43,624 nt of DNA from Syntrophomonadaceae bacterium (GTDB taxonomy: Bacteria; Bacillota; Dethiobacteria; DTU022), in NCBI GenBank assembly GCA_007119615.1, contig SKPH01000006.1:1-43624 (forward strand). Direction: 5' to 3'. A program made the position numbers and the translations under genes. This document shows, piece after piece, positions 1 to 43,624 of this stretch; within the stretch, counting starts at the first letter, position 1; the number at the start of each line of letters is the position of its first letter. The notes under the pieces are model-generated. The model ran no database searches and had not been told where the DNA came from. It was given only the letters and a program-made list of their open reading frames with translations.

Positions 1-3
1 AAA

Positions 4-80
4 TGGTCGGAGCGAAAGGATTTGAACCTTCGACCTCTTGACCCCCAGTCAAGCGCGCTACCAAGCTGCGCCACGCCCCG
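4..80 (-). tRNA. tRNA-Pro (anticodon GGG)
   Basis: On the minus strand this folds into a complete cloverleaf. The acceptor stem CGGGGCG (80-74) pairs with CGCTCCG (14-8) with one G-U pair, followed by discriminator A and an encoded CCA end (6-4). The anticodon arm is CTTGA / CTGGGGG / TCAAG, giving anticodon GGG, which reads proline codons CCC and CCU. The T-arm carries the usual GGTTCAAATCC. It is transcribed leftwards, divergent from the plus-strand PlsY-like gene, and has its own promoter. Confidence 0.95.
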
Positions 81-99
81 ATGTATAAATTCTTAACCC

Positions 100-128
100 A
101 TTTTAATTCAATAACTATCAAAAGTCAA
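100..128 (-). promoter_or_regulatory. Sigma-A-type promoter for tRNA-Pro
   Basis: On the minus strand TTGACT (128-123) and TAAAAT (105-100) are separated by exactly 17 bases. The -10 box lies about 20 bases before the mature tRNA 5' end, as expected for a short leader removed by RNase P. Confidence 0.75.
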
Positions 129-171
129 TAAAACCGCAATGCAGGAATAATGCCGGATGGAGAGAACTAAT

Positions 172-234
172 ATGCTTGAAAGCGCAGTTTTATCTTGCAG
201 TAAGCCATTTCCGGATTGGACCTGCACCGGTTAA
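172..234 (+). CDS. Possible 20-residue leader peptide upstream of the PlsY-like gene
   Basis: An ATG at 172 is preceded by GGAGAG at a 7-base spacing, and the frame stops with TAA at 232-234. The encoded peptide starts MLESAVL and ends DWTCTG. It ends 34 bases before the start chosen for the downstream PlsY-like gene. I recognise no family, and a 20-codon frame with a ribosome-binding site can occur by chance. A leader peptide or translational coupling role is only a possibility. Confidence 0.25.
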   Translation: MLESAVLSCSKPFPDWTCTG

Positions 235-268
235 CCTGAAAATCTACAGAGCTGAGGTGACATCTTGG

Positions 269-850
269 ATGACAACAACGATAGTAATGATGCTTACTGC
301 CTATTTGCTTGGTTCGATTCCTACAGCCTACCTGTTTGGCCGGTTTGGAAAAAATATTGATATTCGCAATGAAGGATCGGGCAACATTGGCGGAATGAAT
401 ATATACAAAACTGCAGGGCTACTGCCCGGAATACTTACGGTATTAATTGATGTTGGTAAGGGAGCTCTGGCGGTGTTTATAGCCCTGTCGTTTTCAGGTA
501 ATCCTGCGGTCGTTTTTCTCTGCGGTTTCCTGGTAATTGCCGGCCATAATTACAGCCTGTTTATGAAGTTCCGGGGAGGCAAGGGACTTGCTACAGCCCT
601 GGGGGTATTTATTATACTCTCTCCATTCAGTATAATATTCGCAATCCTGTTCGCAGTTACCCTCACGCTGTTCCTGAAAGACGCCAATACCGCTTTCGGC
701 AGCGCCACCCTGAGTATCCCGCTTATTTTATGGTTGCAATACAGTGAATGGGAATGGGTTGTTTTCGGACTGGCCGTGGCGTTGATTATCATCATCAAGC
801 ATATTCCCGATTACCGGGCCTACGCCCGGGGTCGCCGTAAGCTGATCTAG
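269..850 (+). CDS. PlsY-like glycerol-3-phosphate acyltransferase paralogue (divergent)
   Basis: The frame is open from 176, but the ATG at 269 has a good ribosome-binding site (GAGGTGA at 254-260, 8-base spacing) and gives the normal PlsY length of 193 residues, beginning MTTTIVMML. The protein is hydrophobic with several membrane segments. PlsY transfers acyl groups from acyl-phosphate to glycerol-3-phosphate at the membrane. Motif 1 is present but altered (GSGNIGGMN instead of GSGNxGATN). Motif 2 is close to normal (GHNYSLF, then FRGGKGLAT). Motif 3 is degenerate (HIPDYRAYARG instead of HxxNIxRLxxG). A canonical PlsY is encoded at 2254-2841, so this is a second, diverged copy. It may use another acyl donor or acceptor, or have weak activity. 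It is the only plus-strand gene in the window. Confidence 0.85.
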   Translation: MTTTIVMMLTAYLLGSIPTAYLFGRFGKNIDIRNEGSGNIGGMNIYKTAGLLPGILTVLIDVGKGALAVFIALSFSGNPAVVFLCGFLVIAGHNYSLFMKFRGGKGLATALGVFIILSPFSIIFAILFAVTLTLFLKDANTAFGSATLSIPLILWLQYSEWEWVVFGLAVALIIIIKHIPDYRAYARGRRKLI

Positions 851-934
851 TTGGAGGCATACACTCAAAGCATAAATTCCGGAAGTTGAATCTGGGATAA
901 AAAACATATTGCTGTGAATAATTTCAACTAATAA

Positions 935-957
935 TGCCTGGTTCTTATTTCCAGGCA
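935..957. other. Hairpin in the convergent gap 851-1020
   Basis: TGCCTGG (935-941) and CCAGGCA (951-957) form a perfect 7-bp stem with a 9-base loop, between the convergent ends of the plus-strand PlsY-like gene and the minus-strand HD gene. A bidirectional terminator would fit the position, but neither side has a convincing T-tract. The gap also contains a strong orphan Shine-Dalgarno-like AAAGGAGGAAG around 973 with no suitably spaced start codon. I see no gene in the gap. Confidence 0.35.
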
Positions 958-1020
958 GCGATCGCTGGGTAAAAGGAGGAAGCGGTAACTAACGAGACGG
1001 GTTCAATGAGTATAGTTATG

Positions 1021-2220
1021 TTAACCTTGAATTTTGAAATAACTGAACAGCTGTCCGAAATTAATTCCGGCGATACTCCGGTTAATATACTGGTTGTAAA
1101 GCTGCCTGTTTCCTTCCTCCAGGTGAGATGATTTGATCCCGTGTGAACTGGATAAAAAGGTTTCTATAGCAGCTGCCAGATGATCGCAGGCCTTGATTAT
1201 TTCACCATCAAGAGGCGAAAATTGATCGCTGTTATAACTATGGTTAATATCCTCGGAACTGACCTTCCTGATCTGCCCGCCTTCAATAATTTTACTGGCA
1301 AATTCGTTATCGGTAAAATACTTCAGCTCATCATGCCAGGCCACCGGTAACAGGGGAAAAATTCTCTCTTCAAGCTGCCTGTGTTCAATATCCTTAATAA
1401 TTTCTTCAATCCCTGCTACAGAGCGCTTCACCGGCGAGACGATATCCCGGGTCAGCACTTCCGGCAGGTCATGAAACAGGGCTGCAAAATAATTGTTGTA
1501 GATCCTCTGCGGGCAGGCTCTAAGTTCCACTGAGCACAGGTAGCTCATCATCGCTACTACCAGCATATGTCCCATAACGGAAGTCTTAGGAACGCGCGGC
1601 GACTGGGCCCAGCGCTGCTGAAATCGCAGCTGCCCGACCAGGTCAAGAAAATTACTGGTTTTTTTACCCAGGGCCAACTTCTGCACTCCCGCTAAATCGT
1701 AGTGCTCTTCAATCTGGTTTGCTATTGCCGCCCTGGTCTCCTCAAGGCCGTATATACCTTCATTTAAACGGTAAATAATCGTGAATTCCCAGTTGGTAGC
1801 GAGATAGTGGGCTGCCTTTAATATTCTCCTTTCCAGGTTATCGCGAATCGGAGAAAATAAATAGTTTTCCATCATCGAAATGAAATCGACACTTAAATCG
1901 GTAACTTTGTACTGTAATTGTTCGAGTACCCAGCGGTTAAGCTGCTCTCCCTTTTCATCCATCAACCTGTAGTAGACAGGTGGTTTTAAATCAGTCAGCA
2001 CTACGCGCTGCAGGAATTCGAACAGCCCACCCTCGATCAAGCGAGGCCAGTTAATTTCTGCGCCATGATCGGCTTCCTCGATCTTGGCCAGAACATAAGC
2101 ATAAACCATCTTATGGGCCTGTTTATCGAGCTCGGTAAAATGTTCAGGACGAATATGGTCGTTCCAGCGCTGGATGCTCGCCGCCTCAAAAAACAGTTCA
2201 AATAGTTCCTTTCTAATCAC
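1021..2220 (-). CDS. HD-domain phosphohydrolase (YfbR-like 5'-nucleotidase family)
   Basis: This 399-residue protein starts at GTG 2220, with AAAGG 11 bases upstream. The C-terminal half carries an HD metal site: RW at 203-204, H218, H250-D251 (FHDLPE) and D346 (CDHLAA). This arrangement is typical of YfbR-like deoxynucleoside-monophosphate phosphatases and HD_3 proteins. The N-terminal half has a similar RW-to-helix-His pattern (residues 18-45, AHKMVYAYVL) but no HD doublet, so it may be a degenerate duplicate of the HD fold. It is the last gene of the long minus-strand array, downstream of plsY. The likely substrate is a nucleotide, but that is family inference only. Confidence 0.75.
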   Translation of the reverse strand: MIRKELFELFFEAASIQRWNDHIRPEHFTELDKQAHKMVYAYVLAKIEEADHGAEINWPRLIEGGLFEFLQRVVLTDLKPPVYYRLMDEKGEQLNRWVLEQLQYKVTDLSVDFISMMENYLFSPIRDNLERRILKAAHYLATNWEFTIIYRLNEGIYGLEETRAAIANQIEEHYDLAGVQKLALGKKTSNFLDLVGQLRFQQRWAQSPRVPKTSVMGHMLVVAMMSYLCSVELRACPQRIYNNYFAALFHDLPEVLTRDIVSPVKRSVAGIEEIIKDIEHRQLEERIFPLLPVAWHDELKYFTDNEFASKIIEGGQIRKVSSEDINHSYNSDQFSPLDGEIIKACDHLAAAIETFLSSSHGIKSSHLEEGNRQLYNQYINRSIAGINFGQLFSYFKIQG

Positions 2221-2253
2221 AGGAGCACAACCTTTCTATCCGAGGTTAGCAAC

Positions 2254-2841
2254 TTAACTCTTTTTCCCCAGTTTTGATTCTGTCCCTTTTAGCAATCGGC
2301 CGATATTTTCATGATGCCGCAATATTACCAGCAGCGCTGTGGCCGCTCCAAAGATTAAGTAGGGAAGATCATAGCCGAATAACCAGAAAAACAGGGGAAC
2401 CAAAATTGCCCCAATCATCGAGCCGAGGGAAACATAACGGGTAACCGCAATAATTAAGCCCGCGGTTGCAATCAAGCTTAGAGTAACCATTCCCGAAACT
2501 GCAGCCAGAACCCCAATGCCCGTGGCTGCAGCCTTTCCCCCTTTGAATCCAAGAAAGAGCGGGAAACTGTGCCCGACCATGGCCAGAAAACCGGCAAAAA
2601 GATAGACTGCAGGAAGATCACTAACGGTTTTAGCGATCAAAACAGCGGCAGTTCCTTTAAGCATATCAAGGAGAAACACAGGCAGCGCCGCCCGCCAGCC
2701 CATAACCCTGAGGACATTAGTCGCTCCGATATTTCCACTTCCATAATTTCTGATATCGGCTTTTTGAAAAATCCGGGACACCAGGTAACCAAAAGGCAGT
2801 GAGCCGATCAAGTAGGCTGCGATCAGAACAATATAGATCAT
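2254..2841 (-). CDS. plsY: Acyl-phosphate:glycerol-3-phosphate acyltransferase
   Basis: This integral membrane enzyme makes 1-acyl-glycerol-3-phosphate, the first committed step of phospholipid synthesis. The ATG at 2841 follows GGAGAGGAGAG and lies one base after the der stop codon. The frame extends upstream inside der, but this start gives 195 residues beginning MIYIVL. All three family motifs are canonical: GSGNIGATN, GHSFPLFLGFKGGKA (with Ala for the usual Gly), and HHENIGRLLKG. It is translationally linked to der. The usual downstream partners gpsA and spoIVA are absent. A divergent paralogue lies at 269-850. Confidence 0.95.
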   Translation of the reverse strand: MIYIVLIAAYLIGSLPFGYLVSRIFQKADIRNYGSGNIGATNVLRVMGWRAALPVFLLDMLKGTAAVLIAKTVSDLPAVYLFAGFLAMVGHSFPLFLGFKGGKAAATGIGVLAAVSGMVTLSLIATAGLIIAVTRYVSLGSMIGAILVPLFFWLFGYDLPYLIFGAATALLVILRHHENIGRLLKGTESKLGKKS

Positions 2842-2842
2842 C

Positions 2843-4174
2843 TTACTCTCCTCTCCGCTGCCGCCGTTTAAACTTAACGATGATCGGAGTTCCTGTAAAA
2901 TCAAACGATTCACGAATTCTGTTCTCCAGGTAACGTTTATAGGAAAAATGGATCAACTCCGGCTCGTTGGAAAAGAAAACAAAGGTCGGGGGTTTCACTG
3001 CGGGCTGAGTTACATAAAATATTTTGACCCTTTTACCCTTAACCGTCGGCGGTGGATTTACAGCCAGGGCATCTTCAAGTAGTTCATTCAACAGGGGAGT
3101 TGCAATCCGCTTGTGCTGCTCCTGCCAGGCCTGCATAATAAGTGGAAATAACTTATCGAGCCGCCAGCCGGTCAGAGCCGAAACAAAAGCTACCGGAGCA
3201 TAGGGAACAAAACTAAATTGACGTTTCAGGTTATTCAGGTAGAGTTCGCGGGATAATTCCCTGTCTTTAATCAGATCCCACTTGTTTACAACCAGGATCA
3301 GGCCCCTTCCCGCTTCGTCAACATATCCGGCCAACCGTTGATCCTGTTCTGTTATGCCGCTTTCTCCATCCAGCAGTATCAGTGCAATATCAGCTCTTTG
3401 CACGGCTCTCAGGGAACGCAGAACACTGTAATACTCCACGGCATCTTTAACCCTGCTTTTGCGCCTCATACCGGCAGTATCGATCAGAACATACGATCTG
3501 TCTCCGTGCTGAAAGGTTGTATCCACAGAATCCCGGGTTGTACCGGGCATGGGGTTAACAATTACCCGCTCCTTACCCAGCAGGGTGTTAATCAATGAAG
3601 ATTTGCCCACATTGGGCCTGCCGATGACGGCTACTTTTACAGAGTCGTCTTCTTCATCCGCATCACCTTCCGATTCGGGAGGAAGGTAACTGCATATTCT
3701 GTCAAGAAGCTCGCCTGTTCCCCTGCCGTGCGAGGCGGAAATTGCCAGAGGTTCATCAAAACCAAGGCTGTAAAAATTATATTTTGAATTTTCCATTTCA
3801 TGGTAGTCTATTTTGTTAACAACAGGTATCACCGTTTTTCTGCTCCGTCTGAGCAGACCGGCAATTTCCTCATCAAGAGGAGTTAAACCTTCCCTTCCAT
3901 CGAGCAAAAAGATAATCAACCTTGCTTCCTCAACAGCCAGGTCAACCTGGTGGCGGACCTGGGTGGTCAGCTGATCGCTCTTGCCGAAGGTTAAGCCGCC
4001 CGTATCGATAATTACCAGGCTGCGCCCGCACCATTCGGATAAGCCATAGAGGCGATCCCTGGTTACACCAGGCACCTTTTCCTCAATTGCCGTCCTGGCG
4101 GAAGTAAGGCGGTTAAATAATGTCGACTTGCCGACATTCGGCCGGCCGACGATGGCAATAATGTTATCGGTCAC
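2843..4174 (-). CDS. der: Ribosome-assembly GTPase Der (EngA)
   Basis: Der is a double-G-domain GTPase needed for late 50S subunit assembly. The preferred start is GTG 4174 (VTDNIIAIVGRP), with AAGGGG nine bases upstream, giving 443 residues; an in-frame TTG at 4198 lacks a ribosome-binding site. Two complete G domains are visible: GRPNVGKST, DTGG and NKID, then GRPNVGKSS, DTAG and NKWD. A C-terminal KH-like domain follows, rich in basic residues and ending KFKRRQRRGE. It sits 28 bases after the DUF512 protein and one base before plsY, a common Clostridial arrangement. Confidence 0.97.
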   Translation of the reverse strand: MTDNIIAIVGRPNVGKSTLFNRLTSARTAIEEKVPGVTRDRLYGLSEWCGRSLVIIDTGGLTFGKSDQLTTQVRHQVDLAVEEARLIIFLLDGREGLTPLDEEIAGLLRRSRKTVIPVVNKIDYHEMENSKYNFYSLGFDEPLAISASHGRGTGELLDRICSYLPPESEGDADEEDDSVKVAVIGRPNVGKSSLINTLLGKERVIVNPMPGTTRDSVDTTFQHGDRSYVLIDTAGMRRKSRVKDAVEYYSVLRSLRAVQRADIALILLDGESGITEQDQRLAGYVDEAGRGLILVVNKWDLIKDRELSRELYLNNLKRQFSFVPYAPVAFVSALTGWRLDKLFPLIMQAWQEQHKRIATPLLNELLEDALAVNPPPTVKGKRVKIFYVTQPAVKPPTFVFFSNEPELIHFSYKRYLENRIRESFDFTGTPIIVKFKRRQRRGE

Positions 4175-4202
4175 AGATCCGGACCCCTTTGTGATCAAAT
4201 TT

Positions 4203-5525
4203 TTATTTGCCGGCGATCCCGCGGATTTTTGAATGTAAATCCAGGGGGCCGTTTACTGCGTAAACAGAAGCATTCAGAGCGCTTTCCACCTCATTTACAG
4301 TCAAATCATCAAGGAAAAAATTGCTTTCATCTTTAAGCAGTGTCTCAGATATAAATACCGCATCACCCAGATCTTTTCCTTTAAGAGCAGCGATCAGGTC
4401 GCTCCCGGTCAACAGGCCCGACACGGTTACCGGATCACCGAAAAATTCATTATTAACAATCTCCACCCTGATTGACAGTTGATCAATTGAACTAAAACCA
4501 GCCGCCAGGAGCTCCATTAGGGAGGAAGCAGCATGACCTGCGGCAATAGTTACTGAAAATGGCTTAGCAAGGGGTAAGGCTTCCTGTTGTTCAACTAAAG
4601 CCAGTTCGTTCAAAAAATTCCTGGCCAACCCGACACCGTTTTCCAGCTGGGGATACCCTTCGTATTCACTGTCAGCAGGATATTCGGCACCGGCAAGATT
4701 ATAGAATTCATCAGCCAGAAATACAAAGCGGCTTCCTCTTTCTTTCAGAAACAAACGCTGCATTACGCTAATTTTTTCAACCAGCTCCGCCGCTTCACGG
4801 GGCTCAAATTTTCTGAGCGGTTCCAACCCGCAGCGGTGACCGGTCAGGCCGATCGGCACCAGGGCAATGCTGGTGAGGTTAGACCCCATCGTGCTGAGAT
4901 CACTTATGGTCCTCTCCATTTCAGACCCTGTGTTAAACCCGGGGCAGAGGACTACCTGGGCATGAATCCGGATACCGCTATCTACCAGCCTGGCCAGGTT
5001 AATTAAGCCCTTTTCAGCCTTTTTTGTACCAAACATAACCCGGCGCAGATCAGGATTTGTGGTATGAACCGATACGTATAGCGGGCTTAGCTGAAGCCGG
5101 ATTATGCGCTCAAGCTCCGGTTCCGTCAGGCGGTTTAAGGTAATAAAATTTCCGTAAAGAAAAGATAACCTGTAGTCATCATCTTTGATGTATAAAGCAG
5201 GACGCATTCCCGTAGGATTTTGTTCAACAAAACAAAAAATACACCGATTAACACAGTAATGCATAATTGAAATTGTCGGAGGTGTAAAATACAGGCCCAG
5301 GGGTGTTCCTGGAGGTTTGATGATTCTGATCCTCCGGAAAATTCCCGCTTCATCCTGAACAAGTAGGCGCAGGCGGTCATCAGATTCCATAATTTTATAA
5401 TCAATAATATCGCCAATTTGCTGATTGTCGATCCGGTGCAGTTTCCAGCCGGGCCTGATATCTGCAGCATAAGCCGGTGAACCAGGTGAAACTTTTTCTA
5501 TGTCATGACCTGAAGATTTCTCCAT
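4203..5525 (-). CDS. DUF512 family radical-SAM/PDZ-like protein
   Basis: About 440 residues. The ATG at 5525 (MEKSSGHD) is preferred because the upstream TTG at 5591 has no usable ribosome-binding site and would overlap fni. The N-terminus looks like a PDZ-like segment (VSPGSPAYAADIRPGW). It is followed by a cysteine cluster CVNRCIFCF that matches the CxxxCxxC binding of a radical-SAM 4Fe-4S cluster, then a TIM-barrel-like region and the DUF512 C-terminal domain. The family is widespread next to der in Clostridia and has no established reaction. Proximity to Der, IspH::S1 and other translation genes suggests an RNA or ribosome role, but this is inference. Confidence 0.88.
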   Translation of the reverse strand: MEKSSGHDIEKVSPGSPAYAADIRPGWKLHRIDNQQIGDIIDYKIMESDDRLRLLVQDEAGIFRRIRIIKPPGTPLGLYFTPPTISIMHYCVNRCIFCFVEQNPTGMRPALYIKDDDYRLSFLYGNFITLNRLTEPELERIIRLQLSPLYVSVHTTNPDLRRVMFGTKKAEKGLINLARLVDSGIRIHAQVVLCPGFNTGSEMERTISDLSTMGSNLTSIALVPIGLTGHRCGLEPLRKFEPREAAELVEKISVMQRLFLKERGSRFVFLADEFYNLAGAEYPADSEYEGYPQLENGVGLARNFLNELALVEQQEALPLAKPFSVTIAAGHAASSLMELLAAGFSSIDQLSIRVEIVNNEFFGDPVTVSGLLTGSDLIAALKGKDLGDAVFISETLLKDESNFFLDDLTVNEVESALNASVYAVNGPLDLHSKIRGIAGK

Positions 5526-5553
5526 AACTTTATCCCGCTTGCTTAAATATTTT

Positions 5554-6612
5554 TTATAACATTGACCGTTCGGCATAGATGGAAGGATCAATACCTCTAC
5601 GCTGCATCCATTCTGCTGTAAAACCGGTAATTACGAGAGGAGTTTGCTGTAATTCAGCGATTGATGATGCACCGGCCATCATCATGACCAGGCGCAAATC
5701 TCTTTCAATGGTTCTGATTTTATTGATCAGGGCTTTTTTCCCTTTTTTAAGCAGCATATAGAGCGGATACCCGGCCATACCGGCCGCACAGGCTCCGAGG
5801 GACAGCGCTTTGGCAATGTCGAGCGCTTCATAAGTTCCCCCTGATGCAAAGATATCGACCCTGCCTTCAGCAGCATCAACCACTTCTATAAGGCTGATTA
5901 CTGTCGGTATACCCCATTTTTCCAGGCCGCCGGAGATTCTTTTCCCGGACCGCATGCTTTCAATAGCCGGGAAATTTGTTCCTCCCCTGCCACCGACATC
6001 AATTGCCTCCACACCAGATTTTATCAGCACGCGGGCCTGTTCACGGGCGATACCGAATCCAACCTCTTTGGCAATCACCGGGACATTGATTCCCGCAGTA
6101 ATCTGCCTGATTCTCTCGATCATCCCGCGAAACCTGGAATCACCTTCGGTCATAAAAAGTTCCTGTGGGACATTGAGGTGAACCTGAACCCCGTCTGCCC
6201 TGATCATCCGAACGGCCTTTTGAACCATTCCGGGACTAGCATAAGAACCGATATTGGCCCAGATAGTTCCATCAGGATTAACCCGCCGGACCACCTTAAA
6301 ACTCGCCTCAGCTTTACTTCTTTCCAGGGCAACCATCTGGGATCCGACAGCCATCGGTAATCCAGTCAGTCTCGCCACATCAGCAAGGGAAGCGTTTATT
6401 CTTAAGGCCAACCCGGTTCCTCCGGTAAGAGCATTAATAAAAAGGGGCGAACGCTCCGTTCGCCCCAGGTAGCTCGTTTTCAGGCTGATATCACTTAAAT
6501 CCCGATCGGGCAGGCAGTTATGTACAAAGTTCAGATCAGAAAAGTCTGCCCGTTTCGGTTTTCTACAGATACTTAGATAAATATGCTCGTTTTTGCGAAC
6601 TAACCTGGGCAT
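5554..6612 (-). CDS. fni: Type 2 isopentenyl-diphosphate delta-isomerase
   Basis: Fni is an FMN-dependent enzyme that interconverts IPP and DMAPP. The 352-residue length is normal. It starts at ATG 6612, directly after the TAA of ispH::rpsA, so the two are translationally linked. Recognisable features include RKNEHI near the N-terminus, INALTGGT (FMN and substrate region), NVPQE, and the FMN phosphate loop GGRGGTNF. Because IspH produces both IPP and DMAPP, Fni here balances the two pools. Dxs, IspH and IspA are also encoded in this window. Confidence 0.95.
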   Translation of the reverse strand: MPRLVRKNEHIYLSICRKPKRADFSDLNFVHNCLPDRDLSDISLKTSYLGRTERSPLFINALTGGTGLALRINASLADVARLTGLPMAVGSQMVALERSKAEASFKVVRRVNPDGTIWANIGSYASPGMVQKAVRMIRADGVQVHLNVPQELFMTEGDSRFRGMIERIRQITAGINVPVIAKEVGFGIAREQARVLIKSGVEAIDVGGRGGTNFPAIESMRSGKRISGGLEKWGIPTVISLIEVVDAAEGRVDIFASGGTYEALDIAKALSLGACAAGMAGYPLYMLLKKGKKALINKIRTIERDLRLVMMMAGASSIAELQQTPLVITGFTAEWMQRRGIDPSIYAERSML

Positions 6613-9012
6613 TTAACCCTCGCCACCGTCTTGTTCGGAATCTTCATCCGTTCCGGTTTCAGTGGTTTCTTCTTTAGAATAATCACTCTTATCGAATAGA
6701 TCGCCGAAGACGTCGCCCAGAGTGACGTTACCGTTTTCGGTTCCACTGCCTTCTGTACTGCCGGGAACAACTGTGACCCCACCGGCATCTTTAACACTTA
6801 AACTAATCCTTTTAGCCTTCGGCTTAACTTCAAGGACTTTTACTTCAACCTCTTCTCCCTCACTAAGAATTTCAGAAGGATGTTTGACATGGTAGTCGGC
6901 TAGTTGAGAAATATGAGCCAATCCCTCCACACCCGGTTTAATCTCAATAAAAGCGCCGAAGTTGGTAAGGCGTGTTACTCTTCCGTTGATTACCTGGTCA
7001 CTTTTGAGATCTTCAATAGCTTTTGTCCAGGGATCGGGCTGGGTTTTTCTTATGCTTAGGCTAATTCTTTCTTTTTCGGGAATAACCTCGAGCACCTTAA
7101 CCTCAACATCGTCTCCAACCTGGAGTATTTCCCTGGGATGTCCGATTCTTTCCCACGATAATTCAGAAATATGAACCAGTCCATCTATTCCTCCCACGTC
7201 GACAAAAGCGCCGAAGTCAGTAAGCCGCTTAACTGTGCCGGTTATAGTTGAACCAACCTCCAGCGAATTAAGAATTTCCTCTCTTTTCATGGATGTTTCT
7301 TCTTCCATGATTTTTCTGCGGGTTAAGATCAGCTTTCCCTTTTCGCGATCATATTCCAGTATTTTGAACTTGATCTTCTGTCCTTTGAACTCATTGAAAT
7401 CGGGAATGTACCTGGTATCAACAAGAGATCCGGGCATAAAACCCTCGATTCCCGCCCCCAGGTCGACTAATATTCCGGCGGAGACAACCTGTTTTGCTTC
7501 ACCTTCAAGAATTTCCTGGCTCTCCAGGGCATCTTCAAGCTCTTTAAGCCGCTTGTCTCTGGCTAATCGTTTGTGAGAAACAATTACTTTATCTTCCTGC
7601 TCGTCTGTCTCCAATACTGTTACCTCGACATCATCCTCGGGGGCAAACAGATCCGCTAAGACCTGTCCCCTGTCAAGATGAACTTCGCCGGCAGGAAGGA
7701 TAGCCTCAGTTTTTGCACCTATATCAACATAGACTTCCTCATCGGTGACCCGGGCAACTTTGCCGGAAACCTGTTCACCAACCTGAGGCTCTTTAATTCC
7801 CAGGTTATAATCAAGCTGCTCTTCTGGCGGTGCTTCAGTTTCTGCTGTTTCATCTGCTTCACTCTGAGTTTCAGTTTGTTCTTCTTCTTTTTCTTCATCA
7901 GGTGCTGTTTGATCTGTTTCTTCTGCTTCACCCTGTGCTGCAGTTTGTTCTTCTATCTCTTCTTCATCAGGTGCTGCGGTTTGTTCTTCTTCCTGAACCT
8001 CTTTTTGCGCTTCAGGTTGTACTTCTTCTTCTTCTGCTACTACCTCTTTTTGTTCTTCCACCCTCTCTTCATCCTGTAGTTGAGCTTGTTCTTCTTCCTG
8101 GGCTTCATCTTCAGTTTCGATCTTTTTCTGATCCATTATTTCTTTCTGCTCTTCGTCCAACTCTACACTCTGCACTTCCTGATTCTCTTTCTCCATACTC
8201 TCCACTACCTCCTTTATCGTCCAGGGGGGGGTTGAAGCACCGGCGGTAACACCAATCACACGGTATTGCCTCAAAAACGACCGATCCAACTCCCCGGCAT
8301 TCGTTACACGGCAGGATGGCTTCAACTGCCGGCAACAATCAAAAAGGGCTTGCGTATTAGCGCTTGTTTCACTGCCTACCACCACCAGCGCTTCAACCCT
8401 TTGTGCCAGTTTTTCTGCTTCTTTCTGTCTGATCCTGATTTCCGGACAGAGCGTATCGAAATACTGTCCTTCAGGGTCTTTTTCCATGTATAATTTTTTA
8501 ACCTGTTCATATTGACCGGGATTACTGGTAGTCTGGGCTATAAGCGCAGAAGGCAATTCAATTGCAAGTAATTCCAGTTCTTCCGGTGATGATATCACTT
8601 TCGCATCTCCGCCGGCCCATCCGATCAACCCTTTTACTTCGGGATGGTCCTGATTACCGAAAATGATTACATTAATTCCTTTTTCGCTTAACGCGGCGGC
8701 AATTTCCTGCACCCGACTAACACGGGGACAGGTCAGGTCCAGGACTCTCAAATGATCAAGCAGGTTGAGTTCTTTCAGCTTCTCCGGAGTCACGCCGTGA
8801 GTGCGGACAGCTATAAATGATCCTTCGGCTTCCCCGGGGTTATTTACTACAGTGACCGAACATTCTTTTAAATAGTCGACAACCTGATCATTGTGGACAA
8901 TCGGCCCGAGGGTGGAACCTCCGCAAGTTTTCCCCGCCTCTTGAAGCAAACTGTTAACTGCCCGGGTGACGCCCGAACAGAAACCTGCCTTACTTGCTAC
9001 TATAACCGGCAA
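6613..9012 (-). CDS. ispH-rpsA: IspH::ribosomal protein S1 fusion (HMBPP reductase / S1)
   Basis: About 799 residues from TTG 9012 (LPVIVASKAGFCSG), which has GGAGTGAT seven bases upstream; an in-frame TTG at 9030 is less well placed. Residues 1-280 are IspH, the 4Fe-4S enzyme that makes IPP and DMAPP in the last MEP step. Cluster ligands are C12, C95 and about C189. Residues 280-400 form a very acidic Glu/Gln/Asp/Thr-rich linker with degenerate EEEQTAA-like repeats. Four S1 RNA-binding domains follow (about 405-740), then an acidic tail. The fusion is known in Clostridia. The S1 part probably helps mRNA binding on the 30S subunit. Stop and start are contiguous with fni. Confidence 0.95.
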   Translation of the reverse strand: MPVIVASKAGFCSGVTRAVNSLLQEAGKTCGGSTLGPIVHNDQVVDYLKECSVTVVNNPGEAEGSFIAVRTHGVTPEKLKELNLLDHLRVLDLTCPRVSRVQEIAAALSEKGINVIIFGNQDHPEVKGLIGWAGGDAKVISSPEELELLAIELPSALIAQTTSNPGQYEQVKKLYMEKDPEGQYFDTLCPEIRIRQKEAEKLAQRVEALVVVGSETSANTQALFDCCRQLKPSCRVTNAGELDRSFLRQYRVIGVTAGASTPPWTIKEVVESMEKENQEVQSVELDEEQKEIMDQKKIETEDEAQEEEQAQLQDEERVEEQKEVVAEEEEVQPEAQKEVQEEEQTAAPDEEEIEEQTAAQGEAEETDQTAPDEEKEEEQTETQSEADETAETEAPPEEQLDYNLGIKEPQVGEQVSGKVARVTDEEVYVDIGAKTEAILPAGEVHLDRGQVLADLFAPEDDVEVTVLETDEQEDKVIVSHKRLARDKRLKELEDALESQEILEGEAKQVVSAGILVDLGAGIEGFMPGSLVDTRYIPDFNEFKGQKIKFKILEYDREKGKLILTRRKIMEEETSMKREEILNSLEVGSTITGTVKRLTDFGAFVDVGGIDGLVHISELSWERIGHPREILQVGDDVEVKVLEVIPEKERISLSIRKTQPDPWTKAIEDLKSDQVINGRVTRLTNFGAFIEIKPGVEGLAHISQLADYHVKHPSEILSEGEEVEVKVLEVKPKAKRISLSVKDAGGVTVVPGSTEGSGTENGNVTLGDVFGDLFDKSDYSKEETTETGTDEDSEQDGGEG

Positions 9013-9078
9013 ACGATCACTCCAACACAATAATTTATCATAACACAGTTAAGCAAAGCTTGCACATTCTGCTTAAAA

Positions 9079-9690
9079 TTAAACAGCCTTTGTGGCTGGG
9101 ATCAAATCCCTTATCCTGCCCATGATTTCATAACTCATTTCTTCGAGTTGAGCTTTTTTATCTTCTTTATTTTCATAAACCAGCGGAGGTAAAACAAAAG
9201 CTGAACCGATATAAACGTGCAGCGGACGGAAAAACCGGTACGGCCCGACGATAGCTACAGGCACAACAGGAACCCCACTCCGAACTGCAATCATAGCTGC
9301 ACCATTGTATGCTTTTTGCAGTTTTCCGTTTTTACTCCTTGAACCCTCCGGAAAAAGGCCCAATACCTGGCCATCATTTAATAATTTATAAGCTGTTTTA
9401 ATAGCGCCGTAATCGGCTTTTTCACGATCAACCGGAAAAGCGCCGGCCATGCGAACCAGGGAAGATAATATAAAGTAGTCGAAAAGTTCTTTTTTGGCCA
9501 TAAAGCGGATGCGGTAATGAGCCGGAAATGCCGCTCCAACTGTTCCCGGGTCGGCCCATTTGATATGATTGGAACAAATGATAAAAGGTTTCCGCCCGGG
9601 AATATTTTCTGGATTGTGTACTCTCATACAATATAACAACTTCAAACAGCTATAAAAAAGAAAACGCCCGAAATAATACAAACCGCTCAC
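9079..9690 (-). CDS. plsC: 1-acyl-sn-glycerol-3-phosphate acyltransferase
   Basis: PlsC transfers the second acyl chain to lysophosphatidic acid, giving phosphatidic acid, at the membrane surface. The protein is 203 residues and starts at GTG 9690, ten bases after cmk. The catalytic NHxxxxD motif is NHIKWAD. The substrate-binding motif is FPEGSRS, and a later VPVVPVAIVGP matches block IV. An N-terminal hydrophobic stretch (YYFGRFLFYSCLKLLY) would anchor it. The order cmk-plsC-ispH/rpsA is common in Firmicutes. Confidence 0.93.
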   Translation of the reverse strand: MSGLYYFGRFLFYSCLKLLYCMRVHNPENIPGRKPFIICSNHIKWADPGTVGAAFPAHYRIRFMAKKELFDYFILSSLVRMAGAFPVDREKADYGAIKTAYKLLNDGQVLGLFPEGSRSKNGKLQKAYNGAAMIAVRSGVPVVPVAIVGPYRFFRPLHVYIGSAFVLPPLVYENKEDKKAQLEEMSYEIMGRIRDLIPATKAV

Positions 9691-9700
9691 CTGGCCTCTT

Positions 9701-10378
9701 TCAATGCAATTCCTGACTTATAACCTCTACTACTTTATTAACAACCGTCTCAAACGTCATCCCGGTAGTATCTATTACCAGGGCATCTCCGACAATGGTC
9801 AGCGGCGAATCATCTCGTTGAGAATCGATTGTATCACGATTCATGATCTCGGAAGCTACCTCTTCTTTTGTGAGAGAAATCCCTTTTTCCAGCTGTTCCT
9901 TACTTCTCCTCCGGGTTCGTTCCTCCAGGGACGCATCAAGGTATATCTTGAAGTCGGCATCGGGCATTACCCGTGATGCAATATCTCTTCCTTCCATAAC
10001 AATCCCTTTTGATTCTTCGGCAATTGCCTGCTGCATAGCTACCAGCCGGCGGCGGACCAGCGATATGCAGGAAACGGGAGAAACAAGCTCATTTACATGT
10101 GATCTCCGGATTTCCTCGGTGACATCTTTACCATCGAGATAAACTCTTTTTTCTTCGTCAAGATCAATTGAGGTTCGATCCAACAGTTCTTCAAGAGCTT
10201 CGCTGTTATTCAGATCAAGGCTTTCACGGATTACCTTCAGAGTAACTGCTCTGTACATAGCCCCGGTATCGAGATACTTGATGTTCAGGCGCTTTGCTAC
10301 TTCCCGCGCCACAGTACTCTTTCCGGCTCCAGCCGGTCCGTCTATAGCTATTCTGGGATACTTTTTCTTATCGGTCAT
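9701..10378 (-). CDS. cmk: Cytidylate kinase
   Basis: This enzyme phosphorylates CMP and dCMP with ATP. It is 225 residues with P-loop GPAGAGKST at residues 15-23, followed by LDTGAMYRA, a Cmk signature. MEGRDIAS and the lid region with RRSKEQLEKG are also typical. It starts at ATG 10378, with a close GGTGGAG ribosome-binding site. It lies between aroH and plsC, as in many Clostridia. Confidence 0.96.
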   Translation of the reverse strand: MTDKKKYPRIAIDGPAGAGKSTVAREVAKRLNIKYLDTGAMYRAVTLKVIRESLDLNNSEALEELLDRTSIDLDEEKRVYLDGKDVTEEIRRSHVNELVSPVSCISLVRRRLVAMQQAIAEESKGIVMEGRDIASRVMPDADFKIYLDASLEERTRRRSKEQLEKGISLTKEEVASEIMNRDTIDSQRDDSPLTIVGDALVIDTTGMTFETVVNKVVEVISQELH

Positions 10379-10403
10379 TCTCCACCACGACTTACTCTCT
10401 TTT

Positions 10404-10796
10404 TTAATCTTCCGGATCCTGAATTATACTTTGAAGGTCTCTTAGTTTCACAGCCTCTTTCAGGTATATATGTTTCACCTGATCCTGGCCAAGAGTTGTA
10501 TTAACCAGCAGCAGGATCCTAATACAGAGTGGAAGAGCATCGGGGACATCGATCTCGGAATGGCAAAAAAGAGGTACCTTCACCCAGCCCATTTCCCGTG
10601 CAGCCTTGGCTGGAAAAGCACTGTTTAGATCCGGAGTGGCTGAGAATAATACAGAAGCGATATCCACTGTCTCGATATTATTGACTTTGATCATTTCAGA
10701 TAACAACTCTCGGGTAGCCTTATATATTTCATCCGGATTGTTTTCGGCGGCTGTAATAGCTCCCCTGATTCCTCGGACTGATCTTATCTTGTTCAT
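10404..10796 (-). CDS. aroH: Chorismate mutase, AroH type
   Basis: This enzyme converts chorismate to prephenate for phenylalanine and tyrosine synthesis. The 130-residue length and sequence match the monofunctional AroH trimer family: VRGIRGAITAAENNPDEI at the start, then TPDLNSAFPAKAAR and the C-terminal KHIYLKEAVKLR. The conserved active-site Arg in VRGIRGA and the ATPDL loop are present. It has ATG start 10796. aroK and aroQ of the same pathway lie about 30 kb away in this window. Confidence 0.92.
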   Translation of the reverse strand: MNKIRSVRGIRGAITAAENNPDEIYKATRELLSEMIKVNNIETVDIASVLFSATPDLNSAFPAKAAREMGWVKVPLFCHSEIDVPDALPLCIRILLLVNTTLGQDQVKHIYLKEAVKLRDLQSIIQDPED

Positions 10797-10886
10797 CGAT
10801 CGAATTACTCCCGGCAGATAGGTTTAACCAGAAAAGCATTATTATTCTCTCACTAATACCGGCAATTTGCAAGCGATCCCTCATCT

Positions 10887-11609
10887 TTAAGCCTTGAGGC
10901 CAACCATTCTGTAAAGACTTTCAATTTCACTGCGGTCCAGGTGACGATAAGATCCCCGCGGCAGGTTAGCGGTAGTCATGCCGGCAAAACTTACCCTCCG
11001 GAGCGCCCTGACCCTGTGCCCTACTGCTGCGCACATTAATTTTACCTGCCTTTTTTTCCCTTCGGTCAGTGATATCTCCAGCAGCGTGTCTTTGTTGGAT
11101 ACTGTTTTTAAATTCCTGACTCCGGCCGGAGCTGTTTTCTCACCATCAATAACCAGGCCGGAACGTATTTGCTCCAGGGCTTCACTTTTCACCAGGCCGC
11201 TTACCCTGGCCTGGTAAACTTTCTTTACATTATAACGCGGATGCATCAGTCTGCAGGCTAATTCTCCATCATTGGTCAGCAACAGGACTCCGCTGGTATC
11301 GGCATCGAGACGGCCTACAGGATAGAGCCGTGCTTCAACATCGCTGACAAGATCGGTTACCGTCGGGCGATTATGAGTGTCACGAGTGGTAGATATATAT
11401 CCGGCCGGTTTATTCAGAAGGACATACACCTTTTCTTCAAAACCGGTGATTGGTTTGCCGTCTACAGTAATTTCATCATCATTGCCGACAATGATTTGTG
11501 GTTTGTCAGCTACGGTACCATTTACCCGCACCCGGCCTTCGCTGATAATAATTTCAGCCCGGCGGCGCGATGCAACACCTGCTCTGGCCAGGTATTTTAC
11601 CAGGCGCAT
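10887..11609 (-). CDS. rluB: 23S rRNA pseudouridine synthase, RluB family
   Basis: The enzyme isomerises a uridine to pseudouridine in the peptidyl-transferase region of 23S rRNA. It has 240 residues. The N-terminal S4 RNA-binding domain runs from MRLVKYLARAGVASRR through residue 60. The catalytic motif GRLDADTSGVLLLTNDG carries the essential Asp. It starts at ATG 11609 with GAGG upstream, 13 bases after scpB. In spore formers, spmA-spmB (and often a dacB/dacF gene) normally lie between scpB and rluB; they are absent here. Confidence 0.93.
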   Translation of the reverse strand: MRLVKYLARAGVASRRRAEIIISEGRVRVNGTVADKPQIIVGNDDEITVDGKPITGFEEKVYVLLNKPAGYISTTRDTHNRPTVTDLVSDVEARLYPVGRLDADTSGVLLLTNDGELACRLMHPRYNVKKVYQARVSGLVKSEALEQIRSGLVIDGEKTAPAGVRNLKTVSNKDTLLEISLTEGKKRQVKLMCAAVGHRVRALRRVSFAGMTTANLPRGSYRHLDRSEIESLYRMVGLKA

Positions 11610-11622
11610 ATTATAACCTCAT

Positions 11623-12162
11623 TTAATTTTCAGCTTGTTTTTCAACCTGTTTCTCTATTTCCAGCGGAGGAAGTTCTGCAAGATCCATGAGGCCAAAATA
11701 CTTCAGGAAATCGGGCGTAGTGTTGTAAAGCAGCGGTCTCCCGGGTCCTTCTTTACGGCCGCTAACCCGAATCAATTTTCGCTTGAGCAGGTTTTCAAGA
11801 ACATGCTCACTTCTTACCCCGCGGATTGATTCAATTTCAATCCTGGTCACCGGCTGTTTGTAGGCGATAATCGCCAGCGCTTCCAGGGCGGCAGTAGACA
11901 GGTTGCTTGAGACATCTTCACTGAAAGCTTTCTCCAGATACGGTGCAAGTTCGGGTCGGGTGCCCATCTGGTACCCCCCCGCCGCTTCAAAGATCTGCAA
12001 ACCACGCCGGGCTAAGGAAAATTCATCCTGCAGTTCCCGTACCAGGGCTGCAACTTCTTCAGACGCAATGGAAAGGACAGCGGCTATTTTATCTGCTTTT
12101 ACCGGTTCCTCGCTTAAAAATAGCAGAGCTTCAATCGTTTTTTTCTGTTCTTCCTTCTCCAC
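11623..12162 (-). CDS. scpB: Segregation and condensation protein B
   Basis: ScpB is a winged-helix subunit of the SMC-ScpA-ScpB condensin. The start is GTG 12162 (VEKEEQKKTIEALLF), with GGAGGA five bases upstream. An earlier in-frame ATG at 12273 would add sequence that does not resemble the family. The 179-residue protein shows the typical ALLFLSEEP, AALEALAIIAYKQPVTR and EGPGRPLLYNTT. It overlaps the end of scpA by 32 bases, so the two are probably co-translated. Confidence 0.95.
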   Translation of the reverse strand: MEKEEQKKTIEALLFLSEEPVKADKIAAVLSIASEEVAALVRELQDEFSLARRGLQIFEAAGGYQMGTRPELAPYLEKAFSEDVSSNLSTAALEALAIIAYKQPVTRIEIESIRGVRSEHVLENLLKRKLIRVSGRKEGPGRPLLYNTTPDFLKYFGLMDLAELPPLEIEKQVEKQAEN

Positions 12163-12946
12163 TCGCTTCCTCCTCCTGTAAAGAGTCCGGGTCCAATGTA
12201 ACAAATATTGTTCCGAAGGTATTTTCCTGTAACAATACAACCCTGCGCAGGCGGGCCATTTCCAGAAGGGCAATAAAGGTAATAATTACTTCCCAGAGCC
12301 CTCCGGCATTGATAAATTCTTTCATCGGAAGCGGCCGCCTGTGCCGGAGCAGGACAGACTGGATATAATCAGATTTTTCGGCAACCACAAAATCCTCAAC
12401 GGCGCTGAAAGCCGGTACATAAGCATCTGTCATAGTGGCTTCGGCAAAACGATGCATGATATCACTGAGCTGGTTGGCGCCTTCCCATATTGTATAAACG
12501 GTTTCCTGCCGGGTAAAAACCATCACTTTCTGCCCGCCGGTAGAACGCAGATAAATCTTTTGCTGTTCCACTTCTCTTTCTTGTAAATAGCGGGCCATTT
12601 CCCTGAAAATACGGTATTCTTCCAGGCGTTGAAACAGCTCTTCAGCGGTGTTAATCTCAAAAAGTTCTTCATCCTCTTCCCGGTTCTCACCGCTCACAGG
12701 GCGGGGCAGCAGCAGTTTCGATTTAAGCCGCAGCAGTGTGGCGGCCATAACTAAAAATTCACTGGCGATATCGAGATTAAGCTCTCTCATCGATTGCAGG
12801 TAAGAGAGATATTGATCTGTAATTTCGGCAATTGAAATAGACCAGATATCAACCTCGGCTTTCTTAATCAGGTGAAAGAGGAGGTCAAACGGACCTTCAA
12901 AAGAGGGGAGCTTAATCTTATACTCAGTCTGCTGCATAGTTTGCAT
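12131..12946 (-). CDS. scpA: Segregation and condensation protein A
   Basis: ScpA is the kleisin that bridges SMC heads. It has 271 residues. The N-terminal kleisin motif FEGPFDLLFHLIKKAEVDI and the winged-helix C-terminus are visible. An ATG at 12946 and another at 12937 are both possible; AAAGGAAA lies just upstream of the first. The 124-base gap from trpS contains two ACAGGATG copies but no clear promoter or terminator. Confidence 0.95.
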   Translation of the reverse strand: MQTMQQTEYKIKLPSFEGPFDLLFHLIKKAEVDIWSISIAEITDQYLSYLQSMRELNLDIASEFLVMAATLLRLKSKLLLPRPVSGENREEDEELFEINTAEELFQRLEEYRIFREMARYLQEREVEQQKIYLRSTGGQKVMVFTRQETVYTIWEGANQLSDIMHRFAEATMTDAYVPAFSAVEDFVVAEKSDYIQSVLLRHRRPLPMKEFINAGGLWEVIITFIALLEMARLRRVVLLQENTFGTIFVTLDPDSLQEEEASGEGRTEKND

Positions 12947-13070
12947 TTTCCTTTAATGGGCGCTCTGGTTATCAAATAATCATCTCGTTATAAACTACCC
13001 TGCTCCCAGTGGTGGGGCGGCATCGGTGAGCCGGCGACGACATCCTGTTTTTCATCCTGTGTCTTACAGG

Positions 13071-14057
13071 TTACCGCAGGCCGATCTTTTCATAAACCTG
13101 CCTTAGCTTGGTTTCGGCCCTGGCTTCGGCTCGCTTGGCACCTCTGTTCAACATGGCTTCCAGGTAACCTTTTTCTCCGGTAAGTTCCCGGTAGCGCTGT
13201 TGTAATGGCTCCAGGGTTTCTATAACAGCTTCGGCCAACTGTTCTTTCAAATCTTTGTAGCTTTTTCCGGCAAAATGATCCTCGATCTGATCCCTGGTTT
13301 TCTCAGTTACAAGCTGATAAATCGTCAGCAGATTATTTACTCCCGAACGTTTTTCATCAAACTTAATCTCCCGGTGTGAATCAGTTGTAGCTTTCTTAAT
13401 CTTAGCCCGGATTTGATCGGGAGCATCGAGCAGGAAAATCGAGTCATCTTTCTTCTCTTCACTTTTACTCATCTTTTTATCAGGGTTAGAAAGACCCATT
13501 ACCCTTCCCCCTACCGGAGGAATGTAAGCATCAGGAAGAACGAATACTTCCCCGTAGCGGTAATTAAAACGTTGGGCAATATCCCGGCAGAGTTCAACAT
13601 GCTGTTTCTGATCTTCTCCTACCGGAACCAGGTTTGTATCATAGAGCAAAATATCTGCTGCCTGCAAAACCGGATAATCGAAAAGTCCCACACTTACTTC
13701 ATCTTTAGCTTTTTCTGACTTTTCCTTAAACTGGGTCATTCGATGAAGCCAGCCCATCGGAGTAATACAGTTTAGCAACCAGGCCAATTCAGAGTGGGCT
13801 TTTACGTGGGACTGGATAAAAACTGTTGAATTATCTTCATCGATACCGGCGGCAAAAAGCAGCCCGGCCACTTCGCGGATGTTAGCTCTCAGGGTGTCAG
13901 GATCCTGGGGCACGGTTACAGTATGAAGATCAACCACACAGAAATAGTTGTCATACTGTTTCTGCATTTCTACCCAGTTTTTTATCGCTCCCAGGTAATT
14001 ACCCAGGTGCTGATTACTCGTAGCCTGTATTCCCGAAAATACTGTCTTTTTATCCAT
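13071..14057 (-). CDS. trpS: Tryptophanyl-tRNA synthetase
   Basis: TrpS charges tRNA-Trp. This class I enzyme has 328 residues. The HIGH-like motif is QHLGN, near residue 16, and the signature KMSKS is intact. ATG 14057 is preceded by GGAGGG at nine bases; a three-codon ATG frame overlaps the spacer. There is no T-box leader, because the gap to the upstream M50 gene is only 33 bases. Confidence 0.97.
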   Translation of the reverse strand: MDKKTVFSGIQATSNQHLGNYLGAIKNWVEMQKQYDNYFCVVDLHTVTVPQDPDTLRANIREVAGLLFAAGIDEDNSTVFIQSHVKAHSELAWLLNCITPMGWLHRMTQFKEKSEKAKDEVSVGLFDYPVLQAADILLYDTNLVPVGEDQKQHVELCRDIAQRFNYRYGEVFVLPDAYIPPVGGRVMGLSNPDKKMSKSEEKKDDSIFLLDAPDQIRAKIKKATTDSHREIKFDEKRSGVNNLLTIYQLVTEKTRDQIEDHFAGKSYKDLKEQLAEAVIETLEPLQQRYRELTGEKGYLEAMLNRGAKRAEARAETKLRQVYEKIGLR

Positions 14058-14090
14058 TCATAATCGCCCTCCTGTAGTGTTGCAACCTGA

Positions 14091-14729
14091 CTAAATACCC
14101 GGCAACAAACCGATAATCAGATCGTAAAATACTATAATTGAGTTGGCGACAGGAAATATAATAATCCTGAAAGCCCCGGAAAATATGAGCAATAGCAATA
14201 ACAACGGAGCGTAACGCTCGATCTGCTGGTATAATCTCATCTGGGAGCTGGGAAGAAACGACATCAAAATCTTTGAACCATCGAGTGGAGGAATCGGGAT
14301 CAGGTTAAAGATTGCCAGGTAAATATTGATCATTATCAGCTGCTGCATAAAGCTGAAGAACAATCCCCCGAAGGCAATCAACCCGGCGTTATACAACACT
14401 GTAAATATTAGTAAACTGAAAAAGCTGAGGATGAGATTGGACATCGGCCCGGCAAATGAAACCCAGCGCAGTCCTGAGCGAAAAGAGGTGAAGTTATTTG
14501 CATTGATCGGAACCGGTTTGGCCCATCCGAAACCGACGAGAAGAATCATCAGTGAACCGATGGGATCGAGATGATTAATAGGGTTAAGGTTCATGCGACC
14601 CAGTTTTTCAGCAGTGGAATCACCAAAGTGATAGGCCATCCGGGCATGGGCAAATTCATGAACCGTAATAACAATGAGTAATACGGGTATCCGAAGAGCA
14701 ATGAGAATAGGATCTAAACCGAAAAGCAA
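14091..14729 (-). CDS. Site-2-type membrane metalloprotease (M50B family)
   Basis: This multi-pass protein has 212 residues and starts at TTG 14729, with GGAGGAGGA four bases upstream, directly after the stop codon of the CCA gene. The zinc site is HEFAH (HExxH) near residue 25, and the third ligand lies in NLIPIPPLDGSKIL. NPINHLDPIG is also typical of the family. Such proteases cut within membranes, but no substrate can be named here. It is a general M50B member rather than SpoIVFB, since it lacks any SpoIVFA partner. Confidence 0.9.
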   Translation of the reverse strand: MLFGLDPILIALRIPVLLIVITVHEFAHARMAYHFGDSTAEKLGRMNLNPINHLDPIGSLMILLVGFGWAKPVPINANNFTSFRSGLRWVSFAGPMSNLILSFFSLLIFTVLYNAGLIAFGGLFFSFMQQLIMINIYLAIFNLIPIPPLDGSKILMSFLPSSQMRLYQQIERYAPLLLLLLIFSGAFRIIIFPVANSIIVFYDLIIGLLPGI

Positions 14730-17408
14730 TTAATCCTCCTCCTTTCTTTTTTCTGTTTCCAGATACTTTATCACATAATCGAGCTCCTCCTGAGGAGTAT
14801 TGACTTCTCCATCCAGAACAGCTTGCTTAAGGCTATCTATTATTTGCCGGTAACGCGGCCCCGGCTCCAAACCCATTTTTTTCAAATCGCCTCCATCAAG
14901 ACGCGGGCGGATATAGCGCAGCCCGTCCATGTAGATCTTCAGGTGATCCATGACAGCAACGCTTTCGGTCAAGGCATGGGCCAACATGAGGGCTTCGATA
15001 GGCAGGGGTTCAAGATAGCGGACCACTGTGCTGGGGTTCAGATCTTCCCGGCCCAGCTTTTCAAGAACTGTGGGAACTTCCCGGCAGGCCTGAAAAATAA
15101 TTGAAGCTCTCTCTTGTGATAAGTTCAACTTACTTATTATAACAGAGAGGTCTGCAGATTCCAAACCACAGAACAAACCGCTAAGATATGTTAACTCCTT
15201 ATCAGGTTTTTTTTCCCACTCCCGGTTGTATGCCCAGTCCAAAACATTTTCAAGCTCAAAAAGGAGCTGCCAGATTTGTTGGCCCGGGTTTGTTCGTGGG
15301 TAGAGGTAAGGCATTAATCCCAGCTGATCAAAACGCCTGAGAATGTTAACTGGCGAGGGCTCATTGTAGATAAACCTTAATTCCCTGTTTAACCGCTGCC
15401 TGCTCACTTTTTCCAATACTTTTTGCTCAATTGCTTTTTCAATCCTCTCAAGAGTGTTCGGTTCTATTGTAAAAGCATAGCGTTGCTCAAACCTTACAGC
15501 CCGAAGGATGCGAAGTGGGTCATCAACAAAACTGAGCTGGTAAAGCGCCCTGATTATTTTACTCTGCAGGTCGCATCTTCCGTTAAAGTAATCGTAAAGT
15601 TCACCGTAATTATCTCCCACGAGAGAGCAGGCCATTGTATTTATCGTAAAATCGCGGCGGAAAAGATCGTTTTTTAAACTGGAACTTTCAACGCTTGGCA
15701 GGGCAGCCGGCGAAAGATAGAACTCTTTTCTCGCGGTGACCAGATCCAGCCTGAAACCATCTTCAAGTTCTATCGATGCTGTGCCAAATTGTTCAAAATG
15801 TTTCATACTGCCCGCTAACAGTTTATTCAGATTCCGGGCGAAATCCACGGCATCACCGAGAACCACGAAGTCAAGATCTTTTTCAAGAGGATATTTAAGC
15901 AGAAGATCCCTGATCATGCCGCCAACAAGATATATTTTTATATTCTGCCGCTCGGCAAGGCTTCTGACTCGCAGCAACAGTTTTTGTATTCGGGCCGGCA
16001 TTTCGCTTTGAATCAACGGCAAAATATTAACATCCTTTTCCTGGTCAAAATACCCGGACTCAGTTTCTGAAGTTGATTCGGTTCCTGCAACCTGGCTTAA
16101 TTTTTGTTTTAAAGATCGTCCTCTTCTGTCGAGAGAACTCAAGTAACGAAGGATATCGGAGCGGGTGACAATACCGACCAGGGCTCCGCTTGAATCAACA
16201 AGGGGAATCCGGCCGATATTTTCTTCAACCATCAGCCTGCGCAGTTCTGTCAGTGACTGTTCAGGCGCCGCAGTAATCAGTTTGCGGGACATAAAACCTT
16301 TTACCGGTGCGTGCCCCAGGCTGCTGCGCAACCCTTTGTGCAGGTCGCGGCGGGAAATGATCCCGACCAGACGCCCATCTTCAGTAACCGGAGCCCCTTT
16401 AAAGCTGTGTTCAGACAGCAATTGATCGGCTTCTTCAAGAGTGGTTTCGCTCTTTACAGTCAGGACCGGTTTGGATGCCGCTTTTTCAGCAGTAACCGCC
16501 GGCGGAAGGTAGTATTTCAGAAACTCAACCACCTGCTCCCTGACTTCTTCCACCTCAACCCCTTTGAAATGCGCAGAAACCACCCCGGGGTAACCTTTTA
16601 CATTAAACGGCGCCAGCAGTTCTACCAGGTCCACATCTTCATCTTTGGATCTTGCCGCCAGGTATATGCTATCGGTCATCTGAATAATGATCACTGTCAG
16701 GCTGGCATCTTCAATCTCATCCAGAAGCTGTAGTATTACGGCGGCTCCGTCAACATATTCATCGAGAATTGTAGTGCTAATCAAAACACGCCGCTGGTTT
16801 AATTCATAGAATTCACTGTTATGGAGTAATTTTTCCAGGAGTTCCTTCTGGACATCAGTAAGAGGCGACCGCAGATATTCCTGGATCAACTTTGTGCTGA
16901 GACCATTTTCCCAAAGATAGGCTACGGCTTTTGCGTCCCTGGCAGTAGAGATTTCATAAGTAAGACAACCTGTGTCTTCGTAAATGCCAAGGGTAAACAG
17001 GGTCGCCTCAAACTCTGTTAAAGGCAGTTTTCTTTTAATAATATCTTCCAGTAAAATAGTTGTCGTCGCACCAACCGGCTCAATCCTGGCTGAATCTGCT
17101 CCCAGATCTTCTTCGCCCGGGTGATGGTCGTAGACTGTAATGTGCCCGGCCTGATCGAGAAGTGAGGCCCATTTCCCCAATCGCTCCTTCCGATTTGTGT
17201 CCACTACAATGAGCGAGTTGAGTTTTTGATCGAGATCTTTTGGATCGCTTAGCGGCAGCAGGTCACGATAAAGATTAATGAATGCACGGACATTAGGCTG
17301 CAGGGGTTCAGGCATCAGGGCGGTAGTTCCGGGATATAGCTTTGTAGCGGCAACCAGTGCCGCCAGGGCATCAAAATCTCCGTTTACATGCGTGATTATT
17401 AAATTCAC
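14730..17408 (-). CDS. DHH-CBS-CBS-CCA nucleotidyltransferase fusion
   Basis: The start is GTG 17408 (VNLIITHVNGDFDAL), six bases after AGGTG; the frame also opens further up at 17483 without a good ribosome-binding site. About 892 residues. Domains in order: DHH phosphoesterase (HVNGDFDAL, VDTN, YDHH; about 1-310), two CBS domains (about 318-435), then a class II tRNA nucleotidyltransferase / poly(A) polymerase head (VGGMIRDLL and DLDFV, about 485-620) with its RNA-binding tail. The nucleotidyltransferase part adds CCA or A to RNA 3' ends. The DHH part may be a nanoRNase or phosphatase. This combined architecture is known, but its activity is seldom tested. CBS domains suggest adenine-nucleotide control. 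Confidence 0.9.
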   Translation of the reverse strand: MNLIITHVNGDFDALAALVAATKLYPGTTALMPEPLQPNVRAFINLYRDLLPLSDPKDLDQKLNSLIVVDTNRKERLGKWASLLDQAGHITVYDHHPGEEDLGADSARIEPVGATTTILLEDIIKRKLPLTEFEATLFTLGIYEDTGCLTYEISTARDAKAVAYLWENGLSTKLIQEYLRSPLTDVQKELLEKLLHNSEFYELNQRRVLISTTILDEYVDGAAVILQLLDEIEDASLTVIIIQMTDSIYLAARSKDEDVDLVELLAPFNVKGYPGVVSAHFKGVEVEEVREQVVEFLKYYLPPAVTAEKAASKPVLTVKSETTLEEADQLLSEHSFKGAPVTEDGRLVGIISRRDLHKGLRSSLGHAPVKGFMSRKLITAAPEQSLTELRRLMVEENIGRIPLVDSSGALVGIVTRSDILRYLSSLDRRGRSLKQKLSQVAGTESTSETESGYFDQEKDVNILPLIQSEMPARIQKLLLRVRSLAERQNIKIYLVGGMIRDLLLKYPLEKDLDFVVLGDAVDFARNLNKLLAGSMKHFEQFGTASIELEDGFRLDLVTARKEFYLSPAALPSVESSSLKNDLFRRDFTINTMACSLVGDNYGELYDYFNGRCDLQSKIIRALYQLSFVDDPLRILRAVRFEQRYAFTIEPNTLERIEKAIEQKVLEKVSRQRLNRELRFIYNEPSPVNILRRFDQLGLMPYLYPRTNPGQQIWQLLFELENVLDWAYNREWEKKPDKELTYLSGLFCGLESADLSVIISKLNLSQERASIIFQACREVPTVLEKLGREDLNPSTVVRYLEPLPIEALMLAHALTESVAVMDHLKIYMDGLRYIRPRLDGGDLKKMGLEPGPRYRQIIDSLKQAVLDGEVNTPQEELDYVIKYLETEKRKEED

Positions 17409-17727
17409 TTCATACACCTGTTTTCTCCAAGGCTTTGCTATCTTAAAATAATTGATCTTACCCGGCGTTTCCAGGTATAACATATGAGTAGCAGTAGCTA
17501 CCCTGCCGCGGCAACTTCACCGTCACTTCACCGGTTTAAAGTCCCGGAAGAATTTCAGGAAGCTGCTCAAACCCGGGTAGTTGATTGCACTGCCTTTAGT
17601 TAATCAAACTTCTCAACTACAGCTTTGGGAGTATTGAAATCTTGATCTCCATACATTTTAGCAGCAGGAAAAGCGCCGGCGCCGGACGCTATCCGGGACG
17701 ATCGCCAGACCCCGCTTCACCGGCAAA
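17409..17727. other. 319-base intergenic gap with no convincing gene
   Basis: This gap separates xerD (upstream in the transcription direction) from the DHH-CBS-CCA gene. On the minus strand a GC-rich stretch near 17675-17700 (CCGGATAGCGTCCGG and GCGCCGGCGC followed by TTTT) could fold and weakly terminate. A tiny frame at 17600-17656 encodes 18 residues (MYGDQDFNTPKAVVEKFD) with protein-like composition but no ribosome-binding site; it could be a gene remnant. I see no tRNA or known riboswitch. Confidence 0.4.
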
Positions 17728-18615
17728 TCAGGCCCGGGGATGCGATTTATCATATACTTCTCTAATCTTTCTGCGGGTAATCTGGGTATAAATCTGAGTC
17801 GTAGAGATATCGGAGTGGCCAAGCATTTCCTGGACAGACCTTAAATCTGCACCGTTCTCCAGCAGATGCGTAGCAAAAGAATGGCGGAGAGTATGCGGGG
17901 TTACGTCGCCTTTAATATTAGATTTTCTGGCATATTTTTTAAGTATTTTCCAAAAGCCCTGTCTTGTCATTCGACTGCCGTGATGGTTAACAAAAAGAGC
18001 CGGTTCACCGTTCTTTTTAAGTTGTTTCGCCCTTGATTTATCCAGGTAGTCATTAACATAGTTAATTGCTATGGAACCAATAGGCACAATACGCTCCTTC
18101 ATACCTTTGCCCCGGCAGCGCAGGTAGCCTACAAGAGGATCAAAATCGGTGATGTTGAGGGAAACCAACTCCGATACTCTAATCCCGGAGGCATAAAGCA
18201 GCTCCAGCATAGCCCTGTCCCTCAGCCCGTTATGCTCTCCAGGCTTTGGCTGGGAAAGCAACTGGTCCACTTCCTGTGTAGTCAGAACACGGGGAAGCCT
18301 TTTTTCAATACGCGGCGACTCCAGCTCCAGAGCCGGGTTGCTTTCAATTACTCCTTCCTGGAGGAGATAGTTAAAAAAAGATCGGATTGACGCAATACAG
18401 CGTGATATCGAGGAAGTTGCGTTGCCGTTCTTTTTTAATTCGCCAATAAATATGTTTAATGATTCCCGGTCGATTATTTCCGGTTCTTTGATTTTTCTTT
18501 TGTCCATGAATGTAATAAATTTATTCAGATCGCGCCGGTAAGATTCCAATGTATTCTTGGAAAGGCCTTTTTCTACCGCCAGGTAATTACTATATTCTTG
18601 TAAAAGTTTCTGCAT
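17728..18615 (-). CDS. xerD: Site-specific tyrosine recombinase XerD
   Basis: XerD resolves chromosome dimers at dif with XerC or a partner. ATG 18615 (MQKLLQEY) gives 295 residues; the frame continues to a TTG at 18642. The N-terminal SAM-like domain is followed by the catalytic domain: Arg in ASGIRVSEL, HTLRHSFATHL (HxxR), the second His in LGHSDISTTQ and the nucleophile Tyr in IYTQ. It lies next to nudF, as in Bacilli and Clostridia, but spoIIM, which commonly sits between them, is missing. Confidence 0.95.
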   Translation of the reverse strand: MQKLLQEYSNYLAVEKGLSKNTLESYRRDLNKFITFMDKRKIKEPEIIDRESLNIFIGELKKNGNATSSISRCIASIRSFFNYLLQEGVIESNPALELESPRIEKRLPRVLTTQEVDQLLSQPKPGEHNGLRDRAMLELLYASGIRVSELVSLNITDFDPLVGYLRCRGKGMKERIVPIGSIAINYVNDYLDKSRAKQLKKNGEPALFVNHHGSRMTRQGFWKILKKYARKSNIKGDVTPHTLRHSFATHLLENGADLRSVQEMLGHSDISTTQIYTQITRRKIREVYDKSHPRA

Positions 18616-18737
18616 GGGTATTGCTGTCCTCACATATGACAATTAATATTGAAGTATAAAGCAATTCAACACCGGTATATTAAATACCTTCTAGAATTGG
18701 GCAATCTGAATAAATATATTTAATTTATTGGCAACTT

Positions 18738-19268
18738 TTAAATTCCCCTGAGCATTGCTTCCTGCAGCGCAATAATTGTTTTACCATCTTTAATCTGGCC
18801 GGACTTAATCATTTCCAGGGCTTCGGACAGGGGAACAGTAACTACACTGATTCTCTCTTCCGGGTCGGTGGTCGGGGCTGTGGATTCTTTTAAATCCGTG
18901 ACCTCAAAGATGTAAATTAATTCATCACAAAAACCGGGAGAAGGATAAAATAAAAATAACTCCCTCCACTTTCCACCTTCAAGTCCGGTTTCTTCCAACA
19001 ATTCACGACGAGCACACTCCAGTGGTTCTTCGTTTGGCTCAAGTTTGCCTGCCGGGATCTCCAGGAGGATCTGCCCCGCAGGCTGACGGTGTTGTTTAAC
19101 CAGGATGATACCCTTCTTTTCATCGAGTACCAGCATGGCAACTGCACCTGGATGCTCAACTATTTCGCGAAAAGCAATCTGCCCTCCGGATATTTTAACC
19201 CGATCCTGGCGGACATTGATAATCCTGCCCCGGTAAAGATAGCTGGTCGACAGGGTTTCTTCATGCAA
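18738..19268 (-). CDS. nudF: ADP-ribose pyrophosphatase (Nudix)
   Basis: This enzyme hydrolyses ADP-ribose to AMP and ribose 5-phosphate. The Nudix box is complete, running from GKLEPNEEP to RRELLEETGLEGG. The protein is 176 residues from TTG 19268. That TTG has a poor ribosome-binding site. An in-frame ATT at 19283 lies six bases after AGGTGA, so a rare ATT start adding five residues cannot be excluded. The neighbours acyl-CoA dehydrogenase and xerD run in the same direction. Confidence 0.9.
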   Translation of the reverse strand: MHEETLSTSYLYRGRIINVRQDRVKISGGQIAFREIVEHPGAVAMLVLDEKKGIILVKQHRQPAGQILLEIPAGKLEPNEEPLECARRELLEETGLEGGKWRELFLFYPSPGFCDELIYIFEVTDLKESTAPTTDPEERISVVTVPLSEALEMIKSGQIKDGKTIIALQEAMLRGI

Positions 19269-19297
19269 CCGGTCGCTAATTAGCTTTCACCTCACAA

Positions 19298-20443
19298 TCA
19301 GATTTTTCTGCAGATAATGCCGTTGGCAATAATCAGACGCTGGATCTGGCTGGTTCCTTCGTAGATCTGCATTATCTTGGCATCGCGCATATATTTTTCA
19401 AGCGGATAATCCCTGGTGAACCCGTAACCGCCCAGTACCTGGAGAGCATCTACTGTCACCCGCATAGCCATATCGCCGGCATAAGCCTTGGCCATGGCGG
19501 CATAAGTGGATAGGCCTTTTTCACCTTTACCGATCATGGCTGCTGCGCGGAAGATCAAACAACGGGCCGCTTCAATCTCCATCGCCATATCGGCCAGCAT
19601 AAACTGGATAGCCTGTTGCTGAATAATCGGTTTTCCAAACTGGACCCGTTCACGGGCATAATCTACAGCCGCCTCATAAGCAGCCCTGGCCACACCCACC
19701 GCCAGCGAAGCAATCATCGGCCTGGAGATATCAAAAGTTTCCATCGCCACTCTGAAACCACCGCATTCTTTGCCAAGCATATTTTCCCCGGGGATGCGGA
19801 CATCTTCAAAAACTACCACTGCCGTATTGCTGGCCCGGATACCCATTTTCTTCTCTTTTTTACTGGCATCAATACCCGGAGTGCCTCTCTCCACAACGAA
19901 AGGAGTCAGAGTTCTGGCCCCTCTTTTCGGATTAACAACTGCAAATACGACATAAAAGTCGGCGTAAGTTCCGTTGGTAATGAAGCATTTGGTTCCGTTA
20001 ATTATATAATCGGAACCATCTTTAATTGCCGTGGTTGAAATTGAGCTGACATCGGAGCCGGCATTTGGTTCGGTAAGGCAGAATGAAGCCAATTTACCAT
20101 CGCACAGTTCAGGCAGGTACTTTTTCTTCTGTTCTTCACTGCCTGCAATCAGGATCGGAAGCATGGCCAGAGAGTTGGCGCCTACCCCGGTAGCTATACC
20201 GGCACAACCTCGTCCTAACTCTTCAGTCACCAGGCATACAGTAACTTCATCCATTCCTGCCCCGCCGTATTCTTCCGGAATATTGATTGATGAAAATCCT
20301 TCGGCAGTCATCCGGCGGACCAGATCTACAGGCATCTCCTCTTTTTCGTCGTATTCGGCCGCAACCGGAGCAATCTCTTTTTCAGCATATTCGCAGGCCA
20401 TTTTCTGCATGGCCAGTTGTTCGGTGGTAAGTTCAAAGTCCAT
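19298..20443 (-). CDS. Acyl-CoA dehydrogenase (short-chain type)
   Basis: This 381-residue FAD enzyme oxidises acyl-CoA to enoyl-CoA. ATG 20443 follows GGAGG at seven bases. FAD and substrate motifs are CLTEPNAGSD and TNGTYAD (FITNG). The catalytic base is the Glu of QIYEGTSQIQR, at the standard position for short- and butyryl-CoA enzymes. YGFTRDYPLEKYMRDAKI is also typical. It is not next to etfAB, crotonase or thiolase, so the electron acceptor and pathway are unclear. It occupies the place where spoIVB and spo0A usually follow recN. Confidence 0.92.
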   Translation of the reverse strand: MDFELTTEQLAMQKMACEYAEKEIAPVAAEYDEKEEMPVDLVRRMTAEGFSSINIPEEYGGAGMDEVTVCLVTEELGRGCAGIATGVGANSLAMLPILIAGSEEQKKKYLPELCDGKLASFCLTEPNAGSDVSSISTTAIKDGSDYIINGTKCFITNGTYADFYVVFAVVNPKRGARTLTPFVVERGTPGIDASKKEKKMGIRASNTAVVVFEDVRIPGENMLGKECGGFRVAMETFDISRPMIASLAVGVARAAYEAAVDYARERVQFGKPIIQQQAIQFMLADMAMEIEAARCLIFRAAAMIGKGEKGLSTYAAMAKAYAGDMAMRVTVDALQVLGGYGFTRDYPLEKYMRDAKIMQIYEGTSQIQRLIIANGIICRKI

Positions 20444-20526
20444 TGTTTATCCTCCCTGTCATTGTTTAATTCATTTCAATCCGTTTTTTTTAACACAGCT
20501 GCTGCGGTTCAGCACATTTAAACGGA

Positions 20527-22242
20527 TCAGTTGGCAGCCTTCAATTTTTTGTGGCGTCTGGCTCTTTCCAGCAAGCTGTCGACATGCCTAAGGCTTACTT
20601 CATCGATGCTTGCTCCGTCGAGCATGCGGGCCAATTCCTCCCTAATTTCCGGTGTGGATAATTTTTCTGCCCTGGTGATAGTCCTGTTCCCGGCTGTCTC
20701 TTTATAAAGGCGGATATGGCAATCGGCCATTGAAGCAATTTGCGGACTGTGTGTAACACACATGACCTGGTGATGAAAGGCCAGTTGTGCCAATTTTTCG
20801 GCAACTGCCTGCACTGTTGCACCACCGATACCTGAATCTACCTCGTCAAATATCAGGGTAGGAATCAGGTCCTGGCGGGCCAGGATAGTTTTAAGAGCCA
20901 GCATTACCCGCGATACCTCTCCGCCTGAAATAATCTTTGTCAGGGGCTTAACTTCTTCACCGCGGTTGGCTGAAAAAAAGAACTCAACCTGGTCCATCCC
21001 TTTTGGAGAAAATCTCTCTTTAGCCGTAATTCTGATTTCAAACCGGGCGCCGGCCAGGGCGAGCTCTTTCAGGCACTCTTCAAGCAGTTTTTCCAGGTTA
21101 AGCGCTGTCTCCCGGCGCAGGGCGCGCAAAGAGTTACTTTCCGCAGTCAGTTCTTTTTCCAGATCGCTTATCTCAGCTTCAATTTTTTCAACCACTGCTT
21201 CGCTGTTCTGCAGCCGCTCCAGGTCTTCTTCGAGCTTCTCACCAAAAGCGATTATGTCTTCGATCGTCGTTCCATATTTACGTTTTAGGTTGTTTACCAG
21301 GTTTAATCGATCCTGAATTACGGTTAATTCATTGGGTTCAAATTCAAACCCGGCCTGGTAATCACGAAGCTCGTAGGAAACTTCCTCCAACTGGGCAGAG
21401 GCGCCGGCAAGAAGATCCAGCAGGGGAGAAAGTTTCCGGTCGATGGTCGCGGCTTCACTCAGGAGTTTCAATGACCGGTTCAAACGATCGACTATGGCTT
21501 CCACCGGGCTGTCTTCTTCACCGCTGTAAATATCGGCATACGCACTTGCAGTCAGGTTGCATATTTTTTCAGCATTGGCCAGAATTTTTTCTTTTTCGGC
21601 CAATTCCTGGTCTTCACCGGGGCTAAGCACTGCCTCCTTGATCTCTTTAAGCTGGAAAGCAGTTATGTCTATCCTTCTCTCACGTTCAACACTGCTTTCT
21701 CCGAGTTCTGTCAGCTCTTTTTTTAGGCTTTGGATCTTTTTAAAAAGTTCATCTACTTTAGAACGGGATGTATTTATAGTTTCTCCACCAAATGAGTCGA
21801 GCAGCTCAAGATGTTGTTCCGGCCGCAGTAACGACTGGTGCTGGTGCTGTCCGTGCAGATCAACTAACAACTGCCCGATTTCTTTTAGAAACGATACCGG
21901 AACCGCACGCCCGTTGACCCGGGCTACGCTGCGGCCGGTGCGAAATACTTCACGGGCGATAATCAGTTCATCGGAAGGATTAATTCCGGACTGATCGAGA
22001 AATTTACCGATCTCGTCCGCCAGAGCCGGTTCGCAGCAAACAATACCTTCGACATATGCTGTATCGCTTCCCTGGCGAACCTGTTCTACTACGGCTCTTT
22101 CACCGAGGAGCAAATTTATAGCATCGATAATAATAGATTTTCCTGCTCCTGTTTCACCGCTTAATATATTCAAACCGGGACTAAAGTTAAGGCTCAGGTC
22201 ATCAATCAGAGCAAAATTGGAAACCCTTAACTCAATAAACAT
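20527..22242 (-). CDS. recN: DNA repair ATPase RecN
   Basis: RecN is an SMC-like ATPase acting in double-strand break repair. The preferred start is ATG 22242 (MFIELRVSNFALIDD), with GGAGG seven bases upstream, giving 571 residues. An ATG at 22257 lies within that ribosome-binding site. Walker A is GETGAGKS (GLNILSGETGAGKSI), the coiled-coil region runs about 155-400, the ABC signature region is KIISGGEVSRVML, and Walker B is LIFDEVDSGIGG. It has its own promoter at 22290-22319. argR, its usual upstream neighbour, is absent. Confidence 0.96.
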   Translation of the reverse strand: MFIELRVSNFALIDDLSLNFSPGLNILSGETGAGKSIIIDAINLLLGERAVVEQVRQGSDTAYVEGIVCCEPALADEIGKFLDQSGINPSDELIIAREVFRTGRSVARVNGRAVPVSFLKEIGQLLVDLHGQHQHQSLLRPEQHLELLDSFGGETINTSRSKVDELFKKIQSLKKELTELGESSVERERRIDITAFQLKEIKEAVLSPGEDQELAEKEKILANAEKICNLTASAYADIYSGEEDSPVEAIVDRLNRSLKLLSEAATIDRKLSPLLDLLAGASAQLEEVSYELRDYQAGFEFEPNELTVIQDRLNLVNNLKRKYGTTIEDIIAFGEKLEEDLERLQNSEAVVEKIEAEISDLEKELTAESNSLRALRRETALNLEKLLEECLKELALAGARFEIRITAKERFSPKGMDQVEFFFSANRGEEVKPLTKIISGGEVSRVMLALKTILARQDLIPTLIFDEVDSGIGGATVQAVAEKLAQLAFHHQVMCVTHSPQIASMADCHIRLYKETAGNRTITRAEKLSTPEIREELARMLDGASIDEVSLRHVDSLLERARRHKKLKAAN

Positions 22243-22289
22243 CCCGTATCCTCCCAAATGCCATACCAGCTTTCGCCTTGGTTGTTTTA

Positions 22290-22319
22290 ATTATATGGTG
22301 CTTATAATTCAGTTTACAA
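22290..22319 (-). promoter_or_regulatory. Sigma-A-type promoter for recN
   Basis: On the minus strand TTGTAA (22319-22314) and a perfect TATAAT (22295-22290) are separated by 18 bases, about 48 bases upstream of the recN ATG. I see no LexA-type operator overlapping it, although recN is SOS-controlled in some Firmicutes. Confidence 0.7.
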
Positions 22320-22382
22320 AAACTCACATGCTCCTACACGCCGGATCATAATCCCTTGTTCCGGACCTTAATATCTGCTTAA

Positions 22383-23234
22383 TTAACCTTTTAATTTCTG
22401 ATGAAGCATCCTGTAGAATGAATAATCATGAAAACAGACCAGCTTAACCTTTTGTTCGGAGCGTCGAATAATAATATGATCTTTATCTTCCATGGCAAAC
22501 CTGACCTGGCCGTCGACCGTGAGGACGACCTGGACTTGACGGGAATCGATGCGCAGCTTCATTTTATCATTGCCGTTAATAATTACCGATCTATTGTAGA
22601 GACTGTGCGGGCAAATCGGGGTTACCACAAACAATTCCATGGTCGGGTTGACGATCGGGCCCCCCGCCGACAGAGAATATCCCGTCGAACCGGTTGGTGT
22701 GGACACGATAATTCCGTCCCCGGAGTAGCTTTCCATAAAATCTTCATTAACGTGGGTTTCAACCTTGATTATTCTTGAAAAAGGCCCTCTCGAGATAACG
22801 ATATCATTGAGGGCCTGGTAATATCCCAGGTCATCATCGCCACGGCGCAACCATGCTTCGATCATCATCCGCTCCTGGTAGCTGTACTGTTCCGTTGCGA
22901 TATACTGTAAGAAGCGTTCCATCTGCTCAACTTCAATTTCAGCTAAAAAGCCCTTCTGTCCGAGGTTAATGCCCAGTATCGGCACATCCCAGCAGGCCAG
23001 ATCACGGGCGACACGAAGAATGGTGCCGTCCCCTCCGACAACTATAATAATTTTTAGTCTATCCTTCCATACGGAGAGCTGCTCAGCCAGTGATACTTCG
23101 CTGTAGAAGTCTGCCAGTTCTTTACCGGCTACCTGCATAGTAATCTGGCGCTGTTTAAAGAAGCGGGTTATCTTCTCGACAACCAGGGTTGAATTTTTTT
23201 TATGCCAGTTGGGAATTAACCCTAGATCTTTCAC
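22383..23234 (-). CDS. nadK: NAD kinase
   Basis: NadK makes NADP from NAD using ATP or polyphosphate. The start is GTG 23234, five bases after GGAGGA, giving 283 residues. The catalytic GGDGT motif is at about residues 67-71. The conserved ALNDIVISRG and SGDGIIVSTPTGSTGYSLSAGGP segments are intact. It sits between tlyA and recN, as in many Clostridia. Confidence 0.96.
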   Translation of the reverse strand: MKDLGLIPNWHKKNSTLVVEKITRFFKQRQITMQVAGKELADFYSEVSLAEQLSVWKDRLKIIIVVGGDGTILRVARDLACWDVPILGINLGQKGFLAEIEVEQMERFLQYIATEQYSYQERMMIEAWLRRGDDDLGYYQALNDIVISRGPFSRIIKVETHVNEDFMESYSGDGIIVSTPTGSTGYSLSAGGPIVNPTMELFVVTPICPHSLYNRSVIINGNDKMKLRIDSRQVQVVLTVDGQVRFAMEDKDHIIIRRSEQKVKLVCFHDYSFYRMLHQKLKG

Positions 23235-23304
23235 ACGGTTCCTCCTGTGAAACTATTTCTATATTTTTAATTCTTTGCAGCAGCTCCGGATCCTTTACCT
23301 GGCT

Positions 23305-24141
23305 TTAATTTTTCTTTCCCAGTAATTCATGATGAGCCTGCACAACGGCCCGATCAATGCAGCCGGTATAGTCCTCCCGGCAACTGCACCCGGACTTCCG
23401 GTTAAAATCAAAATAAGCAAAATACTCAATGTTACCCTTAGGTCCGGGCCACCTGGAGAAAGTTATATCCCGGAAGCAGTATCCGGCTCGGCAGGCCATA
23501 TCTAAGGTATCTTTAAGAATCCTGCGGTGCAGTTCGGGGTCTCGGATAACACCTTTTCCTTTGCCGGCATCTATCCGGCCCGCTTCAAACTGTGGCTTAA
23601 TCAGGGCAAGTACAGCGGGAATAGTCAGTTTACTTAATACAGGCAGTACTTTGGAGAGCGAGATAAATGATACATCTACAACTGCCAGATCCGGCAGCCG
23701 GTCCAAATCACTGCGCGTAAGATTGCGGATATTAAACCGTTCCATCACAGTGACCCTGGAATCATTGCGCAGGCTCTGGTCAAGCTGCCCGTAGCCTACA
23801 TCAAGGGCAAATACAAATTTGGCTCCTTTTTTCAACAGGCAATCAGTGAAACCTCCGGTTGATGAGCCGACATCGAGAACAACCAGACCCCGCACATCGA
23901 TCTGCAGCTCATGCAGCGCACCTTCAATTTTTAATCCGCCGCGGCTAACATAAGGGTTTTCAGGTTTGCGCAGGTTGATCTCCACACTGCTGTCATGGAG
24001 TGTGCCCGGTTTATCGCTAACCCGACCGTTTACAATAACATTTCCGGCCATTATTTCAGCCTGAATACGGCTGCGGCTTAAATCGGGCCGTCTTTCTGCG
24101 AGCAGCAGATCCAGGCGTTCCTTTCGTTCCCGGGCGCTCAA
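23305..24141 (-). CDS. tlyA: TlyA-family rRNA methyltransferase / hemolysin-like protein
   Basis: TlyA proteins methylate rRNA ribose 2'-OH groups. The best start is TTG 24141, overlapping the dxs stop (TTGA) with AAAGGT five bases upstream. This gives 278 residues; the open frame upstream is dxs in another frame. An S4 domain (LDLLLAERRPDLSRSR, about 8-65) precedes an FtsJ-like methyltransferase domain with SAM motif VLDVGSSTGGFTDCLL and catalytic-region residues in DVSFISL and ALIKPQFE. Its substrate in this organism is not known. Confidence 0.93.
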   Translation of the reverse strand: MSARERKERLDLLLAERRPDLSRSRIQAEIMAGNVIVNGRVSDKPGTLHDSSVEINLRKPENPYVSRGGLKIEGALHELQIDVRGLVVLDVGSSTGGFTDCLLKKGAKFVFALDVGYGQLDQSLRNDSRVTVMERFNIRNLTRSDLDRLPDLAVVDVSFISLSKVLPVLSKLTIPAVLALIKPQFEAGRIDAGKGKGVIRDPELHRRILKDTLDMACRAGYCFRDITFSRWPGPKGNIEYFAYFDFNRKSGCSCREDYTGCIDRAVVQAHHELLGKKN

Positions 24142-26030
24142 GTCAGACCTTTTGCCGCCTGTCCACCGGCAAATGCAAGAGCCACATTGTAAATGCCGTC
24201 TGCGTCCAGATGACAGACGGAGAGCATCTGTGCCCTGGTTCCATGGCCGACAAAACAATCGTCTATCCCCAAACGTTTAATGGGCAGAAACATTCCTCTT
24301 TTCTCCAGCAGCTCCATAATGCCGCTGCCGAATCCTCCGCCCAGAACATTTTCTTCTACAGTAATCACCCGGCCGCATTTCCTGGCCCAGCCTAAAATCA
24401 GATCTTCATCGAGAGGTTTTATGAAACGGGCATTGATTACTGCCGTTTTTATCCCCTGCCAGAATAACTTTTCCGCAGCCTCAAGGGCTGAATTAACGAT
24501 TGTTCCTGCTGCAATAATCAGTAGATCTTCACCCTGCCGGATCACTTCTCCCCGGCCCCAGGGAAGAATCCTCGGTTTGGTTAGTTCGACTCCCAAAACT
24601 TTATCGCGCGGATACCTGATAGCTACAGGGCCGCCCACATGGTTAAGAGCTGTGGCAAACATATGTTGGAGCTCATCTTCGTTTGCAGGAGCCATTACCG
24701 ACATATTCGGCATAGTGCGCAGATAGGTAAGGTCGAAAAGCCCCTGGTGGGTTTCACCATCTTCTCCGATAATACCAGCCCGATCTACAGCAAATACAAC
24801 CGGCAGATCCTGCAGACAGGTATCATGTAATATCTGATCGTAAGCGCGCTGTAAGAAGGTGCTGTAAATGGCAACTACCGGCCGCATACCGCCCGCAGCC
24901 AGGGCTGCTGCAAAGGTGACGCCGTGCTGTTCAGCGATACCGACATCGTAAAATCTACCTGGAAACTCCTTAGAGAATTTGTTCAGGCCGGTACCGGCAG
25001 TCATTGCGGCAGTTATGGCTACTATATCCGGGTTTTCACGACCCAGTTGCAGCAGTGTCCGGCCAAATATATCTGTATAGGTCGGGCTTTTCTTTTCTTT
25101 AAGAGGCAGGCCGTTGTTTAAATCAAAAGGTCCGATTCCGTGAAATATTTCGGGGGATTTCTCTGCGTAATGATATCCTTTCCCTTTTTCGGTTACAACG
25201 TGAACTAAAACAGGACCGCTCATTTTATCGGCCTGTTGCAGTATATTCATGATCAGAGATATATTATGGCCGTCTACAGGGCCAAAATAGGTAAACCCAA
25301 GTTCTTCAAAAAGCATTCCCGGCATAATCAGGTATTTCAATCCGCCCTTAATTCTCTCAGCCGAATTCACCATCTGTTCGCCAACCAGCGGAATCCTGCC
25401 TACGAATTGCTCAAAATCTTTTTTCAGGCGGGAATACTTCGGATCGGAGCGAATACGCCCCAGGTAAGAGGACATGCTGCCTACATTAGAACTAATTGAC
25501 ATCTTGTTGTCGTTAAGAATGACCAGCAGGTTTGCCTTGATATGGCCGGCGTGGTTTAGTGCCTCGAATGCCATTCCTCCGGTGAGTGCTCCATCGCCTA
25601 TCACAGCAGCCACTTTATAGTCATCACCCTTGCAGTCACGGGCTCTGGCCAAACCGAGAGCAGCCGAAATTGAGGTGCTGCTGTGGCCGGTTAAAAAAGG
25701 ATCGTGCTCGCTTTCCGATGGTTTTGGAAAACCGCACAACCCCCCTTGCTGGCGCAGGGTCGGGAACTGGTCCCAGCGGCCGGTCAGGAGCTTATGCGGG
25801 TAGCTCTGATGCCCGACATCCCAGATCAGACGATCCCTGGGACTGCTGTAGTTACTGTGCAGGGCTACTGCCAGTTCAACAACCCCGAGGCTTGCCGCAA
25901 GGTGGCCGCCGTTATCGGCAACCGTTCTAATCATATATTCACGAATTTCCGCAGCAGCTTCGATCAGCTGTTCAGGGCCCAGTGTTTTCAGGTCCTGCGG
26001 CAGCTTTAAACTGCTGAGTAGCTCTCCCAT
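24138..26030 (-). CDS. dxs: 1-deoxy-D-xylulose-5-phosphate synthase
   Basis: Dxs starts the MEP isoprenoid pathway from pyruvate and glyceraldehyde 3-phosphate. It is thiamine-diphosphate dependent. It has 630 residues from ATG 26030. The ThDP motif GDGALTGG...NDNKMSIS is present, as are the GHSSTS N-terminal motif and the transketolase-like EQHGVTFAAALA. It overlaps tlyA by four bases and follows oapA by 18 bases, matching the ole-oapA-dxs order of Bacilli. Confidence 0.97.
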   Translation of the reverse strand: MGELLSSLKLPQDLKTLGPEQLIEAAAEIREYMIRTVADNGGHLAASLGVVELAVALHSNYSSPRDRLIWDVGHQSYPHKLLTGRWDQFPTLRQQGGLCGFPKPSESEHDPFLTGHSSTSISAALGLARARDCKGDDYKVAAVIGDGALTGGMAFEALNHAGHIKANLLVILNDNKMSISSNVGSMSSYLGRIRSDPKYSRLKKDFEQFVGRIPLVGEQMVNSAERIKGGLKYLIMPGMLFEELGFTYFGPVDGHNISLIMNILQQADKMSGPVLVHVVTEKGKGYHYAEKSPEIFHGIGPFDLNNGLPLKEKKSPTYTDIFGRTLLQLGRENPDIVAITAAMTAGTGLNKFSKEFPGRFYDVGIAEQHGVTFAAALAAGGMRPVVAIYSTFLQRAYDQILHDTCLQDLPVVFAVDRAGIIGEDGETHQGLFDLTYLRTMPNMSVMAPANEDELQHMFATALNHVGGPVAIRYPRDKVLGVELTKPRILPWGRGEVIRQGEDLLIIAAGTIVNSALEAAEKLFWQGIKTAVINARFIKPLDEDLILGWARKCGRVITVEENVLGGGFGSGIMELLEKRGMFLPIKRLGIDDCFVGHGTRAQMLSVCHLDADGIYNVALAFAGGQAAKGLT

Positions 26031-26048
26031 CGCAATCCCCCCGCGATT

Positions 26049-26621
26049 TTACTCCGTCTTTTTTATCCAGCTTAAAGGTCTTTCCAGTCGGGTTATCAAT
26101 GACCCGACGACCAGGATCACTTCAGTTGAATGGTTTATGGCAACTATCTTACCCCAGGCTTTTCCTCCCACGGTCAAAGCGGCAACCAGAGCTGTCAGCA
26201 AAATACCGAGGTAGAATTCGGTCCGGGCTAAAGTAGCATCGGCAACAAGCCTGAAAACAATAATAGCGGCCAGTGTGCCGCTGACAACCCCGCTGATATC
26301 TCCGGCTACATCATTACAGAAATTTGCCACCTGCTCAGCATTTTTTACCAGGTAGACGCCGCGTTTTGCCCCGACAACTCTCCGGGCTGCCTTGGCGTTG
26401 AGGGGCCCTATTTTAGCTGCAGCAGCGGCAGTACCGATGAGATCAAAAATTACACCTACAAAGATGACAAATAATAAAATTGCAAACGCAGCAATAAGTG
26501 ACTGGATCTCACTGAGTGAATATTGTGTGATAAAACCAAAAATGATGGCCAGAATAAAGGTCCAGATTGAAATTATTATAACCCAACGTGTCCGTCGACG
26601 CTTTTTCCTGATTTTAGCCAA
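26049..26621 (-). CDS. oapA: OLE RNA-associated membrane protein A
   Basis: The 190-residue protein starts at TTG 26621, six bases after AAGGTGA. It has a basic N-terminus (KIRKKRRRTR) and about four hydrophobic segments (roughly 13-32, 40-64, 110-126, 135-152). It carries a DxxxD pair, D104 and D108, in FCNDVAGDISG, which matches the signature known for OapA. OapA binds OLE RNA and locates it at the membrane; in Halalkalibacterium it is linked to cold, alcohol and Mg2+ stress. It lies directly downstream of the RNA and upstream of dxs, the expected order. Identity comes from context, size and motif; no alignment was run. Confidence 0.87.
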   Translation of the reverse strand: MAKIRKKRRRTRWVIIISIWTFILAIIFGFITQYSLSEIQSLIAAFAILLFVIFVGVIFDLIGTAAAAAKIGPLNAKAARRVVGAKRGVYLVKNAEQVANFCNDVAGDISGVVSGTLAAIIVFRLVADATLARTEFYLGILLTALVAALTVGGKAWGKIVAINHSTEVILVVGSLITRLERPLSWIKKTE

Positions 26622-26639
26622 ACCTCATCACCTTTGTAC

Positions 26640-27213
26640 AAAAAACATAAGTGGTAACAAACCAGGTAAACTTTGCGGCTTAGGTCCAGCAGGATTTCCC
26701 ACATGGTCACCTGTCGTTGCCGAGCAGGCAGTTCCCTTTTAAGACTATGCCCGCTGTGTCACCAACAGCAGAACTGGATTACCACTTAGCTCACACTTTA
26801 ATCCCTGGCTTGTTTCTCTTTCGAGAGCAGTCTAGAAGATTTCCCCCCTGACGCCTGGTCTCCCCTAGCCTCTTTTGCAGAGTAGGTTTAAGGTATTTGC
26901 ATTCCCTCCACCTATTCCACTCAAGGCAGGCTACACTGCACACAGCTTTTGTACCGCATGCAGGTTTCTTACCCAAGCAGTAGCCTTTTGTTTATTAAAC
27001 AATACGCCACCGTCATTGGGTCTCCACGAAGGCAGGGTCAACGCCTACATGCCATTGTAGATCGCCCCGTCCTTCTTAACTCCCAGCACCAGCTCCCGAC
27101 TGGGCGTCGGCAGCCACCACCAGGAACTTCATCGGTGTGCCCTTAACGGATTTTTAGGCCCGTTTTCGGAGAGGGGCGGCAACTAGAATACTGCACCACT
27201 TATGCTCGTTGCT
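26640..27213 (-). ncRNA. ole: OLE RNA (ornate, large, extremophilic), about 575 nt
   Basis: This 667-base gap (26622-27288) has no plausible gene but is densely structured. It lies between folD and oapA, exactly where OLE RNA sits in other Firmicutes. Helices I can pair include 5' stem 27208-27212 with 27179-27183, hairpin 27096-27110, hairpin 27045-27060, hairpin 26988-27002, stem 26980-26985 with 26929-26934, a GAAA-tetraloop hairpin (26815-26826), hairpin 26753-26769, and a closing 3' stem AAGTGGTAA/TTACCACTT (26779-26787 with 26649-26657) followed by six T (26645-26640). Length suits the roughly 600-nt class. It has its own promoter. Ends are estimates. Confidence 0.85.
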
Positions 27214-27220
27214 GTGGAAT

Positions 27221-27249
27221 ATTATAGCATATCCGGGCTTTCTTCTCAA
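27221..27249 (-). promoter_or_regulatory. Sigma-A promoter for OLE RNA
   Basis: On the minus strand TTGAGA (27249-27244) and TATAAT (27226-27221) are separated by exactly 17 bases, with the -10 box preceded by ATATGC. Transcription would start near 27213, at the base of the first OLE stem. It begins 40 bases after the folD stop, so the RNA need not depend on read-through from folD. Confidence 0.8.
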
Positions 27250-27288
27250 CCTTACCGGAATTGACCGCTAAGCGATTTTACGGCGATT

Positions 27289-28227
27289 TTATAACAGCCC
27301 ATGGTTAATTTTGCATGCTTTCAGGGCGTTTTTCAACAACATCCGGTTAGTTACCGAGCCAACACCTTTAGGAACAGGGGATATGGCCCTGGTCTTATCT
27401 TTGACCGCGTCGAAGGATACATCGCCAACAGTTTTAGTCTTCGGTTTGCCCTTTTCATTGAGTACCGGTTCACCTTTTTCATCAACTACTTTTACCCGGT
27501 TAATTCCGACATCAATTACAATTGCCCCTTCTTTAACCTGCTCAGGACCGATTAAGTCTGCTTTGCCGGCTGCTACGATCAGGATATCGGCCCCCGTGGT
27601 GTGCTTCTCAAGGTTGCCCTTCATGCTGGTAAAGACATGCGTAACACTGGTAGTCGCATTTCGGTTAAGAGCGAGGAAGGCCACAGGTTTACCGACAATG
27701 TTAGAGTGGCCGACAACAACAATCTCAGCACCTTCAAAGAAGTCTTTTGGATCCATATTTTCGTCATTACGGGCAAAGCGTTCCAGAATTTCGATTACCG
27801 CCGCCGGAGTTGCCGGTGGGAAGGTAACCTCGCCCAGGGCGAGTTTACCCATGTTGAAAGGATGGAAGCAGTCAATATCTTTATTAACATCAATTGAGTT
27901 TATTACAACCGTATCCGATATCTGTTCGGGAAATGGGCGCAGGGGTAAAATTCCGCTGACCGTCGGATCGGCATTCAGTTTCTGTACAATATTGATAACT
28001 TCTGCTTCTGTTACATCCGCGGGAGGGTTTTCGTTAACATAGGCAAATCCGGCTTCTTCACAAAACTTTTCTACCTGCCCTCTGTACATGCGGGAACCGA
28101 AATCATCCCCAACCAGGAGGGTGGCAATCCCCGGGGTAATACCTTTGGCTTTAAGCTCCTCCGTTTCTTTGATAATTTCTTTCATGATCTCTTCGCCAAT
28201 CGCTACACAGTCAATTACTTTTGTCAT
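27289..28227 (-). CDS. folD: FolD-family methylene-THF dehydrogenase lacking cyclohydrolase residues
   Basis: The preferred start is ATG 28227 (MTKVIDCVAIG), ten bases after AAAGGGG, giving 312 residues, longer than the usual 285. FolD normally oxidises 5,10-methylene-THF with NAD(P) and then hydrolyses methenyl-THF. An ungapped match to E. coli FolD around residues 32-61 places Val52 at the catalytic Lys of YVxxK (here Y48-RGQV) and Leu96 at the catalytic Gln (GILPLRPFP in place of GILVQLPLP). The Asp of KDIDCFHP and the nucleotide loop VGHSNIVGKP remain. It is probably dehydrogenase only. The neighbouring fchA would supply cyclohydrolase. An insert with VDEKGEPVLNEKGKPKTK is unusual. Confidence 0.88.
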   Translation of the reverse strand: MTKVIDCVAIGEEIMKEIIKETEELKAKGITPGIATLLVGDDFGSRMYRGQVEKFCEEAGFAYVNENPPADVTEAEVINIVQKLNADPTVSGILPLRPFPEQISDTVVINSIDVNKDIDCFHPFNMGKLALGEVTFPPATPAAVIEILERFARNDENMDPKDFFEGAEIVVVGHSNIVGKPVAFLALNRNATTSVTHVFTSMKGNLEKHTTGADILIVAAGKADLIGPEQVKEGAIVIDVGINRVKVVDEKGEPVLNEKGKPKTKTVGDVSFDAVKDKTRAISPVPKGVGSVTNRMLLKNALKACKINHGLL

Positions 28228-28344
28228 CTTACTGTTCCCCTTTCTCAGTTTAAAATGATGATCTTCAGACATACATGCAACCTTTTTAATCGAAGTAATA
28301 AATGTGACCGGATTTAATTTGAGCCGCCGGTTTTCACAGCCTGC

Positions 28345-28980
28345 TTAAACCGATCTGAATTTGCTAATTACGCTATTCAGGGTTTCATCGGCAATTTTGC
28401 CGCCTTCCTCGATCAGCTGATCCATTTCTGCTGTTGTTTCATTTATAAAATTTTCATCTTTTATTGCGCCCAGGTTGATCAATACATTCAACTGGCCGCT
28501 GATCAGGGCTGCTTTTAAAAAAGCGACTCCGCAGCCGACATCAGAAATAGCAAGTTTTGTTCCAATCTGGCCCATCCGTTCATGGATCTTAATTCCCTGG
28601 TAAGCTTTTCGCATAATCTCCATCGGAACGGAGCATGCTTCTATTGAGCATTCTTCCATAACTTTTGCCTTGTGTTCGGCCTGGTCGGGTGTGTCTTTCG
28701 GCAGGCCGTACGCTTTTGAAAGCGGTTCAAATACCTCTGCATCCCTGTCGATTAATTTCTTGAGATCTTCGATAATCTGGTTACCCTGCTCCAGCAAGCT
28801 ATTTACTTCATCTTCAACATCGGCAAATTTCTTTTTCCCTACGGTCAGGTTGCCGACCATATTCGACAGGGCCATACCGATAGCGCCGCCCATTGCGGCC
28901 GCCCCGCCTCCCCCGGGAACCGGGGCTTTCGAAGCCAGAACATCGAGAAAGTAACTGCAGCTTTTGTCTGCCATTGCCAT
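28345..28980 (-). CDS. fchA: Methenyl-THF cyclohydrolase (FTCD-C family)
   Basis: FchA hydrolyses 5,10-methenyl-THF to 10-formyl-THF. ATG 28980 (MAMADKSC) follows GGAGGG at seven bases, giving 211 residues. The family signature near the N-terminus, LASKAPVPGGGGAAA, and the helical remainder match formiminotransferase-cyclodeaminase C-terminal domain proteins. It lies 117 bases upstream of a FolD that appears to lack cyclohydrolase residues, so the two are likely consecutive steps of one-carbon metabolism. Confidence 0.9.
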   Translation of the reverse strand: MAMADKSCSYFLDVLASKAPVPGGGGAAAMGGAIGMALSNMVGNLTVGKKKFADVEDEVNSLLEQGNQIIEDLKKLIDRDAEVFEPLSKAYGLPKDTPDQAEHKAKVMEECSIEACSVPMEIMRKAYQGIKIHERMGQIGTKLAISDVGCGVAFLKAALISGQLNVLINLGAIKDENFINETTAEMDQLIEEGGKIADETLNSVISKFRSV

Positions 28981-29010
28981 AATAGAACCCTCCTTCAGCA
29001 TTTTCGATCC

Positions 29011-29060
29011 CGGATGCCTGAATTCAGAAGGCGTAATTATCAGCCTTCCGGAAACATCCG
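29011..29060 (-). promoter_or_regulatory. Structured leader upstream of fchA
   Basis: On the minus strand an outer stem CGGATG/CATCCG (29060-29055 with 29016-29011) encloses an inner 6-bp hairpin GAAGGC/GCCTTC (29048-29043 with 29032-29027). It lies about 30 bases before the fchA start and 25 bases after the ispA stop. It does not match a THF riboswitch that I recognise. It may be a processing or translational control element. Confidence 0.35.
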
Positions 29061-29085
29061 TTATATATAAAAGCTTTTACAGCTT

Positions 29086-29970
29086 CTACCTCGTCCGGTA
29101 GATCATTTTGTTTGCCAGTTCCTTTAACAGCCCGGAAGGGCGATCAAGTTTATCCAGCGCCGATACAGCATCGATATATAACGCTTCGGCTCTTCTTCGG
29201 GCTTCTTCAGAACCAAGCAGGGCCGGATAGGTAGCTTTGGACAGGATCTGGTCTGCACCGGCCGGCTTGCCAAGCTCCGCTGTTGTGCTTTCGTAATCGA
29301 GCAGATCATCGATAATCTGGAAAGCAGGCCCGATCCTGGAAGCATAAGCATTCAGGACTTTGATTTGTTTTTCGGAAGCGTTCGCCGCGATCGCGCCGCA
29401 CACTACTGCAGCTCGCAGTAGTGCTCCTGTCTTCATTATTGCGATTTTGTCAACCTGGGCGGCATCCAGGGCAGCTCCTTCGGCTTCAAGGTCGAGGACC
29501 TGTCCACCGATCATCCCTTCCACTCCCGCCGCTCCGGCCAGCTCGCCCGTGATCCGGATCGCCCGTTTCTCCCTGCCTGCCCGGGAACCGTAGCAGGCTA
29601 TTGTTTCAAAAGCGAGGGTAAGCAGGGCATCTCCGGCCAAAATGGCTACCGCTTCACCGTAAACACGGTGGCAAGCCGGTTTACCGCGTCTCAGATCGCT
29701 GTTGTCCATTGCCGGCAGATCATCGTGAATCAGGGAGTAGGTATGTATATATTCCAGGGCACAGGCAACATCAATTATCGATTCGTCTTCCGCCCCAAGG
29801 GTCTCGGCAACGGCAAGCGCCAGGATGGGCCTGAGCCTTTTGCCGCCTGCTTCCAGGCTGTAACGCATTGCATCAACAACTGCAGCAGGGGCGGACCGAG
29901 GCATTCTTTCTGCCAGGGCCCGATCAATCTTAGCTTTTTCCTGCTCCAGGTATTTCCCGATTTCAATCAT
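29086..29970 (-). CDS. ispA: Geranyl/farnesyl diphosphate synthase
   Basis: This enzyme elongates allylic diphosphates with IPP. It has 294 residues. Its ATG overlaps the xseB stop (ATGA). The first Asp-rich motif is DDLPAMD, with the two-residue insertion usual for bacterial farnesyl diphosphate synthases, and the second is DDLLDYE. GGKRLRP is also conserved. It draws on IPP/DMAPP from the Dxs-IspH-Fni route. xseB-ispA order is typical of Firmicutes. Confidence 0.96.
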   Translation of the reverse strand: MIEIGKYLEQEKAKIDRALAERMPRSAPAAVVDAMRYSLEAGGKRLRPILALAVAETLGAEDESIIDVACALEYIHTYSLIHDDLPAMDNSDLRRGKPACHRVYGEAVAILAGDALLTLAFETIACYGSRAGREKRAIRITGELAGAAGVEGMIGGQVLDLEAEGAALDAAQVDKIAIMKTGALLRAAVVCGAIAANASEKQIKVLNAYASRIGPAFQIIDDLLDYESTTAELGKPAGADQILSKATYPALLGSEEARRRAEALYIDAVSALDKLDRPSGLLKELANKMIYRTR

Positions 29971-30236
29971 GAATCGTCTTCCCCAATCTCTTCTTCCGGT
30001 TCTTCGTAAATATCCTGTTCAAAAGGCTGCCGATCTTCTTTAAGTAAATATTCAACCCTGTACTCAATTTCAGCCAGCTTTTCACGGCAATAACGGGAAA
30101 GGGCAATGCCTTCCTGGAAAGCGGAAAGTGATTCTTCCAGGGGTATCTCGGTATCTTCAAGGCGGTTGACCAGCTCCTCCAACCTCGCAATCGCTTCTTC
30201 GTAAGTCATCTTCTCAATTTTTTTATTCGCCACCAA
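29967..30236 (-). CDS. xseB: Exodeoxyribonuclease VII small subunit
   Basis: XseB has 89 residues and wraps XseA in the single-strand-specific exonuclease VII. The core MTYEEAIARLEELVNRLED and ESLSAFQEGIALSRYC are family-typical, followed by an acidic tail (EEPEEEIGED). Starts at TTG 30236 and the adjacent GTG 30233 both suit GGAGGG upstream. It overlaps xseA by 14 bases and ispA by four. Confidence 0.95.
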   Translation of the reverse strand: MVANKKIEKMTYEEAIARLEELVNRLEDTEIPLEESLSAFQEGIALSRYCREKLAEIEYRVEYLLKEDRQPFEQDIYEEPEEEIGEDDS

Positions 30237-31449
30237 TTACGCCCTCCTCAACTTTCTCCGTACGGCAGTAAGCCCGCCCGTCCCTGAAGCTAAGCTGAAG
30301 CAGGCGGCCCAAACGGACATCATGTACCGAGCGGATTATATTCCCCTCTTCATCCCGGCAGTAGCTGTATCCCCGTTTCATAACCTTTAGAGGGCTGTAG
30401 CCTTCCAGCTTGTCTGTCTGAGCAGACAACTTCATTCCTTTATACTGCAAGACCCGGACAATCTCACGGCGCAATTTAACATCCAGCTGCTTCAACTGTT
30501 CCCCGGAAAATTTCAGGCGTTTTCCGGGCAGGCGAAAAAACCGTTCGCTGACAACATGATCGAGTTTCTGCTTTTCCTGCTGGTTCCGTCTTTTAAGCGC
30601 CGTGGCCGCTCGCTCCCGCAGGCGGTCCAGCTTAAGGAGCAGTTCTCCTTGATCCGGAACAGCCACCGCCGCTCCGGCTGTAGGAGTCGGAGCTCTTAAA
30701 TCAGCGGTAAAGTCGGCAATGGTAAAATCAGTTTCATGCCCCACAGCAGATATTATTGGTAATTCAGACCGGTAAATAGCCCTGGCCACAGCTTCTTCAT
30801 TAAAAGGCCACAAGTCTTCAAGTGAACCGCCCCCGCGGGCCAGGATAATCAGGTCGATATCGCTGCGCCGGTTAAGCAGATCCAAACTCGTGATAATATC
30901 CGATGCCGCTCCGGCACCCTGAACCAGGCTTTCCACCACCAGCAGATGAATATGGGGAAACCTTTTTTTTATTGTAGTCAGCATATCCTGCAGAGCGGCG
31001 CCAGTCGGTGAGGTCACAAGGGCAATTTTTCGGGGCAGCAACGGGATCGCTTTTTTGGTTTCTGCCTTAAAAAGGCCTTCAGCTTCAAGCTTTTTTTTCA
31101 GCTGCTCAAAAGCAAGAAAAAGCGAACCCATTCCGGCCGGTTCCATCTCTACAACATAAAGCTGATAAACACCGTCGGGTTCATAAACCGAAATATTGCC
31201 GTGAAGAATCACTTCCATCCCATCTTCCGGTTTAAACGGACAGCGTGCGTTATCACGGCGGAAAAAAACACAACGCAATGCGGAAGAGCTATCCTTGAGG
31301 GTAAAATACATGTGCCCCGATCGATGGTGTTTGAAATTTGACAGCTCCCCGGCCACCCGCAGATCCCTCAGGCGGGGATCACCGTGAATTAAACCCTTGA
31401 TGTAGCGGTTTATTTCAGAAACTTTTAAAACTTGAAGGTTGTTTTGCAT
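30223..31449 (-). CDS. xseA: Exodeoxyribonuclease VII large subunit
   Basis: XseA is the catalytic subunit and degrades single-stranded DNA. It has 408 residues. The N-terminal OB-fold contains VAGELSNFKHHRSGHMYFTLKD. The catalytic domain carries LVTSPTGAALQD, ILARGGGSLEDLWPFN and SAVGHETDFTIAD, with a coiled-coil region after that. It overlaps xseB. A two-gene oxidoreductase and a TsaD-like gene separate it from nusB. Confidence 0.96.
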   Translation of the reverse strand: MQNNLQVLKVSEINRYIKGLIHGDPRLRDLRVAGELSNFKHHRSGHMYFTLKDSSSALRCVFFRRDNARCPFKPEDGMEVILHGNISVYEPDGVYQLYVVEMEPAGMGSLFLAFEQLKKKLEAEGLFKAETKKAIPLLPRKIALVTSPTGAALQDMLTTIKKRFPHIHLLVVESLVQGAGAASDIITSLDLLNRRSDIDLIILARGGGSLEDLWPFNEEAVARAIYRSELPIISAVGHETDFTIADFTADLRAPTPTAGAAVAVPDQGELLLKLDRLRERAATALKRRNQQEKQKLDHVVSERFFRLPGKRLKFSGEQLKQLDVKLRREIVRVLQYKGMKLSAQTDKLEGYSPLKVMKRGYSYCRDEEGNIIRSVHDVRLGRLLQLSFRDGRAYCRTEKVEEGVIGGE

Positions 31450-31492
31450 ATTGGCGATAATCTTAAGCCGGTTAAAACTGTTTTTAACAGCT

Positions 31493-33520
31493 TCAAACCA
31501 GGCCTTTCATCTCCTCCCGGACATCTTCCAGCGAATTATAGCTCCACCTTGCTCCCATCGCATCAGCCAGATCCAAAATAAACCGCCAGTCCGGCGTAAG
31601 ATTTTCACCGGTCGGCAGGGCGGCCTTGTTTAAGCGGGTCTGGGCGGAAGAATTCGTAAATAAGCCCTCTTTGGAAATTATATCCTGGGCGGGAAATATC
31701 AGATCGGCTCCGCCGGGAATTTCTTCTTCATCGCCGCATACCGCTGCCAGGAATTCAATTCCCGCCTTCTTTTGATCAGCGTAGACTTTACCGAAAGATA
31801 AAAGGCCTTTAACTTTCCCACTTTCGGCGGCAGCAAGTATATCTTCCCTGGCCATTCCGCTCGCGCCGTTAAGAACCGCAAAGCCGGGACCGTAAAAGGG
31901 AGTTCCTCCCGCGGCCAGAACGCCAACTGCGTTACTGTATTTGGAGAGCAGCAATAAGTTACTGCAGCCCTGCTCTATCTGCCCGCCGGTAACAGCCAGT
32001 TTCAGGAGCATATCAACAGACTGGTCGGATGCAGATTCAAAAAACGATGAACCGGCCACTATATAGCTGTTCGGGCCGGAGAGCAGCTTGGCGGCGGCCC
32101 GGAGATTGTCATCGCTAATCCCGCTTAATGAAACTGATCCGGTTTCTTCATCTCCGTTTTGGAGGGCAACGAGCGCCTCCATAAATGCAAATTCACCGTT
32201 ATTTTCTGTGGTATAGATTATCTCTTTCCAGGCCGAATTTTCTCTTTCGGTTTCAGCAGGCCTGATAATAACCGCATCGCCAAATCTCCCGGAATGATCT
32301 ACCGCCATGGCGGCAACCGGGTGGCTCTCATCTATTTCTCTTCCCAGGACAAGGATTGTTTCGGCATTACTGAGGGCGTACGGGGTGGGGCAGGCAATAC
32401 CGGTTCCTGTGATATCCTGCATGCCCGTAAATGCTTTAACCCAGGCCGGTTCAGCCCCCAGATCTATATTGGCGGTGCCCAGGACGGTTCTGGCAAATTT
32501 TTGAGCCAGGTAAATTTCTTCGCTGCTGAGCTTTCCCGATCCCAGTACAGCCAGTGCATCCGGACCAAAATCTTCCTTAATTTTCAGCAGGACATCAGCC
32601 GCTTTCCGGATTGCCTGATCATAAGTTACTTCTTCATAACCTGAACCGTCTGTTTTAAATTTCATCACTGCAGTAATCAGTTTTGCTGCATCTTCACGAA
32701 TAAACCCGAACTTGCCTCTCTTGCAGAGCCAGCTTACACTGTCCCCTTCCCTGGGAACCGTAACCCTGATCATATCGTCGCCGGAAAGCTGCCTCTCCAG
32801 GTAACAGCCTACCGAGCACTCAGTACAAATACCGGGAACACAGGAAAGTTCCCACTCCCTGCCTCCGGCGCTGCGAGTCTTTTCGGTAAGCGCTGCAACA
32901 GGGCAGACATCTACGCATTGTCCGCACATCACGCAGCCGGCTTCTTCCATGGTTACTTCCTTTCCGTCGCGGCAGGGTATAACCCTGGTATTGACCCCGT
33001 TGCCGGTCAGGCTGTAAACGAAGGCCCCTGGACCGGTCCGGCAGATCTGCAGACACCGGCCGCATAGAATACATTTTTCCTCATCACGGACGATATATGG
33101 GTTATCGGAGAATGTCCCAGCGGGAATATCCCTGGGGATCTGGTCAGGCAGATTTGACTGGAACCTGTAAGCGTTTTCCTGCAGTTCGCAGGTTCCGGTT
33201 CTCACGCAAGTCAGGCAGTCTTTGTATGGATGAGTAGCCAGGGACAGCTCCAGGATCTTGCAGCGCATCTCCTGTAATTCCGGTGTGTCGGTTGTTACAA
33301 TCATTTCTTCTTTCACCGGATTGTCGCAGGAAGTGACCGGGCGCTCCATTCCACTGATTTTAACTATACAGATCCGGCAGTGCCCGAGCGGTTCCAGCCT
33401 GGGATGATAGCAAAGGGTGGGAATGGTAATTCCGTTTTGCCGAGCTGCTTCCAGGATTGTTGTGCCCTCATCGGCAAATATTTTTTTACCGTCAATTGTT
33501 AAACTAATGGTTTTTATCAT
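31493..33520 (-). CDS. NuoG-like multi-Fe-S subunit (molybdopterin-fold without active-site ligand)
   Basis: 675 residues. In order: a 2Fe-2S ferredoxin domain (C37, C48, C51, C65), a His-Cys 4Fe-4S site (H97, C102, C105, C111), two ferredoxin-type clusters (C150-C160 and C196-C206), then the 4Fe-4S motif of molybdopterin enzymes (C232, C235, C239, C266) and a shortened molybdopterin-fold domain. Where formate dehydrogenases have Cys or Sec, this protein has GTANIDLGAEPAW with none, and the C-terminal cofactor-capping domain is missing. It is thus an electron-wire subunit like NuoG. It is 16 bases downstream of the NuoF-GltD gene and probably forms a soluble complex with it. The physiological electron partners are not known. 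Confidence 0.85.
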   Translation of the reverse strand: MIKTISLTIDGKKIFADEGTTILEAARQNGITIPTLCYHPRLEPLGHCRICIVKISGMERPVTSCDNPVKEEMIVTTDTPELQEMRCKILELSLATHPYKDCLTCVRTGTCELQENAYRFQSNLPDQIPRDIPAGTFSDNPYIVRDEEKCILCGRCLQICRTGPGAFVYSLTGNGVNTRVIPCRDGKEVTMEEAGCVMCGQCVDVCPVAALTEKTRSAGGREWELSCVPGICTECSVGCYLERQLSGDDMIRVTVPREGDSVSWLCKRGKFGFIREDAAKLITAVMKFKTDGSGYEEVTYDQAIRKAADVLLKIKEDFGPDALAVLGSGKLSSEEIYLAQKFARTVLGTANIDLGAEPAWVKAFTGMQDITGTGIACPTPYALSNAETILVLGREIDESHPVAAMAVDHSGRFGDAVIIRPAETERENSAWKEIIYTTENNGEFAFMEALVALQNGDEETGSVSLSGISDDNLRAAAKLLSGPNSYIVAGSSFFESASDQSVDMLLKLAVTGGQIEQGCSNLLLLSKYSNAVGVLAAGGTPFYGPGFAVLNGASGMAREDILAAAESGKVKGLLSFGKVYADQKKAGIEFLAAVCGDEEEIPGGADLIFPAQDIISKEGLFTNSSAQTRLNKAALPTGENLTPDWRFILDLADAMGARWSYNSLEDVREEMKGLV

Positions 33521-33536
33521 CTTTTCCCCTCCCCCT

Positions 33537-35498
33537 TTAAGATATGATCAGGCCCAGACGCAGGCACTTGAAACATCTTTCGGTTTCCTTAACGACAGAT
33601 GAAGGGCACTTGAATCCCAACTCGGCCTCATCGAATCCGCGCACTCTTTCATCCACCGGGCTGACCTCTTCCTCCAGCCTTTCTCTTCCTCCGATCATTT
33701 CCGGTACTGTAAGTTCATTATAAACACCTAATTTTTCAAGGTGTTTCTCCATTTCGAACTGCCCACCGACAGAACTTTTTCCTTTTCGGAGGTAGCTGTC
33801 GATTGCTTCGGCAGCACGATTGGCCGATGCAATCGCTTCAATAACAGTCCGGGCGCCCAAAACGGCATCTCCCCCGGCAAATATTCCGGGCTTATCCGCC
33901 GCCATAGTTTCTTCATCGACAGCCAGGGTGCCCCATTTGGTAACATCCATACCGCAACCTTCGTTAAGGTAGCAAAAATCAGCAACCTGGCCGATTGCCG
34001 GTATCGCTGTATCCACCTTAAGAACAAATTCCGACCCGTCCAGGGGCACCGGCCTACGGCGGCCGCTGGCATCCGGCTCCCCCAGTTTCATCCTGATACA
34101 TTCCATACCGCTGACTGTGCCTTTTTCCTCGAGGATACAGACGGGATTAGCTAAAAGGTGGAACCTGATACCTTCCTCTTCGGCCGCATCAACTTCCGCC
34201 TTGCTGGCGGGCATTTCCGTCCTGCTGCGGCGATAGATTAAATGGACCTCCTTGACCCCAAGACGAACAGCGGAACGGGCGCAATCCATCGCTACGTTTC
34301 CGCCGCCGATCACAGCAACGCTTTCGCCAAGATCCACTTCCTCTCCGAGATTGACCTTGCGCAGGAATTCGATGCCCGGCATATAACCGTAATAGCAGGC
34401 ATCCTCCCCTTCGCAGCCAAGGGTGGAGCTTTTATGAAGGCCGCTGGCGATAAAGATCGCCTTATAGCCCTGCTCCCAGATCTGATCCAGTGTAATATCT
34501 TCACCCACCCGGGTGTTATATTTAATTTCCACGCCCAGGCTGGTAACCAGCTCAACTTCGGCGTTCAGAATATCACGCGGTAGTCGGTAACTTGGAATAC
34601 CGACAGCAAGCATGCCGCCCGCAACAGGCAGTTCTTCAAATATCGTAACATTATAACCTTTCAAGGCAAGCTGATATCCTGCATTCAGACCGGCCGGGCC
34701 GGCTCCTACTATCGCCACTTTGTCCGCATCCGGTAGGGGTTTAGGGTAATCTCTCTTACTGTCGTTATCGGTGCCGGCAACGAAATCGGCAGCAAAACGT
34801 TTTAAAAGCCGAATTGATATTGACTCGTCATACGGCTGCCGGTTGCAATTCGATTCGCAGGGATGCACGCAAACCCGTCCCAGGGTTCCGACCAGGGGTG
34901 TTTTCTCCCGGTTAACAGCAACAGCTTCCTCGTAGTTACCTTCCCTGATGCATTCAATGTATTTGGGAATATTAATATGTGCGGGGCATCCGTTGCGACA
35001 TGGCGCAGTCAGGATGGGTCGATACTGATCGGTTTTTCCAACTGCAGGCCTGTTGCCGTTCAAACATGCTTTGAAATCTTCCTTAAAATGTTCAAGGGCA
35101 TGCAGCAGGGGTAGCGGTGAAGAAACTCCCAGTTCGCAGAGTGAACCGTCTCTAATCAGCACCGCTAGCTCACCTAGGAATTCAAGGTCTTGCCCGGTCC
35201 CTTTTCCTGAAATTAAGTTTTCCAGGCGATCGGAGATTACTTTACTTCCTGCCCTGCAGGGAATACAGCGGCCACAGGACTCGTTCTGGACACAACTGTA
35301 AAATTCTTTTAACGCTCCGATCAGATCTACTTCAGGATCGACAATAACCAGCCCTGCCCATCCGATCATCGCTTTCAGGTCTCCACTGCCAAACTTTGCC
35401 GGAAGATCCAGTTCTTCAAGATCGGTGCGTTGATCCAAATCTTTATCCCGTTCGTCAACTATTTTTCCATTCCAGCTGCTAAAAAATACCTTGGCCAT
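33537..35498 (-). CDS. NuoF C-terminal Fe-S module fused to GltD/NfnB-type FAD oxidoreductase
   Basis: 653 residues. Residues 1-145 match the end of NuoF: LVIVDPEVDLI, then a 4Fe-4S site C75, C78, C81 and C121. The NuoF FMN/NADH domain is missing. Residues 160-240 are a GltD-type two-cluster domain (C167, C171, C210, C214, C218; GRVCVHPCESNC). FAD binds at GAGPAG (265-270), and NAD(P)H at GGGNVAMD (398-405); GGDAVLGARTVIEA completes the FAD site. An extra CFKC lies near the end. NAD(P)H oxidation at the FAD, with electrons passed to the NuoG-like partner, is the natural reading. A role in Nfn-like electron bifurcation is speculation. Confidence 0.87.
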   Translation of the reverse strand: MAKVFFSSWNGKIVDERDKDLDQRTDLEELDLPAKFGSGDLKAMIGWAGLVIVDPEVDLIGALKEFYSCVQNESCGRCIPCRAGSKVISDRLENLISGKGTGQDLEFLGELAVLIRDGSLCELGVSSPLPLLHALEHFKEDFKACLNGNRPAVGKTDQYRPILTAPCRNGCPAHINIPKYIECIREGNYEEAVAVNREKTPLVGTLGRVCVHPCESNCNRQPYDESISIRLLKRFAADFVAGTDNDSKRDYPKPLPDADKVAIVGAGPAGLNAGYQLALKGYNVTIFEELPVAGGMLAVGIPSYRLPRDILNAEVELVTSLGVEIKYNTRVGEDITLDQIWEQGYKAIFIASGLHKSSTLGCEGEDACYYGYMPGIEFLRKVNLGEEVDLGESVAVIGGGNVAMDCARSAVRLGVKEVHLIYRRSRTEMPASKAEVDAAEEEGIRFHLLANPVCILEEKGTVSGMECIRMKLGEPDASGRRRPVPLDGSEFVLKVDTAIPAIGQVADFCYLNEGCGMDVTKWGTLAVDEETMAADKPGIFAGGDAVLGARTVIEAIASANRAAEAIDSYLRKGKSSVGGQFEMEKHLEKLGVYNELTVPEMIGGRERLEEEVSPVDERVRGFDEAELGFKCPSSVVKETERCFKCLRLGLIIS

Positions 35499-35611
35499 TT
35501 ATCCCTCTCTCTTCCCGCTAAAATCGAAATCTTTTAATAAACAACAAGAGTAACCTTCGTCATCTATTGATAAATTCCTTTCAAAGTTAAACGATACTTC
35601 GAATATTGTAG

Positions 35612-36586
35612 TTACCGTGATGTTCTGTTTTGATAAATTCGCGCAGCCTGCACTGCAAGGCCGACAGCGTTATCCGCAGCAAAACGGGGCCGGCTAAAAA
35701 AGAGTTTCAACCCGGTTATTCTTTCTTTAAGCCGCTCCCTGATAAAAAGGTTGGCCGTAACACCGCCAACTGCCAGTAGTCCTTCGTATTGATCTTCTTT
35801 TTGAATAAAGTAATTTACCGCTGCCGAAAGGGAGTCGGCAATACATATTTCAACTGCCCGGGCTAAGTCAGCCTTGCTGCAGCCCTGCTCCAACAGCCTT
35901 TCAGCGTGGCTGGCCGGACCGGAAAAACTTATTTCCGATCCCCTGACCGCAACCGGCAGCGCCAGACCCTCAGCACGGCACCCTGCTGCGATTGTTTCGA
36001 ATCCGGGGCCCGCTGGAAATGGCAGGCCCATAGCCAGTCCAAGGCGATCAATGAATTGCCCGGCATTTAAATCAGTTGTTCCTCCCAGTAAATCGAGTTT
36101 AAGGTTCCCGGGACTCTTTTCCTCTGAGGCAATAATCTCTGTCGTTCCACCGGACAGGTGAAGAACCAGGTAGCGGCCACAGGGCAGGTCTGAGGACCAT
36201 AACCCGGCCATGACATGTCCTTCCTGATGGGAGGAAGGCAAAAAAAACAGGCCCATGGTTTCGGCTAAGAACAAACCAAAGGCCTCGCTGACTTTAAATA
36301 CCGGCATATATGATCCGCTAACGGGACGGGGTTGGACCGAAGCAGCTATAGCTGTTACAGCTGCCCCTTTTAGAATCTCTGCGCTATCTTTCCAGAGGAG
36401 GGGCATATTGGCGACATGAGCGAAAACTGCTTCCGATTGGCGCAGTCCCAGGGCGCCTTCTTTAACCGGAAGGGGTATTCTGTTATCGGCAATTAGTTTT
36501 TCATCCCCATCAACCAGGGCCAGGGAAGTTGTATAGGCGGAAGTATCAAGACCCAGAAATAATGATTTTTCAGGATTCTCTTTCAA
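35612..36586 (-). CDS. TsaD/Kae1-like paralogue of unknown function
   Basis: 324 residues of the Kae1/ASKHA fold. TsaD helps make the t6A modification of ANN-reading tRNAs. Metal ligands appear conserved: H120 and H124 (SSHQEGH) and D305 (FAADNAVGL). ATP-site segments are LGLDTSAYTTSLAL, LSGGTTEI and VGGVTANLFIRE. However, canonical DDAAGEAFDK is DLNAGQFIDR here, and FSFSGLKT is FSGPASHAE. It overlaps nusB by 17 bases. Similar proteins occur in Clostridia beside nusB and are often annotated O-sialoglycoprotein endopeptidase. It is probably not the housekeeping TsaD, which usually lies elsewhere with tsaB. Its function is unassigned. Confidence 0.8.
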   Translation of the reverse strand: MKENPEKSLFLGLDTSAYTTSLALVDGDEKLIADNRIPLPVKEGALGLRQSEAVFAHVANMPLLWKDSAEILKGAAVTAIAASVQPRPVSGSYMPVFKVSEAFGLFLAETMGLFFLPSSHQEGHVMAGLWSSDLPCGRYLVLHLSGGTTEIIASEEKSPGNLKLDLLGGTTDLNAGQFIDRLGLAMGLPFPAGPGFETIAAGCRAEGLALPVAVRGSEISFSGPASHAERLLEQGCSKADLARAVEICIADSLSAAVNYFIQKEDQYEGLLAVGGVTANLFIRERLKERITGLKLFFSRPRFAADNAVGLAVQAARIYQNRTSR

Positions 36587-36986
36587 GCGCTTCTCCTGCC
36601 ACTCGATCTAAGATACTGTTAATGAAGCCGACTGCCTCACCGGAGCTTCCATACTTCTTGGCCAACTCGAGAGCTTCGTTTATCGAGACGGCATGGGGAA
36701 TATCAGGCTTGTAAATTATTTCATAAAGGGCTAACCGCAGCAGGTTTCGATCAACTGCGGAAATGCGATTCAACTCCCATTTAACCAGATGTTTGCTAAT
36801 TAAATTATCGAGAGTGTGGCGGTTTTCAATGGTGCCTGTTACCAGATCGCGAATGAACTGTTCCTCTTCATTTTTGAAACCAAACCCTTCGAGAGTATGC
36901 CTCAGAGCCAGCTCAACTCTGCATTTGCCGATATCAATTTGGAAAAGGGCCCTGAAAGCTACATCTCTCGCTAAACGACGGGACAA
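36570..36986 (-). CDS. nusB: Transcription antitermination factor NusB
   Basis: NusB with NusE binds boxA RNA during rRNA transcription. The chosen start is TTG 36986 (SRRLARDVAFRALFQID), nine bases after GGAGGT (37001-36996); an ATG at 37010 would place the ribosome-binding site inside the gene. The result is 138 residues, the normal length. The NusB fold shows LALYEII, INEALELAKKYG and GFINSILD. It follows a terminator, so it is likely separately transcribed from the Asp23 module. Confidence 0.95.
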   Translation of the reverse strand: MSRRLARDVAFRALFQIDIGKCRVELALRHTLEGFGFKNEEEQFIRDLVTGTIENRHTLDNLISKHLVKWELNRISAVDRNLLRLALYEIIYKPDIPHAVSINEALELAKKYGSSGEAVGFINSILDRVAGEALERES

Positions 36987-37042
36987 TTGGTATCTACCTC
37001 CACAATCCATTGATCAATATTTGCTCTTTAAACGGAGTAAAC

Positions 37043-37093
37043 AAAAAGCTGACAGGGCCTTTTTCGGTATAGCCGGTATGGCCCTGATTCAGC
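37043..37093 (-). terminator. Intrinsic terminator after the Asp23/AmaP/DUF2273 module
   Basis: On the minus strand GCTGA and CAGGGCC (37093-37080, with two bulged bases) pair with GGCCCTG and TCAGC (37059-37048). The 12-bp stem is followed by five T (37047-37043). It separates the envelope-stress module from nusB. Confidence 0.75.
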
Positions 37094-37101
37094 CATAACG
37101 T

Positions 37102-37329
37102 TTAATTATCTTCTTTTGGAGAAAATAGCCGGCGGAAAAAACGGCCTATATTTTTATTTACTTCCAACCGCCACCCGATCAATAACCCTGCCCCGATGGA
37201 AAGGAAAATAAATATGCTCACCCAAAAACCGTAGTTGATGACCAGGAGGGCAAAAACCAGTCCGAAGAAGCCTCCTAAAATTTTACCCCAGTGTTTATTG
37301 ATTAATACCCACCAGTTTAAATCTGACAT
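37102..37329 (-). CDS. DUF2273 small membrane protein
   Basis: 75 residues with two hydrophobic segments (about 17-35 and 37-53) and a basic/acidic tail. The sequence GKILGGFFGLVFALLVINYGFW is characteristic of DUF2273. Such proteins are encoded with Asp23 and AmaP in Firmicutes and probably sit with them at the membrane. It is the last gene before a terminator. Confidence 0.88.
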   Translation of the reverse strand: MSDLNWWVLINKHWGKILGGFFGLVFALLVINYGFWVSIFIFLSIGAGLLIGWRLEVNKNIGRFFRRLFSPKEDN

Positions 37330-37361
37330 AGTATGCTCCCTCCTTGCAAGCTATTAACCGC

Positions 37362-37895
37362 TTATTTTTTGGAAGCGGCCTGATCCATATTAACATTTTC
37401 TACTATAATCTTTACTTCCGAGACTGTGACTCCTGTAATTTCTTCGATATATTCTTTTGTTCTTGATTGAAGATCGTTTATCAAATCGGGAAGAGCCAGG
37501 TCGGGCATAACTGTGATCCGGATCCGGATCACTAAACCATCAGGTGTGAAAACAACATTTCTGCCGGCATCTTTAATGCCCCGGGTCTGCTGTACAACAC
37601 GCAGAACCATATTTTCAACTGCAGTGATCGAGATTAAAACTTCGCCGTACTCACTGCCTTTTAAAACGGCGGTACCAACCTTCTTTTTCGAGGAACGAAA
37701 ACCCAGCGCAAGCAAAATCAGGGCAATGAGCAGCAAAGCTGCTCCTACAACTAACATCACGTTTTCGTCAGCCCACGCCGGCAACTCTACCTGCAGGCCC
37801 GGCAGCAAGTCGTAATTAACAACCAGCAGGAAAAGGGCCCCTCCAATGAACAGAAGTCCCAGGAATACAAGTAAAATGCGGGTAAATGTTTTCAT
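37362..37895 (-). CDS. amaP: Alkaline shock membrane anchor protein AmaP
   Basis: 177 residues. Two N-terminal transmembrane segments (about 6-27 and 44-66) are followed by a cytoplasmic domain similar to Asp23 (SITAVENMVLRVVQQ and TPDGLVIRIRITVMPD). AmaP tethers Asp23 to the membrane in Staphylococcus. It lies between asp23 and a DUF2273 gene in one short operon. Confidence 0.9.
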   Translation of the reverse strand: MKTFTRILLVFLGLLFIGGALFLLVVNYDLLPGLQVELPAWADENVMLVVGAALLLIALILLALGFRSSKKKVGTAVLKGSEYGEVLISITAVENMVLRVVQQTRGIKDAGRNVVFTPDGLVIRIRITVMPDLALPDLINDLQSRTKEYIEEITGVTVSEVKIIVENVNMDQAASKK

Positions 37896-37928
37896 GCCAA
37901 CTCCCCCTTAAATATCACTCATTATCCT

Positions 37929-38354
37929 TTAATTCTCTGTTTCTTCCACGACTTCCTCGACTTCTATTTCCTCTTCCGGTTCTTCTTCGTCTTTGGGGAA
38001 GTGTACGCCCTGGACGTGGACGTTTACGTGGGCTACTCGCAACCCGGTCATATCCTCGATCGCTTTTTTGACGCTCTCCTGAATATCCCAAGCCACATCC
38101 GGGATTCGTGCTCCGTAGTCAACTACAATAAAAATATCGATTTTTGCCTCTTCGGTGTCTACTTCAACTTTAACCCCTTTGGATAGGTTGCGCCGGCCAA
38201 GGACCTCTGCGATACCCCCGCCAATGCCACCGCTCATCGAGGAAACACCTTCAATTTCTGTAGCGGCGAGGCCGGCAATGATTGATACCACTTCTTCGGC
38301 AATTTTGACAACACCTAATTCAGATGGTAATTTTCGGCTTTCTTCCTGAGTCAT
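37929..38354 (-). CDS. Asp23/Gls24 family envelope stress protein
   Basis: 141 residues. ATG 38354 follows GGAGGT at eight bases. The conserved core, GVVKIAEEVVSIIAGLAATEIEGVSSMSGG and TEEAKIDIFIVVDYG, identifies the family (YqhY in Bacillus). YqhY is linked with acetyl-CoA carboxylase regulation there. A strongly acidic tail follows residue 120. accB and accC, its usual upstream neighbours, are absent here. It has its own promoter. Confidence 0.93.
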   Translation of the reverse strand: MTQEESRKLPSELGVVKIAEEVVSIIAGLAATEIEGVSSMSGGIGGGIAEVLGRRNLSKGVKVEVDTEEAKIDIFIVVDYGARIPDVAWDIQESVKKAIEDMTGLRVAHVNVHVQGVHFPKDEEEPEEEIEVEEVVEETEN

Positions 38355-38410
38355 TTTCCGATACCTCCTGTATTAAAATATGGTCCAAATACCTGATTTC
38401 TACTGTTTTA

Positions 38411-38439
38411 ATTATATCAGACTCAAACAGCCTGTTCAA
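38411..38439 (-). promoter_or_regulatory. Sigma-A promoter for the Asp23 module
   Basis: On the minus strand TTGAAC (38439-38434) and a perfect TATAAT (38416-38411) are separated by 17 bases, about 57 bases before the Asp23-family ATG. Together with the terminator at 37043-37093 it defines a three-gene unit. Confidence 0.8.
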
Positions 38440-38483
38440 TTTTATCGGTTGGCACGGCATGAAAAGAGGTAGTTTTCTTTAAC

Positions 38484-38939
38484 CTATTCTTCTTTTTCTT
38501 CAGTCTCCTCAGGGAGATCTTCAGACTCCACATCCCAATCCTCGTCATCGACCAGAACTACTTCACCGCATCCCGGGCAGGTCACTTCAATTGAGGATTC
38601 CTGATCCAGGATATCATCATCGACTACTACAATCTCACGGCAATTAGGGCATTCCAGGGAAAAACCGCTTTCAAAGTCGTCTTCGTAGTCTTCATCATAG
38701 AGTTCTTCTTCATCTTCGTAAAAATCGTCTTCCAGGTCTGTAAGATCGTCATCTATGGCCTCGGTATATTCAAACAGTTCTTCGTAATCAACTCTGAGCT
38801 GCTCAATCTCGTCAGTCATCTCTTCGAGCAGATCGACGATCCTCTGCAATACCTTCTGTTCCTTGCTTTCCTCACCAAGTTCCAGTCCTTCAGTGAATCC
38901 TCTCAGGTAGGATACGCGTGCTTTCAGATCTTCAGTCAT
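38484..38939 (-). CDS. Acidic CD1247-like protein with two CxxC pairs
   Basis: 151 residues. The N-terminal half is helical (KARVSYLRGFTEGLELG, then a coiled-coil-like Glu-rich stretch), like the CD1247 N-terminal domain found in Clostridia. The C-terminal half carries CPNC and CPGC, probably a zinc ribbon, set in very acidic sequence. Members are sometimes mislabelled as AraC regulators. It follows efp by 35 bases. Function is not known; it may bind a partner protein or RNA polymerase, but this is a guess. Confidence 0.75.
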   Translation of the reverse strand: MTEDLKARVSYLRGFTEGLELGEESKEQKVLQRIVDLLEEMTDEIEQLRVDYEELFEYTEAIDDDLTDLEDDFYEDEEELYDEDYEDDFESGFSLECPNCREIVVVDDDILDQESSIEVTCPGCGEVVLVDDEDWDVESEDLPEETEEKEE

Positions 38940-38974
38940 TCGGGGTCCCTCCCATAATATAATTTATTCGGCTG

Positions 38975-39532
38975 TTAAGCCCTTTCAATATAATTGCCTG
39001 TACGGGTATCTACTTTTATTGAATCGCCGCTGTCAACAAACAGGGGCACCTGGACAACCAGGCCGGTTTCCAGTGTTGCAGGCTTGGTAGCGCCTGATGC
39101 GGTATCGCCTTTTATTCCCGGCTCTGCTTCGGTGACTTTCAGGGTCACCGTTAAAGGTGTGTCGACACCGACAACTTCCTCGCCGTACATTAGCACGTTC
39201 AGACGGTCGTTTTCTTTCAGATATTTTACTCCATCGCCAATCTGTCCTGCAGACAGGGCGATTTGTTCGTACGACTCCATGTCCATCATGTGGAACATAT
39301 CATCATCGCGATACAGAAATTCCATCTCCCTGCGCTCCAGATGAGCCCTGGCAACCTTTTCTCCGGCCCGAAAAGTTCGATCAACGATTGATCCCGTTCG
39401 CATATTTTTCAGTTTTGTGCGCACAAATGCAGCGCCTTTTCCCGGTTTCACATGCTGGAATTCCAATACGTTATAAATCTCCCCCTCCAATTCAATCGTT
39501 ATTCCTGTATGAAACTCGTTGGTTGATATCAT
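38975..39532 (-). CDS. efp: Translation elongation factor P
   Basis: EF-P relieves ribosome stalling at proline runs. The 185-residue length is normal. The modifiable loop KPGKG is at about residues 30-34. The C-terminal OB domains and [16 protein letters not shown] are typical. It is co-directional with pepP, and the two may be co-transcribed. In spore-forming Firmicutes, spoIIIAA-AH usually follows efp; they are absent. Confidence 0.96.
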
Positions 39533-39558
39533 GCTTATTCCTGCCCTTCATCCTGTTC

Positions 39559-40623
39559 TCAAATTACTATCAGTTCGCGGCTGCTGTTTGTTAATATCTC
39601 CGGTCCATTATCTGTTACACAAACCATATCTTCGATTCGCACACCGCCCCAGCCGGGAATGTAAATACCAGGCTCTACAGTTACTACCATCCCCGGTTTC
39701 AGGATAGTCTTGCTGCGGGGGTTAAGGACAGGTTGCTCGTGGGTTTCCATACCGACACCATGCCCCAATCCGTGACCGAAATAGCTTTCGTACCCGGCTT
39801 CGCTGATAATTTCACGGGCCACAGCATCAACTTCACTGCACTGCAGGCCGGCTTTTACAGCCGCTGCCGATTTTTCCTGCGCCCTGTACACAATATCATA
39901 AATTTCACGGCTGCGCTCATCAATTGAACCGAGAGCAACAGTTCTGGTCATATCGGTGGCATAACCTTCAAAAACTGCGCCAAAATCTATGGTTACCAAT
40001 TCTCCTTTTTCCATTACTTTCCCGGAAGCCGTTCCATGCGGCAGGGCGCCACGTTTTCCTGATGCGACAATAAAGCGAAAGCTAGTTTCGTCCGCCCCGT
40101 GCTTAAGAAAGAAAACTTCAAGTTCAACAGCAAGCTCTTTTTCCGGCATACCGGGCCTGATCTTTGATTGGATAAAATCAAAAGCCCGATCGGTAACTTC
40201 GGTTCCGCGGCGTAAAATATCAAGCTCGGCATCACTTTTGATAATACGAAGTTTTTCTACGGTTTCATCGAGGGGAATAAGTTCAACGGGAAGCTTCTCT
40301 TTCATTTCTCCGTAAACAGAATAGACGACATGTTTAGATTCAAAGCCCAGTTTCATCCATCCGGCATCTTCAACCAGGGGGACAAGGCATTTATAGAGGT
40401 CATCTTTCCAGCGGAAAATCGTAAACTGCGGAGCCTGGGCGGCTGCCTGTTCAATGTAGCGAAAATCTGTTACCAGGTAAGCTTCATCGGAGCTGACCAG
40501 CAGCGCCCCGGCAGTTCCGCTAAATCCGCTCAGGTAATGGCGGTTTACGGGGTTGGTTACAATAATTGCATCAACATTATTCTGATCCAGCAGTTCCCTG
40601 AACTTCTTCAATCGCTCTGACAT
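39559..40623 (-). CDS. pepP: Xaa-Pro aminopeptidase (M24 family)
   Basis: 354 residues. An N-terminal creatinase-like domain (SERLKKFRELLDQNNVDAII) is followed by the pita-bread catalytic domain. Metal ligands are the Asp in TIDFGAVFEG and YATDMTRT, the His in FGHGLGHGVG, and Glu in VTVEPGIYIPGWGG and RIEDMV. It probably releases N-terminal residues ahead of proline. It starts nine bases after aroQ and precedes efp, as in Bacillus (YqhT-efp). Confidence 0.92.
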   Translation of the reverse strand: MSERLKKFRELLDQNNVDAIIVTNPVNRHYLSGFSGTAGALLVSSDEAYLVTDFRYIEQAAAQAPQFTIFRWKDDLYKCLVPLVEDAGWMKLGFESKHVVYSVYGEMKEKLPVELIPLDETVEKLRIIKSDAELDILRRGTEVTDRAFDFIQSKIRPGMPEKELAVELEVFFLKHGADETSFRFIVASGKRGALPHGTASGKVMEKGELVTIDFGAVFEGYATDMTRTVALGSIDERSREIYDIVYRAQEKSAAAVKAGLQCSEVDAVAREIISEAGYESYFGHGLGHGVGMETHEQPVLNPRSKTILKPGMVVTVEPGIYIPGWGGVRIEDMVCVTDNGPEILTNSSRELIVI

Positions 40624-40632
40624 AGTTCCGCC

Positions 40633-41079
40633 CTAACTTTTCTTTATTATATTTACAAGAGCTTCCAGCCCCAAAAGGTAACTGTCCAGGCCCAGGCCGT
40701 AAATCAAGCCGTCTGCAATTGGAGAAACAACCGAATGGTGCCTGAATGGTTCACGGGCAAATACATTGGTCAAATGGATTTCGACCAGGGGCAGGCCGGA
40801 GGCAATCAGTGCATCCCGAAGAGCATAACTGTAATGGGTCAGGGCAGCAGGATTAATAAGAATGCCCCGGTAGTTTTCTGTGCTATCATGTATGTGGTCA
40901 ATTAAAGCTCCCTCATGATTTGACTGGTGACAATCAACTTCGATATCCAGGGATTTTCCGCGTTTTTTCAGTTCATTGTTAATTTCATCCAGGGTGAACT
41001 CGCCGTAAACATCCGGTTCCCTGCTCCCCAGTAAATTTAGGTTTGGACCATGCAGCACGAGCACTTTTTCCACCGGCAT
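40633..41079 (-). CDS. aroQ: 3-dehydroquinate dehydratase, type II
   Basis: This enzyme makes 3-dehydroshikimate in the shikimate pathway. The 148-residue length is right for the dodecameric type II family. LVLHGPNLNLLGSREP, the flexible loop with Tyr in EPDVYG, CHQSNHEGALID and NPAALTHYSYALRDAL are all intact. Aromatic synthesis partners aroK and aroH are also in the window. Confidence 0.96.
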   Translation of the reverse strand: MPVEKVLVLHGPNLNLLGSREPDVYGEFTLDEINNELKKRGKSLDIEVDCHQSNHEGALIDHIHDSTENYRGILINPAALTHYSYALRDALIASGLPLVEIHLTNVFAREPFRHHSVVSPIADGLIYGLGLDSYLLGLEALVNIIKKS

Positions 41080-41121
41080 ATTATTGATGCCTCCCTGTTA
41101 AGCCTGTTAATTTTATTCCTC

Positions 41122-41144
41122 CGGCAGGCAATAAAATCCTGCCG
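41122..41144. other. Hairpin between aroK and aroQ
   Basis: CGGCAGG (41122-41128) and CCTGCCG (41138-41144) form a perfect 7-bp stem with a 9-base loop in the 84-base gap. On the minus strand no T-run follows, so terminator function is doubtful. mRNA processing or translational control is possible. Confidence 0.4.
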
Positions 41145-41163
41145 CGTCAGGAAATAATATCTC

Positions 41164-41688
41164 CTAAAGCTTTAATTTTTCCTCTATTTCCCGTACTATT
41201 TGCGACGCCGTTTTACCGGATGTATCAATGCTGAGATCACAACAGTTATAATACTGCCTGCGTTCTTCAAGCAGTTTTTTGATCTTGCCGGGGATATCCG
41301 GTCCCTTCAGCAGGGGTCGTATCCCAGTTTTGCCCGATCGTTTCATGATATCATGTGGCGATGCAGTTAGCAGAATCAGCAAGCCGGTTTTTTTAAGCCG
41401 GATTCGATTTGCCTCGCTCAACAAGACACCGCCTCCTGTCGCCACAACAAGGCTGCCGGCAGGATATCTATCAAGGCCGGTAATTATTTCACTCTCCAGC
41501 TCCCTGAAATAAGGCTCACCAAACTGCTCAAAAATCTGGTCGATTTTTAAGCCGGTCATATCCTCAACCACCCGGTCGGTATCGATGAAGCTCCTGCCTA
41601 TGCGTAGAGCCAGCTTTTTTCCAACAGTTGTTTTGCCGGTTGCCATAAAACCGGCCAGGATGATATTTGTATTTCCGGTATCACCCAT
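41164..41688 (-). CDS. aroK: Shikimate kinase
   Basis: The enzyme phosphorylates shikimate with ATP. It has 174 residues. P-loop GFMATGKTT is at about residues 13-21, with DTDRVVE and the Arg in FRELESE binding shikimate. GGGVLL and the lid RPLL are also present. It lies downstream of a pseudopilin gene by 26 bases, so it may be in the same transcript as the secretion genes. Confidence 0.95.
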   Translation of the reverse strand: MGDTGNTNIILAGFMATGKTTVGKKLALRIGRSFIDTDRVVEDMTGLKIDQIFEQFGEPYFRELESEIITGLDRYPAGSLVVATGGGVLLSEANRIRLKKTGLLILLTASPHDIMKRSGKTGIRPLLKGPDIPGKIKKLLEERRQYYNCCDLSIDTSGKTASQIVREIEEKLKL

Positions 41689-41714
41689 AATCTGCTTATT
41701 CCTCCCCGAACCTG

Positions 41715-42215
41715 TCAGTTTGACGGAGGTTGGTCAGAAATTCTTACCCGCCCCGTTGCAGGTGTAACGATTATATAGATCAATTGATCATTTTCAGCAA
41801 TGAGCGCGACCGTTCCGCCCTGGTTTGGAGCCCCGCTGCGTTGAAAACTAAGCAAAGGGTAACCACTTCCGGAAGGAAAATTTGTCGAGCTATAACGTAC
41901 ACCTTCAGGAAGCTTTACGGTATATCTTTCCCCGGTTTTGCCATCTGTTACCCGGTAGTCATTGACAGATAGACGCATTTCAATAAGCTGGGTCCAGCCG
42001 ACGGTGATCGCTTTCTGCTGGGCTTTACGCATATCCATTGCCATACCACGGGCAGCCAGTTCAAGATTCCGTCCTCTGCCCATGCCGGTAACAGCCGGGG
42101 TTGCAATCAAGACTATTAAACTGAGCAGGGCTATTACGCATACTAGCTCGACCAGGGTAAATCCCGTTTCACTTTTTTTTCCTGTCCCGGCCCGGTATAA
42201 TATTTTCCGGATCAT
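41715..42215 (-). CDS. GspH-like pseudopilin
   Basis: 166 residues. The short basic leader and GFTLVELVCVIALLSL are the prepilin peptidase site and hydrophobic helix; the +5 Glu is present. The GspH/FimT-like C-terminal domain is shown by the LELAARGMAMDMRKAQQKAI helix. ATG 42215 follows AGGAGTT at ten bases. It is directly downstream of the PilB/GspE ATPase, which probably drives its assembly. The genes for the inner-membrane platform (GspF/PilC) are not in this window and may lie upstream of the edge. Confidence 0.85.
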   Translation of the reverse strand: MIRKILYRAGTGKKSETGFTLVELVCVIALLSLIVLIATPAVTGMGRGRNLELAARGMAMDMRKAQQKAITVGWTQLIEMRLSVNDYRVTDGKTGERYTVKLPEGVRYSSTNFPSGSGYPLLSFQRSGAPNQGGTVALIAENDQLIYIIVTPATGRVRISDQPPSN

Positions 42216-42223
42216 TTACAGGC

Positions 42224-43624
42224 TTAACTCCTGTTCAGACGGGACAACACTGCAATATTGCCGCTGTCACCGATAATTTTTGGGTCGGAAATGCTGCTAA
42301 AGGTTGTTCTGACAATTTCATCAACCGTGGACAAGCCTGCTTCGACACAACGCAGACCATCTTGCACCATGGTGAGCATTCCATTTTCAACAGCTTTTTT
42401 TTGCAGTGCATCCGTAGTTGATTTTCTTAAAATCATATCCGTCAGGTCATCATCTACTACAAATACTTCATGGACCGCGGTCCGACCCCTATAGCCGGTA
42501 TTGTTGCAATATTTGCACTTCATACCGCGTTTCAACCTGGGCGGAGGATCTTTATGGAAAAAGTGCCGGTAAAAATATTTATCTTCGTCACCGGGCACAT
42601 ACTCACTGATACAATGGGAACATATTTTTCTTACCAGTCTCTGCCCGACCACACCCATCAGCGAAGCGGTAATCAGGTATTCCTGAAGGCCCATATCTGC
42701 CAGGCGGGTTACGGCCCCTGCGGCGTTATTGGTATGCAGCGTGCTTAAAACCAGGTGCCCGGTAAAAGCTGCCTGGGCGGTTATCCGAGCGGTTTCGAGG
42801 TCTCTTATTTCACCGACCATGATAATATTCGGATCCTGGCGGAGGATCGAACGCAGGGCGTTGGCGAAATCACGGTTTATCCGCGGATTAATCTGGACCT
42901 GGTTTACTCCCTTTAACCGGTATTCAACCGGATCTTCAACGGTCACGATATTGTCATGAGGCCGGTTCAGATAATTAAGAGTCGAATATAAAGTAGTTGT
43001 TTTACCGCATCCGGTCGGGCCGGTGACCAGCACAAGACCACAGCGGTTAAGCAGCAGGCGCTTGAAAGCATGATAATTATATTTGGAAAAACCCAGTTTA
43101 TCAAGGGACAGGATGATTTTTTCCTTTTCCAGGAGGCGGATTACCACTTTTTCACCATAAATAGTAGGCAGAGTGGAAACCCGCATGCTAATCCCTTCCC
43201 CGGCGCCCTTCCACGCGATATTTCCATCCTGGGACAGTCTTCGTTCGGCGATATCCAGGTTGGCCATGATTTTTACCCTCGAGATTATATTGGCCTGGGT
43301 GTGCCTGGGTGGAGCAGCCAGGTCATGCAGAACTCCGTCCAGGCGCAGCCTGATACGCAAACCTTCATCGGATGGCTCAATGTGAATATCACTGGCCCCC
43401 TCTTCGATCGCTCTCTGGATGAAGGAGTTAACAACCCTGACCACCGGCGCGTTATCTTGCTGCTGCCCGGTAAATTCCGTAGTTCGGGCCGGTTGAATTG
43501 TTTCCGGTTCCGGTTGGCCATCACCTGTTTTGTTCTCGCTTCCTGTCTCTCCAATACTGTAATACTGGGTAAGGAGATAATTTACGGTACTTTCCCTGAC
43601 TGCAACCGGATATACTTCCGATCC
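42224..43624 (-). CDS. Type II secretion / type IV pilus assembly ATPase (5' end cut by window)
   Basis: The frame stays open from the window edge through 43444, so the GTG at 43444 is not the true start; the N-terminal part is missing. At least 466 residues are visible. The N-terminal residues seen (about 1-60) match the end of an MshEN domain. The ATPase carries the N2 motif ASDIHIEP, Walker A GPTGCGKTT, the Asp box VEDPVEYRL, Walker B IIMVGEIRD and the His box STLHTNNAAGA. Four Cys (CSHC and CKYC) bind zinc, as in GspE/PilB. Confidence 0.93.
   Translation of the reverse strand, partial: GSEVYPVAVRESTVNYLLTQYYSIGETGSENKTGDGQPEPETIQPARTTEFTGQQQDNAPVVRVVNSFIQRAIEEGASDIHIEPSDEGLRIRLRLDGVLHDLAAPPRHTQANIISRVKIMANLDIAERRLSQDGNIAWKGAGEGISMRVSTLPTIYGEKVVIRLLEKEKIILSLDKLGFSKYNYHAFKRLLLNRCGLVLVTGPTGCGKTTTLYSTLNYLNRPHDNIVTVEDPVEYRLKGVNQVQINPRINRDFANALRSILRQDPNIIMVGEIRDLETARITAQAAFTGHLVLSTLHTNNAAGAVTRLADMGLQEYLITASLMGVVGQRLVRKICSHCISEYVPGDEDKYFYRHFFHKDPPPRLKRGMKCKYCNNTGYRGRTAVHEVFVVDDDLTDMILRKSTTDALQKKAVENGMLTMVQDGLRCVEAGLSTVDEIVRTTFSSISDPKIIGDSGNIAVLSRLNRS

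Follow-up and report, generated by a model that had tools for sequence, protein, structure and literature searches.

The region between folD and dxs in the 43,624-nucleotide stretch of DNA analysed here (the window), which comes from a metagenome-assembled genome (MAG) of a Syntrophomonadaceae bacterium, almost certainly carries a complete ole gene with oapA directly after it, judging from its sequence. A cmscan search of the whole window gave a tRNA at 7-80 and an OLE RNA at 27215-26635 as its two matches; the latter matched RF01071 with 465.2 bits (E 1.5e-133), against the gathering cut-off of 50 bits that served as our threshold for calling OLE, and it covered model positions 1-616 of 616 with no truncation. 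The OLE RNA gene proposed in the preliminary description was thus confirmed end to end, and two features recorded there were also found: a gene-free gap of 667 bases (26622-27288) between folD, which ends at 27289, and the next open reading frame (ORF), which starts at 26621, and a GAAA tetraloop hairpin (TCTC-GAAA-GAGA, 26815-26826). The source genome (1.06 Mb in 66 contigs, ~70% complete) holds one copy of OLE. One hairpin of this copy is ~38 nt shorter than in the RF01071 model, the corresponding model positions being absent, which could be read as the mark of a degenerate copy or pseudogene. We regard that reading as so improbable as to be negligible, since intact relatives have comparable scores (431-500 bits), most relatives in the order are similar in length and the highly conserved stretches of the RNA are intact; synteny likewise speaks against it. 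The locus therefore belongs to the already well-described OLE class of large non-coding RNAs of bacteria, and its assignment is correct but ordinary. The features of the region are listed in the table.

Table. Features of the ole-oapA region, in coordinates of the window
Feature	Position	Strand	Basis or remark
OLE RNA (RF01071)	26635..27215	-	cmscan; expected transcript from ~27215/27213 to ~26640
-35 (TTGAGA) of ole promoter	27244..27249	-	pattern scan
Extended -10 (TGCTATAAT) of ole promoter	27221..27229	-	pattern scan
P1 5' arm	27195..27205	-	pairs with 26645-26655; covariation
P1 3' arm	26645..26655	-	pairs with 27195-27205; covariation
T-run after P1	26640..26645	-	sequence; six T directly after 3' arm
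oapA Shine-Dalgarno (AAAGGTGATG)	26626..26635	-	sequence
oapA	26049..26621	-	190 aa, TTG start; orthologues adjoin OLE
dxs	24138..26030	-	TIGR00204, 847 bits
folD	27289..28272	-	PF02882, PF00763
fchA-like (formiminotransferase-cyclodeaminase domain)	28345..29001	-	PF04961, 218 bits
ispA (polyprenyl synthetase)	29086..29970	-	NF045485, 343 bits
xseB	29967..30236	-	TIGR01280
xseA	30223..31449	-	TIGR00237, 478 bits

OLE was found in 50 of the 60 genomes of the family and order, with the source genome included, and in 31 of the 34 good ones, whereas none of the 14 control genomes contained it. In four relatives (G031, G045, G046 and G057) the match was fragmented or ran into a contig end; the conserved OLE RNA may confuse metagenome assembly in such relatives. 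As expected for OLE, the window's ole clusters with folD, xse, ispA and dxs, as assigned with Pfam and NCBIfam. The order given in the preliminary description, folD-xseAB-ispA-ole-oapA-dxs, has to be corrected, as these assignments yield xseA-xseB-ispA-fchA-folD-ole-oapA-dxs, followed by tlyA-nadK-recN. A methenyl-THF cyclohydrolase-like gene (the PF04961 match in the table) is inserted between ispA and folD, in which the cluster differs from that of H. halodurans. In other species argR is reportedly often located near ole; no argR was found between nadK and recN (22258-22382) in the window.

The gene next to ole had been described as encoding a membrane protein with a DxxxD pair and as preceding dxs, and its identification as oapA was supported by orthology, synteny and predicted fold. 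A profile search with this ORF gave no Pfam or NCBIfam match, no OapA model being met in either collection, and no PDB sequence match was obtained; orthology and synteny are therefore what identifies it as OapA. Thirty loci of the order, the window's included, extend far enough to reveal what follows OLE, and each of them has an orthologous OapA-type ORF and then dxs there. Scanning public genomes with an OapA alignment yielded 552 OapA relatives, and OLE adjoined oapA in 19 of the 20 OapA loci tested, including those of Halalkalibacter, Gracilibacillus and Dethiobacter (H. halodurans OapA was left out of the compared loci). The window's OapA shares 37-81% identity with the relatives compared. 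In the scan of public genomes, its nearest relatives came from Syntrophomonadaceae MAGs with CSSed isolate names. Residues D104 and D108 were invariant in 42 of 42 aligned OapA proteins; in H. halodurans OapA the DxxxD pair is D100/D104 (PMC9723947). The protein thus resembles known OapA as a basic membrane protein of ~190 aa with an invariant DxxxD, encoded directly after ole, and no difference of note was observed. At the oapA Shine-Dalgarno, many members of the family retain AAAGGTGAT. The one exception among the 20 loci was L118, from Peptococcaceae bacterium BICA1-7, in which ispA directly precedes oapA with no OLE between them (L118 2200-3050); the OLE of this genome sits elsewhere (L153), with no oapA within 1.5 kb on either side. 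By eye, this copy is flanked by TetR- and AraC-like ORFs. Such a separation of ole from oapA is rare.

The predicted ole promoter is conserved and of the housekeeping type. The TTGAGA-17-TATAAT pattern noted previously is present: TATAAT, at 27226-27221, is separated from TTGAGA by a 17-base spacer and preceded by TG, the two hexamers giving 11 of 12 consensus matches. In all 31 loci of the order an extended -10 (TGnTAT[AG][AC]T) occupied the same place, at most 41 bases before the terminal helix (mean in shuffles, 0.24). A TTG-type -35 lay 16-18 bases ahead of the -10, agreeing with the consensus at 4.3 of 6 positions on average in the order and at 2.5 in shuffles, and a comparable -10 was seen in most wider Bacillota loci among the matches listed. 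In H. halodurans, ole is part of a long operon and has its own promoter as well (PMC9723947).

The ends of the RNA are joined by a helix that is also conserved. Its 3' arm, ACCACTTATG (26646-26655), pairs with the 5' arm, CATAAGTGGT (27195-27204), and when the terminal arms were taken as 14 bases, 13 of 14 positions paired, compared with a mean best of 10.1 and a maximum of 13 in shuffled 3' regions of relatives. Eight or nine of the inner nine pairs were kept in 40 of 41 wider loci, with bases changing on both sides. As the 3' arm in this comparison had been picked by best pairing, a partner-swap control was run: across 23 distinct arms, true partners formed 7.8 Watson-Crick pairs and swapped partners 5.9, and none of 2000 permutations reached the true value, a test in which sequence relatedness is not fully removed. 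The terminal helix of OLE (loci L071-L147) covaries strongly, yet RF01071 of Rfam treats its arms as single-stranded, and the model could be improved by it. The published stem numbering, which runs from P2 upward, suggests that this helix is P1. With its conserved promoter and terminal helix, the locus represents a complete OLE member from an uncultured lineage and leaves existing knowledge of the class unchanged.

A closing 3' stem followed by six T had been reported at this end of the gene, and both were found. A T-rich stretch after P1 is common in the order, where most members have one, and rare in Bacillaceae; H. halodurans OLE differs from the window's in this respect. The further proposal that the T-run separates OLE from the oapA mRNA is unproven, and we do not regard it as shown: a simple scan found no hairpin terminator at the OLE 3' end, and the T-run, far from being a general feature of the family, is mostly confined to the order; moreover, the T-run is preceded by a long-range helix instead of a hairpin, and no good promoter was found that would serve oapA alone. 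A related reading, in which the terminal helix and T-run act as a clade-specific terminator that ends transcription and releases OLE, with oapA expressed by read-through, would account for ACCACTTATG being followed directly by six T and for the T-rich stretch in most members of the order. We consider it unlikely, if far from negligible: the two halves of the stem lie ~540 nt apart, so that this is no usual hairpin terminator, the scan detected none, and operon transcription with presumed processing has been described for H. halodurans ole (PMC9723947). Its more specific form, that P1 and the T-run constitute in the order a long-range intrinsic terminator that closes only once the RNA has folded, so that OLE folding would set the amount of oapA, appears to us quite improbable.

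The same features could also suit a leader that regulates oapA-dxs in cis, for instance a large riboswitch or attenuator in which the helices would control read-through into oapA, given that the RNA immediately precedes oapA, is served by a promoter of its own and closes with a stem and a T-run. The full-length match is, however, to a trans-acting and abundant RNA family; in BICA1-7, oapA lacks OLE ahead of it and OLE lies elsewhere without an adjoining oapA; and the T-run lacks conservation beyond the order. A leader is accordingly highly improbable, and we keep to the reading that a complete ole gene precedes oapA here. A palindrome, TTTGTACAAA (26633-26642), lies between the T-run and the ribosome-binding site of oapA; many relatives keep it as TTTGTACAAAGGTGAT.

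A full OLE ribonucleoprotein (RNP) had been proposed for this organism, and a search of the source genome for OapB and OapC supported the OapB part of that proposal. OapB is encoded on another contig (C56:14153-14437), between map and infA; its only PDB match is OapB (7k9b, E 1.4e-6), and it is 69% identical to the KOW protein of a relative, an orthologue that also lies between map and infA and itself matches PDB OapB. This protein was found by a protein search, a KOW search with Pfam having failed to show it. No OapC (YbxF) or other L7Ae-family protein was found in the ~70% complete source genome, and 'full' therefore exceeds the evidence. Because rpsL, nusG and rplX could not be found in this assembly either, the region that would encode OapC was most simply not assembled. 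An L7Ae-family protein is present in all 34 good relatives, and in the one relative examined an OapC candidate, with YbxF as its best match, lies between rpoC and rpsL. With universal genes lacking from the assembly as well, the negative search was not taken as evidence that OapC is absent. A search for bS21 in the same incomplete genome was likewise negative. Compared with the OLE RNP of H. halodurans, the system shares the full-length RNA, the adjoining oapA with dxs behind it, an ole promoter and a genomic oapB, and it differs in that OapC was not seen, in a genome that is itself incomplete.

Studies in H. halodurans, together with cryo-EM, have placed OLE at the membrane through OapA, with OapB and OapC as partners, an RNA dimer and stress phenotypes (PMC12265935, PMC12286853). 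By homology, the RNP of the source organism may work in a similar way. OLE would be transcribed from its own promoter as well as within a longer operon transcript, and would then fold, dimerise and be held at the membrane by OapA; OapB would bind at P12.2/P13 and OapC, probably, at the k-turn. The resulting particle may aid adaptation to cold, alcohol, Mg2+ or poor carbon sources.

The predicted structure of OapA bears on what such a particle might do. The AlphaFold model is all-helical (pLDDT 84), and its best Foldseek matches were to the CNNM protein MtCorB (probability 1.00, but with a weak E of 1.4e-2 and TM of 0.49-0.56), with CorC further down. The OapA proteins of three relatives reached the Pfam cut-off for CNNM. 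Both lines of evidence agree with the published proposal of a resemblance between OapA and the CNNM domain of MpfA (PMC11332333). The MpfA/CorB/CorC (CNNM) Mg2+ transporters have the fold nearest to that predicted for OapA, which differs from them in having no CBS or CorC domains. The ~70% complete source genome yielded no full-length CNNM protein, a result that matches a published anticorrelation. The most likely mechanism, in which we place roughly even confidence, is the published hypothesis that OapA would be a divalent-cation transport unit of CNNM type in which the RNA, instead of the CBS/CorC protein domains, serves as the control domain. In a metatranscriptome of soda-lake sediment, OLE RNA made up ~1% of the non-coding RNA at the level of the community (PMC6704655). 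Because of this abundance and the CSSed names of the nearest OapA relatives, expression of OLE in organisms of this kind is likely, the link being an indirect one.

Follow-up and report, generated by a model that had tools for sequence, protein, structure and literature searches.

Apparent exchange of folD, encoding a predicted monofunctional 5,10-methylene-tetrahydrofolate dehydrogenase, beside fchA in a Syntrophomonadaceae bacterium and its relatives

Dehydrogenases of 5,10-methylene-tetrahydrofolate (methylene-THF) that leave the cyclohydrolase step to another protein are known from several sources: yeast MTD1 (1edz) is a monofunctional enzyme that lacks both catalytic residues (Lys and Gln) of the bifunctional FolD proteins and uses NAD, MtdA of Methylobacterium belongs to another dehydrogenase family than FolD, and Aluri et al. 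2016 are said to have shown the FolD of Clostridium perfringens to be monofunctional, with dehydrogenase activity only. In Methylobacterium, MtdA and FchA are likewise separate dehydrogenase and cyclohydrolase proteins (excerpt of PMC9618320), and separate FolD and FchA have been described for clostridia (excerpts of PMC7219735, citing Aluri et al. 2016, of PMC3584212 and of PMC9040625; the last gives the names FolD, FchA and Fhs for C. autoethanogenum). The clostridial FolD, FchA and Fhs (C. perfringens, C. autoethanogenum) resemble the locus reported here in that the cyclohydrolase is a protein of its own and the FolD beside it, or close by, is annotated as dehydrogenase; this likeness is one of description, the protein studied here being defined by YRGQV and GILPLRPFP. 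For the human enzyme it is stated that Lys56 acts together with Gln100 and that the substrate is bound by Tyr52 and Asp125 (excerpt of PMC3368264). E. coli FolD mutants: K54N – dehydrogenase about 19%, cyclohydrolase undetectable; Q98H – dehydrogenase about 8%, cyclohydrolase about 1% (excerpt of PMC5688156).

The window, i.e., the whole stretch of DNA analysed (43,624 nucleotides; contig SKPH01000006.1 of assembly GCA_007119615.1), carries folD at 27289–28227 (minus strand), coding for a predicted monofunctional methylene-THF dehydrogenase of 312 aa; PF00763 99.3 bits and PF02882 166.2 bits, both over the Pfam cut-offs; phmmer against E. coli FolD (1b0a) E-value 6e-54; translation from 28227: MTKVIDC...GSRMYRGQVEKFC...SGILPLRPFPE...KDIDCFHP...PKGVGSVTN. 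The phmmer alignment was free of gaps in the stretches YRGQV/YVASK, GILPLRPFP/GILVQLPLP and KGVGSVT/GGVGPMT (window/E. coli). Translation and alignment confirmed the original prediction that, in place of the YxxxK lysine and the VQLPLP glutamine of bifunctional FolDs, the window protein has Val52 (codon 28072–28074, minus strand; E. coli K54, human K56) and Leu96 (codon 27940–27942, minus strand; E. coli Q98, human Q100); the alignment also bore out the loop KGVGSVT (27349–27369, minus strand) in place of GGVGPMT. Three further changes were found beyond those predicted: DVDG is replaced by DIDC (Cys120, codon 27868–27870), and of the residues for the NADP 2'-phosphate, Arg is replaced by His174 (codon 27706–27708; human Arg173) and Ser by Val198 (codon 27634–27636; human Ser197), all on the minus strand. 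The bifunctional enzymes (E. coli 1b0a, human MTHFD1 domain) are of the same family by sequence, from which the window FolD thus differs in lacking Lys and Gln, in DIDC and GSVT, and in having neither Arg nor Ser for the 2'-phosphate; yeast MTD1 is related but distant (E 3e-10). Among the 25 listed of 30 matching public models, all were named bifunctional FolD, and each scored the window protein below its curated cut-off. No other FolD was found in the 70% complete genome; a second PF02882 match was weak, below the cut-off and contained a stop.

The gene fchA, for methenyl-THF cyclohydrolase, was located at 28345–29001 (minus strand; PF04961 218 bits); with its end at 28345 and the folD ATG at 28227, it lies 117 bases upstream of folD, as predicted. 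PF04961 also takes in FTCD-type proteins and cyclodeaminases, and the window FchA gave 181.7 bits with the NCBIfam equivalog NF045657 (cut-off 275), the FchA of Geothermincola likewise remaining under this cut-off (237 bits). Its best solved relative was FchA 7vg4, the match to the Methylobacterium side of the comparison (127 bits vs 82 bits for FTCD 1tt9). The conserved upstream flank consists of ispA, xseB and xseA (29086–31449, minus strand; ispA by NF045485, the flank by synteny; the names xseB and xseA are those we presume from sequence and gene order). Downstream are OLE RNA (26635–27215, minus strand; RF01071, 465 bits, full length), an ORF that is probably oapA (26049–26621, minus strand; placed by its position after OLE and by synteny, no Pfam match) and, after it, dxs (24138–26030; synteny), the last two names being our assumption at this locus. 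In 11/20 stretches from relatives OLE RNA separates folD or ispA from oapA-dxs, and beyond these it stands near the stretch end in G007 and G026. The OLE RNA literature was checked for a link with folD, and a text examined contained only unrelated uses of the word 'fold'. Upstream of xseA, NuoG-like and NuoF/oxidoreductase-like genes (31493–35498, minus strand) are kept in several relatives.

Forty relatives were searched, 37 gave a match, and in 34 of these the residues of FolD were read (the partial FolDs of G022, G025 and G030 were left out). FolD of the window type (type-i: YRGQV or YRKQV, GILPLRPFP) was found in 13/34, including the window genome; a second type without Lys and Gln (type-ii: mostly YEGGA, YEGGI or YEKG with GILMFAPLP or close variants) in 9/34; the classic Lys+Gln FolD in 12/34, some with tandem paralogues. 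Val52 and Leu96 were invariant among the 13 type-i FolDs from 13 genomes and are therefore no sequencing accident; Tyr48 and Asp119, both kept in the window protein, were invariant as well. The position of Cys120 was C in 13/13 type-i and in 73% of 31 type-ii FolDs, G in 95% of 106 Lys+Gln FolDs; the S and V of the KGVGSVT loop were present in 13/13 type-i, P and M in 92–95% of the Lys+Gln FolDs. The search for adjacent fchA covered about 1.5 to 2.5 kb of fetched flanking sequence; the gene lay directly upstream of folD in 12/13 type-i, 9/9 type-ii and 0/12 classic genomes; the thirteenth type-i genome (G026) has it on another contig.

A genome collection was scanned with the 13 type-i FolDs and yielded 65 loci, i.e., 36 type-i and 29 classic or otherwise not type-i. 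The type-i loci, from named public genomes, belong to Bacillota (many labelled Syntrophomonadaceae), Actinomycetota (Geothermincola, Solincola and others) and two Nitrospirota assemblies; Leu96 was present in 36/36 and Val52 in 35/36 (Gly in L068). fchA was adjacent in 35/36 type-i loci vs 0/29 of the others; the remaining one, L092, starts at a contig edge, and a PF04961 gene stands at the edge of another contig of the same genome. The expectation that the Val52/Leu96 type comes with fchA thus held for all 13 relatives and for the named genomes.

Survey of 199 Bacillota genomes (192 with FolD, all read for both residues; 116 with PF04961): Lys+Gln FolD – 119/192 genomes, PF04961 in 41/119; Lys kept, Gln replaced (mostly by Glu, often with fchA downstream) – 29, PF04961 in 29/29; Lys absent, Gln kept in some FolD – 6, PF04961 in 5/6; both absent – 38, PF04961 in 38/38. 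PF04961 was therefore present in 72/73 genomes without a Lys+Gln FolD vs 41/119 with one (Fisher p 6e-22, uncorrected for relatedness), and fchA was adjacent in 48/73 vs 1/119, the single classic genome (G117) having it beside its own Lys/Glu FolD. Among 95 families, 38 had non-classic FolD only, all with PF04961; 34 had classic FolD only and were without PF04961; the remaining 23 were mixed, or classic with PF04961. Other FolD forms were observed. A class in which Lys is kept and Gln is replaced by Glu (VELPLP) was seen in L245, L247, L252, L266, L271 and others, with fchA usually downstream; in two of its relatives (G121, G156) Lys is lost as well. A recurrent paralogue beside the classic FolD has Gln where the latter has Lys (YTNAQ, GIILQMPLP, DVEGVT, GAGTATT; L277, L279, L282, L288, L301 and others). 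Family f5 (L018, L017, L020, L021, L022, L024, L028, L032) has two or three FolD paralogues in tandem; one keeps Lys, has lost Tyr and shows GINIH-PL instead of VQLPLP, and another has odd residues.

On a tree of 64 rows, from which the motif columns were removed, the Lys/no-Lys state changes 7 times (FolDs under 250 aa were left out; similar rows were thinned to 55 and 9 type-i rows were then added). The independent-pairs test (168 genomes with one FolD; FolDs under 200 aa left out) gave 1 to 3 pairs when loss of either residue (Lys or Gln) was counted and 2 to 6 when loss of Lys was, too few for significance; in AU tests neither a single clade of type-i and type-ii (p 0.55) nor one that also takes in the Lys/Glu clade (p 0.31) was rejected. 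Given the 7 changes, the few pairs and the AU results, no independent losses are claimed; the idea that type-i and type-ii lost Lys convergently was considered and dropped, as the AU tests fail to separate them.

From the E. coli mutants, the residue roles in the human enzyme and the retention of Tyr48 and Asp119, the window FolD is expected, by analogy with its homologues, to be a dehydrogenase without cyclohydrolase activity. Since the K54N exchange leaves E. coli FolD with just a fifth of its dehydrogenase activity, good activity would need compensating changes, for which DxDC and GSVT may be offered as guesses. With Lys and Gln gone, FolD would be unable to hydrolyse methenyl-THF or to close formyl-THF, and the methenyl-THF cyclohydrolase step would fall to FchA, whose gene lies immediately upstream; the methyl branch would then run from formate to formyl-THF (Fhs), to methenyl-THF (FchA) and to methylene-THF (FolD). 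The genome holds Fhs and an acetyl-CoA synthase domain, and in Geothermincola fchA-folD stands between AcsV and AcsD/CODH genes; both contexts agree with a role in the Wood-Ljungdahl methyl branch. The original prediction that the two activities are split between FolD and FchA is supported by residues, operon, E. coli mutant enzymology and co-occurrence in genomes; such a pair of monofunctional dehydrogenase and FchA is known in kind and well supported here. The further suggestion that the split would let methenyl-THF be channelled, or the reverse reaction be controlled, found no support in these results. We consider it very probable that FolD is a monofunctional dehydrogenase, that FchA performs the cyclohydrolase step and that the folD slot is exchangeable, the activities being inferred.

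That FolD keeps its cyclohydrolase activity by means of other residues, FchA being an extra copy or serving another reaction, is improbable: E. coli K54N and Q98H lose the activity wholly or nearly (excerpt of PMC5688156), the window FchA is nearer to the solved FchA than to FTCD, and fchA adjoins nearly all type-i and every type-ii FolD of the relatives, although one genome (G199; L180, L304, L323), 99% complete, lacks PF04961 and has three FolDs, all of them without the catalytic Lys, and although the breadth of PF04961 and the score of the window FchA under the equivalog cut-off leave some room for another function. Still less probable is a decayed or repurposed FolD that has lost the dehydrogenase as well. 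Lys and Gln do aid the dehydrogenase step in the human and E. coli enzymes (excerpts of PMC5688156 and PMC3368264), but the 12 Bacillota type-i FolDs are 79–96% identical to each other and type-i FolDs 75–87% identical across phyla, Tyr48 and Asp119 do not vary, and the protein is the sole FolD found in its incomplete genome.

Sister genera have either type-i or type-ii FolD at one and the same locus. The order xseA-xseB-ispA-fchA-folD-OLE, followed by oapA and dxs, is shared within the window's family by five type-ii genomes (G001, G009, G010, G016, G018) and by type-i genomes (window, G002, G005, G006, G020; G007 to the end of its contig); in the remaining four type-ii genomes (order level, family f5) fchA-folD stands at another place, and the fetched stretches do not contain these flanks. 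In the classic relatives G028, G011 and G024, folD precedes xseA or ispA, and the stretch contains no fchA. Identities, from hand-picked loci (12 Bacillota type-i, 9 type-ii, 14 Actinomycetota, 5 deeper type-i): type-i vs type-ii FolD – median 37% (30–43), their FchAs – median 72% (59–85); Actinomycetota (14) vs Bacillota type-i FolD – 83% (75–87), their FchAs – 38% (32–42). Since at the same locus the FolDs are so much less alike than the FchAs, folD alone appears to have been replaced beside a resident fchA; since between phyla the relation is reversed, folD appears to have moved between them without fchA. The Lys/Gln-less folD of one lineage would have been replaced in place by that of the other, also present in Actinomycetota, the resident fchA making the FolD slot exchangeable. 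The tree of type-i FolDs nests the Bacillota rows within those of Actinomycetota and Nitrospirota, with Actinomycetota deepest (branch support moderate, 87/60); this nesting suggests transfer into Bacillota. A swap produced by binning or assembly can hardly be credited: the named genomes are mostly metagenome assemblies, yet orthologous operon genes stand on both sides of folD on the same contigs in the five type-ii genomes, the same two-sided flanks occur in four type-i genomes besides the window, and the named type-i records bear several different isolate names. What is new here is the apparent exchange history of folD, one half of the pair being swapped between close relatives with fchA kept; no description of the swap or of the YRGQV type was found in the open-licence full-text literature.

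In the human enzyme the residues that bind NADP include Arg173, His196 and Ser197, and it is the Arg/His/Ser combination that binds the 2'-phosphate (excerpt of PMC3368264). This combination is absent from the window FolD; type-i has His174, His197 and Val198 in 13/13, while Arg and Ser were found in 96% and 90% of 31 type-ii and in 98% and 93% of 106 classic FolDs. Owing to the loss of the usual Arg and Ser, type-i FolD is predicted to use NAD; these residues serve as a lead, as E. coli FolD also differs at this site (Ala and Arg, so that Arg is still present). A change of coenzyme towards NAD may thus have come with type-i FolD. More tentatively, and with rather less than even confidence, the folD slot beside fchA may be a coenzyme module: with FchA relieving FolD of the cyclohydrolase step, exchange of folD alone, at one conserved locus within the family and between phyla next to two distantly related FchA lineages, would have switched the methylene-THF dehydrogenase step from NADP to NAD.

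The in-place exchange offers a natural experiment, i.e., matched operons that differ in the type of FolD, for the study of coenzyme use and flux. If the slot is indeed a coenzyme module, the choice of redox partner in the methyl branch of the Wood-Ljungdahl pathway would evolve by replacement of a single gene. For many anaerobes the label of bifunctional FolD would give a wrong picture of the pathway, 73/192 of the Bacillota genomes being without a Lys+Gln FolD.
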